This document shows, piece after piece, positions 1-64,000 of a stretch of DNA of 64,000 nucleotides. This DNA comes from Aliiroseovarius zhejiangensis (GTDB lineage Bacteria; Pseudomonadota; Alphaproteobacteria; Rhodobacterales; Rhodobacteraceae): assembly GCF_014656375.1 (NCBI RefSeq), contig NZ_BNCH01000002.1:372001-436000 (forward strand). The letters run 5' to 3'. Position numbers and translations under genes: made by a program. Numbering within the stretch: the first letter of the stretch is position 1; every line of letters begins with the position of its first letter. Under the pieces are notes generated by a model. It made no database searches. It saw only the letters and a list, made by a program, of their open reading frames with translations, and was not told the origin of the DNA.

Positions 1-260
1 CGGTGCGCTTGCTGGGGCCGTCGCGGGCAGAAGGCCGCGCCCCGACGATCGCGATTGCCACGCAACGCCCGGCGGCCGGGCTGGCCGAACGTCTGGCGCC
101 GCTGGGGATCATGGCCGGGGGCGGCGACTTCTATGCCGTGCGGGCGCTGACGGCGCTGGGCATCGACCCGGCGCTGGGCGTGCTGAGGGTCAGCTTCACC
201 CATTATACGTCTGAAAGCGATGTGGCTAAGTTGATGGATGCGCTCGATCGCGTTCTTTGA
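1..260 (+). CDS. Cysteine desulfurase-like aminotransferase class V protein, C-terminal fragment
   Basis: This gene enters from the left edge, and only its last 86 or so residues are visible in the frame that starts at base 3. The fragment has the small C-terminal domain of PLP-dependent class V aminotransferases: a glycine-rich stretch (MAGGGDFYAVRALTALGI), then a strand rich in Val/Ser/Phe (GVLRVSFTHYTSESDVAKLM) and a terminal helix. This ending matches the cysteine desulfurase-like subfamily better than true SufS, but the PLP lysine and catalytic cysteine lie outside the window, so the substrate cannot be assigned. The stop is followed by about 180 bases without a gene. Confidence 0.6.
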   Translation, partial: VRLLGPSRAEGRAPTIAIATQRPAAGLAERLAPLGIMAGGGDFYAVRALTALGIDPALGVLRVSFTHYTSESDVAKLMDALDRVL

Positions 261-443
261 TAGTAACTAATATCAAAGAGTTGAGCAGAGAACTTAATGT
301 ATGTAGCGGGCGCCCTCCATCCCCCGTCATAGGTTTTTGCAGTCGCAGCAGGTGTTGTTGCAGCTGCAAAGCAACCATCTTGTCAGCCACGCCCCCTCCG
401 TCCTAGCCTTGAGCAGGACGGATCGCGAACATTGGGGGGTGAT

Positions 444-1649
444 ATGATCCTGACCAGCACGGCGGGGCAGACGCATTTGCCACGCTATTTCAGCAATGTG
501 TTCGAGATCGCATGCCGGATGAATCGCGGGCGGCTGGATTTCGTGATGCCGGACGGGCGCCGGTTTCGTGCCGAAGGGGCGCATCCGGGCTTTGTTGCCG
601 AATTGTGTGTGCATGACGCGGATGTGTTCGCCCGCCTGATCCGCGAAGGCGATCTGGGCTTTTGCGATGCTTATATCGACGGCGGCTGGTCCACACCGGA
701 TTTGCAGGCGTTTCTGGACCTTTTGCAGGACGACAATGACGTTCTGTATGACGGGTTTCCCGGCCAGATTTTCCTGCGCGCCTATGAACGTATGCGCCAC
801 CTGATGAAGTCCAACACCAAAAGCCGGGCGAAGAAGAACATCAGCTATCACTATGATCTGGGCAACGATTTCTATGCGCTGTGGCTGGATGACACAATGA
901 CCTATTCCTCGGCGCTGTTTCGCAGCGGGCAGGACAGTCTGGAAAAGGCGCAGGAGCAGAAATACGCCTCGATGATTGACCAGATGGGGGTGGGGCCGGG
1001 CGATCATGTGCTGGAAATCGGCTGTGGCTGGGGCGGCTTTGCCGAGCATGCGGCAAGGAAAGGTATCCGCGTCACGGGCCTGACCATCAGCCAGGAACAA
1101 CATGACTTCGCGGTCGAGCGTATCCGGAAAGCCGGACTGTCCGATCTGGTGACGATCAAGATGCAGGACTATCGCGACGAAAAAGGCCAGTATGACGGCA
1201 TCGCCTCGATCGAGATGTTCGAGGCGGTGGGCGAGAAATACTGGCCGATCTATTTCGGCACCGTGCGCAAATGCCTGCGCCCCGGCGCGCAGGCCGTGTT
1301 GCAGATCATCACGATCACCGAAAAACGGTTTGACGTCTATCGGAAGGGCGTTGATTTCATACAGAAATATATTTTTCCCGGTGGGATGCTGCCGTCCAAG
1401 ACCGTGCTACGTGCTGAGGTCGAAAAAGCCGGGCTTGCGTTTCGCAACCAGATCGCATTCGGGGAAAGCTATTCGGCGACGCTCAGGCGGTGGCACGAGG
1501 TGTTCAACGCGAAATGGGGGCAGGTCGCGGCCCTTGGCTTTGATGACCGTTTCAAACGGATGTGGAACTTCTATCTGACCTCCTGCGCGGCGGCCTTTCA
1601 TTCCGGCAATTGCGACGTGGTGCAGGTCACGCTGAAAAACCCCGAGTGA
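444..1649 (+). CDS. cfa: Cyclopropane-fatty-acyl-phospholipid synthase
   Basis: The 401-residue protein is a class I SAM-dependent methyltransferase of the CFA synthase family. The family transfers a methylene group from SAM to cis double bonds of membrane phospholipid acyl chains. An N-terminal domain of about 130 residues is followed by the family segment YHYDLGNDFY near residue 135 and the SAM-binding motif VLEIGCGWGGF near residue 190. Further on come the typical SIEMFEAVGEKYW and DFIQKYIFPGGMLPS segments. I chose the ATG at 444 because a G-rich Shine-Dalgarno stretch (GGGGGG) sits just upstream; a TTG four codons earlier is the alternative. It precedes the trg genes in the same direction. 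Confidence 0.93.
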   Translation: MILTSTAGQTHLPRYFSNVFEIACRMNRGRLDFVMPDGRRFRAEGAHPGFVAELCVHDADVFARLIREGDLGFCDAYIDGGWSTPDLQAFLDLLQDDNDVLYDGFPGQIFLRAYERMRHLMKSNTKSRAKKNISYHYDLGNDFYALWLDDTMTYSSALFRSGQDSLEKAQEQKYASMIDQMGVGPGDHVLEIGCGWGGFAEHAARKGIRVTGLTISQEQHDFAVERIRKAGLSDLVTIKMQDYRDEKGQYDGIASIEMFEAVGEKYWPIYFGTVRKCLRPGAQAVLQIITITEKRFDVYRKGVDFIQKYIFPGGMLPSKTVLRAEVEKAGLAFRNQIAFGESYSATLRRWHEVFNAKWGQVAALGFDDRFKRMWNFYLTSCAAAFHSGNCDVVQVTLKNPE

Positions 1650-1789
1650 CGCAGGTGGCACGGGCACAGGTGCATCAACGGGCGTGGTTCACGTGTTACT
1701 GCGCGACATTCGCCGTCAAATTTGCCTTAAAATGGCCATAACAACCTGTGAAAACACCGGCTGAACGGCCGATACTGCAGGAGGTCTTG

Positions 1790-2230
1790 ATGCCCACAGC
1801 CGCGAAACTGGTTGCTGCCCTGATCCTGTCCGCGACAGGGTGGTTCTGTGCCGAACTGATCAAACCCCTGATGGAAGAAGGCCGCGATCTGTCGAAACTG
1901 TCACCGATTTTTGCTTTGGTGGGGTTGTTTGTCGGGTGGAAATTCCTTGGTCCGCGGGCGGATCGGCGGCTGGGCAGCGTGGGGGCCAACGCCTTCACCA
2001 CCGCTTTGGTGCAGGCCGGCGTTACGTTCTTTATCTTTGCCTTTGCCATCATGATCCAGCAAAGTCTGCGCAAGGCCTATGACGGGCCGATCGAGGCAGT
2101 GCAGGATATTTTCATGATCAGCGTGGATTTTTATCAGAAATACGCGACGGGAGAGGTCATGGTCGCGGTTCTGCTTGGTGGGGGGCTGGCGTCGTGGTGC
2201 GCCTTCAACGCTGCGCGCAAATGGGGCTGA
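1790..2230 (+). CDS. trgA: TrgA family membrane protein (tellurite resistance locus)
   Basis: This 146-residue membrane protein has about four hydrophobic segments: an N-terminal one (AAKLVAALILSATGWFCAEL), one with FALVGLFVGWKFLG, one with GVTFFIFAFAIMI, and a C-terminal one (VAVLLGGGLASWCAFNAA). It resembles TrgA, first described in the R. sphaeroides tellurite-resistance locus, whose biochemical role is unknown. The ATG at 1790 follows a good Shine-Dalgarno (CAGGAGG). Its neighbours are the same as in Rhodobacter: trgB starts four bases after the stop, and cysK follows. The family call is helped as much by this gene order as by the sequence. Confidence 0.8.
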   Translation: MPTAAKLVAALILSATGWFCAELIKPLMEEGRDLSKLSPIFALVGLFVGWKFLGPRADRRLGSVGANAFTTALVQAGVTFFIFAFAIMIQQSLRKAYDGPIEAVQDIFMISVDFYQKYATGEVMVAVLLGGGLASWCAFNAARKWG

Positions 2231-2234
2231 CCCG

Positions 2235-3365
2235 GTGACGACGATGTTTTTCTATGGCACGCTGTGCCATCTGCCGCTGCTTGACCTTGTGCTGGCCGGT
2301 GAACGCTATCGCACGCGCCCCGCAACTCTGCCCCGTCACCGGATCAGTTGGGTCAGGGACCAACCCTTTCCCACCATTCAGGAAGATGCGGACGCGACCG
2401 CCCACGGTCTGCTGGTCGAAGGGCTCAGCGACACCGCCCGCGCCCGGCTTGATTTCTATGAGGGCGGGTTCGATTACGCGCTGAAAAAGGTTGCGGTGAA
2501 GCCCGACGGCACAACCGAACCCGTGACCGCCGAAGTCTATTTCCCCGCGCCAGGCCTGTGGACGCCCGGTGCGCCGTGGTCTTTGGACGATTGGGTCGCG
2601 GAATGGGGCGAGATGACGTTGGAAGCGGCGGACGAGGTGATGTCCTATTTCGGCAAGATCTCGGCGCAAGTGGTTGCCCAGCGGTTTCCGATGATCCGCA
2701 CCCGTGCAGCCAGCCGCGTGCGGGCGCGTGCCAGCACCACGCCCACCACCCTGCGCGCGGATTTCGGGGCAGGTGATATCGACGTCCACGCCAGCGCGCG
2801 CCCCTATGCTGGGTTCTTCACGATGGAGGAGCAGGACCTCGCCTTTCGCCGCTATTCCGGCGAGATGAGCGAGGTGGTCCACCGCGCGGCCTTTGTCGGG
2901 GGCGATGCGGTGATCGTCCTGCCCTATGATCCCGTCCGTGACAGGGTGATGCTGGTCGAACAGTTCCGCATGGGACCGCATATGCGCGGCGATCCGCACC
3001 CCTGGACGCTGGAACCCATCGCGGGGCGCATTGATGCGGACGAAGCACCGGAAGACACGGCGCACCGCGAAGCACACGAAGAGGCCGGTCTTACGCTTGA
3101 TCGTCTGATCGCCCTGCCGCACCACTATCCCAGCCCCGGATCGAACACCGAGTATTTCTATACCTTCGTCGCCCTGTGTGATTTGCCAGACGACGCTGCG
3201 GGGGTCGGTGGCGCCGAAGCCGAGGCCGAAGATATTCGCAGCCATGTGATCCCCTTCGATCACCTGATGGCGCTGGTGGCCAGCGGCGAAGCGGCCTGCG
3301 GTCCGTTGGTCCTTTGCGCGCTTTGGCTGTCACTGAACCGTGAGGCGGTTCGCAGGCGAAGCTGA
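2235..3365 (+). CDS. trgB: TrgB: gamma-glutamylcyclotransferase-like plus NUDIX hydrolase
   Basis: This is a two-domain protein of 376 residues. Residues 1-140 form a gamma-glutamylcyclotransferase/AIG2-like fold, starting with the diagnostic FFYGTLCH segment. The C-terminal half is a NUDIX hydrolase with a full Nudix box: a Gly, five residues on a Glu, then REAHEEAGL (near residues 265-285). The Nudix part resembles ADP-ribose pyrophosphatases. The pairing is that of TrgB from the R. sphaeroides tellurite-resistance locus. The GTG at 2235 lies four bases after the trgA stop; an ATG three codons on is the other choice. How TrgB protects against tellurite is not known from the sequence. Confidence 0.82.
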   Translation: MTTMFFYGTLCHLPLLDLVLAGERYRTRPATLPRHRISWVRDQPFPTIQEDADATAHGLLVEGLSDTARARLDFYEGGFDYALKKVAVKPDGTTEPVTAEVYFPAPGLWTPGAPWSLDDWVAEWGEMTLEAADEVMSYFGKISAQVVAQRFPMIRTRAASRVRARASTTPTTLRADFGAGDIDVHASARPYAGFFTMEEQDLAFRRYSGEMSEVVHRAAFVGGDAVIVLPYDPVRDRVMLVEQFRMGPHMRGDPHPWTLEPIAGRIDADEAPEDTAHREAHEEAGLTLDRLIALPHHYPSPGSNTEYFYTFVALCDLPDDAAGVGGAEAEAEDIRSHVIPFDHLMALVASGEAACGPLVLCALWLSLNREAVRRRS

Positions 3366-3436
3366 CCTGCGCCCCCTTGAACCCCAATCTGCCAACCCCT
3401 ACAGATTGTAGGGAAACGCGACACATGGGGCAGAGA

Positions 3437-4474
3437 ATGGATATCAAGCAGGACCTGGAAGCGACCGTCGGCAACACGCCGTTGATTCGTCTGAAAAAAG
3501 CGTCCGAGGAAACGGGCTGCGAGATTCTGGGCAAAGCCGAATTCATGAACCCCGGTCAGTCGGTCAAGGACCGCGCGGCGCTCTTTATCATCAAGGATGC
3601 GGTGGCGCGGGGCGAATTGAAGCCGGGCGGCACGATTGTCGAAGGCACGGCGGGTAATACGGGCATCGGCCTGGCGCTGGTCGGTGCCTCGATGGGGTTC
3701 AAGACAGTGATTGTCATCCCCGAAACCCAGTCCGAGGAAAAGAAGGACATGCTCAGGCTGGCTGGTGCCGAACTGGTGCAGGTGCCCGCCGCCCCCTATC
3801 GCAACCCGAACAACTTCGTGCATTACTCGCGTCGTCTGGCCGAGAAGCTGGCCAAGACCGAACCCAACGGCGTGATCTGGGCCAATCAGTTCGACAATAC
3901 CGCCAACCGCGACGCGCATATTGAAACGACCGGTCCCGAAATCTGGCAGCAAACCGACGGCAAGGTCGACGGGTTCGTCTGCGCAGTCGGGTCGGGCGGC
4001 ACACTGGCGGGTGTCGGCATGGCCTTGCAGCCCAAAGGCGTCAAGATTGGCATCGCCGATCCGATGGGCGCGGGTCTTTACAGCTATTACACCACCGGTG
4101 AGATCGCGATGGAGGGCAGTTCGATCGCCGAGGGGATCGGGCAGGTGCGGATCACCAGGAACCTTGAAGGGTTCACCCCCGACATGGCCTGGCAGGTGCC
4201 CGACGAAGAGGCGCTGCCCATCGTCTTTGACCTGTTGCAGGACGAGGGGCTGTGCCTTGGCGGGTCATCCGGGATCAACGTGGCCGGCGCCATCCGCATG
4301 GCGAAAGAGATGGGGCCGGGGCATACGATTGTCACCATCCTGTGCGACTATGGCACCCGCTATCAGTCGAAACTGTTCAACCCCGATTTCCTGCGGGAAA
4401 AGGAACTGCCGGTGCCGGGTTGGCTGGATCGTGGCCCCGTGTTGCTGCCCGAGGTGTTTGAGGAGGTCGAATGA
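3437..4474 (+). CDS. cysK: Cysteine synthase A (O-acetylserine sulfhydrylase)
   Basis: This 345-residue PLP enzyme of fold type II makes cysteine from O-acetylserine and sulfide. The PLP lysine is K44 in NPGQSVKDRAA, a phosphate-binding loop follows at EGTAGNTGIG, and the second glycine loop is GSGGTLAGV. The C-terminal segment LCLGGSSGINVAGA is also typical. The start is set at the second ATG (3437), where homology to the family begins (VGNTPLIRL); an ATG at 3425 is possible. In R. sphaeroides the cysK next to trgAB contributes to tellurite resistance, probably through thiol supply. Its stop overlaps the next start by four bases (ATGA), so the two genes look translationally coupled. Confidence 0.93.
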   Translation: MDIKQDLEATVGNTPLIRLKKASEETGCEILGKAEFMNPGQSVKDRAALFIIKDAVARGELKPGGTIVEGTAGNTGIGLALVGASMGFKTVIVIPETQSEEKKDMLRLAGAELVQVPAAPYRNPNNFVHYSRRLAEKLAKTEPNGVIWANQFDNTANRDAHIETTGPEIWQQTDGKVDGFVCAVGSGGTLAGVGMALQPKGVKIGIADPMGAGLYSYYTTGEIAMEGSSIAEGIGQVRITRNLEGFTPDMAWQVPDEEALPIVFDLLQDEGLCLGGSSGINVAGAIRMAKEMGPGHTIVTILCDYGTRYQSKLFNPDFLREKELPVPGWLDRGPVLLPEVFEEVE

Positions 4475-6960
4475 CCCGCCTTCTGACGGCCGTATTGGCG
4501 GCCTTTCTGCTGATTGTCACCGCGTTTGGGGTGCTGGCTCAGGACGGGGCCGAGCCGGAGGCCGAGCGCCCCCCGGCCTATGTGGTTCGCGATGACGGAT
4601 CCCCGGATTACGCAGCATGGGATCGAGTCGCGGACCGTGCCGAACAGGCCATCGAGCAAGACCGCGTCTCGGACAAGGTTCTGGATGATCTGCGGCAGGA
4701 ACTGACCGACTGGCGCAACCTGTTCAGCGATGCGCAGAAGGAAAACTCGCTCCGCATCGACACGCTGAAGACGCAATTGTCGACCCTGGGACCGGAACCG
4801 GAAACCCCCGGATCGGAACCAGCGGTCCTGACCCAAAGACGCAGCGAGTTGACGACCAAGCTGAACGCCGCGCGCTTGCCCGTGCAGGAGGCGGAAGAAG
4901 CCCATTCGCGCGCGGATGTGCTGATCCGCGAGATTGACGCGCTGATGCGGTCGCGCCAGACCGATCAGATGTTGGCGCTGGGTCCAAGTCCGATCAACCC
5001 GGCGCTTTGGCCGCAGGCGTATAACGATCTGAAAACGACCCTCGGTCTTGCCGTCTCCGAGATACGCGAAAGCTGGGGCAGCGATGCGCAACGGCAGGAT
5101 CTTCGCTCGGACCTGCCGCTGACCTTGCTGTTTCTGGTGATTGCCATCCTGCTTCTGGTGCGCAGTCGGGTCTGGATCATGCAGCTTGGCGACATGGCGC
5201 GCGCCCGGCGGCGTGGATCGGCGCGAGGTGTGATCGGCTTTATCGTTTCAATCGGGCAGGTGCTTGCGCCGATGGTCGGGATATTCGTCCTGATGGTGGC
5301 GCTGAACCTTGCGGGCGTTCTGGGCCTGCGTGGGCAGGTGATTGCGGATGTGCTGCCCTGGTTCGGGTTCAGCCTGTTCAGCAGTCTTTGGATCGGCACC
5401 CGCCTGTTTGCCACGGAAGGCGGTGGCACGCCTTTGATCGACATGCCGCGCGCCGCGCTGCGCACGGAGGCGCGTGTCAACGTGGCGCTTCTGGGGATGC
5501 TTCTGGGCTTCTGGCCGATCCTGACTGACCTGTCGGCACAAGAAGGCTATTCCGCTGGCACGTTTTCGGTGCTGGCCTTCCCCGCCATCCTTGCCACCGG
5601 ATATCTGCTGATGCGGGTGGGCCGGACCCTGAACAATCACATCAAGCTGCACGCCGAAGGGGACAGCCGAACCTTCCGGGAGCGTGCCGTTCTGCTGATG
5701 GGCCGCGCCTGTGCGCTGGTTGGGATCGTCACCCCGGTGCTGGCGGCCATCGGCTATACGACGCTGGCCACATCGCTGCTGTTTCCGATGGTCCTGACCA
5801 TGGGCATGATTTCGGTGCTGGCGTTGGTGCATGTGTTCTTGATCAGCCTCTATGGCACCGTGCGCAAGATCGACGAAACCGAGGCCGATCAGGCCCTTCT
5901 GCCGGTGCTGATGACATCGGTACTGGTGTTGTTGTCGCTGCCGATCCTGGCGCTGATCTGGGGGGTGCGGCCGACCGAGTTGTCGGAGCTCTGGGCCACC
6001 TTCCAGCAAGGCTTCCAACTGGGCGAAGCGCGCGTGACGCCTCGCACGTTCATGGTCTTCGCACTGATCTTCGGCATTGGCTACGTGGCCACGCGGGTGA
6101 TGCAATCGGCCCTGCGCAGTTCGATCCTGCCGAAAACGCGGCTGGACAAGGGCGGTCAGAACGCCATCGCGGTCGGCGTTGGGTATCTGGGGATTTTCCT
6201 TGCCGCGGTGATCGCCATTACGACGGCGGGCATCGACCTTAGCTCGATCGCGATCATCGCCGGTGCCTTGTCAGTCGGCATCGGATTCGGCCTGCAGACC
6301 ATCGTGTCCAATTTCGTGTCGGGCATCATCCTGCTGATAGAACGCCCGATTTCCGAAGGCGACTGGATCGAGGTCGGCGGACAGATGGGTTATGTGCGCG
6401 ACATATCCGTGCGCGCGACCCGGATCGAAACCTTCGACCGCACCGACGTGATCCTGCCCAACAGTGACCTTGTGTCAGGGGTGGTGACGAACTTCACGCG
6501 CGGCAATTCGATCGGGCGGGTGATCATTCCGGTCGGTGTGGCCTATGGGTCCGATACGCGGCGCATCGAAGCCATATTGCACGAGATTGCCGAAAACCAC
6601 CCGATGGTCACGGTGGATCCGCCCCCGTCCGTGGTGTTTCAGGGCTTTGGCGCCGATAGCCTGAATTTCGAAATCCGTGCGATCCTGAGCGATGTCAATT
6701 TCATGTTGAGCGTGAAGAGCGAGATCAACCACGAAATCGCCCACCGCTTCGCCGAGGAAGGGATCGAGATCCCGTTTGCACAGCGCGACATCTGGCTGCG
6801 CAACCCCGAGGCGCTGACCGGCGCCGCCCCGGCCAAACCGGCCGAGGCCAAGGACACGGAAGTCGCCCCCAGACCAGAGGCGGCAACGCCCGCCGCATCC
6901 ACCGAGATGCTGACCAGCGAAGACATGGATGACGCCAGCGGCGAGGACGGCGATGACTGA
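4471..6960 (+). CDS. Large MscS-family mechanosensitive channel with DUF3772-like periplasmic domain
   Basis: This 829-residue protein begins with a signal peptide (about residues 1-24) and a periplasmic region with coiled-coil character, like DUF3772. About ten hydrophobic segments follow between residues 210 and 610. The C-terminal third is the MscS pore and beta domain, with the glycine/alanine pore helix (IIAGALSVGIGFGLQTIVSNFVSGIILL) and the cytoplasmic segment GDWIEVGGQMGYVRDISVRATRIETFD. The tail is acidic and Ala/Glu-rich. MscS proteins open under membrane tension at osmotic downshock; the long N-terminus resembles MscK or YbdG-type relatives. It overlaps cysK by four bases and the next gene by eight. 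Confidence 0.88.
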   Translation: MTRLLTAVLAAFLLIVTAFGVLAQDGAEPEAERPPAYVVRDDGSPDYAAWDRVADRAEQAIEQDRVSDKVLDDLRQELTDWRNLFSDAQKENSLRIDTLKTQLSTLGPEPETPGSEPAVLTQRRSELTTKLNAARLPVQEAEEAHSRADVLIREIDALMRSRQTDQMLALGPSPINPALWPQAYNDLKTTLGLAVSEIRESWGSDAQRQDLRSDLPLTLLFLVIAILLLVRSRVWIMQLGDMARARRRGSARGVIGFIVSIGQVLAPMVGIFVLMVALNLAGVLGLRGQVIADVLPWFGFSLFSSLWIGTRLFATEGGGTPLIDMPRAALRTEARVNVALLGMLLGFWPILTDLSAQEGYSAGTFSVLAFPAILATGYLLMRVGRTLNNHIKLHAEGDSRTFRERAVLLMGRACALVGIVTPVLAAIGYTTLATSLLFPMVLTMGMISVLALVHVFLISLYGTVRKIDETEADQALLPVLMTSVLVLLSLPILALIWGVRPTELSELWATFQQGFQLGEARVTPRTFMVFALIFGIGYVATRVMQSALRSSILPKTRLDKGGQNAIAVGVGYLGIFLAAVIAITTAGIDLSSIAIIAGALSVGIGFGLQTIVSNFVSGIILLIERPISEGDWIEVGGQMGYVRDISVRATRIETFDRTDVILPNSDLVSGVVTNFTRGNSIGRVIIPVGVAYGSDTRRIEAILHEIAENHPMVTVDPPPSVVFQGFGADSLNFEIRAILSDVNFMLSVKSEINHEIAHRFAEEGIEIPFAQRDIWLRNPEALTGAAPAKPAEAKDTEVAPRPEAATPAASTEMLTSEDMDDASGEDGDD

Positions 6961-7669
6961 GGCCCTGTTTCGTCAGGACGCTTATCTGCAGCAGGCCTCG
7001 GCCCATGTCGTTGCGCACGCGGCGCGGGGCGTGGTTCTGGACCGGTCGCTGTTCTATCCGAATGGCGGCGGGCAGCCGGGGGATCGCGGCAGCCTGCGCT
7101 GGGAGGGCGGGGCGATGGAGGTGGTCGACACGCTGAAAGGTGACGGCGAAGACATTGCTCTTGTCCCGCAAGACGGTGCGGACCTGCCCCCTGTGGGCAC
7201 GCAGGTCATGCAATCGCTCGACTGGGAACTGCGCCTGCGTCACATGCGGATGCACACCGCGTTGCATTTGCTGTCCGTGGTCATTCCCTTGCCCGTGACC
7301 GGTGGCCAGATCGGGTCGGTGAAATCGCGTCTGGATTTCGCCATGGAAGAGCCGCCCGAGGACAAGCAGGCGCTGGAGGATGCGCTGAACGCGCTGATCG
7401 CCCGTGATCTTGAGGTCAGCGAGCGTTGGATCACCGACGCCGAACTGGATGCCAATCCCGGTCTGGTAAAAACCATGTCCGTTCAACCCCCGAAAGGGGC
7501 AGGGCGCGTGCGTCTGGTGCGGATCGGCACGGCTGAGGAGCAGACCGACCTGCAACCCTGCGGTGGCACCCATGTGCGCCGCACGTCCGTGATCGGGCCG
7601 GTGCGGTTCGGCAAGGTCGAAAAGAAAAGCCGCCTGAACCGGCGATTCAGCATCCACCTGGCGGACTGA
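6953..7669 (+). CDS. AlaX-type alanyl-tRNA editing protein
   Basis: The 238-residue protein is a stand-alone version of the AlaRS editing domain. It would hydrolyse mischarged Ser-tRNA(Ala) or Gly-tRNA(Ala) in the cytoplasm. The N-terminal glycine motif FYPNGGGQPGDRG is present. Zinc ligands are H101 and H105 (HTALH), C203 and H207 (CGGTH). The ATG at 6953 starts inside the end of the channel gene (eight-base overlap). A short hairpin with a T run follows before the tRNA gene. Confidence 0.9.
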   Translation: MTEALFRQDAYLQQASAHVVAHAARGVVLDRSLFYPNGGGQPGDRGSLRWEGGAMEVVDTLKGDGEDIALVPQDGADLPPVGTQVMQSLDWELRLRHMRMHTALHLLSVVIPLPVTGGQIGSVKSRLDFAMEEPPEDKQALEDALNALIARDLEVSERWITDAELDANPGLVKTMSVQPPKGAGRVRLVRIGTAEEQTDLQPCGGTHVRRTSVIGPVRFGKVEKKSRLNRRFSIHLAD

Positions 7670-7758
7670 TTCGAGCCAAATCCGCCAACGCCTTCGCCAT
7701 ACAGGCCCGTCCGGGCCGTGGTACGACAATCCATACGGAAAAACACAATGACCGCTTG

Positions 7759-7776
7759 AACCCGCTTGGGTTTTTG
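7759..7776 (+). terminator. Possible weak intrinsic terminator after the AlaX gene
   Basis: A short stem AACCC/GGGTT with a GCTT loop is followed by TTTG. It lies between the AlaX stop and the tRNA-Ser gene, where a terminator would be expected. The stem has only five base pairs, so the call is weak. Confidence 0.35.
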
Positions 7777-7792
7777 CTGTAGCAACGCCCTC

Positions 7793-7882
7793 GGACAGGT
7801 GGCCGAGTGGTCGAAGGCGCGCGCCTGGAAAGTGCGTAGGCGGGAAACCGTCTCGAGGGTTCGAATCCCTTCCTGTCCGCCA
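7793..7882 (+). tRNA. tRNA-Ser (anticodon GGA)
   Basis: The acceptor arms GGACAGG (7793-7799) and CCTGTCC (7872-7878) pair perfectly. They are followed by discriminator G and an encoded CCA (7880-7882). The D arm GCCGAGTGG, the T arm GAGGGTTCGAATCCCTT and a long variable arm (GGCGGGAAACCGTC) fit a class II tRNA. The anticodon GGA is at 7827-7829 in the loop CTGGAAA, so the tRNA reads UCC and UCU codons. Confidence 0.97.
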
Positions 7883-8080
7883 CTTTTCCCAAACCTGCGA
7901 TCTTGTCATGCGGCTGCGGTCGGTTTTTCTCATGGGTAGTGGGGACGATGCCGGAGAGGGCGTGAACCGCGACAACACCGGCAGCGGAGCGCGCGATATC
8001 GGATCTGCGTCCTGACCTTTGCCCATGTCCTGCGCCCGGCAAACGGGCGCTGGCAGGTCGGGCATGTTTTCCAGTCCGGT

Positions 8081-9613
8081 TCAGACGTTTTCACCATTGT
8101 CCAACGCCTTGAAGAATCGGACACTGTCGTCGCGGATCGCCTTTCGTTTCTGATCCGTCATGCGATCGAGGGAGTTGTAGGCAAGACCCATCCGCGGATT
8201 GCCCCGCAGTTTGTCAGCGTTTCGGTCGATGAAGTCCCAATAGAGATAGTTGAACGGGCAGGCCTTCGGGCCGTTTTTCTGGCCGACATTGTATGAACAC
8301 CCGTCACAGTAATTCGACATTCGCTTGATATAGGCGCCACTTGCTGCATAGGGTTTGGAAGCCAGAACACCGCCGTCGGCGAACAGCACCATGCCATGCA
8401 CATTGGGCAGTTCCACCCATTCATAGGCATCGGCATAGACCAGCAGGTACCAGTCATTGACCTGCGCCGGATCGAGTGCGGCCAGAAGGGCAAAATTGCC
8501 CAGCACCATGAGCCGCTGGATATGATGCGCATAGGCGTTCTGCCGGGTCTCGGTCACGCATTGGCGCAGGCAGTTCATCCGCGTTTGGGCGTCCCAGTAA
8601 AAGTGCGGCAGATCCCGCGTGGCCTCGAAGAAATTGGCGTTTCTGTAATCGGGCATCCTGAGCCAATAGACACCGCGCACATATTCGCGCCAGCCCAGGA
8701 TCTGCCGAACAAACCCCTCGACCGCGTTCAGGGGCGCATCGCCGGAATGATAGGCCCGTTCCGCCGCACGAATGCATTCCGACGGCGTCAGCAGTCCGCA
8801 GTTCAGATAGAGGGCGATGTGGCTATGAAACATCCAGGGCTGCCCCTGTATCATCGCGTCCTGAAAAGTGCCGAACTGCGCCAATCGCGTGTTGATGAAC
8901 AGGTCAAGCGCATCCAGCGCGCCTTCGCGGGTCACCGCATAATGGAAGGGGGTAAGATCGCCGAAATGATCCGAAAAGCTCGCGTCAACCAGCGCCATCA
9001 CCTCGCGGGTGATATCATCGGCGGGCTGTTCATAGGGGTCGGGAATGTTCAACCCCTGCGTAGGCGGCGCGAGGTTTTCGTCGTCAAAATTCCATTGACC
9101 GCCGATTGGTTTTTCGCCGTCCATCAGGATGTCGTGTTTTCGGCGCATCTCGCGATAGAAATACTCCATCCGCAGTTGTTTGCGCCCTGCGGCCCAGTTT
9201 TCAAACTCCGTGTGAGTGGCCAGAAAGCGGTCATCGGGCCGGATGTCGACAGGCACGCCAAGCGTATCCGACCAAGCACGCATCTGGGACAGCAGGCGGT
9301 ACTCGCCCGGTTCGGTGACGATGATTTCGGTGATGTCGAACCGATCAAGCGCCCGCTGCACCTCGTCCAGCAGTGATCCTGCGTTCGCGGGATCGTCATA
9401 TGTGGTGTAGTGAACCGTCAGGCCGTCGCTTCGCAAATCATGCGCGAAATGGCGCATGGCAGAAAACAGGAACGCGATCTTTTTCTTGTGATGTTTGACA
9501 TAGGTGGCTTCGGCGCGGACTTCACACATCAAGATGATATCGTCTGCGGTGACGTCGTTCAGGCTGGACAGGTTTTTGCTCAACTGGTCGCCCAGGATCA
9601 AGCGCAGCTTCAT
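8081..9613 (-). CDS. phrB: Fe-S cluster (6-4) photolyase / cryptochrome, PhrB-CryB type
   Basis: The 510-residue protein belongs to the deoxyribodipyrimidine photolyase-related family (FeS-BCP). Members repair (6-4) photoproducts with light and flavin, or act as photoreceptors such as CryB of R. sphaeroides. The N-terminal Rossmann-like domain begins LRLILGDQLS. The four cysteines that bind the [4Fe-4S] cluster are in place, C348, C436, C439 and C452, with the family spacing C-x87-C-x2-C-x12-C. The FAD-binding region includes the helical part around QILGWREYVRGVYW. Length is normal. It stands alone, convergent with the tRNA gene. Confidence 0.92.
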   Translation of the reverse strand: MKLRLILGDQLSKNLSSLNDVTADDIILMCEVRAEATYVKHHKKKIAFLFSAMRHFAHDLRSDGLTVHYTTYDDPANAGSLLDEVQRALDRFDITEIIVTEPGEYRLLSQMRAWSDTLGVPVDIRPDDRFLATHTEFENWAAGRKQLRMEYFYREMRRKHDILMDGEKPIGGQWNFDDENLAPPTQGLNIPDPYEQPADDITREVMALVDASFSDHFGDLTPFHYAVTREGALDALDLFINTRLAQFGTFQDAMIQGQPWMFHSHIALYLNCGLLTPSECIRAAERAYHSGDAPLNAVEGFVRQILGWREYVRGVYWLRMPDYRNANFFEATRDLPHFYWDAQTRMNCLRQCVTETRQNAYAHHIQRLMVLGNFALLAALDPAQVNDWYLLVYADAYEWVELPNVHGMVLFADGGVLASKPYAASGAYIKRMSNYCDGCSYNVGQKNGPKACPFNYLYWDFIDRNADKLRGNPRMGLAYNSLDRMTDQKRKAIRDDSVRFFKALDNGENV

Positions 9614-9778
9614 GCGGTGGCTCCCATCTCTCGTCCGGTGCTGTTGATGTTACGCGGGGGCAGGGCGGTTGGATCGGATTCTGTTCCGCACAATCCGCAT
9701 CTGCCTTCATGTCGGCGCGCCGATCCTCCGATGCGCCGGACACGCCGGACCTTGGGGGGGCGGGGACGGCGGTTCGTC

Positions 9779-10552
9779 TCAGGCGACCAGAACACGCACC
9801 TTTCGCGCCCGCAGCGCGTCTGACAGGGGTTTTTCGGGCCGTTGATCGCTGATCAGCGTGCCGATGTCGTCAAGCCGGACCACCTGCTCCAAATGGGTGC
9901 GGCCGAACTTGCTGGCATCCATCAGGAAATGGTGGTTCGCACTTTGACGCATCATGGCACGTTTGACAGAAGCAAACCCGGCCACCGCTTCGCTGACGCC
10001 CGTGTCGCTTAAACCGGCGGCGCCGATGAAACAGGCATCGACATTATACCCCGCCAGATAGTCACAGGTTTCGGTGCCGATCACTGCGGCCTCGCGAGGC
10101 AGGTAATCTCCGGGGGTCAGGCGCACGGAGGTCGCGGGGCTCTGGCCCAGGATCATCGCCACTTGCACGCTGTTGGTGATCACCGTTACCCGCGTTTGCT
10201 GAAAGGCCAGCGCCCGCGCAAATTCCATGGTGGTCGCGCCCGCATCCACCATGATCGAGGTGCCCTCGGTCACAAGCGAGGCGGCAAATCGGCCAAGACG
10301 CTCGCGTTCAGCCACGCGTTCGTGGCGGCGTTCGTCCAGGTCACGATGCGACCCTGCGTGGCGTGCCGACGCCCCGCCATGGGCGCGTTGCAACAGGCCG
10401 TCGCGGCCAAGGTCTTCGATATCGCGGCGCACGGTTTCGGTGGTCACACCAAACTGCCGGGCCAGATCGGCAACCCGGACATGGGGCTTCAGCTTCAGCT
10501 CCAGCAGGATCTGGTCGTGCCGTTCCTGCTTTTTGTAGCGTCGGTTGCTCAA
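9779..10552 (-). CDS. DeoR-family transcriptional regulator
   Basis: This 257-residue protein has the DeoR N-terminal winged helix-turn-helix (RVADLARQFGVTTETVRRDIEDLGRDGLLQRAHGG, near residues 24-60). A sugar-phosphate sensing domain of the phosphosugar isomerase-like fold follows, with DAGATTMEF and VITNSVQVAMIL. I set the start at the TTG at 10552 because the family begins close to the HTH; the frame stays open a further 40 codons upstream but that part looks non-coding. It is divergent from the phosphonate-type transporter and probably regulates it. DeoR proteins usually respond to phosphorylated sugars, which is a clue to the substrate. Confidence 0.82.
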   Translation of the reverse strand: MSNRRYKKQERHDQILLELKLKPHVRVADLARQFGVTTETVRRDIEDLGRDGLLQRAHGGASARHAGSHRDLDERRHERVAERERLGRFAASLVTEGTSIMVDAGATTMEFARALAFQQTRVTVITNSVQVAMILGQSPATSVRLTPGDYLPREAAVIGTETCDYLAGYNVDACFIGAAGLSDTGVSEAVAGFASVKRAMMRQSANHHFLMDASKFGRTHLEQVVRLDDIGTLISDQRPEKPLSDALRARKVRVLVA

Positions 10553-10619
10553 GGGGTGTCCGCCTTTACGCTGATGCTGTTTCGGCCCGTTCGGGGTCAA
10601 TTTACTTTGGCTTTCCAAA

Positions 10620-10652
10620 ATTTGCACATGATTTATCTTGCATATCGCAAAT
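10620..10652. promoter_or_regulatory. Candidate operator between the DeoR gene and phnD
   Basis: The divergent intergenic region holds an inverted repeat ATTTGC (10620-10625) and GCAAAT (10647-10652), with an inner TTGC-N5-GCAA (10638-10650). It is the only AT-rich patch between the two start codons. Binding by the adjacent DeoR protein is inference. Confidence 0.3.
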
Positions 10653-10724
10653 ATCGGTGGTGTCATCCCCACAACTGAGCCCGGCGTGCCGGGCGCAGAC
10701 AGAACAATCTGGGAGGATCAAGAC

Positions 10725-11699
10725 ATGCACAAACAGACCGCATATGGAACGACGTTGCTGGCGGTGATTGCCTTTGCCGCAGGCGCGGCCATGGCGCAGG
10801 ACGAAACCGCCGCGCTGGACAGTCAATACACTGATGCCGATGGTGATCTGGTGGCCGATGCGCCAACCGATCCCAGCCTGCTGAAAGACCCCGATACGCT
10901 CGTCTTCGCCTATACACCGGTGGAAGACCCGGCGATTTACGAAGACATCTGGAACCCGTTCATCGAACATCTGGAAGAGGTGACCGGCAAGGACGTGCAG
11001 TTCTTCGCCGTGCAATCCAACTCGGCCGAGGTCGAGGCGATGCGCTCGGGCCGTCTGCACATCGCGGGCTTCTCGACCGGCCCCACCCCCTTTGCGGTGA
11101 ACCTGGCCGGTGCGGTGCCCTTTGCGATCATGGGCGGGGATGACGGGCAGTTTGGCTACAAGCTGCAAATCTATACCCAAGCCGACAGCGACATCAAAGA
11201 GGTGCCGGATATGGCGGGCAAGCGCATCGCGCATACCTCGCCCACCTCGAACTCGGGCAATCTTGCGCCGCGCGCGCTGTTCCCCGATCTGGGCGTCGTG
11301 CCGGATCAGGATTACGAGGTCAGCTATTCCGGATCACATGACCAGTCGATGCTGGGCGTCGTCGCGGGTGACTATGACGCGGCCCCGGTGGCCTCCGAAG
11401 TGGTCGACCGGATGGCCGAACGCGGGCTTTATGACCCGGCCGATGTGCGCATCGTGTGGGAAAGCGATCCGTTTCCGACCACGTCCTATGCCTATGCCCA
11501 CGACCTAACGCCGGAGTTGAAAGAGAAGATCGAAGAAGCCTTCTTCACTTTCGAATTCGCCGGCACCGCACTGGGCGACGAGTTCACGGGGGTCAGCAAA
11601 TTCATCCCGATCACCTATAAGGATCAGTGGAAAGTGATCCGCCAGATTCAGAAGGCAAACGGTGTGGAATACACGCCCGAAGGCCTTGCGGCGGAATAA
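10725..11699 (+). CDS. phnD: Phosphonate-type ABC transporter substrate-binding protein
   Basis: This periplasmic protein of 324 residues has a signal peptide of about 24 residues ending AAMA. The mature part has the PhnD-family layout (LVFAYTPVEDPAIYEDIWNPF, then GKDVQFFAV, HTSPTSNSGNLAPRALF and YSGSHDQSMLGVVAGDYDAAPV). PhnD proteins bind phosphonates, but relatives bind phosphite, phosphate esters or other anions, and the ligand cannot be read here. A strong Shine-Dalgarno GGGAGGA precedes the ATG at 10725. It is first in a five-gene run with phnC, two phnE and a HAD phosphatase. Confidence 0.85.
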   Translation: MHKQTAYGTTLLAVIAFAAGAAMAQDETAALDSQYTDADGDLVADAPTDPSLLKDPDTLVFAYTPVEDPAIYEDIWNPFIEHLEEVTGKDVQFFAVQSNSAEVEAMRSGRLHIAGFSTGPTPFAVNLAGAVPFAIMGGDDGQFGYKLQIYTQADSDIKEVPDMAGKRIAHTSPTSNSGNLAPRALFPDLGVVPDQDYEVSYSGSHDQSMLGVVAGDYDAAPVASEVVDRMAERGLYDPADVRIVWESDPFPTTSYAYAHDLTPELKEKIEEAFFTFEFAGTALGDEFTGVSKFIPITYKDQWKVIRQIQKANGVEYTPEGLAAE

Positions 11700-11755
11700 G
11701 ACCTGCGCGTTCGGGGCCGGTGCCATGCCACCGGCCCCCTTAAAGGAGCCAGCAT

Positions 11756-12532
11756 ATGTTGAAGATCACCGACCTGGTCAAACGCTACGGCAAGGGCGAC
11801 CCGGTTCTGAAAAACCTCGACCTGACGATCGAGGGCGAAAGCGTCGTGTCCATCATCGGATCGTCCGGGGCGGGGAAATCGACGCTTCTGCGCTGCATCA
11901 ACCGACTGGTGGAGCCCACGTCGGGCAGTATCGAGCTGAACGGAACCGAACTGACGACCCTGCACGGGCGCGAGCTGCGCGCCGCGCGGCGCAAGATCGG
12001 GATGGTGTTTCAAAGCTTCAACCTTGTGGATCGCCTGACGGTGATGGAAAACGTGCAGTCCGGGCGGCTGGGCTATATCTCGACCTGGGCGGCCGTGATG
12101 CGCCGCTATCCGAAAAAGGATATCCGCCGCGCCTATGAGTTGATGGAGCGGGTGGGCATCGCCCATTATGCCGACAAACGCGCGGATGAGTTGTCCGGCG
12201 GCGAACGGCAGCGTGTCGGCGTGGTGCGCGCCCTGATGCAAGACCCTGAAATCCTGCTGGCGGACGAACCCACCGCGTCGCTGGACCCCAAGACTTCTGA
12301 ACAAATCATGGGGTTGCTGCGCGATCTGGCGGGCGAGCTGAAACTGCCGGTCCTGATCAATATCCACAACGTGACCGAGGCCAAGATTTACACCGACCGT
12401 ATCGTCGGGATGCGCTATGGCCGTATCATCTTTGACGACACACCGGACAGTCTGGATCAGGAGGCGATGGATCAGATCTACTCCGGCAGCCCCCATGCCG
12501 ACCGCAAGACCGACATGAAAGAAGCGTCATGA
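11756..12532 (+). CDS. phnC: Phosphonate-type ABC transporter ATP-binding protein
   Basis: The 258-residue ATPase has Walker A GSSGAGKST (residues 35-43), a Q-loop at FQSFNLVDRLTVMENV, the ABC signature LSGGERQRV near residue 146 and Walker B ILLADEPTASLDP. The spacing and the segment following the Q-loop, with an insertion (GYISTWAAVMRRYPKKD), are typical of PhnC. Its stop overlaps the next gene's start by four bases. It would power the two PhnE permeases on the cytoplasmic face. Confidence 0.92.
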   Translation: MLKITDLVKRYGKGDPVLKNLDLTIEGESVVSIIGSSGAGKSTLLRCINRLVEPTSGSIELNGTELTTLHGRELRAARRKIGMVFQSFNLVDRLTVMENVQSGRLGYISTWAAVMRRYPKKDIRRAYELMERVGIAHYADKRADELSGGERQRVGVVRALMQDPEILLADEPTASLDPKTSEQIMGLLRDLAGELKLPVLINIHNVTEAKIYTDRIVGMRYGRIIFDDTPDSLDQEAMDQIYSGSPHADRKTDMKEAS

Positions 12533-13332
12533 GCAGCACGCCGGACACGCCCGATACCTGGCGCAAGCCCCCCTTCATCGCCAATCGCTGGCTGCGTTGG
12601 GCGGTTTATCTGGGGATCATCACCTATATCCTTTGGGTGGGCGCCAGCATGCCCATCGACTGGGAGCGGGTCGCAGACGGCCTTGGCCGCGCCAAACGGA
12701 TTTTCGGCGGGGCGTTCCCGCCTAGTTTCGACCGCAGCGGCTTGTTGATCGACGGTTTTCTGGAAAGCCTGAAGATCGCGCTTCTGGCGACCGCAGGCGG
12801 GGTCGCCCTGTCGGTCCCGATTGCCTTCATGGCCGCGCGCAATATCGCGCCTTTGCCGATCTATTACCTCGGACGGGCGATCATCATCATCGCGCGCAGC
12901 TTTCATCCGGTGATCGTCGCGATCATCTTCGTGAAGGCGGTGGGCTTTGGCCCCTTTGCAGGGGTGTTGACGCTGATCGTCTACTCCATCGGTTTCGTCG
13001 CCAAGATGCTGGCTGAACGGATCGAAGAGATCGACTTTGGTCAGGTCGAGGCGATGCGCGCCGCCGGGGCGCCGTACCTGTCGACGCTGGTCTATGCCAT
13101 CATGCCGCAGATTATGCCGCGTCAGATCGGCCTGTCGATCTATCAGCTTGATTCCAACCTGCGCGCCTCCGCCGTCGTCGGCATCGTTGGTGCTGGCGGC
13201 ATCGGGGCCACGCTGGCCAATGCCTTCGGGCGCTATGACTATGACTTCGCGCTGGCCATCACCATTGTGATCGTAGGCGCGATCCTGATCTCGGAAGGGG
13301 TCAGCGGCATGATCAGGAAACGCATTTCATGA
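12529..13332 (+). CDS. phnE: Phosphonate-type ABC transporter permease 1
   Basis: This 267-residue inner-membrane protein has about six hydrophobic segments and the permease EAA-type loop (GQVEAMRAAGAPYLSTLVYAIMPQIMPR, near residues 173-200). The conserved end AVVGIVGAGGIGATLANAFGRYDYD is typical of PhnE. Both flanking junctions are four-base ATGA overlaps with phnC and the second permease. Two adjacent PhnE genes are usual for heterodimeric phosphonate transporters. Confidence 0.9.
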   Translation: MSSTPDTPDTWRKPPFIANRWLRWAVYLGIITYILWVGASMPIDWERVADGLGRAKRIFGGAFPPSFDRSGLLIDGFLESLKIALLATAGGVALSVPIAFMAARNIAPLPIYYLGRAIIIIARSFHPVIVAIIFVKAVGFGPFAGVLTLIVYSIGFVAKMLAERIEEIDFGQVEAMRAAGAPYLSTLVYAIMPQIMPRQIGLSIYQLDSNLRASAVVGIVGAGGIGATLANAFGRYDYDFALAITIVIVGAILISEGVSGMIRKRIS

Positions 13333-14138
13333 GCACGATTGCCGAGAAATTCGGGCGCGAGGACTGGTCGCGTTTTACCTTCAAGCAGCGAATGCAACGC
13401 TATGCGATCTTCGCATTCAGCGCGCTGGTGCTGGGCTGGGCCTTGGGGTCGATTGACGTGATCTGGGCCTGGGTCTGGGATGCACCCGAGCAAATGGGCG
13501 ATCTGTTCGGCCGCATGTATCCGCCCGACCCCAGCAATCTGGGCGACATCCTGCGCGTGCTGCTGGAAACGGTGAACATCGCCACCTTTGCGACGGCGCT
13601 TGGCGTCGTGGTGTCGCTGCCGGTTGCCTATCTGGCGGCGCAGAACACCACACCCAACCGCGCAACCCTGTGGCTGGGACGGCTGATCCTTGTCACCTCG
13701 CGGTCAGTCAACACGATCATCTGGGCGCTGTTGTTCGTGGCGATCTTCGGCCCCGGTGTGGTGGCCGGGATCCTCGCCATCATGTTCCGGTCCATCGGCT
13801 TTATCGGCAAGCTGCTGGGCGAGGCGATCGAAGAGATCGACAAACGCCCCGTCGAGGCGCTGGAGGCCACCGGCGCATCCCGCTTCAAGGTGATCGTCTA
13901 TGCGATCATCCCGCAGGTCATGCCCACCTTCTGGGCCGTGGCGATCCTGCGCTGGGACATCAACCTGCGCGAATCCACCGTGCTGGGTCTGGTCGGGGCA
14001 GGGGGGATCGGCATCATCCTGCAAGGCGCGATTGATACGTTCAACTGGCCCGAAGCGGCGATGGTTCTGCTTGCGATCCTGGCCCTTGTGGTGCTGGGCG
14101 AAGTCGTGTCGGCCTTCCTGCGCCGTCGCATCCTGTAG
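13329..14138 (+). CDS. phnE: Phosphonate-type ABC transporter permease 2
   Basis: The second PhnE permease has 269 residues, six or so membrane segments, the EAA-type loop KRPVEALEATGASRFKVIVYAIIPQVMP and the glycine segment STVLGLVGAGGIGIILQGAI. It is a divergent paralogue of the upstream permease and probably forms a heterodimer with it. It is separated from the following HAD gene by about 20 bases. Confidence 0.9.
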   Translation: MSTIAEKFGREDWSRFTFKQRMQRYAIFAFSALVLGWALGSIDVIWAWVWDAPEQMGDLFGRMYPPDPSNLGDILRVLLETVNIATFATALGVVVSLPVAYLAAQNTTPNRATLWLGRLILVTSRSVNTIIWALLFVAIFGPGVVAGILAIMFRSIGFIGKLLGEAIEEIDKRPVEALEATGASRFKVIVYAIIPQVMPTFWAVAILRWDINLRESTVLGLVGAGGIGIILQGAIDTFNWPEAAMVLLAILALVVLGEVVSAFLRRRIL

Positions 14139-14157
14139 GGCACAGGTTGTGAACCGG

Positions 14158-15063
14158 ATGACAACCACAGACGCCGCGACCGCGTTCGACGCCTATCTGT
14201 CGGTGCGTCACCGTCTGCCCGACGCCGGGTTCGATACGCAACCCCAAACGGCATTCACGCTCGAGGGCATTGCGGACCCATACGACCTGATCCTGTTCGA
14301 TGCCTATGGTGTGCTGAATGTGGGCGAGACCCCGATCGCCGGGGCCGCCGACCGAATCGCCGCCCTGCGCGCAGCGGGCAAGCGCGTCATGGTGGTGTCC
14401 AATTCCGCCGGATACCCCAAGGCGCGGATGATGGAGCGATATGCGCGCCTTGGCTTTGATTTCACGCCCACCGAGGTCGTCACCAGCCGCGAAACCCTGC
14501 TGGCCCATCTGGCCGGACAACCGCCTCTGACATGGGGCATGATGCTGAACATCACCAACGGGACGGACGACCTGACGGGCATCGACGCCCACGAACTGGG
14601 CGACGACCCCATGGCCTATGACGCGGTCGACGGCTTTCTGCTGATCGGCGCGGATGGTTGGACCGATACAAGGCAAGCGATGCTGACGGCCAGCCTGCGC
14701 GCCCGTCCGCGCCCGGTCGTCGTCGGCAACCCCGACATCGTCGCCCCCCGCGAAGGCGGGTTGTCGCGTGAACCGGGCTTTTTTGCGCACCATCTGGCCG
14801 ACGCCACCGGCATCACGCCGCGATTTCTGGGCAAACCCTTTCCCGAGATTTTCGACCTGGCGCTGGCGCGCCATACACCCACCCCGCACCCGTCCCGCGT
14901 GTTGATGGTGGGTGACACATTGCACACCGATGTGCTGGGCGGGCGGCATATGGGGTTTGCCACGGCGTTGGTGATGGATCACGGATTGCTGGCGGGTATG
15001 GACGCAAGTGACGCCATTCAGCGCGCGGCGATCACCCCTGATTTCATCATCGGTCGGATCTGA
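14158..15063 (+). CDS. HAD-superfamily class IIA hydrolase
   Basis: The 301-residue protein is a HAD phosphatase with motif I ILFDAYGVLN (nucleophile D48), where the usual DGV is DAYGV. It has a class IIA cap domain and motif IV MVGDTLHTDVLGG near residue 250. The lysine in FLGKPFPEIF fits motif III. These enzymes remove phosphate from sugar phosphates or nucleotides. Its position at the end of the phn-type transporter operon suggests that the imported compound, or its product, is a phosphate ester. The ATG at 14158 is preferred; a GTG three codons earlier is possible. Confidence 0.85.
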   Translation: MTTTDAATAFDAYLSVRHRLPDAGFDTQPQTAFTLEGIADPYDLILFDAYGVLNVGETPIAGAADRIAALRAAGKRVMVVSNSAGYPKARMMERYARLGFDFTPTEVVTSRETLLAHLAGQPPLTWGMMLNITNGTDDLTGIDAHELGDDPMAYDAVDGFLLIGADGWTDTRQAMLTASLRARPRPVVVGNPDIVAPREGGLSREPGFFAHHLADATGITPRFLGKPFPEIFDLALARHTPTPHPSRVLMVGDTLHTDVLGGRHMGFATALVMDHGLLAGMDASDAIQRAAITPDFIIGRI

Positions 15064-15098
15064 GCCGGACGGCAGAGCGCAAACGCCGCTCACGGGCC

Positions 15099-15147
15099 TG
15101 TCAGGTCTTGGGCCTACCTGACAACTTGCTGAAGCGCGGGGTCAGCA
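15099..15147. promoter_or_regulatory. Two consecutive inverted repeats before the Ser/Pro-rich protein gene
   Basis: Two stem-loops follow each other: TGTCAGGT/ACCTGACA (15099-15106 and 15116-15123) and TGCTGA/TCAGCA (15127-15132 and 15142-15147), each with a nine-base spacer. There is no T run, so the first may be a weak terminator of the phn operon, or the pair may be operator sites for the next module. Confidence 0.35.
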
Positions 15148-15225
15148 GTTCTTGAAGTCGCCCATGATATGACGCCCGTGTCAGGGCAAAAAACAGCCCG
15201 ACCACGCAAAGTAAAGGAGAAGATC

Positions 15226-15639
15226 ATGACCCGGAACGCGTCCACCCCCCAAGTCAAGAAACCCCTGTCCCGGCGCGCGGCGATGCTGCGGTTGGGGGGC
15301 GTCGCCGTGGCGGCCTATGTCGTGCCCTCGATGACCGTTCTGTCCGCAGCCCATGCCAGCAGCGCCAGCCCGGCCAGTAAAGCCACGCGTCCGAGCCCGA
15401 CATCCAAGCCCAGCCCGACATCCAAGCCCAGCCCGACGTCCAGCCCCAGCCCGACGTCGAAGCCCAGCCCCGCCAGCACCCCCAGCACACCGAGCGGTCC
15501 GACCACGCCAACTGGCCCGTCTCCGGTCAGCGGGCCAAGCCGTCCCGACTATTCAAAGATCGTCGACCGCGACAGCTGCGAAGCGGCCGGTGGACGCTTT
15601 GATGCCGGTGCAAATACCTGTACGGTGCGCACACGATAA
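15226..15639 (+). CDS. Exported Ser/Pro/Thr-rich repeat protein with Tat-like leader
   Basis: I do not recognise a named family. The 137-residue protein starts with a twin-arginine-like leader: S15-R16-R17-A-A, then a hydrophobic stretch to about residue 40, and a likely cleavage after AHA at residue 44. The mature part is a run of SPTSKP hexads (residues 57-86), coded by 18-base tandem repeats, then a Pro/Gly/Ser linker. A short C-terminal domain has a cysteine pair, C118 and C132, enclosing EAAGGRFDAGANT. The ATG at 15226 follows the Shine-Dalgarno AAAGGAG. The leader and linker closely match those of the protein at 17015-17602. It could be a structural or sensor peptide modified by the kinase-like protein that follows. 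Confidence 0.75.
   Translation: MTRNASTPQVKKPLSRRAAMLRLGGVAVAAYVVPSMTVLSAAHASSASPASKATRPSPTSKPSPTSKPSPTSSPSPTSKPSPASTPSTPSGPTTPTGPSPVSGPSRPDYSKIVDRDSCEAAGGRFDAGANTCTVRTR
15394..15483 (+). repeat. 18-bp tandem repeat coding for SPTSKP hexads
   Basis: Four near-identical 18-base units (agcccgacatccaagccc and variants) run from 15394 to 15465, and a degenerate fifth unit runs to 15483. They code Ser-Pro-Thr-Ser-Lys-Pro. Such in-frame repeats can expand or shrink by slippage without breaking the gene. Confidence 0.88.
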
Positions 15640-15675
15640 TCGGCCCCGGTGCCAACACCGACCCGGCCAGACCGC

Positions 15676-15700
15676 GACCGCCCTTGGATCAAGGGCGGTC
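15676..15700 (+). terminator. Stem-loop between the repeat protein and the kinase-like gene
   Basis: A perfect ten-base-pair stem GACCGCCCTT/AAGGGCGGTC with a five-base loop lies 36 bases after the stop of the repeat protein and 40 before the next start. It lacks a T run, so it is more likely a partial terminator or an mRNA processing/stability element that would lower expression of the downstream genes relative to the small exported protein. Confidence 0.5.
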
Positions 15701-15740
15701 GATTTGGCGGGTCGGGGCGCAAGCAGAAAGGAAATCCCAC

Positions 15741-17018
15741 GTGGCGCGAACCAATCTTGTCACATTTGAAGGTTTGCAGGCCCCGATCGCCTTTCAGGAT
15801 GCCGTATCGCTTGAGCGACTGGCGCAGGACATTATCCCGTCCTGGCCAAGGGAAGCGGCACCCGGTGGCGCCCCGGACGCACCCTTTGCGCGCCTGTCGC
15901 CAGCTGGGAACGACAAATGGCAGGTCGATATCGCCGCCGATCCTGATGGCACGCGCATCTGGGATGATGTGGACGCGCTGTGCGACCTGATATCGGAAAT
16001 GGCCTGGCAACGACTGCGCGCTGCCCCGGAGCTTTTATGCCTGCACTGCGCTGCGGTCGCCTTTGGCCCGCGTCTGGTGGTGTTTCCCAACGCAAGACGG
16101 GCGGGCAAATCCACCCTGACCATGGCACTGGCACATTTGGGACTGACCGTGTTCACCGATGACTTCCTGCCGGTTGAGATCGAGGCCGAGGACGGTCGCC
16201 TGCTTGGAATCGCCAACGGAATAGCGCCCCGCCTGCGCTTGCCTTTGCCTGACGGGTTTTCCGAAGCCTTCCAGACCTGGGTCGCACGTGATCCCGGCCC
16301 GGCGAATGCGCGCTATAAATACATGACCGATGTGCCGATCGCCGAGGGCCAGCGCCGCCTTCCTATCGGGGCGGTTGTTGTGCTGGACCGGCAGGACAGC
16401 CCCACCGCACCCCGTCTGGTGTCCGCTTCACCTGCCGATGTGATGCAGGTGATGATCCGGCAGAATTTCTCGCGCGATCAGCACGCGGGGCGGATCCTGA
16501 CAGCGGTCGAGGCGGTGACGCAAACGGCGCCCCTGTTTCGCCTGGAATATTCCAGCGCCGAGGAAGCCGCAGACTGGCTTGCCCGGTCTGAGAAGCTGCG
16601 CGATCTGCCCGAAGCGCGGATCGCGCACGGGGTTTCGGATGAGCTCGTGCAGTCCTATGACCGGGACGCGGCTCCGGGACAGCCCTTCGATCCTTTGGCG
16701 ATCTATGCTCGGGCGCCCGGTCTGGTCGAAACCCAGGTCGAGGACACGTTCTTTCTGGCCGATGCCAATGGGCAGGCGATCCACCAACTGAACCAGGGGT
16801 CGCTGGCCATCTGGCGAATCCTGGACGAACCGGCCAGCCTGGACGAGGTGGTCGAGGTCATGTGCGCGGCCTTTCCGCAGATCGACCCGGACCAGATCCG
16901 GATTGATGCAACCCAGTGTTTGCAACTGTTTGCACAGGCACGGCTGATTGAAATGGCAGGGAATCGCATGGCAGCGTCCCAGATCGACCAGAACGCCCAA
17001 CACAGCGGGCGCGGATGA
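15741..17018 (+). CDS. HPr-kinase-like / PqqD-domain fusion protein
   Basis: This 425-residue protein joins two parts. Residues 80-320 resemble HPr kinase/phosphorylase: a P-loop-like segment FPNARRAGKSTLT (G122-K123-S124) and FTDDFLPVE, which resembles the conserved acidic motif after the P-loop in HprK. The first P-loop glycine is Asn (N117). Residues 330-420 form a PqqD-like domain (LVETQVEDTFFLADANGQAIHQLNQ, SLAIWRILDEPASLDEVVEVM). PqqD domains are recognition elements for RiPP precursor peptides, and HprK-like kinases phosphorylate the precursor in some lasso peptide clusters. The GTG at 15741 follows AGAAAGGA. Its end overlaps the next gene by four bases. Phosphorylation of the neighbouring Ser-rich proteins is inference. 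Confidence 0.72.
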   Translation: MARTNLVTFEGLQAPIAFQDAVSLERLAQDIIPSWPREAAPGGAPDAPFARLSPAGNDKWQVDIAADPDGTRIWDDVDALCDLISEMAWQRLRAAPELLCLHCAAVAFGPRLVVFPNARRAGKSTLTMALAHLGLTVFTDDFLPVEIEAEDGRLLGIANGIAPRLRLPLPDGFSEAFQTWVARDPGPANARYKYMTDVPIAEGQRRLPIGAVVVLDRQDSPTAPRLVSASPADVMQVMIRQNFSRDQHAGRILTAVEAVTQTAPLFRLEYSSAEEAADWLARSEKLRDLPEARIAHGVSDELVQSYDRDAAPGQPFDPLAIYARAPGLVETQVEDTFFLADANGQAIHQLNQGSLAIWRILDEPASLDEVVEVMCAAFPQIDPDQIRIDATQCLQLFAQARLIEMAGNRMAASQIDQNAQHSGRG

Positions 17019-17602
17019 CGCGCAAAGACCTCATATCCCGTCGTCAGGCGCTGGCCCGCATCGGGCTGGGGGCTGCGACGGCCTATGTGGCCCCGGCAGT
17101 GCTGGGGCTGAGCCAGGCGCGCGCCTCAACCGCGTCGCCCGCCAGCCGCGCCACACCCCCAAGCCCGGCCTCGGCCCCCAGCCGTGCGTCGCCGCCCAGC
17201 AAGGCCTCGCGCCCCACCGCGCCGACGGGACCATCGGGCAATGACGAACCCGGCGCGGGCAATGGCGGGGGCGGGGGCGGATCTGACGCCCCCTCATCCG
17301 TGTCCGGTCCGTCGGGAAGCCGTGACGATTGTCGGCTCTCCCGGTCGGGTGGGCAGATGACGATTTCTAGGCAGGAATACCGGCAGGCGCAGGCGGCAAT
17401 CCGGCAAGGTCAGGCACGGCCCCTGGGCGAGATCGTGCGGATCGCCCAACGCCGCTATCCTGGCCAGCCTGTGCGCGTCGGGTTTTCGACAAACCGGGGC
17501 GAGCCGCAGTACCACATCCAGATCGTCACCGGATCGGGCGAAGTGATCGCCGTAACGATTTCCGCGCGATCCGGCACCATACTCAAGGCGCGGAGATGCT
17601 GA
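17015..17602 (+). CDS. Exported Ser/Pro-rich protein with PepSY-like C-terminal domain
   Basis: The 195-residue protein has a Tat-like leader (S8-R9-R10-Q-A-L, hydrophobic to about residue 34, likely cleavage after ARA at residue 37). A low-complexity Ser/Pro/Gly region follows to about residue 107, including a poly-Gly run. The C-terminal 85 residues look like a PepSY domain (QEYRQAQAAIRQGQARPLGEI, RRYPGQPVRVGFSTNRGEPQYHIQIV, SGEVIAVTISARSGTILKAR). A cysteine stands before the domain and another is the last residue. PepSY proteins are often periplasmic modulators next to two-component systems. It overlaps the kinase-like gene by four bases, and the response regulator follows at once. Confidence 0.75.
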   Translation: MTRKDLISRRQALARIGLGAATAYVAPAVLGLSQARASTASPASRATPPSPASAPSRASPPSKASRPTAPTGPSGNDEPGAGNGGGGGGSDAPSSVSGPSGSRDDCRLSRSGGQMTISRQEYRQAQAAIRQGQARPLGEIVRIAQRRYPGQPVRVGFSTNRGEPQYHIQIVTGSGEVIAVTISARSGTILKARRC

Positions 17603-18268
17603 ATGAGGGTCTTGATCGTAGAAGACGAAGCAAAGATATCCGACCTGATTGCGGCGGTGCTGGAAAGCGAAGGGTTCATTGCCGAAGTGGCGCAGGATGG
17701 CAAGCAAGGCTGGTTTCTGGGCAGCACCGAATCCTATGTGGCGGCGATACTGGATATCGGCCTGCCCGAGTTGGACGGGCTGTCGGTGCTCAGGAACTGG
17801 CGGTCCGAAGGGGTCGACATGCCGGTGATCCTGCTGACAGCGCGCAGCAGCTGGAACGAACGCGTCGCGGGCATTGATGCGGGGGCCGACGACTATCTGG
17901 GCAAGCCGTTCCAGATGGAAGAGCTTGTCGCCCGCCTGCGCGCGCTTTTGCGGCGCAGCGGGGCGCAGAAATCCACCGTGCTGGAAACCGGGGATGTGCG
18001 GCTGGACATGAAACGCATGCAGGTCACGCGGGCAGGGCGACCGGTCAAGCTGACCCCGCTGGAATACCGCCTGCTGGCCTATGTCATGCACAATCCGGAC
18101 CGCGTGATCAGCCAGTCGGAACTGGCCGAAAGCATCTATTCCCGAGACCAGGAACCGGACAGCAACGCGCTTGAGGTGCTGGTGGGCCGGTTGCGGCGCA
18201 AGCTGGGCGAGGACATCATCCAAACCCGGCGTGGATTTGGATATGTGTTCACCAGGTCTGAGCCATGA
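17603..18268 (+). CDS. OmpR-type response regulator
   Basis: This 221-residue regulator has an N-terminal receiver domain (LIVEDE, phosphorylation site D51 in LDIGLPELDG, TAR in ILLTARSS, lysine in DDYLGKPF). A winged-helix DNA-binding domain follows (LTPLEYRLLAYVMHNPDRVISQSELAESIY, LRRKLGEDIIQTRRGFGYVF). It is closest to the QseB/PmrA/BasR type. Its ATG follows the preceding stop without a gap, and its end overlaps the sensor kinase by four bases. It probably controls the exported Ser/Pro-rich genes just upstream. Confidence 0.93.
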   Translation: MRVLIVEDEAKISDLIAAVLESEGFIAEVAQDGKQGWFLGSTESYVAAILDIGLPELDGLSVLRNWRSEGVDMPVILLTARSSWNERVAGIDAGADDYLGKPFQMEELVARLRALLRRSGAQKSTVLETGDVRLDMKRMQVTRAGRPVKLTPLEYRLLAYVMHNPDRVISQSELAESIYSRDQEPDSNALEVLVGRLRRKLGEDIIQTRRGFGYVFTRSEP

Positions 18269-19650
18269 CCTCGTCGCTCAGCCTTCGCCTGTTGCTTCTG
18301 GCCATGGTGTCCACAAGCGTGGCCCTTGTCTCGACCGCGCTGTTCCTGAACCTGCTGTTTCAGGAGTATTTCGAGGACCGGATCGCGCAGGAACTGGACA
18401 CCCACCTGTTCATGATCACGGGCCACCTTGGCATCGACGACACGGGCGCAGTGGCTTTGGCGCCGATAGCCGATCCACGCTTCGATCAGCCCTTGTCCGG
18501 CTATTACTGGCAGATCCAGATCAACGACGATCCACCGATGCTGTCGCCCTCGTTCTGGGCCGCGCCGCTCGACGTGCCGCGCCCGCAAGCCCAGGGTCAG
18601 GTGCAATATGACCGGGTCGAGGTCGATGCCGAAACCCCGCTGTCGCTGGCCAGTTGGCGATTGTCGATGGGCGATCCGACACATGCGCAGGACGTGTTCG
18701 TGATGGTGGCGATGGACCGCTCTGACATTGATCTGTCGGCGGCAGGATTTTTCCGCAGTTCCGCATTGTGGCTTGCGATCATGGGGGCGGTTCTGATCCT
18801 TGCGGCGTGGGTGCAGGTGCGGCTGGGGCTAAAGCCGCTTGAAAAGATCCGTGCCGAGGTCACCCAGATCATGACCTCGTCTAACTCCCGCCTGTCACAC
18901 GACTATCCGCGCGAGGTTCAGCCGCTTGCCCGCGAGGTCAACAACCTGCTGGATGCCAACGAGACCGCGTTGGAAAAGGCGCGCACCCATTCCGGCAATC
19001 TGGCGCACGGGTTGAAAACCCCTCTGACCATCCTGCAGAACGCCGCGCACACCCTGCGCGGAAACGGAGAGGCGCAGATTGCGACCCATATCGAGACCGA
19101 GCTTGAGAATATGCGCCACATTGTCGAGCGCGAGCTTGCCTCGGTGCGCAACAGCGCGACGGCGCGCCGGTACAGCCGCGTGAAACCGTCTGCCCAGCGG
19201 TTGGTGAATGTTCTGAAACAACAACCCAACGCCGCGCATATCACCTGGGAGCTCGACCTGGTGGACGACGTTCTGGCGCCGTTCGACCCGCACGACCTGA
19301 CCGAGTTGCTGGGCAACCTGATGGACAATGCAATGAAGTGGACGCGGGATCACATCCGCGTGTCCGCAACGCATGACGGGGATCGGGACGTGCTGCGCAT
19401 CGACGACAACGGTCCGGGAATTTCAGAAAGCCTTCGGGGGCTGGTGCTGGAGCGCGGAAAGCAATTGTCAGACGATCAGACCCGCGCCGCCACGGAGGCT
19501 GACGCGCAAGCAGGGTCAGAGCTGGGGGCCGGGCTTGGCTTGACGATCGTTCACGACATGGCAAAGACGGCCGGATGCACGCTGGACCTGTCACGAAGCC
19601 CATTTGGCGGGTTGTCGGTCGGGCTGAGTTGGCCCCGTTTCAGCCCCTGA
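18265..19650 (+). CDS. Sensor histidine kinase partner
   Basis: The 461-residue membrane kinase has an N-terminal transmembrane helix (LRLLLLAMVSTSVALVSTALFLNLLF), a periplasmic sensor of about 140 residues and a second transmembrane helix near residues 168-185. The HisKA domain has its histidine at H248 (NLAHGLKTPLT). The ATPase domain has an N box at ELLGNLMDNAMKW, the G1 box DDNGPGIS and G2 GAGLGLTIVHDM. The layout resembles PhoQ/QseC-type kinases. The PepSY protein just upstream is a plausible periplasmic partner, but that is inference. Confidence 0.93.
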   Translation: MTSSLSLRLLLLAMVSTSVALVSTALFLNLLFQEYFEDRIAQELDTHLFMITGHLGIDDTGAVALAPIADPRFDQPLSGYYWQIQINDDPPMLSPSFWAAPLDVPRPQAQGQVQYDRVEVDAETPLSLASWRLSMGDPTHAQDVFVMVAMDRSDIDLSAAGFFRSSALWLAIMGAVLILAAWVQVRLGLKPLEKIRAEVTQIMTSSNSRLSHDYPREVQPLAREVNNLLDANETALEKARTHSGNLAHGLKTPLTILQNAAHTLRGNGEAQIATHIETELENMRHIVERELASVRNSATARRYSRVKPSAQRLVNVLKQQPNAAHITWELDLVDDVLAPFDPHDLTELLGNLMDNAMKWTRDHIRVSATHDGDRDVLRIDDNGPGISESLRGLVLERGKQLSDDQTRAATEADAQAGSELGAGLGLTIVHDMAKTAGCTLDLSRSPFGGLSVGLSWPRFSP

Positions 19651-19950
19651 ACGGCCTGTGATCCTTGGTTGCTCTGCGACCAGACATCTGGCACGGCGGA
19701 TCGGGTGTGTGTAACCATACGGTTGCGCATTGTCAGCCCTTGGGTATTGCCAATGCAGGGGCGAAACCATGCAGGTTTAGACATTGGGTTGATTGTCAAT
19801 GGTTTGAGTGCAAGACTGGCGCCGACAGACGGGTCGTCTGCCCGGCATTCGCGCCGGCAACAGATGCGGCCGGTTTGCATTGTCGTGACGCGACCGTCAC
19901 GGCACCCGGCAACAAGCGGCGTTCCATCGCCGTCGGATACAGGAGGGACA
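19651..19950. other. 300-base intergenic region with no gene seen
   Basis: It lies between the sensor kinase stop and uspA. I find no convincing coding frame; the frames open here have no ribosome-binding site. The last bases carry the strong Shine-Dalgarno AGGAGGG of the UspA gene. No clear terminator or promoter could be picked out by eye. Confidence 0.6.
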
Positions 19951-20367
19951 ATGTTCAAGAAAATCTTATCACCGGTCGATCTTGCCCATGTCGACAAACT
20001 TAACAAGGCGCTGGCCGTCACGGGCGAATTGGCCCGGACCTACGGGGCCGAGGTCTGCTTTGTCGGTGTCACAGGGTCCACGCCCAGCGAACTGGCCCGC
20101 ACTCCAGAAGAGTATCGCAAGCAACTTGAGAGTTTTGCCGCTGAACAGCGCACGACTCTGGGGGTGCCGACATCAAGCCACGCGATCGTCAGCCACGATC
20201 CGGCGGTGCAAATGAACCAGGAGCTTGAGGACGCGGTGACCGAAATCGGGGCCGATTTGGTCGTTATGGCGACACACCCCCCCGGCGTGAGCGACTATTT
20301 TTGGTCTGGTCACGGGGCACATCTGGCCGCGCACAGCGCAGCCTCGGTCATGCTGATCCGTGGCTGA
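19951..20367 (+). CDS. Universal stress protein (UspA family)
   Basis: The 138-residue protein has the Usp alpha/beta fold: strand MFKKILSPVDLAH at the start, DLVVMATHPPG, then a C-terminal HSAASVMLIRG strand. The usual ATP-binding G-2x-G-9x-G(S/T) motif is not complete, so nucleotide binding is uncertain. The ATG at 19951 has a perfect AGGAGGG upstream. A BCCT transporter begins 44 bases after the stop, in the same direction; Usp proteins are known to sit beside transporters and modulate them. Confidence 0.88.
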   Translation: MFKKILSPVDLAHVDKLNKALAVTGELARTYGAEVCFVGVTGSTPSELARTPEEYRKQLESFAAEQRTTLGVPTSSHAIVSHDPAVQMNQELEDAVTEIGADLVVMATHPPGVSDYFWSGHGAHLAAHSAASVMLIRG

Positions 20368-20411
20368 TCGCGCGCATTCCACGCGCACACAAAAAACAGA
20401 AAGGACGCCGT

Positions 20412-22079
20412 ATGGTCGACCAATCACCCGACACGGAGGAGCTTGAGGGCATTCCCAGCCCGGATGGCACCACCCAACTTATTGAAACTGAATATGAAAT
20501 AGGAGAGGACAACGTCGAAGGCAGTCTTGGCCCCTTCGGCTTTGACATTCACAACCCAGTCTTTCTGATCTCGGGTCTTTCGATCGTCGCCTTCGTGTTC
20601 TACACGCTGGCGCTGCCCGAGCAATCAAACGCGCTGTTCAGCTGGCTGTTCGGCGCCGTGACCAAGGGCTTTGACTGGTTCTTTCTTGGCGCTGCCAACA
20701 TCTTTGTCCTGTTCTGCCTTGTGCTGATCGTCACCCCGTGGGGCAATGTGCGTCTTGGCGGGACCGAGGCGACACCCGATTACAGCTATATCGGGTGGTT
20801 CGCGATGCTGTTTGCCGCGGGCATGGGCATCGGGCTGATGTTTTATGGCGTGTCCGAACCGATGAGCCACTTCTCGTCCTCATTGGGCGGCACCGCGGCA
20901 GAGGATGGCGTGCGCACCGACTGGGCCCCGCTTGGGGCCGCTGCCGGAGATACGGATGCAGCCGTACGCCTTGGTATGGCCGCGACGATCTTCCATTGGG
21001 GTCTGCACCCCTGGGCGATCTATGCCATCGTGGCGCTGTCGCTGGCCTTGTTTTCCTATAACAAGGGTCTGCCGCTGACGATCCGTTCGGCCTTCTATCC
21101 GATATTTGGCGATGCGGTCTGGGGCTGGGTCGGTCACATCATCGACACGCTGGCGGTGTTTGCCACGCTCTTTGGTTTGGCGACCTCGCTGGGCTTTGGG
21201 GCCACGCAGGCGAATGCGGGTCTGAACGAGCTGTTTGGGTTGCCGGTCGGATCAACAACCGAGGTGGTTCTGATCTCGGTCATCACCGCGATTGCGCTGG
21301 TCTCGGTGCTGCGCGGTCTTGATGGCGGCGTGAAGGTGCTGTCGGAAATCAACATGGGTCTTGCTTTCCTGCTGCTCTTGTTCGTGTTGTTGGTCGGCCC
21401 TACGGTCTATCTGGTGAAGCTGTTCTTCAGCTCGCTGGGGGCATATCTGCAATACCTGCCGGCGCTGTCCAATCCGGTCGGACGTGAAGACGTGAACTTC
21501 ATGCAGGGCTGGACCTCGTTCTATTGGGCGTGGTGGATCAGCTGGTCCCCCTTCGTGGGCATGTTCATCGCCCGCGTCAGCCGGGGCCGGACGGTGCGCG
21601 AGTTCATCATCTGCGTTCTTCTGATCCCGTCGATGGTCTGTGTGTTGTGGATGACCGTTTTTGGCGGCACGGCGCTGCATCAGGTCATCAATGACGGCTA
21701 TACACTGGCGCAGGAAGCGGCGCTGGAACTGAAACTGTTCAAGATGCTGGACGTGATGCCGCTGGCCGGGATCACATCGCTGGTCGGGATCATGCTGGTG
21801 GTCGTGTTCTTCGTCACCTCGTCGGACTCCGGTTCGCTGGTGATCGACACGATCACGGCAGGGGGCAAGATCGACGCCCCGGTGCCGCAGCGCGCCTTCT
21901 GGTGCATCTTTGAAGGGGCGGTGGCCATCGTGCTTCTGCTCAGCGCAGGCGGGTTGCAATCATTGCAATCCATGGTGATTTCCACCGGGTTGCCGTTCAC
22001 GGTGGTGCTGCTTTTGATGTGCGTCGCCATCGGCAAGGGGCTGTCGTCCGAGCGGCGTTCAGTCAAAGACGCCGCATAA
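20412..22079 (+). CDS. BCCT-family betaine/carnitine/choline transporter
   Basis: This 555-residue protein has about twelve transmembrane segments and the BCCT signatures: GMGIGLMFYGVSEPMSHF, IFHWGLHPWAIYAIVALSLALF and the Trp-rich WAWWISWSPFVGMFIARVSRG. It imports a quaternary ammonium compound with Na+ or H+. The N-terminal 45 residues are acidic and cytoplasmic. Which substrate it takes cannot be decided; the carnitine module at 52-60 kb makes carnitine or betaine reasonable. A stem-loop follows the stop. Confidence 0.92.
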   Translation: MVDQSPDTEELEGIPSPDGTTQLIETEYEIGEDNVEGSLGPFGFDIHNPVFLISGLSIVAFVFYTLALPEQSNALFSWLFGAVTKGFDWFFLGAANIFVLFCLVLIVTPWGNVRLGGTEATPDYSYIGWFAMLFAAGMGIGLMFYGVSEPMSHFSSSLGGTAAEDGVRTDWAPLGAAAGDTDAAVRLGMAATIFHWGLHPWAIYAIVALSLALFSYNKGLPLTIRSAFYPIFGDAVWGWVGHIIDTLAVFATLFGLATSLGFGATQANAGLNELFGLPVGSTTEVVLISVITAIALVSVLRGLDGGVKVLSEINMGLAFLLLLFVLLVGPTVYLVKLFFSSLGAYLQYLPALSNPVGREDVNFMQGWTSFYWAWWISWSPFVGMFIARVSRGRTVREFIICVLLIPSMVCVLWMTVFGGTALHQVINDGYTLAQEAALELKLFKMLDVMPLAGITSLVGIMLVVVFFVTSSDSGSLVIDTITAGGKIDAPVPQRAFWCIFEGAVAIVLLLSAGGLQSLQSMVISTGLPFTVVLLLMCVAIGKGLSSERRSVKDAA

Positions 22080-22089
22080 GGCACCTATG

Positions 22090-22116
22090 TGGACCGCCCT
22101 GCATCGGGGCGGTCCA
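22090..22116. terminator. Stem-loop between convergent BCCT and dimethylargininase genes
   Basis: A perfect ten-base-pair stem TGGACCGCCC/GGGCGGTCCA with a seven-base loop sits between two convergent stop codons. It lacks a long T run on either strand, but its place fits a shared bidirectional transcription end. Confidence 0.6.
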
Positions 22117-22133
22117 TATCCGTCCCCGCCACC

Positions 22134-22916
22134 TCAGAACCTGAGCGACAGGCAGGACATGCCGCCATCCAGTTTGGCGCATTCCGAATTGTTGATTTCC
22201 ACAACCTCGAACCCGGCTTTGTCCAGCATCTCAGCCGTGCGGGGAAAGCCCGCGGGCATCAGCACAAACTGGTTGAAGCGGATGCTGTTGGCCGCGGCCT
22301 CTTCCCCGTCCGCCACATGCAGAACACGGTAGCCGTCAAAGCAGCCCGACGCATCCAGCCGCTGGGTGGCCAGGATGGTGTCCCCATCCAGCAGCGAACA
22401 ATCGGTCTTGAAATGCAAAACGCCCGGCGGGGTAAAAACCTCGCGCAGGTTGTGCCCCCAATCGCTGACGATCCGGGTCAGTTCGGCAACGCCAGCCGCA
22501 TCGGTCCGGTCGGAGCGTCCGACAAGGATTTCGCGCCCCGTGACCAGAATGTCGCCCCCTTCAATATGACCCGGTCCGACAATTTCCCGCACGTCGTCAT
22601 AAAAGTCGCGCAGGGCAGGGGCCATATGCGCCACTTCCCCCATGCGGCTGGGGGCTCCCGGTCGCATCAGAACCGCGCCCCGGGGCAGACACAGTGCTGT
22701 GTCTTCGACGAAGACCGCGTCGGGAAAGTCCTCCAGCGGGGGCAGTTCGACCACCTCGGCCCCGGTCTTTTTCAAGGTCGCGACATAATGCGCGTGATCC
22801 CTCAGCATCTGGTCAAGGTCCGGCGTGCCGGTGTCTTCGGCGCGCAACCCGTCGGTGATGCTGGCCGAGGGGCGGCGGGTGATGGCGCGGGTGAACTCAT
22901 AGGTCGGGTCGGTCAT
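22134..22916 (-). CDS. Dimethylargininase (DDAH)
   Basis: The 260-residue protein is of the pentein fold and the DDAH type, which converts N-omega-methylated arginines to citrulline and methylamines. The likely catalytic set is visible: E119 in GHIEGGD, H168 in HFKT, and C255 in GGMSCLSL at the C-terminus. The segment FPDAVFVEDTAL is typical of the family. It is last of a minus-strand run after aruI (14-base gap), aruH and a TetR regulator, so it belongs to the arginine module. An alternative is a related guanidino-modifying pentein hydrolase. Confidence 0.88.
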   Translation of the reverse strand: MTDPTYEFTRAITRRPSASITDGLRAEDTGTPDLDQMLRDHAHYVATLKKTGAEVVELPPLEDFPDAVFVEDTALCLPRGAVLMRPGAPSRMGEVAHMAPALRDFYDDVREIVGPGHIEGGDILVTGREILVGRSDRTDAAGVAELTRIVSDWGHNLREVFTPPGVLHFKTDCSLLDGDTILATQRLDASGCFDGYRVLHVADGEEAAANSIRFNQFVLMPAGFPRTAEMLDKAGFEVVEINNSECAKLDGGMSCLSLRF

Positions 22917-22930
22917 CGGGGCCTCGATTT

Positions 22931-24523
22931 CTAATTGGAATGCGCAAGATTGGGGGCGCGGATGTCGATCAGGGTCGGGCCGGATACAGCACGTGCCGCG
23001 CCGAGTGCTGCGGCAATCCCATCCGCCTCGCAGCGCCAGAACGGGATCCCGCAGGACCGGGCCACATGCTCGAAATCGGGTGGCGTCGGGTCGCAGCCCA
23101 CGACGGCCACCCCCGCCGCCTGCATCGAGGTCGCGATTTCCTGATAGCCATGATTGTTCCAGATCACGAAGGTGATCGGCAGGTTTTCATCCACGGCACA
23201 CATCAGTTCGGGCAGGCTGAACTGCGCTCCTCCATCGCCGGTCAGGCAGATCACCGGCGCGCTCGGGTCCGCAATCGCTGCGCCAATCGCCGCCGGAATG
23301 CCGTATCCCAGCGCCCCGAACCCGGTTGCGGCATTGAACCAGCCGCCGGGCCGGTCGTGGTCGTAATAGAGGTTTCCGGCATAGATCGGCTGCGCAGAAT
23401 CCCCGACGATGATGGCATTGGAAACGGTGTCTCGGACCACGTTCAGAACACGGGTCAGCGCCTGCATCTCGGGGCCGATCTCGTCATAGGCGGCGCGTCG
23501 GGTTTCTTCGGCACGCTGGGCCCCGTTCCGGATTGCGTCCAGATCGGTTACGTGGTCGCCCAGCGTCGTCAGCACCTGCGTAGCATCGCCAAGGATCGGA
23601 ACCTCGGCGGAGTGGCGGGCCAGTTGATCGGGGCACAGATCGATGCGGATCAGGTTTTTCAGCACCGGCATCTTTCCGGTGGCATACATATCGTAATCCG
23701 TCGGCCCAAGCTCGGTCCCGACCGCCAGCACCACGTCAGCCGCGCCGATCAGGTCGCGCACCGCCGGAAGGCTGGGGCTGGCCGGGACACCCAGCGGGTG
23801 GGCATACATGACACCACGCGCATTTACGGTCTGCACGACAGGTGCATCCAGCCGTTCGGCCAGCTCGCGCAACGCGAGGGCCGCCGCGCGCGCGCCACCG
23901 CCTGCCAGAATGACGGGCGTGCGTGCCTTGGCCAGCAGATCCACCGCGCGAGCGATTTTGGCTGTATCCAACTCGCGATCAAGTAGGGGGGCAGGGGGCG
24001 GCACATCCTGCGTCACCTGTTGTCCCGCCACATCCAGCGGAATGTCGATATGGGCTGGGCCGGGTCGTCCGGCCTGCATGGCGGCGAATGCGGCATCTAG
24101 TGCGGGCGCAAGGCTGTCAGGGCTGCTCACCCGTTCCGACACCAGGGCGACGCGGCGCGCCAATGCCTGCTGGTCGGGCAATTCGTGCAAATGACCCAGA
24201 CCCTTGCCAAGATCGGGCAGGGCGTTCATACCCGACACCACCAGCATCGGCACGCTGTCCGCGCGGGCCTGGCCCATTGCGGTCAGCGTGTTGGTCAGGC
24301 CCGGCCCGGTGATCACGAAGGCCACGCCGGGCTTGCCGGACACCCGCGCATAGCCATCGGCCATAAACCCGGCGCCCTGTTCATGCCGGGGCGTGACATG
24401 GCGGATCGACGATGCCGCCAGCCCGCGATACAGCTCGATCGTGTGGACGCCGGGAATGCCGAACACGCAGGTCACATCGCGGTTTTCCAATTCAGCAACA
24501 AGGGCTTGTCCGGCGGTCTTCAT
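22931..24523 (-). CDS. aruI: Thiamine-diphosphate decarboxylase, probably 5-guanidino-2-oxopentanoate decarboxylase
   Basis: This 530-residue enzyme has the acetolactate-synthase-like ThDP fold. The N-terminal Pyr domain carries the catalytic E48 (RHEQGAGF). The C-terminal PP domain carries GDGGAQFSLPELM...NN, the Mg/ThDP motif. The sequence looks more like AruI, which decarboxylates 2-ketoarginine, than a true acetolactate synthase, and no small subunit gene is nearby. Its ATG overlaps the stop of aruH by four bases. With AruH it forms the arginine transaminase route, leading to 4-guanidinobutyraldehyde. The later dehydrogenase and guanidinobutyrase are not in the window. Confidence 0.82.
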   Translation of the reverse strand: MKTAGQALVAELENRDVTCVFGIPGVHTIELYRGLAASSIRHVTPRHEQGAGFMADGYARVSGKPGVAFVITGPGLTNTLTAMGQARADSVPMLVVSGMNALPDLGKGLGHLHELPDQQALARRVALVSERVSSPDSLAPALDAAFAAMQAGRPGPAHIDIPLDVAGQQVTQDVPPPAPLLDRELDTAKIARAVDLLAKARTPVILAGGGARAAALALRELAERLDAPVVQTVNARGVMYAHPLGVPASPSLPAVRDLIGAADVVLAVGTELGPTDYDMYATGKMPVLKNLIRIDLCPDQLARHSAEVPILGDATQVLTTLGDHVTDLDAIRNGAQRAEETRRAAYDEIGPEMQALTRVLNVVRDTVSNAIIVGDSAQPIYAGNLYYDHDRPGGWFNAATGFGALGYGIPAAIGAAIADPSAPVICLTGDGGAQFSLPELMCAVDENLPITFVIWNNHGYQEIATSMQAAGVAVVGCDPTPPDFEHVARSCGIPFWRCEADGIAAALGAARAVSGPTLIDIRAPNLAHSN

Positions 24524-25707
24524 GCTGTCTCGCGGTGCAGATGGGCGGCGTGGTCGATGATCCGGGTACACGCGGTATCAAAGGCGTCGTCATCGACGGT
24601 CAGGGCGACGCGCACCCATCCGTCCAGCGTGGTGCCGAAAGACGCCCCCGGCATCACCGCGACATGGGCGTGCTCCAACAGATGCAAGGCATAGGCGTGG
24701 CCGCTCATCCCGGTCGAGGACACGTCGATCATGGCAAACATCCCGGCCTGCGGCGTGTGCACCACCAGATCGCTTCCCCCGCCCAACCGGTCGGCAAGGT
24801 GACGCGCGCGGGCGGCAAACCGGCGAGCCATGCCCGGGGCCACCTCGGACCCCTCGCGCACGGCCTGTTCGGTCATGTCCGCGATAAAGGGCTGGTTGCC
24901 GAACAACATGGTCTCGGCCAGCGTCAGCAGCGCATCGGTGAACGCCTCGGGACCGACGCACCAACCGCTGCGAAAGCCGGGTGCGGCATGTGATTTCGAG
25001 ATCGACGAGACCACAACCACCCGATCCGCAAGCTGCGCGCGCGACAGGGGAGAGGTGAAGGTTTCGCCGTCAAACACCAGGTCCTCATAGACCTCGTCCG
25101 AGATGATCCACAGATCATGCTGCAATGCCAGCGCGCCAATGGCGTCGATGTCAGAAGCTGTCAGAATGGACCCGGTGGGATTGTGCGGCGTGGTCAGCAG
25201 GATCGCGCGGGTTTTGGGCGTGATCCGGGCGGCGATGTCGTCTGCGGCCAGCCGAAAGCCGTTTTCCGGGCGCAGCGGCACAGGAACCATGTCGGCCCCG
25301 CTGGCGCGGATCACGCCTTCATAGGTCGCATACATCGGATCACCCACCAAGACCTCGCACCCCGGTTCGGCCAACCCCATCAAGACGGTGAACAACGCAG
25401 TTTGCGTGCCGGGAAAGCACATCACCTGATCGGCGCTGATCGCACGCCCCGTCCGGTGTGTATAGCGTTCTGCCAATGCGCTGCGCAGCCCGGGCTCGCC
25501 GCGCCCGTTGGAATAGCCGGTGCGCCCGGCCTGCATGGCCGCGGCTGCCGCGTCGATCAGGGCCGGCGGAGTGGGCACATCAGGTTCGCCAATCGTCAGC
25601 TCGATCACGTCACGCCCCTTGGCGCGCAAGGCTCGTGCCCTGACGTGAACGTCCCATTTCGCACCGCCCAGACCGGCAAGGCGGCGGGTAATCTCTGCGT
25701 ATCTCAT
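24520..25707 (-). CDS. aruH: Arginine:pyruvate transaminase-like class I aminotransferase
   Basis: The 395-residue PLP enzyme of fold type I has the PLP lysine at K238 (SSISKSHAAPGFRSGW), the asparagine in TTPHNPTGS, the aspartate in IISDEVYEDL and a C-terminal arginine region (GWVRVALTV). It resembles AruH, which moves the amino group of L-arginine to pyruvate to give 5-guanidino-2-oxopentanoate and alanine. Gene order (tetR-aruH-aruI with ATGA overlaps) strongly supports this role over a generic aspartate aminotransferase. It shares four-base overlaps with both neighbours. Confidence 0.82.
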   Translation of the reverse strand: MRYAEITRRLAGLGGAKWDVHVRARALRAKGRDVIELTIGEPDVPTPPALIDAAAAAMQAGRTGYSNGRGEPGLRSALAERYTHRTGRAISADQVMCFPGTQTALFTVLMGLAEPGCEVLVGDPMYATYEGVIRASGADMVPVPLRPENGFRLAADDIAARITPKTRAILLTTPHNPTGSILTASDIDAIGALALQHDLWIISDEVYEDLVFDGETFTSPLSRAQLADRVVVVSSISKSHAAPGFRSGWCVGPEAFTDALLTLAETMLFGNQPFIADMTEQAVREGSEVAPGMARRFAARARHLADRLGGGSDLVVHTPQAGMFAMIDVSSTGMSGHAYALHLLEHAHVAVMPGASFGTTLDGWVRVALTVDDDAFDTACTRIIDHAAHLHRETA

Positions 25708-26351
25708 GATGGATGTCCTGTTTCCTGCAAATCCAAGCCGATGATCGCGCTGATCGAGCGCAATCCGATCCGGGGCAGCTCTCCCGGTTCAAACGCATCG
25801 GGCAACGCGCCGCCCTCCATCCACAACCCGTCGATCACCGCATTGCAGGCGATCGCCAGATGTCTCAGATGCGTGGGGGTCGTGGTGATGTCTGCCTCGG
25901 CCAGGGCCATGGCAATCAACCCTTCCAGACGGTCGCGAAAATCGTGGTAGGTCTGTTCGTGGATGGCGCACATCCGCGCATCTTCGCGCACCTTGTTCAA
26001 AAAGCTGGCCCAAAGCGAGACCGACGCCGGATCGACCACCGGCGGGCGCAGACCTGCCGTCACGAACGCAGCCAGACGCGCCCGGGCCGTGGTGCCCTGG
26101 GATACATCGGGCGCCGTGGTCAAATCGGTCATGCGCCCCATGTGAAACGCATAGGCCGCTGAAATCAGGTCTTCCTTTGATGTGAAATAATGTCGAATCA
26201 AGCCTTGCGTGACATTGGCGCGTTCGGCGATGGCGCGCACGGTGGCACCCCGCACCCCGTGTTCGGCAATCAGCGCAAGCGCGGCCTGGATCAACGCGTC
26301 CTTGCGTTGTTCGGCAGGTTCGCGCCTGAATTTGCGAGGGGTCTGTGTCAC
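25704..26351 (-). CDS. TetR-family regulator of the arginine module
   Basis: The 215-residue protein has an N-terminal TetR DNA-binding domain (ALIQAALALIAEHGVRGATVRAIAERANVTQGLIRHYFTSKEDLI) and a C-terminal ligand domain resembling BetI-type regulators. The GTG at 26351 is chosen because homology starts about ten residues later; longer readings run into the divergent transporter gene. It is first of the minus-strand genes and faces the ABC transporter across an 80-base gap with a palindrome. It probably represses both arms and itself. Confidence 0.85.
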   Translation of the reverse strand: MTQTPRKFRREPAEQRKDALIQAALALIAEHGVRGATVRAIAERANVTQGLIRHYFTSKEDLISAAYAFHMGRMTDLTTAPDVSQGTTARARLAAFVTAGLRPPVVDPASVSLWASFLNKVREDARMCAIHEQTYHDFRDRLEGLIAMALAEADITTTPTHLRHLAIACNAVIDGLWMEGGALPDAFEPGELPRIGLRSISAIIGLDLQETGHPS

Positions 26352-26369
26352 CGCATCTCTCGACAGTCT

Positions 26370-26389
26370 AATTATACGCTTGCATAATT
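26370..26389. promoter_or_regulatory. Palindromic candidate TetR operator
   Basis: AATTAT (26370-26375) and ATAATT (26384-26389) form an inverted repeat with an eight-base centre. It lies midway between the TetR GTG and the transporter ATG and is the only AT-rich patch there. Binding by the TetR protein is inference. Confidence 0.5.
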
Positions 26390-26430
26390 GCGGAAATCGC
26401 GGCTTACTACAAGCCGGAAATCGGGGGGTA

Positions 26431-27234
26431 ATGATGGCAACGCCGGACGTGACGGCCAGCGAAACACCGGTGCAAGCCGAAGAAACCGAAGCCATTCGGG
26501 TAACGGATCTGCACAAGTCCTTTGGCACGCTCGAGGTGCTGAAAGGGGTCTCGCTGACGGCGCACAAGGGCGATGTCGTGGCGATCATCGGGGGCAGCGG
26601 GTCGGGCAAATCGACCTTTCTGCGCTGCATCAATTTCCTTGAAACGCCCAGCTCTGGCCAGATCGTCATCAATGGCGAAGAGGTGCTGATGCGCCCCGAC
26701 GGAAGCCCCGTCAAGCGCCGTCAGATCGAACGCATCCGCACGCGGCTGGGCATGGTGTTTCAGGCCTTCAACCTTTGGACCCACCGCACGCTTCTGGAAA
26801 ACGTGATCGAAGTGCCGGTGCATGTGTTGAAAGTGCCGCGCGACAAGGCGATTGAACGCGCGAAAGAGCTGTTGGAGCGGGTCGGGCTGGGCGACAAGGC
26901 CGATACGTTCCCGTCCTACCTGTCCGGCGGGCAGCAGCAGCGGGCGGCGATTGCGCGCGCGTTGGCGGTTGACCCCAGCGTGATGCTGTTTGACGAACCG
27001 ACCAGCGCACTGGACCCGGAACTTGTGGGCGAGGTGCTGACCGTGATCCGCGATCTGGCGGCGGAGGGGCGCACCATGCTTCTGGTCACGCACGAGATGA
27101 AGTTTGCCCGCGAAGTGGCAACCCATGTGGTGTATCTTTTTGAAGGACGGATCGAAGAACAAGGCCCACCGGCCGAAGTGTTCGGCAATCCGAAATCCGC
27201 ACGACTGCAACAATTTCTGAAGACAGTCGGCTAA
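26431..27234 (+). CDS. Arginine-type polar amino acid ABC transporter ATPase
   Basis: The 267-residue ATPase of the HisP/ArtP/GlnQ type has Walker A GGSGSGKST, Q-loop FQAFNLWTHRTLLENV, signature LSGGQQQRAAIARAL, Walker B VMLFDEPTSALDP and the switch histidine in LLVTHEMKFAREV. The insertion VLMRPDGSPVKRRQIERIRTRLG is typical of HisP/AotP relatives for basic amino acids. The first ATG of an ATGATG pair follows a G-rich Shine-Dalgarno. It is first of four transporter genes divergent from the arginine transaminase genes. Confidence 0.92.
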   Translation: MMATPDVTASETPVQAEETEAIRVTDLHKSFGTLEVLKGVSLTAHKGDVVAIIGGSGSGKSTFLRCINFLETPSSGQIVINGEEVLMRPDGSPVKRRQIERIRTRLGMVFQAFNLWTHRTLLENVIEVPVHVLKVPRDKAIERAKELLERVGLGDKADTFPSYLSGGQQQRAAIARALAVDPSVMLFDEPTSALDPELVGEVLTVIRDLAAEGRTMLLVTHEMKFAREVATHVVYLFEGRIEEQGPPAEVFGNPKSARLQQFLKTVG

Positions 27235-27266
27235 GACCAATGAAACCTACCAACGGGAGATTACCA

Positions 27267-28040
27267 ATGAAACTCAAGACATTACTGGCTGCAGGTCTGA
27301 CCGCATCCGCGCTGACCGCCGGGGCTGCATCGGCAGACGAGGTCAAGATCGGTATCGCCGCCGAACCCTATCCGCCCTTTGCTTCGCTTGATGCCTCGGG
27401 CAACTGGGTTGGCTGGGAAGTCGAGGTGATCGACGCCATCTGCGCGGCGGCGGAACTGGACTGCGTGATCACGCCGGTGGCGTGGGACGGGATCATCCCG
27501 TCGCTGACTGGCCAGCAGATCGACGCGATCATGGCGTCTATGTCGATCACCGAAGAACGCATGAAAACCATTGATTTCAGCGATCCTTACTACAACACGC
27601 CCGCCGTGATCGTGGCCGACAAGTCAATGGATATTGAGCCGACACCGGAATCGCTTGCAGGCAAGATCGTCGGCATTCAGGCATCGACCATCCACCAGAC
27701 CTATGCCAACACCTATTTCGGGGATGCCGCCGAGATCCGCGTCTACCAGACCCAGGATGAAGCCAATCAGGACCTTGTTGCGGGCCGCATCGACGCCACC
27801 CAGGCTGACAGCATCGCGATGGCGGATTTCGTCAACTCGGACGCGGGCCAGTGCTGCGAAATCAAGGGCGCCGTCGCCAATGACGAAGCTATTTTGGGCA
27901 AGGGCGTCGGGGCCGGTGTGCGCAAGGGCGATGATGCGCTGCGCGAAAGCCTGAACAAGGGGATCGCCGCAATTCTGGCCGACGGCACCCATGCCGAGAT
28001 CACGTCGCGCTACTTCACGACCAGCATCTATAGCGAGTAA
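27267..28040 (+). CDS. Basic amino acid (arginine-type) periplasmic binding protein
   Basis: The 257-residue protein has a signal peptide of about 22 residues (ending AASA) and an SBP family 3 fold (VKIGIAAEPYPPFASLDASGNWVGWEVEVIDAICA, then SMSITEERMKTIDFSDPYY). These are the usual ligand-pocket segments of lysine/arginine/ornithine-binding proteins. The ATG at 27267 follows GGGAGA. The context (aruH, aruI and DDAH across the promoter) points to arginine or a methylated arginine as ligand. Confidence 0.9.
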   Translation: MKLKTLLAAGLTASALTAGAASADEVKIGIAAEPYPPFASLDASGNWVGWEVEVIDAICAAAELDCVITPVAWDGIIPSLTGQQIDAIMASMSITEERMKTIDFSDPYYNTPAVIVADKSMDIEPTPESLAGKIVGIQASTIHQTYANTYFGDAAEIRVYQTQDEANQDLVAGRIDATQADSIAMADFVNSDAGQCCEIKGAVANDEAILGKGVGAGVRKGDDALRESLNKGIAAILADGTHAEITSRYFTTSIYSE

Positions 28041-28048
28041 TCCTCGGT

Positions 28049-28801
28049 TTGGAGCTGATCCTCGACACGCTTGGCCTGGCCAAAAGCGCAGAGCTTCTGT
28101 CGCTCAGCCCTCCGGGGTGGGGCGGCAACCTTCTGCGCGGCCTCGCCAATTCGCTTCAGATTGCCTTGGGGGCCTTCGGGTTCGGGTTGGTGATCGGGCT
28201 GTTCGGCGCGTCGGGAAAACTGCATGGCGGGGTGGTCGTCCGTGACCTTCTCGCCATTTATACAACGGTGATCCGGGCGGTGCCGGAACTGGTGTTGATC
28301 CTGATCCTCTATTACGTCGGCACCGATCTTATCAATCAGGCGGCAAGCGCGTTGGGATATGGCCGCGTGGAGATCAGCGGCGTGGTGGCCGGGATCTGGG
28401 TCTTGGGCATCGTGCAAGGTGCTTACGCCACCGAGGTGCTGCGCGGCGCCATTCAAGCGATCCCGCAAGGCCAGATCGAGGCCGCGCGCGCCTTCGGCAT
28501 GCCGCCCCTGATGCTGATGCGCCGGGTGACGATCCCGGCGATGATGTCCTATGCAACGCCGGGTTTGGCAAATCTTTGGCTGATTGCCACCAAGGACACC
28601 GCCCTTCTGGCCATCGTGGGCTTCAGCGAACTGACGCTTGAAACCCGGCAGGCGGCGTCCAGCACCCGAGCTTATTTCACCTTCTTTCTGGCAGCCGGCG
28701 CGCTTTACATGATCGTCACGCTGTTTTCCGGCGCGATCTTTGCGCGGATCGAAAAATGGGCGCGCCGGGGGCAACCATCCTTGCGGGAGGCGGGCAAATG
28801 A
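28049..28801 (+). CDS. Arginine-type ABC transporter permease 1
   Basis: The 250-residue permease of the HisM/HisQ type has about five transmembrane segments, the start motif NLLRGLANSLQIALGAFGFGLVIGL and the EAA loop QIEAARAFGMPPLMLMRRVTIPAMM. The chosen start is a TTG at 28049, eight bases after the binding-protein stop; no ATG is near, so the first residues are uncertain. It overlaps the next permease by four bases. Confidence 0.88.
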   Translation: MELILDTLGLAKSAELLSLSPPGWGGNLLRGLANSLQIALGAFGFGLVIGLFGASGKLHGGVVVRDLLAIYTTVIRAVPELVLILILYYVGTDLINQAASALGYGRVEISGVVAGIWVLGIVQGAYATEVLRGAIQAIPQGQIEAARAFGMPPLMLMRRVTIPAMMSYATPGLANLWLIATKDTALLAIVGFSELTLETRQAASSTRAYFTFFLAAGALYMIVTLFSGAIFARIEKWARRGQPSLREAGK

Positions 28802-29574
28802 CCGGATGGCGCAGCCTTCTGCAACCGCACCGCATCGTGCTGATGGCGCTGTTTGCCGGGCTGGTGGTCTGGTGCGCAGTCTCGCTGCGCTGGGACTGGA
28901 TACCGCAATACACACCGCTGGCGATTGAAGGCGCTTGGCGGACGATCTGGATTTTGGTCGTGACCACGGTGGCCGGGTTTCTTCTGGCCATCCCCCTTGG
29001 CCTCGCCCAAGCCATTGGGCCGTGGTATCTGTCGGTCCCGGCCAAAACGTTCTGCACGATCATTCGCGGCACGCCGCTTTTGCTGCAAATCTGGTTGCTT
29101 TACTATGGGCTGGGCTCGCTGTTCCCGCAAATCCCGTGGATCCGTGGCAGCGAGCTGTGGCCCTATCTGCGGCAGGCCTGGCCCTATGCGGTGCTGGCAC
29201 TGACCCTGTCCTATGCGGGCTATGAGGGTGAGGTGATGCGCGGTGCATTCGCAGGCGTCAACAAGGGGCAGTTGGAGGCCGCCAACGCTTTCGGCATGCC
29301 CCGTTTCACCATGTTTCGCCGCATCTGGCTGCCGCAGGCGATCCGCAATGTCCTGCCGACGCTGGGGGGGGAGACGATCCTGCAACTCAAGGCCACGCCA
29401 CTGGTGGCAACGATCACGGTGGTCGAGATTTATGCGGTCTCTTCCCGCGTTCGGTCTGACCTGTTCATCGTCTATGAACCGCTGCTGCTGCTGGCCCTGT
29501 TTTACATGATCATCGCGGGCATCATCGCGCTTCTGTTCCGGCGGTTCGAACTGAAGACGGGCAGTCGGGTTTAG
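28798..29574 (+). CDS. Arginine-type ABC transporter permease 2
   Basis: The second permease has 258 residues, about five membrane segments and the EAA loop QLEAANAFGMPRFTMFRRIWLPQAIRN. It would pair with the upstream permease. Its start overlaps that gene by four bases (ATGA). Its TAG stop shares bases with the TAA stop of the convergent alpha/beta hydrolase gene (TTAG at 29571-29574), so the two operons meet with no spacer at all. Confidence 0.9.
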   Translation: MTGWRSLLQPHRIVLMALFAGLVVWCAVSLRWDWIPQYTPLAIEGAWRTIWILVVTTVAGFLLAIPLGLAQAIGPWYLSVPAKTFCTIIRGTPLLLQIWLLYYGLGSLFPQIPWIRGSELWPYLRQAWPYAVLALTLSYAGYEGEVMRGAFAGVNKGQLEAANAFGMPRFTMFRRIWLPQAIRNVLPTLGGETILQLKATPLVATITVVEIYAVSSRVRSDLFIVYEPLLLLALFYMIIAGIIALLFRRFELKTGSRV

Positions 29575-30485
29575 AGGCTGATCGTCGCCAACGTGTCCAA
29601 CGCAATATCCAACACCTCGGCGTTGTTGGCATCCATCATCATCATATGACTGTTGCCGGGTCTGAATGCGGAAGTCCCAAGGACGCGCGAGGCATTCTTC
29701 TGCTTTGCAAACCGATCCCACCCCAGAGCGCGGGCCTGCCAGTCGGGGTCGGAGTCAAGGAAATCACCAGCGCAGATCACGATGGGCGGATTGGGCGCGT
29801 GGTTTGCCTCATCAGGCAGGCCAGAGGGTTCAAGGGCAATGATCCCCATGAACCGTTCCGGGGCGCAGGACAATGCGTCAAAGGTCACCTCGGCCCCTTG
29901 GCTGTGACAGATCACCAAGGCCGGTCCGGTCCGCTCCAACACCGCTTGCAAAGCTGCGGATTGAAGCGGCGTCGTGCTCAACCAGCGCGGCACAAACTGG
30001 CGCGCAAGGGTTTCGAAGTGGTCCACGGGAAAAAGCTGGCCGGGGAAGGGCGTGCGCGTGGCAAAGCCGTTGGCGGGGCCGATGCGGAACAGCGTCCACG
30101 CTTCTTCAAGGCTGCGCAGGATGGGGTCGCCGTCCCACTGACCCGGCGCAAACCCTGCGCGGCCCCGTTCGACATTATCGATCACATGCACCTCGTATCC
30201 GCGCGTGAGCAGAAGATGCAGCCAGCCGGGCCGCCCGTCCGGCGTCGTCTCCCAACAACTGCCGGACATCCCACCACCATGGACCAGCACCGCGGGCGGG
30301 CCGGGGCGCCGGTCTTGCGGCACGAAATATTGCACATAGGCATGTTCGACGGCGAAATGGCCGCGCGGATCGACGGTGAAGGACACGCTGCGGGTGAACT
30401 GCACCTTGCGCGGGATGCCCTCGGACACATGCAGAAGCCGTCCGCCCACGGTGTAGGATCCGAAATCTTTCAGAGCATAGCTCAC
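29571..30485 (-). CDS. Alpha/beta hydrolase of the TRAP transporter operon
   Basis: The 304-residue enzyme has the alpha/beta hydrolase fold: oxyanion segment LVHGGGMSGSCW (residues 67-78), nucleophile S195 in CHSQGA (G replaced by C in the usual GxSxG), and a late histidine in RPGNSHMMMM. The GTG at 30485 follows a near-perfect Shine-Dalgarno (AAGGAGG), which decides the start over a frame that stays open 17 codons further. It follows the TRAP genes with a 55-base gap, so it may cleave an ester brought in by that transporter. The substrate is unknown. Confidence 0.8.
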   Translation of the reverse strand: MSYALKDFGSYTVGGRLLHVSEGIPRKVQFTRSVSFTVDPRGHFAVEHAYVQYFVPQDRRPGPPAVLVHGGGMSGSCWETTPDGRPGWLHLLLTRGYEVHVIDNVERGRAGFAPGQWDGDPILRSLEEAWTLFRIGPANGFATRTPFPGQLFPVDHFETLARQFVPRWLSTTPLQSAALQAVLERTGPALVICHSQGAEVTFDALSCAPERFMGIIALEPSGLPDEANHAPNPPIVICAGDFLDSDPDWQARALGWDRFAKQKNASRVLGTSAFRPGNSHMMMMDANNAEVLDIALDTLATISL

Positions 30486-30540
30486 CCGGCCTCCTTCGTC
30501 CCAATTGGCCGCGCCTCGGATCGGGACGCGGCGCATAGGA

Positions 30541-31560
30541 TCAATTCAGGTCGGTAAGGTTCTGATATTCGCGATAATTCGCGGCATAGGCGCGGTAGCT
30601 GTCGATCACGCGCTTGAACATCTCGTCCTCGGCGGATTTTTCGGCATAGACCTCGTCAGCGGCGGCGCGCAACGCCTCCATAACGCTGTCGGGCAGGCGG
30701 GCGACGTTCACGCCATTGACGCGGAACCCTTCCAGCACCTCGCTTTGCGCGCCAGCCGCAGACCCCAGCGCGTAAAGGTTCGCGTCATTGCACGAAACTT
30801 CGATCGCGGTGCGCTGGCTGTCGGTCAGGCCATCCCATTTGTCCTTGTTCATATAGAACTCGATAAAGCCCGCTGGTTGGTGCCAGCCGGGGAAATAGTA
30901 ATTCTTGGCCACCTTGTCGAAACCCAAGAGCTTGTCGACCAGCGGGAAGCTGAGTTCGGTCGCGTCCAGCCGTCCGGTTTCCAGTGATGTGGAAATCTCG
31001 CCCGTGGGCAGGGACATGGCGTTCGCGCCCAGCTTGGCAAGGATATCTCCCCCCAGTCCGCCGATGCGGATGTTCAGCCCTTGCAGGTCCTTGGGGGCGT
31101 TGATTTCTTTGGTATACCAGCCACCCGCTTCGGACAGGATCACGCCACAGGCCATGGGCACAAGGTTGTAGGGGGCATAAATCTCGCGCCACAGCTCCAA
31201 GCCGCCGCCATGGTGCAACCAGCTGACATAGGACAGAGGGTCGCCCCCGAACGGCACCGATCCGAACAGGGCGGCAGCGGGTTCCTTGCCACTGGCATAG
31301 GCGGCAAAGGACCAGCCTGCATCAATCGCGCCGACGCTGACATTGTCGAAAATCTCAAATGGTGGCGACATTTCACCGGCCAGCAGGTATTTGAACTCCA
31401 CCTCGCCCCCGGTCAGGGCAGAGACGTTTGCCACGAAACGTTTGGCGGTGGGATCCAGCACCGGCAGACCGCCAAAGGCGCTTTGCAGGTTGAAGGTCTC
31501 GGCCGTTGCGCTTGACGCGGCAAGGGTGGCGACAGTGGCCAGCATGTAGGTCGTTTTCAT
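30541..31560 (-). CDS. TRAP transporter substrate-binding protein (DctP type)
   Basis: The 339-residue periplasmic protein has a signal peptide ending ATA at about residue 20 and the DctP-family fold (TFNLQSAFGGLPVLDPTAKRFVANVSALTGGEVEFKY; IRIGGLGGDILAKLGANAMSLPTGEISTSLETGRLDATE). The arginine of LNIRIGG is at the place of the conserved carboxylate-binding arginine. Its ligand is probably an organic acid. It stands 13 bases after the large permease gene. Confidence 0.9.
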   Translation of the reverse strand: MKTTYMLATVATLAASSATAETFNLQSAFGGLPVLDPTAKRFVANVSALTGGEVEFKYLLAGEMSPPFEIFDNVSVGAIDAGWSFAAYASGKEPAAALFGSVPFGGDPLSYVSWLHHGGGLELWREIYAPYNLVPMACGVILSEAGGWYTKEINAPKDLQGLNIRIGGLGGDILAKLGANAMSLPTGEISTSLETGRLDATELSFPLVDKLLGFDKVAKNYYFPGWHQPAGFIEFYMNKDKWDGLTDSQRTAIEVSCNDANLYALGSAAGAQSEVLEGFRVNGVNVARLPDSVMEALRAAADEVYAEKSAEDEMFKRVIDSYRAYAANYREYQNLTDLN

Positions 31561-31573
31561 AAGGGTCCTCCCA

Positions 31574-32887
31574 TTAAGATGACGTAAGCCCGGTGATCAA
31601 ACCGGGAAACAGGATCAAGAGCACAAGCACCAGCACCTGAAGCGCGATGAAGGGCAACACGCCGCGATAGATTTGCGGTGTCGTCAGGCTGTTGCCCGCC
31701 GCACCACGCAGATAGAACAGCGAAAAGCCGAAGGGCGGGGTCAGGAACGAGGTTTGCAGGTTCACGGCCACAAGAATGCCGAACCAGATCAGAAGAGTGT
31801 CACCCGTCAGCCCATTGCCGAAATCCAATCCCGCCACGATGGGCGCAAAGATGGGCATGAGGATAAGCGTAATTTCCAGCCAGTCCAGCACGAAGCCCAG
31901 AATGAATATCGCGCCCATGACCACGGCCAGCACCGTATAGGGGCCGGTGCCGAAGGCGGTGATGCCGGCCTCGACCAGATCATCGCCGCCGACGCCTTTG
32001 AAGACGGCGGAAAAGCAGGTGGCGCCGATCATCACGAACAACACGACCGATGTGGTGGTGACGGTGCGGGTGGCGGCCTCCATCAACATGGCAAAGCTGA
32101 ATCTGCGATAGAGCAGGGTGATCAGAACAGCGCCGAACGCGCCAAGGCCGCTGGCTTCGGTTGGGGTGGCGAGCCCGGCAATGATCGAGCCAAGGACCGA
32201 GATGACCAGCGCCAACAGCGGGGCGAGGTCGAAGATCAGGCGTGGCAGTGAGATGCGGTCGTGGCGGGGTTGCGCGGGCAACCCGCGCGCGCGCCAGATG
32301 ATGAAGGCGCCATAAGCCAGCACCAGCAAAAGCCCCGGCCCGATGGCGCCCGCAAACATGTCGGGAACCGGGGTTTGCAACTGATCGCCCAAGACGATCA
32401 GCATGACCGAGGGCGGGATCAGGATGGCCAGCGTGCCGGATGCCGCGACCAGCCCTGCCGAGGTTTGCTTGTCATAGCCGACCTCTTCCAACCGGGGCAG
32501 GGCCAGCAGGGCCAGCAGTACGACCGACGCGCCGACGATGCCCGAGGAGGCCGCCAGCAAGACCCCGATCACCAGAACCGAAAACCCCATCCCCGCCGCA
32601 CTGCCGCCCAGGGCGCGTTGGGCGGCTTTTAAGGACCGTTCTGCCGCGCCCGAGATTTCCAAGATCAGCCCCATGAAGATGAACATCGGCACCGCGACCA
32701 ACAGCCAGTTGGACAGGACATTGGCGTAGATGCGGCTGATCAGCAGGTTGAAATAGGCAATCGGCAGGTCCGAGATCAGGATAAACAGCGCCGCGGACCC
32801 CGCCAGCACCATACCCACGCGATAGCCGGCGAAAATCGCGGTCAGGGTCAGTCCCGCCATCGCGAGGGGCAGCAAACTGTCGCTCAT
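31574..32887 (-). CDS. TRAP transporter large permease (DctM type)
   Basis: The 437-residue protein has about twelve hydrophobic segments with the DctM landmarks GSAALFILISD, FIFMGLILEISGAAERSL, AASSGIVGASVVLLALLALPRLEEVGYDKQTSAGLVAASGTL and IPPSVMLIVLGD. It couples uptake to the Na+ gradient. The ATG at 32887 overlaps the small permease stop by four bases; the same frame stays open further upstream only as an overlap with that gene. Confidence 0.93.
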   Translation of the reverse strand: MSDSLLPLAMAGLTLTAIFAGYRVGMVLAGSAALFILISDLPIAYFNLLISRIYANVLSNWLLVAVPMFIFMGLILEISGAAERSLKAAQRALGGSAAGMGFSVLVIGVLLAASSGIVGASVVLLALLALPRLEEVGYDKQTSAGLVAASGTLAILIPPSVMLIVLGDQLQTPVPDMFAGAIGPGLLLVLAYGAFIIWRARGLPAQPRHDRISLPRLIFDLAPLLALVISVLGSIIAGLATPTEASGLGAFGAVLITLLYRRFSFAMLMEAATRTVTTTSVVLFVMIGATCFSAVFKGVGGDDLVEAGITAFGTGPYTVLAVVMGAIFILGFVLDWLEITLILMPIFAPIVAGLDFGNGLTGDTLLIWFGILVAVNLQTSFLTPPFGFSLFYLRGAAGNSLTTPQIYRGVLPFIALQVLVLVLLILFPGLITGLTSS

Positions 32888-33399
32888 CGGCTGGCCCGGA
32901 TCAGGCGGAGGGTCTCGATCAGGATCGCGACGGCCAGCAGCGCCAGCCCCAGCGGCAGCACCGCCTTGATCAGCCACAGGTCGTTCAACCCGCCATTGCG
33001 TCCGCCTTCGTCCGAGGACCAGGCGCGCATCATGAAAGACCACGCCGCGGGCAGCCCCAAGGCAAAGAACGGAGCCGCGAACAGCAAGTTGCCCAGAAGA
33101 TCAATGCGCGCGCGCGTCCGGTCGCTTCGGTTTTGATACAGGAAATCCACCCGCACATGTTTGTTTGCCAGCCAGACTATCCCGGCCGGAATCAAGCCGG
33201 TGATGACCAGAAGATGCCATTGCAGATCAAGCAGCGAGTTCAACGTGACGGCCTTGCCCAACAGGGGCAGAGGCGATGTGATGCTCAGGATAGGATTGAT
33301 GTCGAACGCGCTGCACACGACCTGCACCACGATCGCGCACATCATCGCGATCAGCGCAACCGCCAGTATCTTCATCGTGGCTGATTTCAGTCGTTCCAA
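32884..33399 (-). CDS. TRAP transporter small permease (DctQ type)
   Basis: This 171-residue protein has four transmembrane segments (LAVALIAMMCAIVVQVVCSAF, HLLVITGLIPAGIVWLANKHVRVDFLY, LFAAPFFALGLPAAWSF, LPLGLALLAVAILIETLRL), the usual DctQ layout. I set the start at TTG 33399 because GGGGG lies about eight bases upstream; an ATG eight codons later (33375) is the conservative choice. It is the first gene of the minus-strand TRAP operon. Confidence 0.82.
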   Translation of the reverse strand: MERLKSATMKILAVALIAMMCAIVVQVVCSAFDINPILSITSPLPLLGKAVTLNSLLDLQWHLLVITGLIPAGIVWLANKHVRVDFLYQNRSDRTRARIDLLGNLLFAAPFFALGLPAAWSFMMRAWSSDEGGRNGGLNDLWLIKAVLPLGLALLAVAILIETLRLIRASR

Positions 33400-33510
33400 T
33401 GCGCGCCCCCAATTGGGCCACAGGGAACGATAAATTTCCCCCGGGCGCAATGTTTCAGTGAATTGACCTGCGACAAGGCAGAGGCCACGCGGGCGCGCGA
33501 TCATGCCGCC

Positions 33511-35343
33511 ATGATGAAGAAACTTCTGTTGCCGGTGATCCTTCTGGCGCTTGGCCTTGGCTTCTGGCTCAGCCGTGATTTTCAGGAAATCGCGGCCGGC
33601 GTCGCCATATTCCTGTTTGGCATGCTGATGCTGGAAGACGGGTTCAAGCTGTTCAGTGGCGGGTTCCTTGAAAGCCTGTTGGAAAAAGCCACGGCCTCGG
33701 TCCCCCGGTCTATGGGATTCGGGATCCTGTCGACCACAATCATGCAGTCCAGTTCGCTGGTGTCGGTGATCACCATATCCTTCCTCTCGGCAGGGCTGAT
33801 CACGCTGATGGCGGGGGTCGGGATCATCTTTGGCGCCAATATCGGCACCACCACGGGGGCGTGGCTGGTGGCGGGGTTCGGGTTGAAGGTCAACATCGCC
33901 TCTTTCGCGCTGCCGATGCTGGCGGTGGCCATCGTGCTGGTGTTTCAAAAGAACAAATACCTGCGCGGGGCGGGTTTGGTTCTGGCCGGGCTGGGTTTTC
34001 TGTTTCTGGGCATCCACCACATGAAAGAGGGGTTCGACGCCTTCAAGGGCCAGTTCGATCTGACCCGGTTCGCGATGACCGGGCTGGCCGGGCTTGTGGT
34101 CTATACGCTTGTCGGGGCGGCGGCCACGGTGGTCATGCAATCCAGCCATGCCACGATGACCCTGATCATCACCGCGCTGGCGGCTGGGCAGATATCCTAT
34201 GAAAACGCACTGGCGCTGGCGATCGGGGCGAATATCGGCACCACGATCACCGCGATCATCGGGGCGATGACGTCCAATTATCAGGGCAAGCGGCTGGCGC
34301 TGGCGCATCTGATCTTCAACCTGGTGACCGCCGGTGTTGCGCTGGTTTTCCTTGCGCCGATCCGTGATGGCGTCGATCTGGTTGCCGCCGGTGTCGGGAT
34401 CCCGGGCACGGATTACGCCCTGAAGCTCGCCGTGTTTCACACCATCTTCAACACGCTCGGAGTGGTGCTGATGCTGCCGCTTCTGCCCCGTCTGATCGGC
34501 TTTCTGGAACAGACCATCCCGTCCCCGGTCGAAGATCTGAGCCAGCCGAAATACCTGACCGAAGCGGTCGACGAGTTTCCGCAGACCATCGCCGTGGCCA
34601 TGCGGCACGAGGTCAAACACCTTTATGACAACGCGGTCGAGCTGATCCTGCACGGGCTGAACCTGCACCGGGACGCGGTGTTTTCGTCAACCGACATTGC
34701 CGCGACCGTCCGGGCCAGCCGGAAACCGTTCGAATTTGACATCGACGAACGCTACGAGGTGCGGATCAAGACGCTCTATTCCGCCATCGTCGAATTTGCC
34801 ACGCGGATCGGGGCCAAGGATATGCCCGCCGATGTGATGGACGACATTTACACGTTGCGTGACGTGGCCGGGCGGATCGTGCGCGCAGTGAAGGCGGTCA
34901 AGCATTTGCGGCGCAACGTCACCCGCTATACCACGCGTCGGCAGGGGGCCGTCACCGATATCTATGACCAGTTGCGCATCGAGATCGCGCGCATTCTGGT
35001 CGAAATCCGCAACCTTGACATGGCCGACCCCGATGACCGTTCCAGCCTGTGGCTGGATCAGGAACGCATGCAGGTGGAAACAGATGAACGCGAGGCAAAC
35101 ACGCGGATCGAGGCCCTGATCCGCCAGCGCGAACTGGATGCCGCGGTTGCAACGTCGTTTCTGAACGATTCCAGCTATGCCTATTCCGCGATGCGCGATC
35201 TGCTTGGGGCTGCGCGGGCGTATTACATCGCACAAGAGGACGCAATGGCCGAAGTCGAACGCATTCTGGCGCTGGATGATGACGAGTTGATGGCCATCGT
35301 CATGGAGGCGCTTCGTGACAAGGAAAAGGGGGGCACCCGATAA
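33511..35343 (+). CDS. Na/Pi cotransporter family protein (NptA type) with PhoU-like tail
   Basis: The 610-residue protein carries two copies of the Na/Pi repeat: QSSSLVSVITISFLSAGLITL...GANIGTT in the first half, and QSSHATMTLIITALAAG...ANIGTTITAIIGAM in the second. The QSS motifs are the substrate/Na sites of the family. Residues 360-600 form a helical, PhoU-like cytoplasmic region. It would import phosphate or a related anion with Na+. The first of two ATGs (33511) is used. A small coiled-coil gene follows 63 bases later. Confidence 0.9.
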   Translation: MMKKLLLPVILLALGLGFWLSRDFQEIAAGVAIFLFGMLMLEDGFKLFSGGFLESLLEKATASVPRSMGFGILSTTIMQSSSLVSVITISFLSAGLITLMAGVGIIFGANIGTTTGAWLVAGFGLKVNIASFALPMLAVAIVLVFQKNKYLRGAGLVLAGLGFLFLGIHHMKEGFDAFKGQFDLTRFAMTGLAGLVVYTLVGAAATVVMQSSHATMTLIITALAAGQISYENALALAIGANIGTTITAIIGAMTSNYQGKRLALAHLIFNLVTAGVALVFLAPIRDGVDLVAAGVGIPGTDYALKLAVFHTIFNTLGVVLMLPLLPRLIGFLEQTIPSPVEDLSQPKYLTEAVDEFPQTIAVAMRHEVKHLYDNAVELILHGLNLHRDAVFSSTDIAATVRASRKPFEFDIDERYEVRIKTLYSAIVEFATRIGAKDMPADVMDDIYTLRDVAGRIVRAVKAVKHLRRNVTRYTTRRQGAVTDIYDQLRIEIARILVEIRNLDMADPDDRSSLWLDQERMQVETDEREANTRIEALIRQRELDAAVATSFLNDSSYAYSAMRDLLGAARAYYIAQEDAMAEVERILALDDDELMAIVMEALRDKEKGGTR

Positions 35344-35406
35344 GGGCAGCCGCCCATGCTGTCGTCGCCCCGGGGGCCTGAACGGCCCGACACCGAAAAG
35401 GAGACC

Positions 35407-35673
35407 ATGATGGGACTTGAAAGCACGACCGAAAAACTGGACAGCTATTTCGCGCGTCTGGAACAGGGGAAAGCGCAGAAGATCAAGCCGACCCATGTCG
35501 AGAAGATCATGCAGAAGCTGGAGTCCAAAGCTGCCGCGCTTCGATCCGATCTTGAAGAGACCACGAAAGAACCCAAAAAACAGCGGTTGCAGCAGAAGAT
35601 TGACCTTGTGAACGAACAACTGGACCGCGCCCGCTGGCTGCGAGAGCAGATCGCGGGATCCGAACCGGATTGA
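35407..35673 (+). CDS. Small coiled-coil protein of unknown function
   Basis: I do not recognise this 88-residue protein. It is charged and mostly helical, with coiled-coil heptads (MQKLESKAAALRSDLEETT, QRLQQKIDLVNEQLDRARWL). It has no signal peptide and no membrane segment. An AAAAGGAGA Shine-Dalgarno sits just before the ATG at 35407, which supports real translation. It follows the Na/Pi transporter in the same direction and may be cotranscribed. Confidence 0.65.
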   Translation: MMGLESTTEKLDSYFARLEQGKAQKIKPTHVEKIMQKLESKAAALRSDLEETTKEPKKQRLQQKIDLVNEQLDRARWLREQIAGSEPD

Positions 35674-35701
35674 TCTGTCAGGTGGGCAAAGCAGCCATGT
35701 A

Positions 35702-37480
35702 TCACCCGGCCCGGTCGACCGGCCATATGCGTTGATAGCTGACCGCAAGGCGCGTCAGGTCGTCGGCGCTGATCGGATCCACCTGCCATGCCTTGACGGC
35801 CACACCCAACATCCGGGGCATCAGCATCGGCCAGAGCTGGCTGTCTTCGGTCGTGAACTCGGACCAGAAGGTGCCTTGCACCCCGATGATCCTGTCAGCC
35901 AGTGCAGGGTCGGGAACCGGATCCCAGTTGATCGTGTCGGCGAGCGATATAAACGCCGCCCAGCTTGCGCCCCAGTCGTCGGGATCGGCGCTGTGCGCCA
36001 TGTCCAGATAGACATGCTGGGCGGGCGACATCACCACGTCATAACCCGCGCGGGCAGCCTCCAGCCCCGGCCCTTGTCCGGTCCAGCTGAACAGGATGGC
36101 GTCATGTCCGATACCGCCGTTGGCCCCTTGCGCGGCCTCTTCCCAGGCGGCGGGGCGCTGGCCATTCTGAACGACCGTTTCAGCGAGTTTTGCGATGGTC
36201 CAACCTTGCAGATCTTGCGTTGTCTCCAAGCCCTGTTCCTTCATCAAGGCACGCGCCTTGGGCGAACCCATCCATGTGTCCTTGGGCAATTCGTCACAGC
36301 CCAGATGCAAGAGGCCGAAGGGAAACAGGTCGCCGACCTCTTTCGCAATGGCGTCAAGGACGTCCCATGTTCTGGGCATTGCCGGGTTCACGCAATTGCC
36401 CTGGTACCCCTGCACCGAGGTCTCGGGACCGTTATCGGCCGGGTCGCGCATGTCGGGGAACACATGGGTCATGGCAAGCGCGTGGGCCGGGGCTTCGATT
36501 TCCGGCAGCACTTCGATGTTCAGGGTCGCAGCACGGGCGATGATCTGGCGGGCCGTCGCCTTGGAATAACTGCCGCCCGCCTCGATAGCGCCCGCGAACA
36601 GGGCGGGCAGCAGATGACCTTCGCCGCAGAACGCCGTCTTCTGCCAAAGCGCGGGGAAGCTGTCGATTTCCAGCCGGAACGCCTCGTCATCCGCGAAATG
36701 CCAGTGGAAGCGGTTCAGTTTCAACAGCGCCATCAGGTCCAGAAGATCCAGAATGGTCTGCGGTTGGTAATAATGGCGTGCGGTGTCCAGATGCTGCCCG
36801 CGCCAGCCAAATCGCGGGGCGTCGGTGATCACGCCACAGGGCAGCGGCCCGGCCCGCATCAGCGTCAGAAGAGTGACCCCTGCATAAAACCGCCCGCCGT
36901 AGTCACCCGCCGTGATGTGAATGGATTTTGGTGTGATCTCCAACCGATAGGCATCTGCGGCCATATCGGCGGTCGTGATCCTGACGGGGAAACCGCCATC
37001 AAACCGCCACCCTCGCCGGGCGGCCAGATCGGCAACGGCTGTCAGGGCGTCGTCACCACACTGCACCCCGGTCACCGCAACCGTGCCATCGCTGGGCGTC
37101 CAATTTACCGGTTGCGGCACAAGGGGCAGACCGTCAAAGGGGCCAAGGTCGGGCAGGGCGGGCGGCACGCAGCCTTTGGGTCGGTATGGCAGGGCAATTA
37201 CCTCGCCACGAATGCGCAGATAGGGGCCAAGCGGCAACCACGCCCGGTTGGCCGCGCGGTGGCCGTCGGTGTATTCCACCACCACCTCGTGCGGGTGGCC
37301 TGCTTTCAGGTCGGGCAGGGCCACTTCGGTGAAACTCCCCATCCCGCGCAGCCGTTCACCGCCTTTCGTGGCCGTCATCGGCGCCATGCCGGAAAAGCAG
37401 AAAACCGGGGCTGCAAGGTCCCGATCCGAGGTGATGGTACAGATCATTTTCGCACCGTCGAGGCGGCAGGTATAGTCCAT
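35702..37480 (-). CDS. Beta-N-acetylhexosaminidase, GH20
   Basis: This 592-residue glycoside hydrolase family 20 enzyme removes terminal GlcNAc or GalNAc from glycans. An N-terminal GH20b-like domain is followed by the catalytic barrel, entered at RFGWRGQHLDTARHYYQ, then NRFHWHFADDEAFRLEI. The catalytic Asp-Glu pair is D396-E397 in HLGCDELP. There is no signal peptide, so it should act in the cytoplasm on imported oligosaccharides. It ends the minus-strand side of the amino-sugar locus, two bases after the GntR regulator stop. Confidence 0.92.
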   Translation of the reverse strand: MDYTCRLDGAKMICTITSDRDLAAPVFCFSGMAPMTATKGGERLRGMGSFTEVALPDLKAGHPHEVVVEYTDGHRAANRAWLPLGPYLRIRGEVIALPYRPKGCVPPALPDLGPFDGLPLVPQPVNWTPSDGTVAVTGVQCGDDALTAVADLAARRGWRFDGGFPVRITTADMAADAYRLEITPKSIHITAGDYGGRFYAGVTLLTLMRAGPLPCGVITDAPRFGWRGQHLDTARHYYQPQTILDLLDLMALLKLNRFHWHFADDEAFRLEIDSFPALWQKTAFCGEGHLLPALFAGAIEAGGSYSKATARQIIARAATLNIEVLPEIEAPAHALAMTHVFPDMRDPADNGPETSVQGYQGNCVNPAMPRTWDVLDAIAKEVGDLFPFGLLHLGCDELPKDTWMGSPKARALMKEQGLETTQDLQGWTIAKLAETVVQNGQRPAAWEEAAQGANGGIGHDAILFSWTGQGPGLEAARAGYDVVMSPAQHVYLDMAHSADPDDWGASWAAFISLADTINWDPVPDPALADRIIGVQGTFWSEFTTEDSQLWPMLMPRMLGVAVKAWQVDPISADDLTRLAVSYQRIWPVDRAG

Positions 37481-37481
37481 C

Positions 37482-38237
37482 TCAGTCCAGCCTCAGTTCT
37501 GACACGAAGTCATAGATATCAGAGCGATAGAGGCCGCTCGTGAACTCGATCGGGCGGCCGGTGCTCAGATATCCGGTGCGCTCGATCTTCAACACCGCCG
37601 CGCCTTCGGGCAGGTTGAACATCTGGGCGTCCGCGGCGGTCAGGTTGGTTGCGGTGACCCGCTGAATGGCGCGGGTGGGGGCCTGACCCGTCTTGCGCAG
37701 AAGCGCATAAAGCGAGACGTCGATCTGTTCGGGGTGGGGCAGAATAACACCGGGCAAGGACGAGCGTTCCAGCGCCATCGGTGTGCCGCTGGCGCTGCGC
37801 AATCGTTCGATCCGCGCCACGCGATCATTGGCGGACAGGCCCAGCGACATCATCTCTTCGCTGGTGGGGCGAAACAGACCCAGCAACAGTGTTTCACTGG
37901 TCGAGGTCATGCCACGCGCCTGCATATTCTCGGTGAAGGACACGAGCGAGGACAGGGATTGTTCCAGCTTGGGTGCGGCGGCGCGCACGAATGACCCGGC
38001 CCCCTGACGCTGTTCGATCAACCCGTCCTCGACCAGTTTTGCGATGGCCTTGCGCACGGTGACGCGGCTGACATCGGCGGCCTCGGCCAGGTCGCGTTCG
38101 GGCGGAAGCTGATCGTCCGGGCCAAGATCGCCCGACTGGATCGTCGCCCTGATATGGCGGTGCAGTTGCAGGTAACGCGGCCCGCGCCCCTGCTGATACC
38201 ATGCCTTCGGTGAAAGCCATTCAGTCTGCGTCTGCAT
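37482..38237 (-). CDS. GntR/HutC-family regulator of amino-sugar genes
   Basis: The 251-residue protein has a GntR winged helix (LQLHRHIRATIQSGDLGPDDQLPPERDLAEAADVSRVTVRKAIAKLVEDGLIEQRQGAGSFV) and a C-terminal UTRA ligand domain (RVARIERLRSASGTPMALERSSLPG; LKIERTGYLSTGRPIEFTSGLYRSDIYDF). This is the NagR/DasR architecture, which senses amino-sugar phosphates. The ATG at 38237 is used. It faces the sugar ABC operon across a region with several TGGTA boxes. It probably controls both arms. Confidence 0.92.
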   Translation of the reverse strand: MQTQTEWLSPKAWYQQGRGPRYLQLHRHIRATIQSGDLGPDDQLPPERDLAEAADVSRVTVRKAIAKLVEDGLIEQRQGAGSFVRAAAPKLEQSLSSLVSFTENMQARGMTSTSETLLLGLFRPTSEEMMSLGLSANDRVARIERLRSASGTPMALERSSLPGVILPHPEQIDVSLYALLRKTGQAPTRAIQRVTATNLTAADAQMFNLPEGAAVLKIERTGYLSTGRPIEFTSGLYRSDIYDFVSELRLD

Positions 38238-38253
38238 CTTGTGTCCGATCCTG

Positions 38254-38278
38254 TTTGGTATCAAAAAATAATACCAAA
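38254..38278. promoter_or_regulatory. Inverted repeat, candidate GntR/HutC operator
   Basis: TTTGGTAT (38254-38261) and ATACCAAA (38271-38278) form a perfect eight-base inverted repeat with a nine-base spacer, 17 bases upstream of the regulator start. HutC-family sites contain GGT/ACC half-sites of this kind. Autoregulation is inference. Confidence 0.55.
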
Positions 38279-38352
38279 GAAACTCGCTTGGCAAGACATT
38301 AGTTCGATGCAGCTACTTATCTGGTAGTTAACGCACTGAAATGGCCAGTATA

Positions 38353-38420
38353 TTCACAGAGGTGCATTTATTGGTATTATAATGGTAGTCAAAATAAGCC
38401 TATAATGGTATGAATTGGTA
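38353..38420 (+). promoter_or_regulatory. Promoter region of the amino-sugar ABC operon with repeated TATAATGGTA boxes
   Basis: TATAATGGTA occurs twice, at 38378-38387 and 38401-38410, 23 bases apart. TGGTA half-sites also start at 38372, 38383, 38406 and 38416, with 10-11-base spacing inside each pair. TATAAT is a good -10 box, and TTCACA at 38353-38358 is a possible -35 (19-base spacer). The -10 therefore overlaps a candidate repressor half-site. Confidence 0.45.
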
Positions 38421-38458
38421 CACGCCTCGATTCGCCGGGGCGCCATGGGGGGACATAG

Positions 38459-39391
38459 ATGGCAGACGTGATGCACGCAGAAGAGTCGTCAACGGCAAAG
38501 GGCGTACGCAAAGCCTTGCCTGAAAGCGTGTTCGCCTGGCTTCTGGTCGGACCCGCCATGATCTTCATCGCTGTCATCGTCGCCTGGCCCCTGGCCGAAA
38601 CCATCCGCCTGTCCTTCATGGAGGCCGGGCTGGGGGGCGAGACATTCGTCGGCCTTGCAAATTACGAAGAGCTGGTTGAGAGCCGGAAGTTTCACCAGAC
38701 CATCGTGCGCACCTTCTACTGGATGTTCCTGTCGGTTGCGCTGAAGCTGGTGCTGGGCCTGATCGGTGCGACGCTTCTGAACGCCGCCATTCCGGGGCGG
38801 GCGCTGTTTCGGGTGCTGGTCATGCCGCCCTGGGTCATTCCCATCGCTATCGGCTGTATCGGCTGGCTGTGGCTTTATAACGGCTATTTCGGCGTGCTGT
38901 CCGGTGTCATGATGCACCTTGGCATCACCGATGCGCCGTTCGAATTTCTGGCCCACAAGCAATCGGCCTTCTATTCCGCCATCGTCACCGATGTCTGGGT
39001 CGGGGTGCCAATGGTCACACTGTTCTTTCTGGCCGCGATGCAGGGTGTCAGCCGCGACTTGTACGAGGCCGCCTGGGTCGACGGGGCAGGGCGCTGGTAT
39101 CGGTTCCGCCGCATCACAATCCCGCAGATCATGCCGGTGATCGTGTCGATGTCGCTTCTGTCCGCCATTTTCACCTTCAACAGTTTCGAGATCATATGGA
39201 TCCTGACCGAAGGCGGCCCGCGCGGCGCGACCACCACGCTGATCGTGGATACCTACAAGACCGCCATCGGCAATTACAAGTTCGGAGAAGGCTCTGCGCG
39301 TGCCGTGATCATCGTGCTGCTGCTTGGTCTGTTCTCACTCGCCTATCTGTTCTTCCTGAACAAGGTGAACAAGAAATACGGAGTGAAGTAA
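38459..39391 (+). CDS. Amino-sugar ABC transporter permease 1 (MalF type)
   Basis: The 310-residue permease has six or so transmembrane segments and the EAA loop SRDLYEAAWVDGAGRWYRFRRITIPQIMPVIVSM. The early segment LLVGPAMIFIAVIVAWPLAETIRLSF is typical of CUT1 sugar permeases. It begins the plus-strand amino-sugar operon. The binding protein and ATPase genes of the same transporter follow. Confidence 0.92.
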   Translation: MADVMHAEESSTAKGVRKALPESVFAWLLVGPAMIFIAVIVAWPLAETIRLSFMEAGLGGETFVGLANYEELVESRKFHQTIVRTFYWMFLSVALKLVLGLIGATLLNAAIPGRALFRVLVMPPWVIPIAIGCIGWLWLYNGYFGVLSGVMMHLGITDAPFEFLAHKQSAFYSAIVTDVWVGVPMVTLFFLAAMQGVSRDLYEAAWVDGAGRWYRFRRITIPQIMPVIVSMSLLSAIFTFNSFEIIWILTEGGPRGATTTLIVDTYKTAIGNYKFGEGSARAVIIVLLLGLFSLAYLFFLNKVNKKYGVK

Positions 39392-39392
39392 G

Positions 39393-40235
39393 ATGATGGA
39401 CCGCTACACCAAGCTGCAGATGGTCGGTATCTATGTCTGTATCGCCGTTTTCCTGACCTTCATCCTGCTGCCGTTTTTCGAGATGTTCATGGCGTCGCTG
39501 CGCCCGCTCGAACACCTGTTCCGCAGCCCCTATCAGTTCTGGTCAGACGATTTCAGTTTCGATGCCTACAAGCAGATGTGGGTTACGGTGCCGCTCTTGG
39601 GCCGCTACATCTTCAACTCGATCTATATCTCGTTCATGGTGACGGGGCTGACGATGATCTTCGTGGTGCCCGCCGCCTATGCCTATGCGCGGTTGCAGTT
39701 TCCATTCAAAAACCTGTCCTTGGGCCTCTTTCTGGGTGTCAACATGTTCACCGGTGCGGTGCTTCTGATCCCGCTTTATCGCGTGTTGCGGACCATGGGG
39801 CTTTTGAACACCTATTGGGCGATGATCGTGCCGGGCGTGGCCTTCCTGATCCCCACCGGCATCTGGCTGCTGCGGTCCTATCTTGAAAAGATCCCGCGCG
39901 AGCTTGAGGAAGCAGCCTTTGTTGACGGGGCGTCGCGCCTGTACACCCTGCGCCGCGTGGTGCTGCCCCTGGCGGTGCCGGGCCTGATCGTGGTCGGTGT
40001 CGCCGTGTTCATCGGCGCCTATGCGCAGCAATTCCTGTTCGCCATCACCTTCAACCAGACCCGCGAGCTGCAACCGCTGCCCGCCGGTCTTTACGAATTC
40101 ATCGGCTATCAGTCGGTGACCTGGAACGAGATGATGGCCGCGGCCCTGGTGGGGGTTCTGCCGGTCATGGTCATCTTCCTGTTCCTGCAAAAATACCTTG
40201 TCGCGGGCCTGACGGCCGGTGCGGTCAAGGAATGA
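39393..40235 (+). CDS. Amino-sugar ABC transporter permease 2 (MalG type)
   Basis: The 280-residue CUT1 permease has the MalG pattern: an N-terminal helix, LFRSPYQFWSDDFSFDAYKQMW, and the EAA loop PRELEEAAFVDGASRLYTLRRVVLPLAVPGL. The first of two ATGs is one base after the preceding stop. It should form a heterodimer with the upstream permease. Confidence 0.92.
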   Translation: MMDRYTKLQMVGIYVCIAVFLTFILLPFFEMFMASLRPLEHLFRSPYQFWSDDFSFDAYKQMWVTVPLLGRYIFNSIYISFMVTGLTMIFVVPAAYAYARLQFPFKNLSLGLFLGVNMFTGAVLLIPLYRVLRTMGLLNTYWAMIVPGVAFLIPTGIWLLRSYLEKIPRELEEAAFVDGASRLYTLRRVVLPLAVPGLIVVGVAVFIGAYAQQFLFAITFNQTRELQPLPAGLYEFIGYQSVTWNEMMAAALVGVLPVMVIFLFLQKYLVAGLTAGAVKE

Positions 40236-40256
40236 TCCAACCAAGGGAGAGATAAA

Positions 40257-41462
40257 ATGAATGGAACCAAACTGTCACTGGCGGCGCTCTTGCTGACCGG
40301 CTCGGCGCTGACCGCCACGGCTGATACGACCGAACTGCACTTCATCATGTGCGGCGGCGAAGTGCGCGAAGCGGATCAAAAAACCGTGGATGAGTTTATC
40401 GCCAAGCACGAAGGCGTTACCGTCAATCTGGAGGCCGTGCCGTGGGGCACCTGCCAGGACAAGTCGCTGACGTTGGCGGCAGCCGGTGATCCGCCGTCGA
40501 TCGCCTATATGGGCTCGCGCACACTGCGCCAGATGGCCAATAACGACCTGATCGTACCGGCGCAAATCCCTGCAGACGCCCCGTATCAGGAAGGTGTGTT
40601 GAACACCGTCACCATCGAAGGGCAGGCCTGGGGCTATCCGCACGCGTTCTCGACCAAGGCGCTGTATATCAATTGCGGCATCATCGAAGAAAGTGGTCAG
40701 GAATGCGTCGCGCCCAAAACCTGGGACGAGATGTATGCCATGGCCAAAGGGGTTGTTGACAACACCGACGTGGCGGGCGTCGGTCTGGCCGGTAAGGATT
40801 TCGACAACACGATGCACCAGTTCCTGAACTACCTCTATTCCAATGGCGGCGTTGTGATCGACCCGGCCACTGGCGAGAACAAGCTGGACAGCAAGGAGAC
40901 CCGCGAAACGCTGGAATTTTACGGCAAGCTGGTCGATGTCGCCCAGGAAGGCCCGACCGCGTGGGAGCGGGACCAGCTGCGCGACCTGTTCAATGACGGC
41001 AAGATCGCCATGTATGTGCAAGGCCCGTGGGGTTATGGCCAACATAACGAAGACATCAACCAGTTGGTGGCCCCGGTGCCGGCCGGCCCGTCGGGGGAAA
41101 GCGGCACGATCCTGATCACGGACAGCATCGTCGTGTTCAAGGGCACGGGCCACGAGGATCTGGCGCATGAACTGGCGCAGATGATCACCTCGGGCGACAG
41201 CCAGTATGATCTGGACAGCAGTTGGGGTCTGACGCCGATCCTTGATTATGCCGCGCTGGGCAGGACCGATCTGTATTATGAAAGCGGCATCTGGCCGAAT
41301 TTCACCGCAACGATTTCGACAGGTGGCCCCGAGCCGCTGGTTGAAGACTTCAAATCGCTGCAATCGGTGTTCACCAACATGGTGCAGGGGATCATCCTGA
41401 AGGATGACACCGTGGACAACCTGGTGACCATCGCGGGGGAAGAGTTGGACGAGGCGCTTTGA
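40257..41462 (+). CDS. Amino-sugar ABC transporter binding protein
   Basis: The 401-residue periplasmic protein has a signal peptide of about 22 residues and an SBP family 1 fold (TVDEFIAKHEGVTVNLEAVPWGTCQDKSLTLAAAGDPPSIAYMG; WDEMYAMAKGV; GKIAMYVQGPWGYGQ). It would bind a GlcNAc/GalNAc sugar or oligosaccharide; an exact ligand cannot be read. A good GGGAGA Shine-Dalgarno precedes the ATG. Confidence 0.9.
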   Translation: MNGTKLSLAALLLTGSALTATADTTELHFIMCGGEVREADQKTVDEFIAKHEGVTVNLEAVPWGTCQDKSLTLAAAGDPPSIAYMGSRTLRQMANNDLIVPAQIPADAPYQEGVLNTVTIEGQAWGYPHAFSTKALYINCGIIEESGQECVAPKTWDEMYAMAKGVVDNTDVAGVGLAGKDFDNTMHQFLNYLYSNGGVVIDPATGENKLDSKETRETLEFYGKLVDVAQEGPTAWERDQLRDLFNDGKIAMYVQGPWGYGQHNEDINQLVAPVPAGPSGESGTILITDSIVVFKGTGHEDLAHELAQMITSGDSQYDLDSSWGLTPILDYAALGRTDLYYESGIWPNFTATISTGGPEPLVEDFKSLQSVFTNMVQGIILKDDTVDNLVTIAGEELDEAL

Positions 41463-41540
41463 TCTCATCCCCGCTGGTTTGGGCGGCGTCCAACGTCGCC
41501 CAGGCCGCCTTCGGATCTTTAGAAAAAGGACGGTTTGACC

Positions 41541-42641
41541 ATGGCTACGCTTGACCTGAACGCGATCAACAAATCCTTCGGCGCGGCGAAGGTGCTGCAC
41601 GACATCAGCCTTGCGATCAAGGACAAGGAGTTCGTGGTGTTCGTCGGCCCGTCGGGCTGCGGTAAATCCACCTTGCTGCGCATCATCGCCGGGCTCGAGG
41701 AAGCGACATCGGGACAGATCGTCATCGGCGGCACGGATGTCAGCACCGCCAACCCGGTGGATCGCGGTATCTCGATGGTGTTCCAGTCCTATGCGCTGTA
41801 TCCGCATCTGAGCGTTTACGAGAACATCGCCTTTCCCCTGCGCGTGCAGAAGATGGACTCCGCCGAGCTGGACAGCCGCGTGCAGAAAGCCGCAGGTATT
41901 CTGCAACTGACCGACAAGCTGCATCTGAAACCGGGGCAGTTGTCGGGTGGTCAACGCCAGCGGGTCGCCATCGGGCGGTCGATTGTGCGCAATCCCAAGG
42001 TATTCCTGTTTGACGAGCCGCTGTCGAACCTCGATGCCGCCCTGCGTGGTGACATGCGCGTGGAACTCAGCCAGCTGCACCGCAATCTGGACGCCACCAT
42101 GGTCTATGTGACCCACGATCAGGTCGAGGCGATGACCATGGCCGACCGGATCGTTGTCCTGAATGCGGGCCGCGTCGAGCAATTCGGCAGCCCGATGGAG
42201 CTGTATCACCACCCGGCAACGAAATTCGTGGCCTCGTTCATCGGCCAGCCCAACATGAACCTGATCCCGGCCCGCGTGGCAGGTGTGGACGGCTCCGGCG
42301 TCATGGTTGAACTTGATGGTGGCCACCGCATGGCATTGCCCGTCGCGTCAACCACAGTGAACAAGGGCGACAAGGTCGAGGTCGGCATTCGCCCCGAGCA
42401 TGTCAGTATGGGCGATAGCGGTCTGGATATCTCGGTCAACGTGCTGGAGCGTCTGGGCGGCACCTCGATCACCTATGGCACCATTGGCAACGGCACACGC
42501 TTCTGCGCCGCATTGCCCGGCGACGCGCCGATCGAAGAGGGGCGCAACCTGACGCTGAGTGTGGCGCCGGAGAACTGCCATGTCTTTGATGCCAATGGCG
42601 ACGTGTTGCGCCGTCAGGCCGCACCGGAGATGGTGGCATGA
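41541..42641 (+). CDS. Sugar ABC transporter ATPase (UgpC/MsmK type)
   Basis: This 366-residue ATPase has Walker A GPSGCGKST, Q-loop FQSYALYPHLSVYENI, signature LSGGQRQRVAIGRSI, Walker B VFLFDEPLSNLDA and a C-terminal TOBE region (residues 240-350). The C-terminal extension is typical of CUT1 transporters. The ATG at 41541 is two codons after an in-frame TTG that gives no better ribosome-binding site. It overlaps the next gene by four bases. Confidence 0.93.
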   Translation: MATLDLNAINKSFGAAKVLHDISLAIKDKEFVVFVGPSGCGKSTLLRIIAGLEEATSGQIVIGGTDVSTANPVDRGISMVFQSYALYPHLSVYENIAFPLRVQKMDSAELDSRVQKAAGILQLTDKLHLKPGQLSGGQRQRVAIGRSIVRNPKVFLFDEPLSNLDAALRGDMRVELSQLHRNLDATMVYVTHDQVEAMTMADRIVVLNAGRVEQFGSPMELYHHPATKFVASFIGQPNMNLIPARVAGVDGSGVMVELDGGHRMALPVASTTVNKGDKVEVGIRPEHVSMGDSGLDISVNVLERLGGTSITYGTIGNGTRFCAALPGDAPIEEGRNLTLSVAPENCHVFDANGDVLRRQAAPEMVA

Positions 42642-43774
42642 AAGTCGTCACTGCCGGAATTGGTCTGCGTGCAGGCTATGTCCTGTCGATCCTGAAAGAG
42701 GCGATGCCCGAGGTGGAGTTCGTTGGGTATTACGACCCGCAGCCGTCGCATCTGGAGATGATCGGCACGGACGTTCCGCGGTTTGACGATGTGGCTTTGA
42801 TGCTTTCGGACACGCAGCCGGACCTGTTCTTCGTCGGCTCGCCCAATGTCTATCACCTTGAACATATCAGGCTGGGGCTGGAAGCTGGGGTGCGGATATT
42901 CACCGAGAAGCCGGTGGTGACGACGCGCGCGGACACGTTCGAACTGGCCCGGCTACTGGCCGAACATGGTACCGATCAGGTGATGGTGGGGCTGGTGTTG
43001 CGCTATTCGCAGCACATGGTCGATCTGCGCGCGGTGCTGGACCGGCTTGGCCCCATCGCCTCGCTGGAAGCGAACGAACATATCCCGCCCTATCACGGTG
43101 CGTTCTTCATGCGCGACTGGCGGCGTAAAAGCGCGCTGTCCGGTGGCTTCATGCTGGAAAAATGCTGCCACGATCTGGATATCTACAACATGGTCACACG
43201 CTCACGGCCCATGCAGGTGGCGAGCTTTGGCGGCAAGAAATCCTTTCTGCCGGAGTTCGCCCCCACCACCAACACCGAGACCGAGATCGCGCAGCGCAAG
43301 TCAAGCGTATGGAAAAGCGCCCCGGACCCCTACAACTCGGATGGCGATATCATCGACTTTCAGACCGCGATCCTGCGCTATGAAAGCGGGGCGTCGATGG
43401 CATTTCACACCAATCTGAACGCGCCCGACGATCACCGGCGGTTCTGCATCTTCGGGGCCTTGGGGATGGCCGAAGGTGACTTTGTGCGTGGCTATCTGAA
43501 GGCCACGGCGCGCGATGGGTCGGTGATTGCCGACCATGACTATACGACGATGGAACAGAAACATGCCTCGGCGCATTACGGGGCGGATCACATGATGGTC
43601 GCGGATATTGCCGATTTTCTGCGCGGCAAGACTGACAGCCTGCCCGTCGGCGTGGTCGATGCGCTTGAGGCCGGACTGGTCGCCATGGCGCTGGACGAGG
43701 CCCGGATCAATGGCGGCGTGGTCGACCTGCGCGGCACTTGGGAAGAATTTGACAGCTATGGACTACGCGCATGA
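42638..43774 (+). CDS. Gfo/Idh/MocA-family oxidoreductase
   Basis: The 378-residue NAD(P)-dependent oxidoreductase has an N-terminal Rossmann domain (VTAGIGLRAGYVLSIL), the family EKP motif (E90-K91-P92) and a C-terminal substrate domain (SGGFMLEKCCHDLDIYN). Its substrate is not clear; in this place it may oxidise or epimerise a sugar of the amino-sugar regulon. It overlaps both neighbours by four bases, so it belongs to the operon. Confidence 0.88.
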   Translation: MKVVTAGIGLRAGYVLSILKEAMPEVEFVGYYDPQPSHLEMIGTDVPRFDDVALMLSDTQPDLFFVGSPNVYHLEHIRLGLEAGVRIFTEKPVVTTRADTFELARLLAEHGTDQVMVGLVLRYSQHMVDLRAVLDRLGPIASLEANEHIPPYHGAFFMRDWRRKSALSGGFMLEKCCHDLDIYNMVTRSRPMQVASFGGKKSFLPEFAPTTNTETEIAQRKSSVWKSAPDPYNSDGDIIDFQTAILRYESGASMAFHTNLNAPDDHRRFCIFGALGMAEGDFVRGYLKATARDGSVIADHDYTTMEQKHASAHYGADHMMVADIADFLRGKTDSLPVGVVDALEAGLVAMALDEARINGGVVDLRGTWEEFDSYGLRA

Positions 43775-44775
43775 GCATTGAGACGAAAACCCACGGCCAT
43801 CTGATGGCCAGCGAAAGCGCCGAGGCGCTGAAGGTGTTCTGCCAAGCCGCCACGCAAACGGTGGATGCAGGCAGGCTGGCGGATGCGAAGGCGATATACA
43901 CCATCGCGCGCGGATCGTCGGATGCGGCGGCCAATATCCTGTCCTACGAGCTCATGCGCGAGCTGTCTGTGCCTGTCACCTCTCTGCCGCCGTCGGTGTT
44001 TTCACTGGGAGCGGGGGTCAACATGGACGGCGCGGGCGCGCTGGTGATCAGCCAATCGGGGGCCAGCGACGATCTTGTCCGGGCCGCCAAAGGTGCGCGC
44101 AGCAATGGGGCCGACGTGGTGGCAATCACCAACCAGCCGGACAGCCCGGTCGAAGCCGCATCGGAAACCACTGTGCCCATCGGGGCAGGACCGGAACTGG
44201 CGGTGCCCGCCACCAAAACGGTGATCGGGTCGGTTGCCGCCGGGATGGCGCTGCTGGGCGGGATCAAACCTGAGTATAAACTGCGCGCCGAGGCCTCGGC
44301 AGAGGCACTCAGGGGGATCACGACCCATCATCCCCGCGCCAAAGCCTTGCAAGCGGCCCTTTTGCGGGCGCGCAATGTCTATGTGATCGGACGCGACACG
44401 GGCCACGGTGCGGCAATCGAGGTGGCGTTGAAGCTCAAGGAATGCTGCGCGCTGCATGCCGAGGACTATTCTGCCTCCGAGGTGCTGCATGGCCCGCTCC
44501 AACTGGCGACCAATCCGCTGATGGTGCTGATCCTCGATACGGGATCAGATCACATTCAGGAGAGCCTGGACAAGGCCGAGGCCCGGTTCCGCGCGGTTGG
44601 CTGCGATGTGCATCGCATCTCGCCGGCAGATATTGGCGTATCGGACCTGACGCCTGCTGCGGCGGCAGCGGTTCTGCTGGCGGTGATGTATCCGGTGATC
44701 CTGAACACCGCGCTGGCGCTGGGTCTGGATCCTGACACCCCCGAAACCCTTTCGAAAGTGACGCAAACGACATGA
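43771..44775 (+). CDS. SIS-domain protein, NagB-II/GlmS-like amino-sugar phosphate deaminase
   Basis: The 334-residue protein has two SIS domains like the isomerase half of GlmS: IYTIARGSSDAAANILSYELMREL and LVISQSGASDDLV in the first, and RNVYVIGRDTGHGAAIEVALKLKECCALHAEDYSASEVLHGPLQLA in the second. No glutamine amidotransferase domain is present, so it should run in the catabolic direction, turning glucosamine-6-phosphate into fructose-6-phosphate and ammonia. This is the NagB-II type. A second, different SIS gene follows. Confidence 0.85.
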   Translation: MSIETKTHGHLMASESAEALKVFCQAATQTVDAGRLADAKAIYTIARGSSDAAANILSYELMRELSVPVTSLPPSVFSLGAGVNMDGAGALVISQSGASDDLVRAAKGARSNGADVVAITNQPDSPVEAASETTVPIGAGPELAVPATKTVIGSVAAGMALLGGIKPEYKLRAEASAEALRGITTHHPRAKALQAALLRARNVYVIGRDTGHGAAIEVALKLKECCALHAEDYSASEVLHGPLQLATNPLMVLILDTGSDHIQESLDKAEARFRAVGCDVHRISPADIGVSDLTPAAAAAVLLAVMYPVILNTALALGLDPDTPETLSKVTQTT

Positions 44776-45824
44776 CGACTGCTCTGGACAATTGGGCCAC
44801 ATGGGCCGAGATCCATCGCCAACCTGCCATCTGGTCGGCTTGGGGCAAGGCGCTGGACGTGGACGGGCTGCGCGCCTGGATCAAAAGCGTCGACCATGAC
44901 GAGGTCTGGTTCTGCGGGGCTGGCACTTCGGCCTATATCGGTGACATCATCGCGGCAGGTGTGCCGGGGCTGCGGGCCGTGCCCAGCACCGATCTTGTGG
45001 CTGCGCCAAAGGCGTTCCTGAACGGCGTGAAGCCCTTGGTGGTCAGCTTTGGTCGGTCGGGCAACAGCACCGAAAGCATCGGCACGCTGGATGCGTTGGA
45101 CGCGCTGGCGCCGGATGCGCCGCGGCTGCATATCACCTGCAACAAGGATGGCGCGCTGGCGACGCGCGGCGCGCAAGGGCCGATGAAAGTGATCGTGTTG
45201 CCCGAGGCCACGCATGACGCGGGCTTTGCGATGACCAGCAGCTTTTCAACCATGCTGTTGACCGCGCTGGCCCTGTTTGACGCGCCATGCAATGTACCGT
45301 CGCGGCTGGACGCGCTGGCGGGGCATTTATCCACCCTTCTGCCGCAGTTTCGCGGGATGCCGCGCCCTGAACGGGCTGTCTATGTTGGCGCTGGCCCTTT
45401 GGCCTTTGCCGCCCGCGAGGCGGCGTTGAAGGTGATGGAACTGTCCGCCGGACAAATCCCGGCGCTGTGGGACAGCACATTGGGCTTCCGCCACGGCCCG
45501 AAATCCTTTGTGAGTGACGACACCGCGATCACGGTGTTCACCAGCCCCGATGCCCCCACGCGCGACTATGATTCCGATCTGGTGGCCGAGCTGCGCGCGC
45601 AGTTCCCGCAGGCGCGGGTGATGGCGGTCGGTCCGGGTGGGGATATCGACATTCCCATGCCCTTCGGCCCCACCTGGGCGGCGCCGCTATGCGTCGCACT
45701 GGCGCAGGTGACGGGCGTGGAATGGGCGGGCGCGCTGGGGTTGAACGTGGATGATCCGTTTTCGGGTCAGGGGACGCTCAGCCGCGTGGTGTCGGGCGTG
45801 AAGCTCTATCCGGTGGCGTCATGA
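44772..45824 (+). CDS. agaS: SIS-domain protein, AgaS-like
   Basis: The 350-residue protein again has two SIS domains (EVWFCGAGTSAYIGDIIAA; LVVSFGRSGNSTESIGTLDAL; YVGAGPLAFAAREAALKVMELSAGQIPALWDSTLGFRHGPKSFV). The GFRHGPKS ending of the second domain fits AgaS, the galactosamine-6-phosphate deaminase/isomerase that yields tagatose-6-phosphate. Together with NagB-II it suggests that both GlcNAc and GalNAc are handled. Four-base overlaps join it to both neighbours. Confidence 0.82.
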   Translation: MTTALDNWATWAEIHRQPAIWSAWGKALDVDGLRAWIKSVDHDEVWFCGAGTSAYIGDIIAAGVPGLRAVPSTDLVAAPKAFLNGVKPLVVSFGRSGNSTESIGTLDALDALAPDAPRLHITCNKDGALATRGAQGPMKVIVLPEATHDAGFAMTSSFSTMLLTALALFDAPCNVPSRLDALAGHLSTLLPQFRGMPRPERAVYVGAGPLAFAAREAALKVMELSAGQIPALWDSTLGFRHGPKSFVSDDTAITVFTSPDAPTRDYDSDLVAELRAQFPQARVMAVGPGGDIDIPMPFGPTWAAPLCVALAQVTGVEWAGALGLNVDDPFSGQGTLSRVVSGVKLYPVAS

Positions 45825-46732
45825 TCGCGACCGGCATTGATCTGGGCGGCACCAAGATCGAGGTGCAGCTGTTCGGCGATGACTGGGCGGTGGCCCATCG
45901 CCATCGGGTGCCGACGCCCTCTGATTATGGTGATCTGGTCACGTCCATTGCCGAGCAGATCCGTTGGGCGGATGAGATTGCGGGCCGGTACGTTCCCGTC
46001 GGCGTGGGGGCTGCCGGGCTTTTGCACCCTGTGACCGGTCTTGCGCTGACCGCAAACCTTCCCGCATCTGGCAAGCCGTTTCAGCGTGACATCGAGGCCG
46101 CGATCGGACGCCCAATCACCTATGTCAACGACTGCCGCGCCATGGCCCTGTCCGAGGCGGTGTTCGGCGTCGGGCAGGGGCGGCGCACGGTCGTGGCCCT
46201 GATCCTTGGCACCGGCATCGGGGGCGGCATCGCCGTGGACGGCACCATCCTGCAAGGCCCGACCATGACCGGGGGCGAGTTCGGCCACACCGCTGCGCCC
46301 GCGCATCTTGTTGCCAAATACAACCTGCCGATCGTGACCTGTGGGTGCGGTCGCCCCGGCTGCACCGAGACATACATTGCCGGTCCGGGGATGAGCCGAC
46401 TGGCCAAGGCCCTGACCGGCGAAGACATCGACCCGCCCCAGATCGCCGCACGCCGCACAGGCGACATGGCGCAGGTCTGGACGGTCTGGTGCGAAATGGC
46501 CGCCGAACTTCTGCACACGCTGACCATGATGGTCGATCCCGATCTGATCGTTCTGGGCGGCGGGCTGAGCCAGATTGACGGTGTGGTCGATGACCTGACC
46601 GCCGCCGCCGCGCGGACACAGATCGGTGATTTCGGCACCGCGAAACTGGTTCTGGCGCAGGGTGGCGACACCAGCGGTGCCCGCGGGGCGGCCTATGCCG
46701 CATGGCAGGCGGAGGGGTCGCAAGATGGCTGA
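45821..46732 (+). CDS. ROK-family sugar kinase, probably N-acetylhexosamine kinase
   Basis: This 303-residue ROK kinase has the ATP motif GIDLGGTKIEV near the N-terminus, the catalytic D104 in YVNDCRAMALSEA, and LILGTGIGGGIAVDG. The zinc site is complete: H156 with C174, C176 and C181 (CGCGRPGC). In this cluster it should phosphorylate free GlcNAc or GalNAc after import, since the transporter is an ABC system and not a PTS. Its end overlaps the next gene by eight bases. Confidence 0.88.
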   Translation: MIATGIDLGGTKIEVQLFGDDWAVAHRHRVPTPSDYGDLVTSIAEQIRWADEIAGRYVPVGVGAAGLLHPVTGLALTANLPASGKPFQRDIEAAIGRPITYVNDCRAMALSEAVFGVGQGRRTVVALILGTGIGGGIAVDGTILQGPTMTGGEFGHTAAPAHLVAKYNLPIVTCGCGRPGCTETYIAGPGMSRLAKALTGEDIDPPQIAARRTGDMAQVWTVWCEMAAELLHTLTMMVDPDLIVLGGGLSQIDGVVDDLTAAAARTQIGDFGTAKLVLAQGGDTSGARGAAYAAWQAEGSQDG

Positions 46733-47966
46733 CGCGCTGCGTGACATCATTGCCCGCAACAGGGCGGGCAGGCGGGCCGCCATCCCGTCCGTGTGTTCGG
46801 CGCAACCCGATGTGCTGCGCGCCTCGCTGATGCGGGCGCAGACCCTTGATCGCCCCTTGTTGATCGAGGCGACGAGCAATCAGGTCAATCAGGATGGTGG
46901 CTATACCGGGATCACTCCGGATGGGTTCATCGGGTATGTGCACGAGATTGCCGACAAGGCCGGTGTGGACCGCGACCGCATCATCTTCGGCGGCGACCAC
47001 CTTGGCCCGCAAGCGTGGCGGTCATTGCCCGCCGATGCCGCGATGGAGAAAGCGCGCGCCCTGGTGCGTGACTACGTCAAAGCCGGGTTTCGCAAGATCC
47101 ATCTGGATTGTTCGGAAGGGTGTGCGGGCGAGGCCGCGCAGTTGGGCGACGCAGAGACCGCCGCCCGTTCCGCCGACCTCGCGCGGGTCTGTGTTTCGGC
47201 GTGCGACGGCGACACCACCGGGCTGTTGTTCGTGGTCGGCACCGAAGTACCCCCACCGGGTGGCGCGCGCGTGGACGAAGACGGGGACATCCCGCCGACC
47301 GACCCGGCTGCCGCCAAGGCCACGCTGGCCGCGCATGGCGACAGGTTCGGAGATATGGCGTCGATGATCGGTGGATTGGTCGTACAACCCGGTGTCGAAT
47401 TCAGCCCCACCGCCGTGCATCACATGCCGCTGGACCGTGATCCGGGCCTTCTGGCCGCACTGGACGGCTGGCCGGGTGTCTGCCTGGAGGCGCATTCGAC
47501 CGACTATCAACACCCTGCCGTCTTTCCGCGACTTGCCGAGCTTGGCTTTGCTTTTCAGAAAATCGGCCCCGCATTGACCTTCGCCTATCGTCAGGCGCTT
47601 TATGCGCTGGATCAGATTAGCACATCGCCCGGCGCGCTTCAGGCGGTGATGGAGCGGGTGATGACGGATAACCCCACCTATTGGCAGGGGCATTATCACG
47701 GGGATGCCGACGCGCTGTCTCACCAGCGCCATTTCGGGCTGGCCGACCGCATCCGGTACTATTGGCCCGATCCGGCGGCGCAAGCGGCAGTGGCGGCGTT
47801 GCGCGACGGGTTTGACGGCCCGATTGCAGACATAAAGCTGCGCGAGGTGTTCAGTGAAGATGTGCTGACCCGCGCCGAGCACCTGACGGGCGACCACGTA
47901 CAGCGACTGATAGACGCGCAGATACAGCTTGCGCTCGATCCGTATTTCTTTGATGAGGCGACATGA
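46725..47966 (+). CDS. GatZ/KbaZ/AgaZ-family tagatose pathway protein
   Basis: The 413-residue protein belongs to the family of the non-catalytic subunit of tagatose-bisphosphate aldolase (LLIEATSNQVNQDGGYTG; IFGGDHLGPQAWR; KIHLDCSEGC; HYHGDADALSHQRHFGLADRIRYYW). In E. coli, GatZ/KbaZ stabilises the aldolase; in Shewanella the relative AgaZ was proposed as a tagatose-6-phosphate kinase. No class II aldolase (GatY/AgaY) or other tagatose-6-phosphate kinase lies nearby, which makes the kinase idea worth testing. The ATG at 46725 lies in the end of the ROK gene. Confidence 0.85.
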   Translation: MADALRDIIARNRAGRRAAIPSVCSAQPDVLRASLMRAQTLDRPLLIEATSNQVNQDGGYTGITPDGFIGYVHEIADKAGVDRDRIIFGGDHLGPQAWRSLPADAAMEKARALVRDYVKAGFRKIHLDCSEGCAGEAAQLGDAETAARSADLARVCVSACDGDTTGLLFVVGTEVPPPGGARVDEDGDIPPTDPAAAKATLAAHGDRFGDMASMIGGLVVQPGVEFSPTAVHHMPLDRDPGLLAALDGWPGVCLEAHSTDYQHPAVFPRLAELGFAFQKIGPALTFAYRQALYALDQISTSPGALQAVMERVMTDNPTYWQGHYHGDADALSHQRHFGLADRIRYYWPDPAAQAAVAALRDGFDGPIADIKLREVFSEDVLTRAEHLTGDHVQRLIDAQIQLALDPYFFDEAT

Positions 47967-49102
47967 TGGAGCTTTGGATCACCCCCGACCGCCTGTTTGA
48001 TGGCCGCGACCTGCACAGCGGAAAGGCTGTTCTGATCCGGGATGGCCGGGTCGTGGAATTGTCCGATGCTCGCAAGGATGCCGTGCGTGTGCCCGGCCTC
48101 TTGACCCCCGGCTTCGTGGATCTGCAGGTCAATGGCGGGGGGGGCGTGCAGTTGAACTCGACCCCGACGCCCGAGGGGATGCAGATCATCGCGGATGCGC
48201 ATCGGACTTTCGGAACGGTCGCGGTCCTGCCCACGGTGATCACCGACCTGCCCGAAGTTCTGGACAGCGCAGCCGACGCGACGATCGCGGCGAAGGGGCA
48301 GCCGGGGATCATCGGTCTGCACATCGAAGGCCCGCATATCGCCATGGCACGACGCGGCACGCATTCGCCCGATCTGGTGCGCCCGATGGATGCGCGCACC
48401 ATCAACACCGTGGGCCGCTTGCGCGATGCGGGTGTGTCCGTGATGATCACGCTGGCTCCCGAAGCGGCCACAGCCGACCAGATTGCCCAACTTGTCAGGA
48501 TGTGCGCGGTTGTCTCGCTGGGTCATACGGACGCGACGGCCGAGGTGATGAGGGCCGCCTTCAAGGCCGGGGCAAGTTGTGCCACCCACCTGTTCAACGC
48601 CATGTCGCCGATGGTGGGGCGTGCGCCCGGAGCGGTGGGGGCGGTGATCAACTCGACCCATTACAGTGGGATCATCTGCGACGGTCATCACGTGGCGGAT
48701 GAAATGGTGGGGCTCGCCATCCGTGCCCGCCCGGTGCCAGACCGCATGTTTCTGGTGTCTGACGCCATGGCGACCGTCGGGGGGCCGGAACATTTCAACC
48801 TCTATGGGCAACACATTGCTTTGAAAGAGGGCCGCTTGATCAATGCCGAAGGCAGTCTGGCCGGCGCGCATGTCACACAGGCCGAAGGGGTCAAGCGGTT
48901 GGTGGATCGCACCGGCACGTCATTGACGCAGGCGTTGCGGATGGCGACCTCGGTCCCGGCCGATTGCATCGGTCAGCCTGACATCGGGCGGCTTGTGGGA
49001 CGGCCCGTCGAAGATGTGATCCTGCTGGATGATGACCTGTATCTGACCGGCGATCTTGCGGCAGTTCTTGGCGATCTGAAGCATGTGACGGCTGCTGGCT
49101 GA
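47963..49102 (+). CDS. nagA: N-acetylglucosamine-6-phosphate deacetylase
   Basis: This 379-residue amidohydrolase takes the acetyl group off GlcNAc-6-phosphate (or GalNAc-6-phosphate as AgaA). Typical metal-site segments are present: GFVDLQVNGGGGV, GLHIEGPHI, SLGHTDAT, ATHLFNAMSPM and the catalytic-Asp region LVSDAMATVGG. It overlaps the GatZ-type gene by four bases and is the last gene of the operon. Confidence 0.93.
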   Translation: MMELWITPDRLFDGRDLHSGKAVLIRDGRVVELSDARKDAVRVPGLLTPGFVDLQVNGGGGVQLNSTPTPEGMQIIADAHRTFGTVAVLPTVITDLPEVLDSAADATIAAKGQPGIIGLHIEGPHIAMARRGTHSPDLVRPMDARTINTVGRLRDAGVSVMITLAPEAATADQIAQLVRMCAVVSLGHTDATAEVMRAAFKAGASCATHLFNAMSPMVGRAPGAVGAVINSTHYSGIICDGHHVADEMVGLAIRARPVPDRMFLVSDAMATVGGPEHFNLYGQHIALKEGRLINAEGSLAGAHVTQAEGVKRLVDRTGTSLTQALRMATSVPADCIGQPDIGRLVGRPVEDVILLDDDLYLTGDLAAVLGDLKHVTAAG

Positions 49103-49247
49103 CCGCGTTTGAATGCGAAACATTCCCGTGAAAATCCTGGGTTTGGACGCCTTTCAGAAAAAATAATTCAGCGCAGAGTGATCCACCTCGCGCCCCTTTC
49201 CGTATCCTCGATACAACTTCCAACTGGGATACAGAAAAGGAAACAAC

Positions 49248-49730
49248 ATGCTTCGCAGAACCTTTCTTTCGATCACCACCGCCGCGCTTCTGGCCACCCC
49301 GGCCATGGCCGACAACCACTCCATGGACATCGTGGACACCGCAGTCGGTGCCGGCAGCTTCACCACGCTGGTCGCCGCGGTTGAGGCCGCAGGCCTGGTC
49401 GACACCCTGAAAGGCGAAGGTCCGTTCACCGTATTCGCCCCAACGGACGACGCCTTCGCAGCTTTGCCCGAAGGCACGGTCGAAACGCTGCTTATGCCTG
49501 AAAACAAGGATCAGCTGACCGCGATCCTCACGTACCACGTGGTGCCCGGCAAGGTCATGTCCGGTGACATCGCAGGCAAGAGCATGGATGTCGAAACCGT
49601 GAATGGCGCCAAGGCCATGGTCGACGCAACCGACGGCGTGAAGATCGACGGCGCGAATGTCGTTCAGGCAGACATCGAGGCCTCGAACGGCGTGATCCAC
49701 GTGATCGACGCGGTGATCATGCCCAAGTAA
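49248..49730 (+). CDS. Exported fasciclin-domain protein
   Basis: The 160-residue protein has a signal peptide ([15 protein letters not shown], cleavage near residue 21) and one fasciclin (FAS1) domain: [24 protein letters not shown], the H1 box [24 protein letters not shown], and a C-terminal [10 protein letters not shown]. Bacterial FAS1 proteins are secreted or anchored adhesion-like proteins. Shine-Dalgarno AAAAGGAAA precedes the ATG, and a strong terminator follows. It looks like a single-gene unit. Confidence 0.92.
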
Positions 49731-49750
49731 GCGAACCCTCTCGCGGAACG

Positions 49751-49789
49751 AAACCCGGCAGCTGGGACATGCTGCCGGGTTTCTCTTTT
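49751..49789 (+). terminator. Intrinsic terminator of the fasciclin gene
   Basis: A perfect 12-base-pair stem AAACCCGGCAGC/GCTGCCGGGTTT with an eight-base loop is followed by TTCTCTTTT. It begins 20 bases after the stop. It is the clearest intrinsic terminator in the window. Confidence 0.92.
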
Positions 49790-49821
49790 GATAAATTGGT
49801 CAATGAAAAGACTTTGATGGG

Positions 49822-50313
49822 TTAATGAAAATCAGTGGCGTAATCGGGTGCAAACTCCGGCCGGTCCTGCAGGTCGGCCCGCGCGATCTTGGTCAGCACG
49901 ACGACCTTGCCCACAGTCGGGTCGATCACTGAAAACTCCGATGACTGCGCGGCGACGCGCTTGACTGCGACGCCATCCGCTGTCGGCACGGACAGGACCA
50001 TTCCGCGAACGTCGCCCTCGGCGCTGACCATCAGTTCGGCCACGTGCCCGGCGAAATTGCGTGCCGTGTCATAGACCGGGGCACCCAGGATCGGGTTGAG
50101 GTCGTGTTCATAGATGTTCAACCGACCCGCGCTCCGACCCACAAGAACGGGGTCAAAGGCGGCAGGCAGGGCAAGTTCAGGGCGCAGGCCCGAGTTTGGC
50201 CCCGTATTGGGCCCCGTATCAGGCAGGGTCTGCAAGGCCATTGCCGACAGGGCCGAGGCGGCGGTGATCGCAAGGGCGATCGGGAACAGTTTTTTAGCTC
50301 GTTTCTGTTTCAT
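49822..50313 (-). CDS. Exported PRC-barrel-like protein
   Basis: The 163-residue protein has a signal peptide or N-terminal anchor (basic KQKRAKKL then IALAITAASALSAMALQ) and a PRC-barrel-like domain (LNPILGAPVYDTARNFAGHVAELMVSAEGDVRGMVLSV). PRC-barrel proteins are involved in many processes, and no role can be assigned here. It converges on the fasciclin gene from the other strand and stands alone. Confidence 0.7.
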   Translation of the reverse strand: MKQKRAKKLFPIALAITAASALSAMALQTLPDTGPNTGPNSGLRPELALPAAFDPVLVGRSAGRLNIYEHDLNPILGAPVYDTARNFAGHVAELMVSAEGDVRGMVLSVPTADGVAVKRVAAQSSEFSVIDPTVGKVVVLTKIARADLQDRPEFAPDYATDFH

Positions 50314-50532
50314 GGGGGGTCAACGCGGCTCTTGTTAAAAAGTTCCCGGATCGAAACGACACCGATCCGCAGGCGCGTGCGCGTCTGCGCGGGGCGCGAT
50401 GAACCCAAGCCTGAACCTTGGGCAACCAGCGTTGAAATCCTTAGAGTTTGATTTCAGGCGGACGTTCCCCCTAAGTTAAGATACGGGTGATGATCACGGC
50501 GCAAGGATCGTGGCACACCATGGGGGGACAGC

Positions 50533-52416
50533 ATGGAAACATTGACCTTTTCGCTTGAGATGGGTGTCGTCTGCGCAATGCTGGCCTTCACCGTTTTCCT
50601 GTTCGTGACCGAAGTCGTACGGATCGATCTGGCCGCCATCCTGATCCTCGTGATCCTGGGCATCCTGAGCTATATCCCCGCCATGTCCAATCTGGCCGAG
50701 GTCAGTCACCTGTTTGACGGGTTTGCCTCGAACGCCGTGATTTCGATCATTGCCGTGATGATCGTGGGCGCGGGGCTGGACAAGACCGGGTTGATGAACA
50801 AGGTCGCCGCAACGATCATGAAGCGCGGCGGCGCGACCGAGGCGCGCATTCAGCCCATCGTTGCGGCCACCGTGGGCGTGATTTCCAGCTTCATGCAGAA
50901 TGTGGGCGCGGCGGCGCTGTTTCTGCCGGTGATCAGCCGCATCTCGACCCGCTCGGGCATTCCGCTGAACCGACTGGCGATGCCGATGGGCTTCTGCGCG
51001 ATCCTTGGCGGCACCATGACGATGGTCGGCTCGTCCCCCTTGATCCTGCTGAACGATCTGATCGAAACCGCGAACACCAGCTTGCCTGACGCGCAGCAAA
51101 TTCCGGCCTTCGGGCTGTTTTCCGTCACCCCCATCGGCGCGGTTCTGATCCTGAGCGGTATTCTCTATTTCCTGCTGCTGGGGCGCTGGGTGCTGCCCGA
51201 GCAGGCCTCGGCCGACCGGGCGTCCGTGGGGCAGGGCATGTCGGCCTATCTGAAGCGGGTCTATGGCATCAAAGCCAATGTGTACGAGGTTGACGTGCCT
51301 GCCAATAGCCCGCTGGTTGGGCAAATCCTTGCGGATGTGAACCTTGAAAACAACCTATACATCATCTCGACCTTCTATCGCGGCAAAACCTCGATGGTGC
51401 AGGTGCTGACGGCCGAGATCGCCGCCCCGTGCCGGTTGGCGATCATCGGGAAAAAGTCGGTGGTCGAGACATTTGCCAAAAGATACGGACTGTCGATCTT
51501 TCCGGAACTCGATGTGTTCGCAGAAGAGTTTGCCCCCACCAATGCAGGCATCGCCGAGATCGTCATCCCCCCTGAAAGCAAGCTGATCGGCAAATCCCCG
51601 CGTGAACTTTTGCTGCGCAAGACCTATGGCCTGTCGCTTTTGGCAATTCACCGGGGCGAGGAAACGCTGAGCCATGTGGAAACCGAAGATCACAAGCCCA
51701 CCGCGATAGGACTGGTGAAGTTTCAGGTGGGTGACATGCTGGTGGCCCATACCCGCTGGGACAACCTGACAAGATTGAAGGAAAACCGGGATTTCGTGAT
51801 CATCACATCGGACTTCCCGCAAGAGGAATTGCGCCCCCACAAGGTCGGTTGGGCGCTTCTGTTCTTCGCCATCTCGATCTCGATGATCCTGTTCACCGAT
51901 ATTCGCCTGTCTCTTTGCCTGTTGACCGGCGCGGTCGGGATTCTGCTGTCGCGCGTGATCTCGATCGACGAGGCCTATCAGGCGGTCGGCTGGAACACGG
52001 TTTTTCTGCTGGCAAGCCTTATTCCACTGGGGCAGGCGGTGCATAACACCGGCACGGCGGAATGGATCGCGCAGCAGATCCTGACGCTTCTTGACGGCTG
52101 GCCGCTTTGGTCTTTGCAGACCGGGATTGCGATCCTGGCCACCGCGTTTTCGCTGGTGATGTCGAATGTCGGGGCGACGGTGCTTCTGGTGCCGCTGGCG
52201 GTGTCCATCGCGGTCGCCGCCGGGGGGGATCCGGCGCTGTTTGCCCTGACGGTGGCGATCTCCACGTCAAATTCCTTCATCATCCCGACCCATCAGGTGA
52301 ACGCGCTGATCATGGGGCCGGCAGGCTACAAAGTGAAAGATTTCGTCAAAAGTGGCGGCGTGATGACGGTGATCTTTCTGATCGTGTCGCTGGTCATGTT
52401 GAACGTGGTGTTCTAA
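50533..52416 (+). CDS. SLC13/DASS-family anion transporter with two TrkA-C domains
   Basis: This 627-residue transporter has two membrane halves around a cytoplasmic insert. The insert (residues 230-430) holds two TrkA-C (RCK_C) domains, one at YEVDVPANSPLVGQILADVN and one at IAEIVIPPESKLIGKSPRELL. The membrane part has SSPLILLNDLI and SNSFIIPTHQVNALIMGPAGYK, which are typical SLC13-like segments for Na-coupled dicarboxylate, sulfate or other anion uptake. The substrate cannot be decided. A good GGGGGGA Shine-Dalgarno precedes the ATG. Confidence 0.9.
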   Translation: METLTFSLEMGVVCAMLAFTVFLFVTEVVRIDLAAILILVILGILSYIPAMSNLAEVSHLFDGFASNAVISIIAVMIVGAGLDKTGLMNKVAATIMKRGGATEARIQPIVAATVGVISSFMQNVGAAALFLPVISRISTRSGIPLNRLAMPMGFCAILGGTMTMVGSSPLILLNDLIETANTSLPDAQQIPAFGLFSVTPIGAVLILSGILYFLLLGRWVLPEQASADRASVGQGMSAYLKRVYGIKANVYEVDVPANSPLVGQILADVNLENNLYIISTFYRGKTSMVQVLTAEIAAPCRLAIIGKKSVVETFAKRYGLSIFPELDVFAEEFAPTNAGIAEIVIPPESKLIGKSPRELLLRKTYGLSLLAIHRGEETLSHVETEDHKPTAIGLVKFQVGDMLVAHTRWDNLTRLKENRDFVIITSDFPQEELRPHKVGWALLFFAISISMILFTDIRLSLCLLTGAVGILLSRVISIDEAYQAVGWNTVFLLASLIPLGQAVHNTGTAEWIAQQILTLLDGWPLWSLQTGIAILATAFSLVMSNVGATVLLVPLAVSIAVAAGGDPALFALTVAISTSNSFIIPTHQVNALIMGPAGYKVKDFVKSGGVMTVIFLIVSLVMLNVVF

Positions 52417-52420
52417 GCCG

Positions 52421-53206
52421 TCACTTGCCCTTCCAGACCGGATCGCGTTTTTCGGCAAACGCGCGGGCGCCTTCCAGCTGATCTTCAGACCGATAAAGCC
52501 GTTCCACGGTTGCAAACTGGCTTTTTGTGATCCGGTTCATCGCGTCCTGAAACTTCATATCCTCAGCCTCGCGCACAATCTCCTTGATTGCGGCGTTGAC
52601 GAGCGGCGGGCCAGACGCGATGAGCGCGGCCATCCTGCGTGCCTCGGCCATCAGGTCGGCGGCGGGGTGGATGTGGTTGATCAAGCCCCAGCGCGCGGCC
52701 TCGTCCGCGTCCAGCCAACGGCCGGTGAACAGCATCTCCATCGCGATGTGATAGGGGATGCGCTTGGGCAGCTTGATGCTGGCGGCATCGGCCACGGTGC
52801 CGGATCGGATTTCAGGCAGGGCGAAACTGGCGTGATCGGCGGCCAAGATGATGTCGGCGGACAGGGCAAGCTCCAACCCGCCGCCGCAGCAGATGCCATT
52901 TACCGCAGCAATCACCGGTTTATTCAGCCCGCGCAGCTCCTGCAAGCCGCCAAACCCACCCAACCCGTAATCACCATCAACCGCGTCGCCGTCCGCCGCC
53001 GCCTTCAGATCCCAGCCGGGGCAGAAGAATTTTTCGCCCGCGCCGGTGATGATCGCCACGCGCAGGTCGGGGTCATCGCGAAACGCGGTGAATACCTCGC
53101 CCATGATGCGGCTGGTGGCCAGATCGATGGCATTGGCCTTGGGGCGGTCCAGCGTGACCTCAAGCACATGGCCGTCGCGGTGGGTCTTGATGGGGGTGTC
53201 GGTCAT
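52421..53206 (-). CDS. caiD: Enoyl-CoA hydratase family, carnitinyl-CoA dehydratase-like (CaiD)
   Basis: The 261-residue crotonase-fold protein would interconvert crotonobetainyl-CoA and carnitinyl-CoA. Family landmarks are GWDLKAAADGDAVDGDYGLGGFGGLQELRGLNKPVIAAVNGICCGGGLELALSADIILAAD and the next glutamate in FALPEIRSG. The GGFGGL stretch and the context fit CaiD better than a beta-oxidation hydratase. It is last in the minus-strand carnitine run. Confidence 0.85.
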   Translation of the reverse strand: MTDTPIKTHRDGHVLEVTLDRPKANAIDLATSRIMGEVFTAFRDDPDLRVAIITGAGEKFFCPGWDLKAAADGDAVDGDYGLGGFGGLQELRGLNKPVIAAVNGICCGGGLELALSADIILAADHASFALPEIRSGTVADAASIKLPKRIPYHIAMEMLFTGRWLDADEAARWGLINHIHPAADLMAEARRMAALIASGPPLVNAAIKEIVREAEDMKFQDAMNRITKSQFATVERLYRSEDQLEGARAFAEKRDPVWKGK

Positions 53207-55237
53207 TCAACTGTCTCCTGTTCGGATAAGGGCGTCGGCGGCCACCGCGCGGTCCGCGGTGACGATCAGGGGGTTAATCTCGATCTCATGCGCGGGTGAT
53301 GCCATGACAAAAGCCTGAACGGCCATCACGGTGTCAAGCACCGCCTCCAGAGCGGCGGGCGCGGTCCCGCGATAACCCTTGAGCAGAGGTGCAATCTTCA
53401 GCCGCATCAGGGCGTCGCGCACCTCGGCTCGGGTTGCGGGCACAAGAAGCGACTGGCTGTCCTGCAACAGCTCGGTCAGGATACCACCCGCCGCGACGGT
53501 CAGCACAAACCCATGCGCCGGGTCGCGGGTGACGCCGACCAACAGCTCGGCAATGGCGCCGGTGATCATTTCCTCAACCAGAAAGCTGTCGCAGGTCATC
53601 GACGTGGCGGCCGCGCGCACTGCATCTTTGTCCGTCAGGTTCAGCTTGACCGCACCTGCTTCGGTCTTGTGGGCCAGCCCTTCGCCCTTCAAAACGACCG
53701 GAAAGCCGATGTCGCTGGCCAGCCGGGCAATCTTGTCAGGGCTCTCGGCACGATGGGCGCGCGGAATGGTCACGCCGTGGCGGGACAGAGCCACCTTGGC
53801 CTGCGCCTCGCTCAGCGCGCCGGTGCACCGTGGTTCGGCCAGAAACACTGGTTCGGGCCGGGTGTGCGGACGGCCAAGGGCAGCGGCGACCTCGATCGCG
53901 TCCATCGCATGGTCAAGACCGCACTGGGGCACGATCCCCTCAGCCACAAGCCGCTGCGCAATCCGCTCGGGCATGTTCTCGGACAACGTGGCAACGATGC
54001 CCATCGGCACCCCGCTTGCTGCGTGGGCCTGTTTGACAGTGTCAATCACCACATCCCAAGCCGCCGCCGAGCAGCGATCACCACGCGGAAAGTCGAGCAC
54101 CACAAACCCAAATCCCAAGTCCGGGGCCATCATGGCGGTGAATGTCTCGGCCATGGCAGGGGCGTTGCCCCAGATATACGTGTGGTAATCCAAAGGGTTG
54201 GCCAGCGCGACCATCGGCCCCAAAGCGGCGCGCAAGCGGGCGGCGCGGTCGGTATCCAGCGGTGGAAAGCAGATGCCTTTACCGTGGGCCGCATCTGCGA
54301 CAAGGCTCGCCTCCCCCCCCGAGCATGACATCGAGGCCACACGATTTGATGCAAGCGGCCCGGCCACATGGACGAGCTTCAATGCCTCAAGAAAGGCGGG
54401 CAGAGATGTGACCTGCCCAATGCCAAGGCGCGAAAACAGGGCCCGCGCGCCCGCGTCACTTCCCGCAAGCGATGCCGTGTGCGAAATCGTCGCTGCCCGC
54501 GCGTGATCGGACTGCCCGACCTTCAGCGCGATAATCGGCTTGCCCAGCTTGCGTGCCCGCGCCGCCAGATCCTCGAGCGCGCGGATGTCGCCGATCCCTT
54601 CGATATGCAAACCCAGCGCGGTGACACGAGGGTCATCCAGCAGGGCCGCACCGATCTGTGCCAACCCGACCTGCGCCTGATTGCCCGCCGTGACCACATA
54701 GGCCACGGGCAGACCACGCGTTTGCATGGTCAAATTGATCGCGATGTTCGAGCTCTGGGTGATCAGCGCCACGCCGCTCTGACAGGGGATGCCGCCATGC
54801 TGATCCGGCCACAGGGCCACACCGTCCAGATAATTCAGAAACCCATAGCAATTCGGCCCGAGGATCGGCATTTCGCCTGCCGCGCCCAGCAATTCCGCCG
54901 CAAGCGACGCCCCTGCGGCACATTCGCTGCTGGCTTCGGCAAAGCCCGAGGCAAAGCAGACCGCACCACCTGCCGTGCGGTCGGATAGGGCGCGGACCAC
55001 CTCGATCGTCGCGTGCCGATTGACGCCGATGAAGCACGCGTCCGGCGCGGAAGGCAAGGCATCAACTGTCGGGTATGCCGGCAGGTTGCCCACCGTTTCA
55101 TGTGTGGGGTGCACCGGCCAGATATCGCCCTTGAAACCGACCTTGCGGCATTGTTCAATCACATTTGCACACCAAGCGCCGCCACCAATGACGGCAATCG
55201 ACCTGGGTCGCAGCAGACGTGAGAGATCAGGTTGCAT
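53207..55237 (-). CDS. NDP-forming acyl-CoA synthetase (acetate-CoA ligase family)
   Basis: This 676-residue protein is a single-chain NDP-forming acyl-CoA synthetase. The order is a CoA-binding domain (PRSIAVIGGGAWCANVI), a succinyl-CoA synthetase alpha-like domain (MPILGPNCYGFLN; ALITQSSNIAINL) with the likely phospho-histidine H253 in SHTASLAGSD, and an ATP-grasp domain at the C-terminus (VVLKGEGLAHKTEAGAVKLNLTD). It would activate a carboxylate with CoA and ATP. In this place it could load carnitine, crotonobetaine or gamma-butyrobetaine instead of the AMP-forming CaiC. The ATG at 55237 is preferred to a GTG four codons earlier. Confidence 0.85.
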   Translation of the reverse strand: MQPDLSRLLRPRSIAVIGGGAWCANVIEQCRKVGFKGDIWPVHPTHETVGNLPAYPTVDALPSAPDACFIGVNRHATIEVVRALSDRTAGGAVCFASGFAEASSECAAGASLAAELLGAAGEMPILGPNCYGFLNYLDGVALWPDQHGGIPCQSGVALITQSSNIAINLTMQTRGLPVAYVVTAGNQAQVGLAQIGAALLDDPRVTALGLHIEGIGDIRALEDLAARARKLGKPIIALKVGQSDHARAATISHTASLAGSDAGARALFSRLGIGQVTSLPAFLEALKLVHVAGPLASNRVASMSCSGGEASLVADAAHGKGICFPPLDTDRAARLRAALGPMVALANPLDYHTYIWGNAPAMAETFTAMMAPDLGFGFVVLDFPRGDRCSAAAWDVVIDTVKQAHAASGVPMGIVATLSENMPERIAQRLVAEGIVPQCGLDHAMDAIEVAAALGRPHTRPEPVFLAEPRCTGALSEAQAKVALSRHGVTIPRAHRAESPDKIARLASDIGFPVVLKGEGLAHKTEAGAVKLNLTDKDAVRAAATSMTCDSFLVEEMITGAIAELLVGVTRDPAHGFVLTVAAGGILTELLQDSQSLLVPATRAEVRDALMRLKIAPLLKGYRGTAPAALEAVLDTVMAVQAFVMASPAHEIEINPLIVTADRAVAADALIRTGDS

Positions 55238-55303
55238 GATCGCATCCACGGGCGAATGGGTGGATGGTGCGGGGGCGCTGCCCCCCTTGGCCGTTGGCCA
55301 ATT

Positions 55304-55333
55304 CCCCCCGGGATATTTCTGGACAGAAGAAGC
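55304..55333 (+). repeat. Dispersed Rhodobacteraceae-type element, copy 1
   Basis: The core is GGATATTT, then CTGGA, then CAGAAGAA, preceded by a C/G run. It is followed by a reverse copy at 55456-55486. Confidence 0.6.
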
Positions 55334-55455
55334 AACGATTTATTAACCTTGTCCGCGCATAAGGAACGAGCGGTACAGGCGGGGACGCCGATGACCGCGC
55401 CAGGAGAAGCACGATCAGGTGTTTCAACGCGCGGGGGGATCCGATGGGTCCTCCT

Positions 55456-55486
55456 GCGTTTCTTCTGGCTTCAAATATCCTCGCCG
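55456..55486 (-). repeat. Dispersed Rhodobacteraceae-type element, copy 2 (reverse)
   Basis: On the minus strand it reads GAGGATATTT, then GAAGC, then CAGAAGAA. The core and the five-base spacer match copy 1 in the opposite direction. Confidence 0.6.
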
Positions 55487-55499
55487 AAGGCATTGAATC

Positions 55500-56660
55500 T
55501 CATGCTCCCAGGGGGCGAAACAGGTCGCGACTGATGATGTGGCGCTGGATTTCAGATGTGCCGTCCCAGATGCGCTCGACGCGGGCGTCGCGCCAGAACC
55601 GTTCGATCGGGAAGTCGTTCATTAGGCCCATACCACCAAAGATCTGTAGCGTGGTGTCCGTCACGCGGGCCAGCATTTCGGAGGCGTAGAGCTTGGCGGA
55701 GGCGATTTCGCGGTTGGCGGGCAGGTTCTGGTCCAGTCGCCACGCGCCGGAGAGGGTCAGCCAATCGGCAGCGTCGATTTCAGTGATCATGTCGGCGACC
55801 TGAAAACTGACGCCTTGGAACTTGGCGATGGGTTGGCCGAACTGCTTACGCTCGGCGGCGTACTCTAGCGCCATGTCAAAGCAGCGTCGCGCACGGCCCA
55901 CGCAGAAGGCCGCCACCGTCAGGCGCGTGGCATAGAGCCATTCATTCATCACCGCAAAGCCGCCATCGACCTCGCCCAGAACCTGCGTATCGGGCAGGCG
56001 GCAATTGTCGAAATCAAGGATGCAATTCTTGTAACCTTTATGGCTGACCGAGGCATAGCCGTCGCGCACCTCAAACCCGTTTGTGCTGCGGTCGACCAGA
56101 AAGCAGGTGATGCGCTTCTTTGGCACTTTCGGGGTGTCATCGACACCTGTCGCAACGAAAACAATAAAGAAATCAGCATGATCTGCGCCAGAGATGAAGT
56201 GTTTTGACCCGTTCAGCACCCAATCGCCGCCATCCCGTACAGCCGAGCATTTCATGCCCCGCACGTCCGATCCGGCGTCCGGTTCGGTCATCGCCAGCGC
56301 GTCCATCCTCTCGCCCCGCACGGCGGGCAGCAGGTAGCGGTCACGCTGATCGCCTGTGCAGGCCATCAGGATGTTCTGCGGTCGCCCGAAGAAATGGGTC
56401 AGCGCCATTGACCCGCGCCCAAGTTCGCGTTCCACAAGCGTGAAGTCGAGGTGGCTGAGCCCCGCGCCGCCCACCTCTTCAGGGAAGTTGCAGGCATAGA
56501 AGCCCAGTTCGATGCATTTTTGCTTGATCTCTTGCCCCAGCTCGTGCGGCACCTGGCCGGTGCGTTCGACGAGTTCTTCGTGCGGGTAAATCTCGTTCTC
56601 GACAAAGCTGCGCACGGTCGAGACGATCATGTCCTGTTCTTCCGACAATCCGAAATGCAT
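55500..56660 (-). CDS. Acyl-CoA dehydrogenase, crotonobetainyl-CoA dehydrogenase-like (CaiA)
   Basis: The 386-residue flavoenzyme has the ACAD fold: an N-terminal helical domain, the substrate/FAD segment ALAMTEPDAGSDVRGMKCSA, and C-terminal QIFGGMGLMNDFPIERFWRDARVERIWDGTSEIQR. The catalytic base at this last place is usually Glu (YEGT); here it is D366 (WDGT). In the carnitine context it would act on gamma-butyrobetainyl-CoA or crotonobetainyl-CoA. It is one base apart from the carnitine dehydrogenase stop, in the same direction. Confidence 0.87.
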   Translation of the reverse strand: MHFGLSEEQDMIVSTVRSFVENEIYPHEELVERTGQVPHELGQEIKQKCIELGFYACNFPEEVGGAGLSHLDFTLVERELGRGSMALTHFFGRPQNILMACTGDQRDRYLLPAVRGERMDALAMTEPDAGSDVRGMKCSAVRDGGDWVLNGSKHFISGADHADFFIVFVATGVDDTPKVPKKRITCFLVDRSTNGFEVRDGYASVSHKGYKNCILDFDNCRLPDTQVLGEVDGGFAVMNEWLYATRLTVAAFCVGRARRCFDMALEYAAERKQFGQPIAKFQGVSFQVADMITEIDAADWLTLSGAWRLDQNLPANREIASAKLYASEMLARVTDTTLQIFGGMGLMNDFPIERFWRDARVERIWDGTSEIQRHIISRDLFRPLGA

Positions 56661-58054
56661 CAGGTAGTTCCTCTCGCGTGCAGGGTCGCTAGTGTTTCGA
56701 CGCGGGCTTCCACATCGGCGCGGGGCGGGCAGGATTTGCGCGTGGTCAGGTCCACATGCAGAAGGAACTGGTCGCAGGTGGCCAGAAGGCTGTCGTCAGC
56801 TTTGCGGCGCATCTCGTGCCACAGGCGCAGTTTCTTGCCCTCGCCAAGCGTCACTGTGCTGTCGACGTAAACCGCTTCGCCCGCGTGGCATTCATCCAGA
56901 TACTTGATGTTGGTCTCGGCGGTGAAAAAGCTGAGGCCTGAGCCGATGTAATCCGCATCCGCGCCCACATGCGCCATCACGCGGTCGGCGGCGTCGGAAA
57001 ACACCTGCCCATAGCGCCCTTCGTTCATGTGGCCATTATAGTCGGTCCAGTCGATGGGCACGTCACGGGCGACGGTGCGCAGGGGGGTGGTATCGGTCAT
57101 GGCGTGCCACAGGTCCGCTTCGTGGTCGCGGACCACGCGGCCCGCGCCAGACCCCGGACCGCGCGCCTTCAAGGCGCGCAGGATCGACACGAGGTTGTCA
57201 TCGCGAAGCCGCTCCAATTCGCGGATCGACATATGGCCGGATTGCGCGTCGGATTGGTCTGCGATCAGGTCGACCAATTCGTCGGTGAACTCCGGCACGT
57301 CCATCAGTTTGGTCCACGGCCAGGACAGGCAGGGGCCGAACTGCGCCATGAAATGTTTCATCCCCGCTTCGCCACCCGCGACGCGGTAGGTTTCAAACAG
57401 GCCCATCTGCGCCCAGCGAAGGCCGAAACCCATGCGGATTGCCTCGTCGATTTCCTCGGTGTTGGCGATGCCGTCCTTGACCAGCCAGAGCGCCTCGCGC
57501 CAGACGGCTTCCAGGAAACGGTCGGCGATATGGGCGTCGATTTCCTTGCGGACCTTCAAGGGGAACATGCCGATACCGCTTAGGATGTCGGCGGCGCGGG
57601 CGCAGGTGTCGGCGTCGCCTACAAGCTCGATCAATGGCAGAAGATAGACCGGGTTGAACGGATGCGCGACAATCGCACGCGCGCCTTTTTCGTTCAGTTC
57701 CGAGGGTTTGAAGCCTGATGTTGACGATCCGATGATCGCCTCGTCGGGGGCGTATTGCATCAGGTCGGCCAGAACCTTGTGCTTCAACTCCAGCCGCTCC
57801 GGCACGCTTTCCTGCACCCAGTCGGCACCTGCAACAGATTGGGCCAGATCGCTGTGATAGGTCAGCCTGCCTTCCGGCGGAAGCGCGGTGTCGTAAAGCC
57901 CGGGCAGGGCGCGGCGGGCGTTCATCAGAACTTCGCTGATCTTGCGTTCGGCCTCGGGGTCGGGGTCGAACACGGCGACGTCCCATCCGTTCAGCAAAAA
58001 CCGCGCGGCCCAGCCGCCGCCGATCACGCCGCCGCCGATAATGGCCGCCTTCAT
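56660..58054 (-). CDS. lcdH: L-carnitine dehydrogenase fused to a betainyl-CoA thioesterase
   Basis: This 464-residue protein is a fusion. Residues 1-310 are a 3-hydroxyacyl-CoA dehydrogenase-like NAD enzyme (Rossmann motif IIGGGVIGGGWAARF; catalytic H131 in AHPFNPVYLLPLIELVGD) that oxidises L-carnitine to 3-dehydrocarnitine. Residues 325-450 are a hot-dog thioesterase (VPIDWTDYNGHMNEGRYGQVFSDAADRVM; SFFTAETNIKYLDECHAGEAV). This pairing is known in carnitine degradation, where the thioesterase frees betaine from betainyl-CoA. The ATG at 58054 overlaps the BKACE gene stop by four bases. Confidence 0.92.
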   Translation of the reverse strand: MKAAIIGGGVIGGGWAARFLLNGWDVAVFDPDPEAERKISEVLMNARRALPGLYDTALPPEGRLTYHSDLAQSVAGADWVQESVPERLELKHKVLADLMQYAPDEAIIGSSTSGFKPSELNEKGARAIVAHPFNPVYLLPLIELVGDADTCARAADILSGIGMFPLKVRKEIDAHIADRFLEAVWREALWLVKDGIANTEEIDEAIRMGFGLRWAQMGLFETYRVAGGEAGMKHFMAQFGPCLSWPWTKLMDVPEFTDELVDLIADQSDAQSGHMSIRELERLRDDNLVSILRALKARGPGSGAGRVVRDHEADLWHAMTDTTPLRTVARDVPIDWTDYNGHMNEGRYGQVFSDAADRVMAHVGADADYIGSGLSFFTAETNIKYLDECHAGEAVYVDSTVTLGEGKKLRLWHEMRRKADDSLLATCDQFLLHVDLTTRKSCPPRADVEARVETLATLHARGTT

Positions 58055-58962
58055 TTGGGTGCCCTTTTCACCAGCCCCAGCTTTTCGCGCACTTCGCCAG
58101 GGCCAATCACGCGCGCACCCATGGCTTCGATGATACCGCGCGCACGGGTGACAAGCTGTTCGTTGGTCGCAAGCTCGCCCTTGCCCAGCCACAGGTTATC
58201 CTCAAGCCCCACGCGCACGTTGCCGCCCGCCAGCACGGCGGCGGCGGCATAGGCCATCTGGTTGCGCCCCAGCGAAAAGGCCGAGAACGTCCAGTCGTCC
58301 GGCACATTGTTCACCATCGCCATGAAGGTGTTCAGATCGTCGGGCGCGCCCCACGGCACACCCATGCACAGCTGCACAAGGGCAGGGGCGTCCAGCACGC
58401 CTTCTTTCACCAATTCCTTGGCGAACCACAGATGGCCGGTGTCGAATGCCTCGATCTCGGGTTTCACGCCAAGGTCGGTCATCATCTGCCCCATGGCGCG
58501 CAACATGCCGGGGGTGTTGGTCATGACATAATCGGCCTCGGCAAAATTCATCGTGCCGCAATCCAGCGTGCAGATTTCGGGCAGGCATTCGGCCACATGG
58601 GCCACACGTTCGGCCGCGCCGATCATGTCGGTGCCCGCGTCGTTCACCGGCATCGGCGCATCGGTTGGGCCGAAGGTGATGTCGCCGCCCATGCCGGCGG
58701 TCAGGTTCAGGACCACGTCCACATCGGCATCGCGGATGCGGTCCGTGACTTCGCGATAGAGCTTCAGATCGCGCGAGGGGATGCCTGTCTCGGGGTCGCG
58801 CACATGGCAATGCACGATGGCGGCACCCGCCTTCGCAGCAGCAATCGCGCTGTCGGCAATCTGTTTGGGGCTGCGCGGCACATGGGGGGATCGGTCCTGC
58901 GTGCTGCCCGACCCCGTCACGGCACAGGTGATGAAAACGTCGGTGTTCATGGAGAGCGGCAT
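58051..58962 (-). CDS. Beta-keto acid cleavage enzyme (BKACE) for 3-dehydrocarnitine
   Basis: The 303-residue TIM-barrel protein belongs to the 3-keto-5-aminohexanoate cleavage family. Zinc ligands H51 and H53 (IVHCHVRDP) and the C-terminal SLGRNQ and RVGLEDN motifs are present. With lcdH next to it, the likely reaction is 3-dehydrocarnitine + acetyl-CoA to betainyl-CoA + acetoacetate. The ATG at 58962 is preceded by GAGGA; a second ATG four codons later has no Shine-Dalgarno. It is first of the minus-strand carnitine run. Confidence 0.92.
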   Translation of the reverse strand: MPLSMNTDVFITCAVTGSGSTQDRSPHVPRSPKQIADSAIAAAKAGAAIVHCHVRDPETGIPSRDLKLYREVTDRIRDADVDVVLNLTAGMGGDITFGPTDAPMPVNDAGTDMIGAAERVAHVAECLPEICTLDCGTMNFAEADYVMTNTPGMLRAMGQMMTDLGVKPEIEAFDTGHLWFAKELVKEGVLDAPALVQLCMGVPWGAPDDLNTFMAMVNNVPDDWTFSAFSLGRNQMAYAAAAVLAGGNVRVGLEDNLWLGKGELATNEQLVTRARGIIEAMGARVIGPGEVREKLGLVKRAPK

Positions 58963-59020
58963 GGTGTCCTCGGCATCTGGTTCGCGTGTTCATTTATGAT
59001 GTCCGGGATTGACGGGCGTG

Positions 59021-59048
59021 TTATGCAGAATTAATCAAAATTATGCAG
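59021..59048 (+). promoter_or_regulatory. Direct repeats TTATGCAG at the cdhR-like start, candidate AraC-type sites
   Basis: TTATGCAG occurs at 59021-59028 and again at 59041-59048, exactly 20 bases apart and on the same face of the helix. The second copy includes the ATG of the regulator. A weaker TTATGATG lies at 58994. AraC-type proteins bind such direct repeats; autoregulation is inference. Confidence 0.4.
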
Positions 59049-60017
59049 GTTTGGTCGAAATCCACTCAAAAACCACGCCGTATCGGCTTTTTGCTGTTCG
59101 ATCGCTTCTCGAATCTGGCGCTTGCCAACCTGTTGGAGCCGTTGCGGGCGGCCAACATGCTTCTGGGTCGGCAGGCCTATGAATGGCAGATCGGTGCGCC
59201 GGAGAACGGTGTGGTTCACAGCTCCAGCGGCTTGCCGGTGATGCCGACGGTGCGGCTGTCGGATCTGGGGCCGGGGGATACTCTGTTTGCTGTGGCGAGC
59301 TATGATTATCAGGCCCATGCCACGCCGGGCAATGCCAAGACCCTGCGCGTGCTGGCCGGGCGGTTTCAGACCATGGCCGGGGTTGATACAGGGGGCTGGC
59401 TTTTGGCGGCGGCGGGGCTGCTGGACGGCGGGCGGGCCACCATCCACTATGACCTGTTGGACGCGTTTGCCGAACGGTTCCCGACAATCGAGGTGGAGCG
59501 CGCCCGTTGGGTCAAGGATCGCGACCGGATCACGTGCAGTGGCGGAATGGCGGCCTATGAGCTGGCCTGTGACCTGATCAAGGACGATCACGGCGCAGCG
59601 CTTCTGTTAGAAGTCACGCAGCTGTTCATGTCCGACAGCATGACCACGCCCCATGCCCTGACCCGGGTGCGCGGTGACCGCCGGGTCGAGGTCTGCCTGC
59701 GCGAGATGGAGGCGCATATCGAAACGCCCCTGACCATCCCGGATCTGGCCCGCCGCTCGGGCTGCCGGTTGCGCGATCTGGAACAGCGATTCGCGCGTCA
59801 CTTCGGGGCCACGCCCCGGCAGGTCTATCGCCGGTTGCGGCTGAATGCGGCGAAACGGATGCTGGCAGACGGCGGCACCTCGATTGCCGAGGTGGCGCTG
59901 CGTGCAGGCTATGGCGATGCGAGCGCCTTTGCCCGCGCCTTTCGTGCTGAGTTTGGCCTGACCCCGCGCGACGCCGCGCGCGATGCCCCGGTTACAACAG
60001 CGGCTCGACGCCGATGA
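59043..60017 (+). CDS. cdhR: GlxA/CdhR-like AraC-family regulator of carnitine genes
   Basis: This 324-residue protein has an N-terminal DJ-1/PfpI-like (GATase1-like) domain (RIGFLLFDRFSNLALANLLEPLRAAN) and a C-terminal AraC helix-turn-helix pair (PLTIPDLARRSGCRLRDLEQRFARHFGATPRQVYRRLRLNAAKRML; SIAEVALRAGYGDASAFARAFRAEFGLTPR). This is the layout of CdhR, the carnitine dehydrogenase regulator of Pseudomonas. It is divergent from the carnitine genes. No Shine-Dalgarno is seen before its ATG, and no other start fits upstream because of a stop at 59010. Its end overlaps the convergent NnrU gene by 26 bases. Confidence 0.88.
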   Translation: MQVWSKSTQKPRRIGFLLFDRFSNLALANLLEPLRAANMLLGRQAYEWQIGAPENGVVHSSSGLPVMPTVRLSDLGPGDTLFAVASYDYQAHATPGNAKTLRVLAGRFQTMAGVDTGGWLLAAAGLLDGGRATIHYDLLDAFAERFPTIEVERARWVKDRDRITCSGGMAAYELACDLIKDDHGAALLLEVTQLFMSDSMTTPHALTRVRGDRRVEVCLREMEAHIETPLTIPDLARRSGCRLRDLEQRFARHFGATPRQVYRRLRLNAAKRMLADGGTSIAEVALRAGYGDASAFARAFRAEFGLTPRDAARDAPVTTAARRR

Positions 60018-60648
60018 CCGGGCCGTGCAGCCACAGCAGAAGGGCATAGAGCGCCACGGCAATGCCGACGCGGATCAGGCCGCTTTGCGTGATCGTGATC
60101 TCGCGCCGCGTATCGGCCAGCCGTGACCATTCATCCGCACCCAGAATGCGCTTCTTGCGCCGGTCGATGATCCACATTCCCAGAAGGGCAAAACCTGCAA
60201 ACACCACGAACAGGATCACGTGGGCCAAGTTGCCATTGGGAACCATATGCCCGAACGCCCACAGAAACAGCGCGACCAACAGAGGATGGCGCATCCAGCC
60301 GATCAGGCCGGGATTGTCGGGGTCGAAGCGATCATTGTTCGACCCCCCGAAAGACAGTGGATTGGGGCGGCCAAGCGCCAGTGCCGCGATCACGCAGACC
60401 AGAAACATCACGGTCAGCGTCACGTGGTTTTGCCACGGCTCCCAATCCCAGAGCCCTACAAAGGGCGCGCGCCCGGCGGCCACGATCACCAACGCCAAGA
60501 CGGCAATCGACAGAAGCGAGTAAGCGAAGGTGAAGCCCCGCGCGCCCAGCAAGGAGACCAGCCGCGATTTCACCGCTGGGCGGACGGGAATGGAATGGGT
60601 CAGGAAAAACACAAGAAACGCCAGGAAATACGCGCCCCATCCGATCAT
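59992..60648 (-). CDS. NnrU-family membrane protein
   Basis: The 218-residue protein has about five to six transmembrane segments (GAYFLAFLVFFLTHSIPVRP; LLSIAVLALVIVAAG; HVTLTVMFLVCVIAALALG; AHVILFVVFAGFALLGMWIIDRRKK). The segments HPLLVALFLWAFGHMVPNGN and DEWSRL are typical of NnrU/isoprenylcysteine methyltransferase-like proteins. NnrU was named in denitrification, but its role is unclear and no nir/nor genes are near. Confidence 0.82.
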   Translation of the reverse strand: MIGWGAYFLAFLVFFLTHSIPVRPAVKSRLVSLLGARGFTFAYSLLSIAVLALVIVAAGRAPFVGLWDWEPWQNHVTLTVMFLVCVIAALALGRPNPLSFGGSNNDRFDPDNPGLIGWMRHPLLVALFLWAFGHMVPNGNLAHVILFVVFAGFALLGMWIIDRRKKRILGADEWSRLADTRREITITQSGLIRVGIAVALYALLLWLHGPVIGVEPLL

Positions 60649-60687
60649 GGTGGCCTCCGATTGATGCTGTTTGCCGAGGGTCTTCTA

Positions 60688-61647
60688 TTACTGATTGTCG
60701 GTGCGTGCCAGAAAATGTGCGCAGCCGGACAGTGCGGCATAATCGTCCTCGACCAGACGGACGGAAAAGGCGTTCAGAAATTCGCCAAACCGCCCTTTGT
60801 CAGTCATTGCCGCGTCAAACCCGCAGCGGTCAAACCACGGGGCCACCGCGCGGGACATGCCGCCGATCAGATAGATGCCGCCAAAGGGCAGAAGCGTCAG
60901 CGCCAGATCACCGGTTACATTGCCCAGGGCGGTGACGAAGGCCCCAATCGCGCGCAAGGCCACGGGGTCGCCCGCATCGGCCTGGGCGAATATCTCGGCC
61001 GTGATGGCGGTTTTGCCGTCGCCCGCCCGGTCCGAAGCCCAGGCATAGCACCGCTCCATCCCGCGCCCGGACAGGATGTCTTCGACCCCGACATGGCCCA
61101 GCCTGGCCTCGAGGAATTGCGACAGGTCCCACTGGTCTGCCCCGCGCGCGGCGAAGGTCAGGTGCCCGGCCTCGGACGGCGGCACGAACCGGCCCTTGGC
61201 GGTCTGAAACACCGGGGCGCAGTTGAACCCGGTGCCCACGCCAATGACCAGCATGGCAGCGTTGGGGTTCTCGTCCGCGCCTTGTTTCAACGTCACCAGA
61301 TTGTTCGGGTCGATATGCCCCAGCGCATGGCCCTGTGCCTGCAGATCATTCATCACCGCGCCGCGATCCGCCCCTGCGACAAGCGCCAACCGGTCCTTGT
61401 CGATGTCCCAATTCAGGTTGGTCAGACGCCCCGCGCCGTCCTTGACAGGGCCAGCGATGGCCACCGCCGCCCGCTTGCAAGCGGGGTGGCCTTGACCGTC
61501 CAGATAGGCCGCCAGCAATTGCGGCAATCCGTCATGATCGGCGTTGCGGTGCTTGACGATGCTGTCGGTCAACAGGTCTTTGCCACGGGCAAGGGCGACG
61601 CGGGTATTGGTGCCACCCACATCGGCGACAAGCGAAAGGGAAGTCAT
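60688..61647 (-). CDS. glk: Glucokinase
   Basis: The 319-residue kinase of the Glk family phosphorylates glucose with ATP. The N-terminal ATP motif VADVGGTNTRVAL, AIAGPVKDGAGRLTNLNWDID, VIGVGTGFN and the C-terminal GIYLIGGMSRAV are all typical. It overlaps the upstream beta-glucosidase by four bases, so glucose freed by GH1 would be phosphorylated at once. Confidence 0.92.
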   Translation of the reverse strand: MTSLSLVADVGGTNTRVALARGKDLLTDSIVKHRNADHDGLPQLLAAYLDGQGHPACKRAAVAIAGPVKDGAGRLTNLNWDIDKDRLALVAGADRGAVMNDLQAQGHALGHIDPNNLVTLKQGADENPNAAMLVIGVGTGFNCAPVFQTAKGRFVPPSEAGHLTFAARGADQWDLSQFLEARLGHVGVEDILSGRGMERCYAWASDRAGDGKTAITAEIFAQADAGDPVALRAIGAFVTALGNVTGDLALTLLPFGGIYLIGGMSRAVAPWFDRCGFDAAMTDKGRFGEFLNAFSVRLVEDDYAALSGCAHFLARTDNQ

Positions 61648-62981
61648 GGGCGCGTCAGGGCCTTTCTGAGTGCATGATAGGACGCCTTGGGCGTGCGTGT
61701 CAGGGTCTCGAAATCAACATGGACCAGCCCGAAACGCGGCGCATAGCCCAAGGCCCATTCATAATTGTCCAGAAGCGACCAGGTAAAGTAGCCTTTGACC
61801 GGGACGCCTCCTGCGATGGCATCCTGCACCACACGCATATGATCGGCCAGATAGGCGATGCGGTCGGGGTCATGGGTCGGATCGCCTTGGCGCTCCACCA
61901 GCCCGGCCATCCCGTTTTCGGTGACATAGATGGGCAGGGATCCGGTGTACTCCGGCACCGTTTTAAGGAAATGGGCCAGCCCGTCCGGATAAACCTCCCA
62001 CCCCATGGCGGTCTTGGGCAGGGGGCCGTCATGCTCGCGCGTTGCGGGCCAAGGGGCAGAGGGGTCATCCACCGGGCCATAGATCTTGCGGGTGTAGTAG
62101 TTCACGCCAATCCAGTCGATGGGCGCCGTGATAGAGGCGAAATCATCCTGCCAGCCGGGGGGAAGATACGGTTCGATCCCCTCCAGCACCTCGGTCGGAT
62201 AGGTGCCTTTTGTGATGCCCGACAGGAAGAACCGGTTGTAGATCGCGTCCTGCACCAGTGCGGCGCGCTGCGCGCCCGCGCTGTCATCGACAGGGGCGGC
62301 AAATTCCATGTTGCAGACCGCGCCCAGGTTGGACATGCCCAACCCGCGCATCACCTCGATCGCGCGGCCATGGGCCAGAAGAACATGGTGCATGGCGCGG
62401 GCGGTGGCGCGGATATCGCGCAGGCCGGGGGCATGGTGGCCCTCAAAATGGCTGAGCCATGACACGCACCAAGGTTCGTTGATGGGCGCGGCGGACCAGA
62501 CCCGATCTCCGATGCGCGACATGATAATTTCGGTGAAATCGGCAAACCAACTTGCAATATCGCGATTGCGCCAGCCGCCCAGATCAGACAGCGGCGAGGG
62601 CAGTTCCCAGTGATACAGCGTCACGGCGGGTTTGATGCCACGTTCCAACATCCCGTCCACCAGCCGGTCATAGAAATCCAGCCCTGCCGGGTTGGGGGTG
62701 CCACGCCCCTCGGGCAGCACCCGCGCCCAGGAGGTCGAGAAGCGGTAAACGTCGAACCCGGCGCCCTTCACAAGATCCAGATCCTTGGCCCACAGGTCCA
62801 GATGTCCACAGGCCACGGCCCCGTTTTCAGCCCCGGCGACATTGCCGGGTGTGGCGGCGAAATCATCCCAATGGGTGCGCCCGGCACCGCCCTTGGCATG
62901 GCCTTCGATCTGATAGGCCGAGGTGGCGGTGCCAAACAGGAAGTCACTTGGAAAATCAGTGCGATGTGGCAGCATCTTCAT
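61644..62981 (-). CDS. Beta-glucosidase, GH1
   Basis: The 445-residue family 1 glycoside hydrolase has the acid/base E169 (INEPW) and nucleophile E355 (VTENGM), and starts with FPSDFLFGTATSAYQIEG. It cleaves beta-glucosides such as cellobiose. There is no signal peptide, so it is cytoplasmic. The first ATG (62981) has AGAAAG upstream; a second ATG is two codons on. It is in an operon with glucokinase and near a LacI regulator. Confidence 0.93.
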   Translation of the reverse strand: MKMLPHRTDFPSDFLFGTATSAYQIEGHAKGGAGRTHWDDFAATPGNVAGAENGAVACGHLDLWAKDLDLVKGAGFDVYRFSTSWARVLPEGRGTPNPAGLDFYDRLVDGMLERGIKPAVTLYHWELPSPLSDLGGWRNRDIASWFADFTEIIMSRIGDRVWSAAPINEPWCVSWLSHFEGHHAPGLRDIRATARAMHHVLLAHGRAIEVMRGLGMSNLGAVCNMEFAAPVDDSAGAQRAALVQDAIYNRFFLSGITKGTYPTEVLEGIEPYLPPGWQDDFASITAPIDWIGVNYYTRKIYGPVDDPSAPWPATREHDGPLPKTAMGWEVYPDGLAHFLKTVPEYTGSLPIYVTENGMAGLVERQGDPTHDPDRIAYLADHMRVVQDAIAGGVPVKGYFTWSLLDNYEWALGYAPRFGLVHVDFETLTRTPKASYHALRKALTRP

Positions 62982-63008
62982 GTCTTTCTGGGGTATATGG
63001 CCTTGTGG

Positions 63009-64000
63009 TCAGCCGGTTTCCATCCGAAGCGGCGCGGCGGGGCCGGTCGACCGCCCCAGGGTCAGGTCGGCCTCAAGCAGGATGTCGCGGGGGGTGTCCT
63101 TCCCTTCGATGATATCGACCAGCATGCGCGCCGCCTTGCGCCCGGCCTCGCGCACCGAGGACCGTGTGGCGGTATAGACAGGAATGTCGGCCCCGTTCCG
63201 AAAATAGCTGAGTTCATCATCATGGGTGATCAGCGACACGTCGCGCCCCATGCGCAACCCCATCTCCTCGATCCCGCGCCGCACACCAATGGCGGAGATC
63301 ATCGAACTGACCAGAATGGCGGTCGGCGGGTGCGGCTGAGCCAGAAGCCCGCGGGTGATATCATGGCCCTGTGCCTCGGTCATTTCGCCTGCAAACATCA
63401 GGTCTGCGTCAGGGGCGATGCCGCGTGCGGTCAGCGCCGCCTCGTATCCCGCGCGGCGGCGGATGGCGAAATCCATATGTTCCAGCCCGTTGACCAGCGC
63501 GATGCGCCGATGCCCCAGATCCAGCAAAAACTCGGTGGCCCGCTGAAAGGCGCGTGTGTTGTTCACGTCCACCCAGGCATAGGGCGCATCCATCTCTGAA
63601 CTGCGCCCGTGGACGACGAAAGGCAGGCCAAGCGCATTCAGAAGAGGGATGCGCGGATCGGTCAGGGTGGGGGCATGCAGGATGATGCCATCCACGTTTC
63701 GCTTGGTCAGAAAACTGCGATAGGCGGCTTCTTCGTCGGCATCGGGGACGACGGATAGCAGCATGTCATAGCCGTTGCGGGAATAAACCTCGCCCGCGCC
63801 CGCGATGAAGTCACCGAAAACGGGATTCACCATTTCGTGCTTGGCGCTGATCGGGATCACGTGCCCGATCGCCATGGCGCGCCCGGTGGCCAGAGACCTT
63901 GCCCGCGTGTTGGGCGCATAACCATGTTCGCGCGCCGCGGCGGCGACCCGTTTGCGCGTGGCTTCCGACACTTCAGGATAGCCGTTCAGCGCGCGGCTGA
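63009..64000 (-). CDS. LacI-family regulator, N-terminus beyond the window
   Basis: About 330 residues are visible; the start lies beyond base 64000. The visible N-terminal end reads SRALNGYPEVSEATRKRV, the end of the LacI HTH and hinge helix (GYAPNTRARSLATG follows). The rest is the periplasmic-binding-like sensor domain (AIGHVIPISAKHEM...; RRIALVNG; LISMISAIGV-like segment; PRDILLEADLTLGRST). It lies 27 bases upstream of the GH1 gene, in the same direction, and probably represses it in response to a glucoside. Confidence 0.88.
   Translation of the reverse strand, partial: SRALNGYPEVSEATRKRVAAAAREHGYAPNTRARSLATGRAMAIGHVIPISAKHEMVNPVFGDFIAGAGEVYSRNGYDMLLSVVPDADEEAAYRSFLTKRNVDGIILHAPTLTDPRIPLLNALGLPFVVHGRSSEMDAPYAWVDVNNTRAFQRATEFLLDLGHRRIALVNGLEHMDFAIRRRAGYEAALTARGIAPDADLMFAGEMTEAQGHDITRGLLAQPHPPTAILVSSMISAIGVRRGIEEMGLRMGRDVSLITHDDELSYFRNGADIPVYTATRSSVREAGRKAARMLVDIIEGKDTPRDILLEADLTLGRSTGPAAPLRMETG

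Follow-up and report, generated by a model that had tools for sequence, protein, structure and literature searches.

A candidate RiPP-like kinase–RRE fusion system with Tat-type leaders in a marine bacterium and related genomes

Organization of the locus

The window, the whole 64 kb stretch of Aliiroseovarius zhejiangensis DNA analyzed here, comes from a marine bacterium and carries a small gene set also found in some relatives. Inspection of open reading frames and ribosome-binding sites (RBS) shows five real genes, all on the plus strand, which together form one conserved unit. Three of the four gene junctions overlap or abut, as expected from the first-pass annotation, which had described five same-strand genes with mostly overlapping ends; the first junction is a 101-nt gap containing a strong stem-loop. 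The features are:

15118..15145, plus strand: candidate response-regulator box CTGACA-N5-CTGAAG-N5-GGTCAG, 108 bp 5' of the precursor start
15226..15639, plus strand: precursor SP1, 137 aa (ORF, RBS, leader profile match 7.0e-14, leader conservation)
15675..15701, plus strand: 12-bp stem-loop between the precursor and kinase genes (folding)
15741..17018, plus strand: fusion of an HprK/PEPCK-fold kinase domain and a lasso-type RRE, 425 aa (profiles, fold search), with the RRE (PqqD) part at residues about 322-405 (nt 16704-16955)
17015..17602, plus strand: PepSY protein with the same leader type (RR9-10, Y24, P27) and a Ser/Pro-rich linker (Pfam and leader profiles)
17603..18268, plus strand: OmpR/PhoB-type response regulator (profiles)
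18265..19650, plus strand: sensor histidine kinase (profiles; a PhoQ-like score, with every curated model below its cut-off)

The GTG start of the fusion gene was chosen over an upstream TTG. SP1 consists of a predicted Tat/RRE leader (residues 1-44, with RR16-17, Y31, P34 and AHA 42-44) and a Ser/Pro-rich core with one Cys pair close to its C-terminal end. The intergenic region 15640-15742 folds with a free energy of -56.4 kcal/mol (z -4.9), and among the intergenic regions folded z is <= -2.0 in 25 of 33 and above this value in 8 (two further regions were not computed). The PqqD, PepSY, response regulator and histidine kinase domains recognized in the initial reading were all confirmed by profile searches, with Pfam PqqD on the fusion at 4.3e-8 and Pfam PepSY on the second exported protein at 7.1e-7, both over their cut-offs.

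The fusion joins an HprK-like domain to a lasso-type RRE

The best NCBIfam match of the fusion is the HPr-rel-A system model TIGR04352 (HprK_rel_A), at 38.9 bits against a curated cut-off of 200 (E 5.3e-10); L076, L080 and L090 score 43-53 bits. The HprK-like domain that had been proposed is nevertheless present, as a Foldseek search with the AlphaFold model of the fusion (pLDDT 91) returned PEPCK (4.7e-5) and the HprK structures 3tqf (8.3e-5) and 2qmh (2.9e-4), placing it in the HprK/PEPCK fold. A profile search pairs the His and Asp-Asp of the fusion with those of Coxiella HprK (3tqf, 1.4e-4). All 21 aligned sequences, the window copy included, share H102, A121, G122, K123, S124, D140 and D141, so that the catalytic His, P-loop Lys-Ser and Asp-Asp expected of the HprK family are all in place. 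The lasso precursor kinase BsfK from Bradymonas has equivalent residues on record (PMC10368454).

The P-loop is atypical. None of the 21 sequences carries all three glycines at the BsfK positions: R, K or H replaces the middle one throughout and only seven have Gly at the first, giving a family-specific [RKH]-A-G-K-S pattern. Because of this P-loop, the kinase-like domain could be a weak kinase or a non-kinase ATPase. HprK-like matches of some kind occur in 182 of 292 family genomes, mostly over about 50 residues; these short, weak matches are separate from the fusion, and we rejected a plain HprK of carbon metabolism as its identity.

The C-terminal part has a PqqD-like fold closest to that of lasso RREs. 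Its nearest solved RRE relatives in profile searches are TbiB1 (2.8e-7) and TfuB1 (1.6e-4), followed by PqqD and PqqCD of PQQ synthesis at 0.013-0.014; other matching structures are 9x8z (3.3e-6), titled merely PqqD family protein, and 9x90 (3e-4). Foldseek aligned the RRE part with 5v1v at an rmsd of 1.7. A role in PQQ synthesis was rejected on the poor match to PqqD proper (0.014).

Both exported proteins share a leader combining Tat and lasso-type motifs

The leaders of SP1 and the PepSY protein have the form of a Tat signal (RR...AxA) that contains a Y-x-x-P-x-(hydrophobic) motif resembling the YxxPxL of lasso leaders. RR, a hydrophobic stretch and AxA are all present, and the genome encodes TatC. 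The initial reading had noted that no peptide exporter is present; the Tat pathway is the predicted export route. Tyr and Pro occur in 51 of 51 aligned leaders, a count that is partly selected since the regular expression used demanded Y or T ahead of x-x-P. The RR is in register in 50 of 51 and lies three residues further out in L073, Ala occupies each of the two AxA positions in 45 of 51, and position +5 is Leu in 25 and F, M, V or I in 26. This alignment (A1) omits L042 and L052, which have an unclear start and an interrupted frame.

Three lines of evidence are independent of the motif. A scan that made no use of YxxP listed an upstream RR ORF bearing YxxP at 33 of 34 loci, where it was the sole candidate at 22 and the nearest at 31; several ORFs were listed at 11 of the 33, and there the YxxP-bearing one was chosen. 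At the 34th locus the YxxP-bearing leader sits at the contig edge. Six leader proteins (L039, L053, L073, L090, L104 and L110) were found by eye or by a motif-free scan. Finally, leader profile A3 detects nine leaders of the two protein types kept out of its construction, seven from PepSY proteins (3.0e-8 to 8.2e-16) and two from S8 proteases (8.4e-10 and 2.4e-9). As a control, YxxP was found at the leader position in none of 18 other Tat-like genes of the fetched regions. An additional leader protein in one genome, L150, has lost the Pro.

Leader and fusion occur together

Leaders are present in 24 of 295 family genomes, as judged with a profile (A3) that contains most family leaders (40 of 51 went into it, with none from G196 or G032). 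A full-length fusion, in one case broken by stops, is encoded in 23 of these, and in the 24th the contig ends inside the fusion. The other 271 genomes have neither. Absence of the genes' co-occurrence elsewhere had been set in advance as a way to refute the module; leader and kinase are instead found together in 24/24 genomes versus 0/271, which far exceeds chance. In G123 the kinase frame contains two stops. Among 25 genomes without the fusion there were three weak partial leader matches (E 0.002-0.008).

Beyond the family, the fusion system is scattered across the class and reaches one family that lies outside the class. At 13 of 30 loci from the class and phylum searches the scans gave no leader gene, and all 13 encode split or kinase-only forms scoring below 170 bits. 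The core of the system is compact, at two genes. The common leader of the two exported proteins, which carries the lasso-type RRE motif and among the 295 genomes is found only where the fusion is, indirectly supports the idea that both are targets of the fusion.

Precursor cores are variable and contain serine

The precursor cores vary in sequence and range in net charge from -29 to +25. Ser is present in 51 of 51, usually with a three-residue period; Ser pairs at a lag of 3 number 539 against 232 in shuffled sequences (one locus with masked bases is left out of the core statistics). Such a period can arise by tandem expansion of tripeptide codons. Some cores are poor in Ser/Thr, with one residue in L082, two in L079, three in L081 and four in each of L080 and L092. 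The PepSY proteins and some S8 proteins likewise have a Ser-rich stretch after the leader; S8 cargo is only modestly Ser-rich there and Asp/Arg-rich in L108.

A PepSY two-component block and a promoter repeat

Conservation of gene order, named as a check in the first reading, extends to relatives: the PepSY, response regulator and histidine kinase genes follow the kinase gene in the same order at 21 of 34 loci. The remaining 13 have a leader protein and the kinase with the complete block missing, and at 3 of these the contig or stretch stops within a PepSY leader. The 34-locus and 295-genome sets overlap, and their counts are not independent. Cys106 and Cys195 of the PepSY protein are invariant in 19 aligned homologues (alignment A4), whose rows were chosen by the RR...YxxP pattern, so that merely their cysteines are unselected.

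The repeat CTGACA-N5-CTGACA lies 5' of the precursor gene, with at most one mismatch, at 20 of 20 readable loci with a two-component system, and was not found at precursor promoters of loci without one. Because the repeat tracks the presence of the two-component system, control of precursor expression by this system, as suggested in the first reading, is supported. The window copy has two mismatches, a quality reached by four matches within the 64 kb, and its assignment as the response-regulator box (15118..15145), which is likely, draws on its position and on the relatives. We rejected a wide response-regulator regulon: across 16 genomes, some with the system and some lacking it, each has 0-4 copies of the exact repeat, and nothing is therefore claimed past its own operon.

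Discussion

Our analysis points, with somewhat better than even confidence, to a RiPP-like, leader-guided Ser/Thr kinase system in which the leader doubles as an export signal. It is built on the gene set, domains, catalytic residues, leader motif, co-occurrence and promoter repeat as read from sequence; from these we infer RRE-leader binding, phosphorylation, Tat export and contact between the PepSY protein and the sensor. The C-terminal RRE of the fusion would bind the leaders of SP1 and the PepSY protein, most likely through YxxPx(hydrophobic) inside the Tat signal peptide, and hand the downstream Ser-rich stretch to the HprK-like domain for phosphorylation on Ser/Thr. The product would then be exported by the Tat machinery and signal peptidase would cut off the leader at AxA, one segment thus serving as RiPP leader and export signal together. 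This suggests phosphorylation of Ser-rich proteins immediately ahead of their export. Together, the PepSY protein and the two-component pair may act as a DbfQRS-like envelope sensor governing the precursor promoter. Speculatively, the exported peptide might bind cations or protect the envelope.

The wider reading, to which we lean only narrowly, is a new RiPP-like class in which a kinase reads a Tat-embedded motif and couples phosphorylation of low-complexity Ser-rich segments (in peptides, a PepSY sensor ligand and perhaps subtilases) to export. Two different envelope-signalling modules would have become attached to this kinase system, one made of PepSY and a two-component system, the other of an S8 protease with ECF sigma/anti-sigma. 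In bufferin-type RiPPs the leader likewise serves as the export signal, as proposed for SP1; they use an MNIO enzyme and are not known to involve a kinase, unlike the fusion system. Bufferins and related MNIO-modified RiPPs (PMC12452194) are one of the closest known systems.

The nearest studied system is BsfA/BsfK (PMC10368454). BsfK with its RRE BsfB1, by which its reaction is greatly sped up, has in common with the fusion an HprK-like kinase with His, GKS and Asp-Asp, a lasso-type RRE and a leader with YxxPxL (PMC10368454). Core Ser is the target shown for BsfK (PMC10368454) and the probable one for the fusion. Phosphorylation of BsfA was unaffected by Ala at Tyr(-17), at Leu(-12), at Tyr and Pro, or at all three, so YxxPxL need not govern the kinase step (PMC10368454). 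Unlike the lasso kinase-RRE pairs, the fusion has kinase and RRE in one chain, its cargo includes whole proteins (PepSY, S8), and its leader is a predicted Tat signal peptide with AxA where lasso leaders have a penultimate Thr/Ile. A lasso peptide cluster, which the RRE and leader motif would fit, was rejected: the B2 leader peptidase domain PF13471 is absent from the window's own genome and from 9 of 10 fusion genomes (own included), the four cyclase (PF00733) matches in that genome are all on other contigs or more than 240 kb off, and no cyclase recurs as a neighbour across 47 loci.

The HPr-rel-A system (TIGR04352, TIGR04353) belongs to the same enzyme superfamily and has a PqqD-like partner, as the fusion does, but the fusion differs from HprK-related kinase A in scoring far under the curated cut-off. 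The first-pass annotation had matched the module to no named system. This does not hold for the PepSY and two-component part, which resembles DbfQRS of Vibrio cholerae, where a small periplasmic PepSY protein is encoded with a histidine kinase and response regulator (PMC12714742); a small exported PepSY protein adjoins both genes in the window and at 21 of 34 loci. Unlike DbfQ, with its predicted Sec signal, the PepSY protein here has a Tat/YxxP leader and a Ser-rich linker, and its gene sits behind an RRE-kinase gene (PMC12714742). No earlier description of the fusion system was found among the listed titles and abstract openings of open-licence PMC papers, which for two of the searches were 20 of 236 and 10 of 254 papers. 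The word kinase is absent from the text of RRE-Finder (PMC7470986) and, as a whole word, from a 2025 RRE paper (PMC12710340). Kinase-RRE pairs are known from lasso pathways; the literature searched yielded no version that lacks a cyclase and is linked to Tat.

If correct, the proposed kinase system would connect three separate subjects: periplasmic signalling, Tat export and the modification of peptides under RRE guidance. A kinase that takes its specificity from an export signal would account for cytoplasmic phosphorylation of secreted proteins ahead of export. Substrates would be findable genome-wide by a 33-residue motif, and HprK-like proteins that records title merely PqqD family protein would be assigned a role.

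Alternatively, though we consider this unlikely, the fusion could be a leader-binding Tat chaperone, comparable to redox-enzyme maturation proteins, in which ATP hydrolysis releases the leader and the cargo stays unmodified. The leader is indeed the conserved part of the cargo, with cores that diverge widely and are in some cases Ser/Thr-poor, and the P-loop is atypical. Against a pure chaperone are the invariance of the HprK His and Asp-Asp (21/21) and the Ser found in every core and in stretches past PepSY and some S8 leaders, which a chaperone would not need. Less probable still, the fusion may modify Ser/Thr with something else than one phosphate, such as polyphosphate, or phosphorylate merely as a step to another product. 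The remoteness of the kinase from every curated model (38.9 vs 200 bits), its family-specific P-loop and the polyphosphorylation of one Ser reported for lasso kinases (PMC10368454) would suit this; however, no additional enzyme gene recurs at a fixed site in most of the 47 loci (called genes, 6.5 kb), and the neighbourhood thus shows no evident second step. In four of these loci an uncharacterized gene sits at +1300 on the opposite strand. It is highly improbable that the locus is an ordinary DbfQRS-type module beside unrelated neighbours, with the shared leader simply customary for Tat signals in this lineage. In favour of that view, modules of the PepSY-HK-RR kind are common and the sensor of DbfQ is under its direct control (PMC12714742), but the leader is absent from the 271 kinase-less genomes and the 18 other Tat-like genes, and 13 of 34 loci pair it with the kinase while the complete block is missing.

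Organization of the five-gene operon

The first-pass annotation had described a small exported protein, a kinase with a PqqD domain, a PepSY protein and a two-component system; these genes and the HprK-like and PqqD domains are present and co-occur elsewhere. The operon is organized as follows:

15226-15639, + strand: SP1, predicted exported Ser/Pro-rich precursor (137 aa)
15741-17018, + strand: HprK-PqqD fusion (425 aa; GTG start behind GAAAGGA)
17015-17602, + strand: PepSY protein (195 aa)
17603-18268, + strand: response regulator
18265-19650, + strand: histidine kinase

At the last three junctions the genes overlap or directly adjoin, and a 101-nt gap holding a 12-bp stem-loop (RNA folding z -4.9) separates SP1 from the fusion. 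Among 33 precursor-kinase spacers folded, z was -2.0 or lower in 25 and higher in 8, with no computed value for 2 further regions. Such folding would be expected if the precursor were made in excess over the enzyme. Directly 5' of the operon, 10725-14138 encodes a substrate-binding protein, an ATPase and two permeases resembling, by eye, a phosphonate-type ABC transporter, followed by a HAD-like phosphatase; this set is no recurrent neighbour among 47 loci compared. On the - strand of 15254-15511 and homologous places, a simple gene caller ranks frames opposing the Ser-rich repeats above the real gene, and precursors may therefore be easily missed or misannotated.

The fusion combines an HprK/PEPCK-like kinase domain with a lasso-type RRE

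The PqqD domain of the fusion scores above the Pfam cut-off and its HprK_rel_A match well under the NCBIfam cut-off. A profile of 21 fusion sequences including that of the window (A1), searched against solved structures, matched the lasso RRE TbiB1 best (2.8e-7, profile positions 323-403); Coxiella HprK matched at 1.4e-4 (positions 102-154) and the PQQ protein PqqD at only 0.014. The AlphaFold model (mean pLDDT 91) resembles PEPCK and HprK in fold searches and superimposes on leader-bound TbiB1 (5v1v) with an rmsd of 1.7 over 84 columns. H102, A121-G122-K123-S124, D140 and D141 are unchanged in all 21 fusions. For the lasso precursor kinase BsfK of Bradymonas, the published report (PMC10368454) gives the residues H-G-G-G-K-S-D-D, phosphorylation of Ser3 in its lasso system and great acceleration of this reaction by the RRE BsfB1. 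Compared with that description, the fusion likewise has the His, GKS and Asp-Asp, but R, K or H replaces the middle P-loop glycine in 21/21 sequences; the first position is Gly in 7. The altered P-loop glycines are a trait of the fusion family.

SP1 and the PepSY protein share a Tat leader with a lasso-like motif

SP1 and the PepSY protein carry N-terminal leaders of one type. We aligned 51 leader proteins in register on a Tyr present in all, 14 residues ahead of the AxA cut. Relative to this Tyr, Pro at +3 is invariant and +5 is always hydrophobic (L25, F9, M8, V6, I3); Gly occupies -7 in 48, R or K -9 in 43, and Ala +11 and +13 in 45 each. The RR pair is in register in 50 and lies three residues further out in L073. 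By sequence, the leader consists of a Tat signal that contains a lasso-like YxxPx(L) motif. YxxPxL is kept in actinobacterial lasso leaders and proteobacterial ones have another motif, according to a review (PMC6784204); Bradymonadales leaders have it at -17 to -12 (PMC10368454). Of 48 Tat-like genes called in fetched regions, 30 contain YxxP and all belong to this system; the motif is absent from the other 18, at least one of which has no signal peptide.

Leader and fusion co-occur in the Rhodobacteraceae

Among 295 family genomes, each of a different genus, 23 encode a full-length fusion (E 3.1e-23 or better), one copy (G123) being broken by stops; in 17 more, all matches are weak and partial. 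A leader scoring E 1e-5 or better is found in 24 genomes: these 23 and G196, where a contig ends within the kinase gene, whose N-terminus matched at 7e-7. Both are absent from the other 271. Of 35 leader matches, 33 belong to the kinase locus and are no more than about 3.2 kb away. The remaining two are on an S8 subtilase (L149; Pfam 5e-24) and on a Ser/Gly-rich protein in which the Pro has been lost (L150). The L149 subtilase set is located elsewhere in a genome that also carries locus L046. At G123:C1:367354-368509, two stops interrupt the kinase frame beside an intact-looking leader protein.

In 34/34 named loci from Aliiroseovarius, Ruegeria, Loktanella, Yoonia, Defluviimonas, other Rhodobacteraceae and MAGs, a leader gene lies upstream of the kinase. 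A scan without the YxxP criterion recovered it in 33 (sole candidate in 22, nearest in 31); the leader gene of L142 is at a contig start. Within the genus of the window, two genomes (G297, G456) have neither kinase nor leader, and the gene set is therefore patchy.

At 1e-20 or better, A1 matched 36/385 class genomes and, in the phylum set, 4/299, both counts including the genome of the window; two of the latter came from one family outside the class. From 29 of the 37 remaining genomes with matches, we retrieved 30 loci. Leader genes were found at 17, including all six fused loci (L072-L075, L090, L091); that of L093 lies at a distance of 1.5 kb and is encoded on the other strand. Many non-fused loci have kinase and RRE in adjacent genes. 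Scans found no leader gene at 13 loci, all split or kinase-only and below 170 bits. At L085-L089 and L094-L101, the HprK-like genes, mostly with an adjoining PqqD gene, had no Tat/YxxP leader gene found nearby; they may represent a related system. Six Paracoccus and Shinella plasmid records also carry a relative, annotated as PqqD family protein.

Cargo and proposed mechanism

Ser is the common element of the 51 cores. They contain 539 Ser pairs at a spacing of three residues, compared with 232 (s.d. 11) after shuffling; the spacers vary (AA, EP, RP, KP, GG), and net charges range from -29 to +25. The Cys count is never odd, and 26 cores have two or more. In PepSY proteins the leader precedes a Ser/Pro/Thr-rich linker; it was located in 20 of 21 loci with the PepSY two-component block and in L036, which is probably a twin of L122. 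It also occurs on S8 proteases (L047, L108, L110, L149, L152, L153), followed by Ser/Gly-rich stretches in some and Arg- or Asp/Arg-rich ones in others.

We propose that in the cytoplasm the RRE of the fusion would capture the leader and the kinase domain would phosphorylate the adjoining Ser-rich stretch; Tat would then export the product and signal peptidase would cut at AxA. TatC is encoded in the genome. RRE recognition is argued for most strongly by the presence of a lasso-leader motif in a signal peptide that, in the family, is found only with a lasso-type RRE. For Ser as the target, the strongest argument is its presence in every core, while charge and spacing residues differ among them. 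The first-pass proposal that the kinase acts on the exported proteins is supported as far as sequence goes. The main doubts concern the altered P-loop, the Ser-poor cores (one to four Ser/Thr in five) and the BsfA mutants: in the Bradymonas precursor, single (Tyr, Leu), double or triple Ala changes of motif residues left phosphorylation unaffected, and leader removal was slower in the triple mutant alone (PMC10368454). No description of such a system was found in the literature searched. A lasso kinase with an RRE and a PepSY two-component module are known; the new element is that they are combined with a Tat signal serving as RRE leader.

Two regulatory arrangements accompany the system

PepSY, response regulator and histidine kinase genes occur together in 21 of the 34 named loci; the complete block is absent in 13, three of which (L140, L141 and L145) end inside a PepSY leader. 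OmpR-type regulators bind 11-bp direct repeats. CTGACA-N5-CTGACA lies 5' of the precursor in all 20 readable named block loci with at most one mismatch (slightly further upstream in L122), and also in L140, L141 and L145; the window copy (15118-15134) has two mismatches. In the 10 loci lacking the block, no match has fewer than three. Of shuffled upstream regions, 0.03 percent gave a match with at most one mismatch and 0.9 percent a match with two. In Vibrio cholerae, DbfQ is a periplasmic PepSY protein that is encoded with its own two-component system and binds the sensor DbfS (PMC12714742). The PepSY protein of this operon is, by analogy, probably the ligand of the sensor histidine kinase.

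In a second arrangement (L047, L108, L110, L152, L153), ECF sigma and anti-sigma genes are divergent from a leader-bearing S8 protease gene, followed by precursor and kinase. In L153, a Paracoccus marcusii plasmid record, the precursor is unannotated between the S8 and PqqD genes; its leader and Ser-rich part are in different frames, and the frame looks interrupted. L053 has the ECF sigma, anti-sigma and S8 genes downstream, the S8 protein lacking the Tat/YxxP leader. In a tree of 63 fusions with weakly supported deepest nodes, ECF/S8 and two-component loci fall in different halves. At about 10513-12070 of L038, a shortened PepSY gene and an apparent transposase gene are flanked by an intact-looking kinase and two-component pair. 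About 2.4 kb past the kinase start of L105, where the rest of the two-component system was not seen, a short piece resembling a response regulator C-terminus suggests recent loss of that system.
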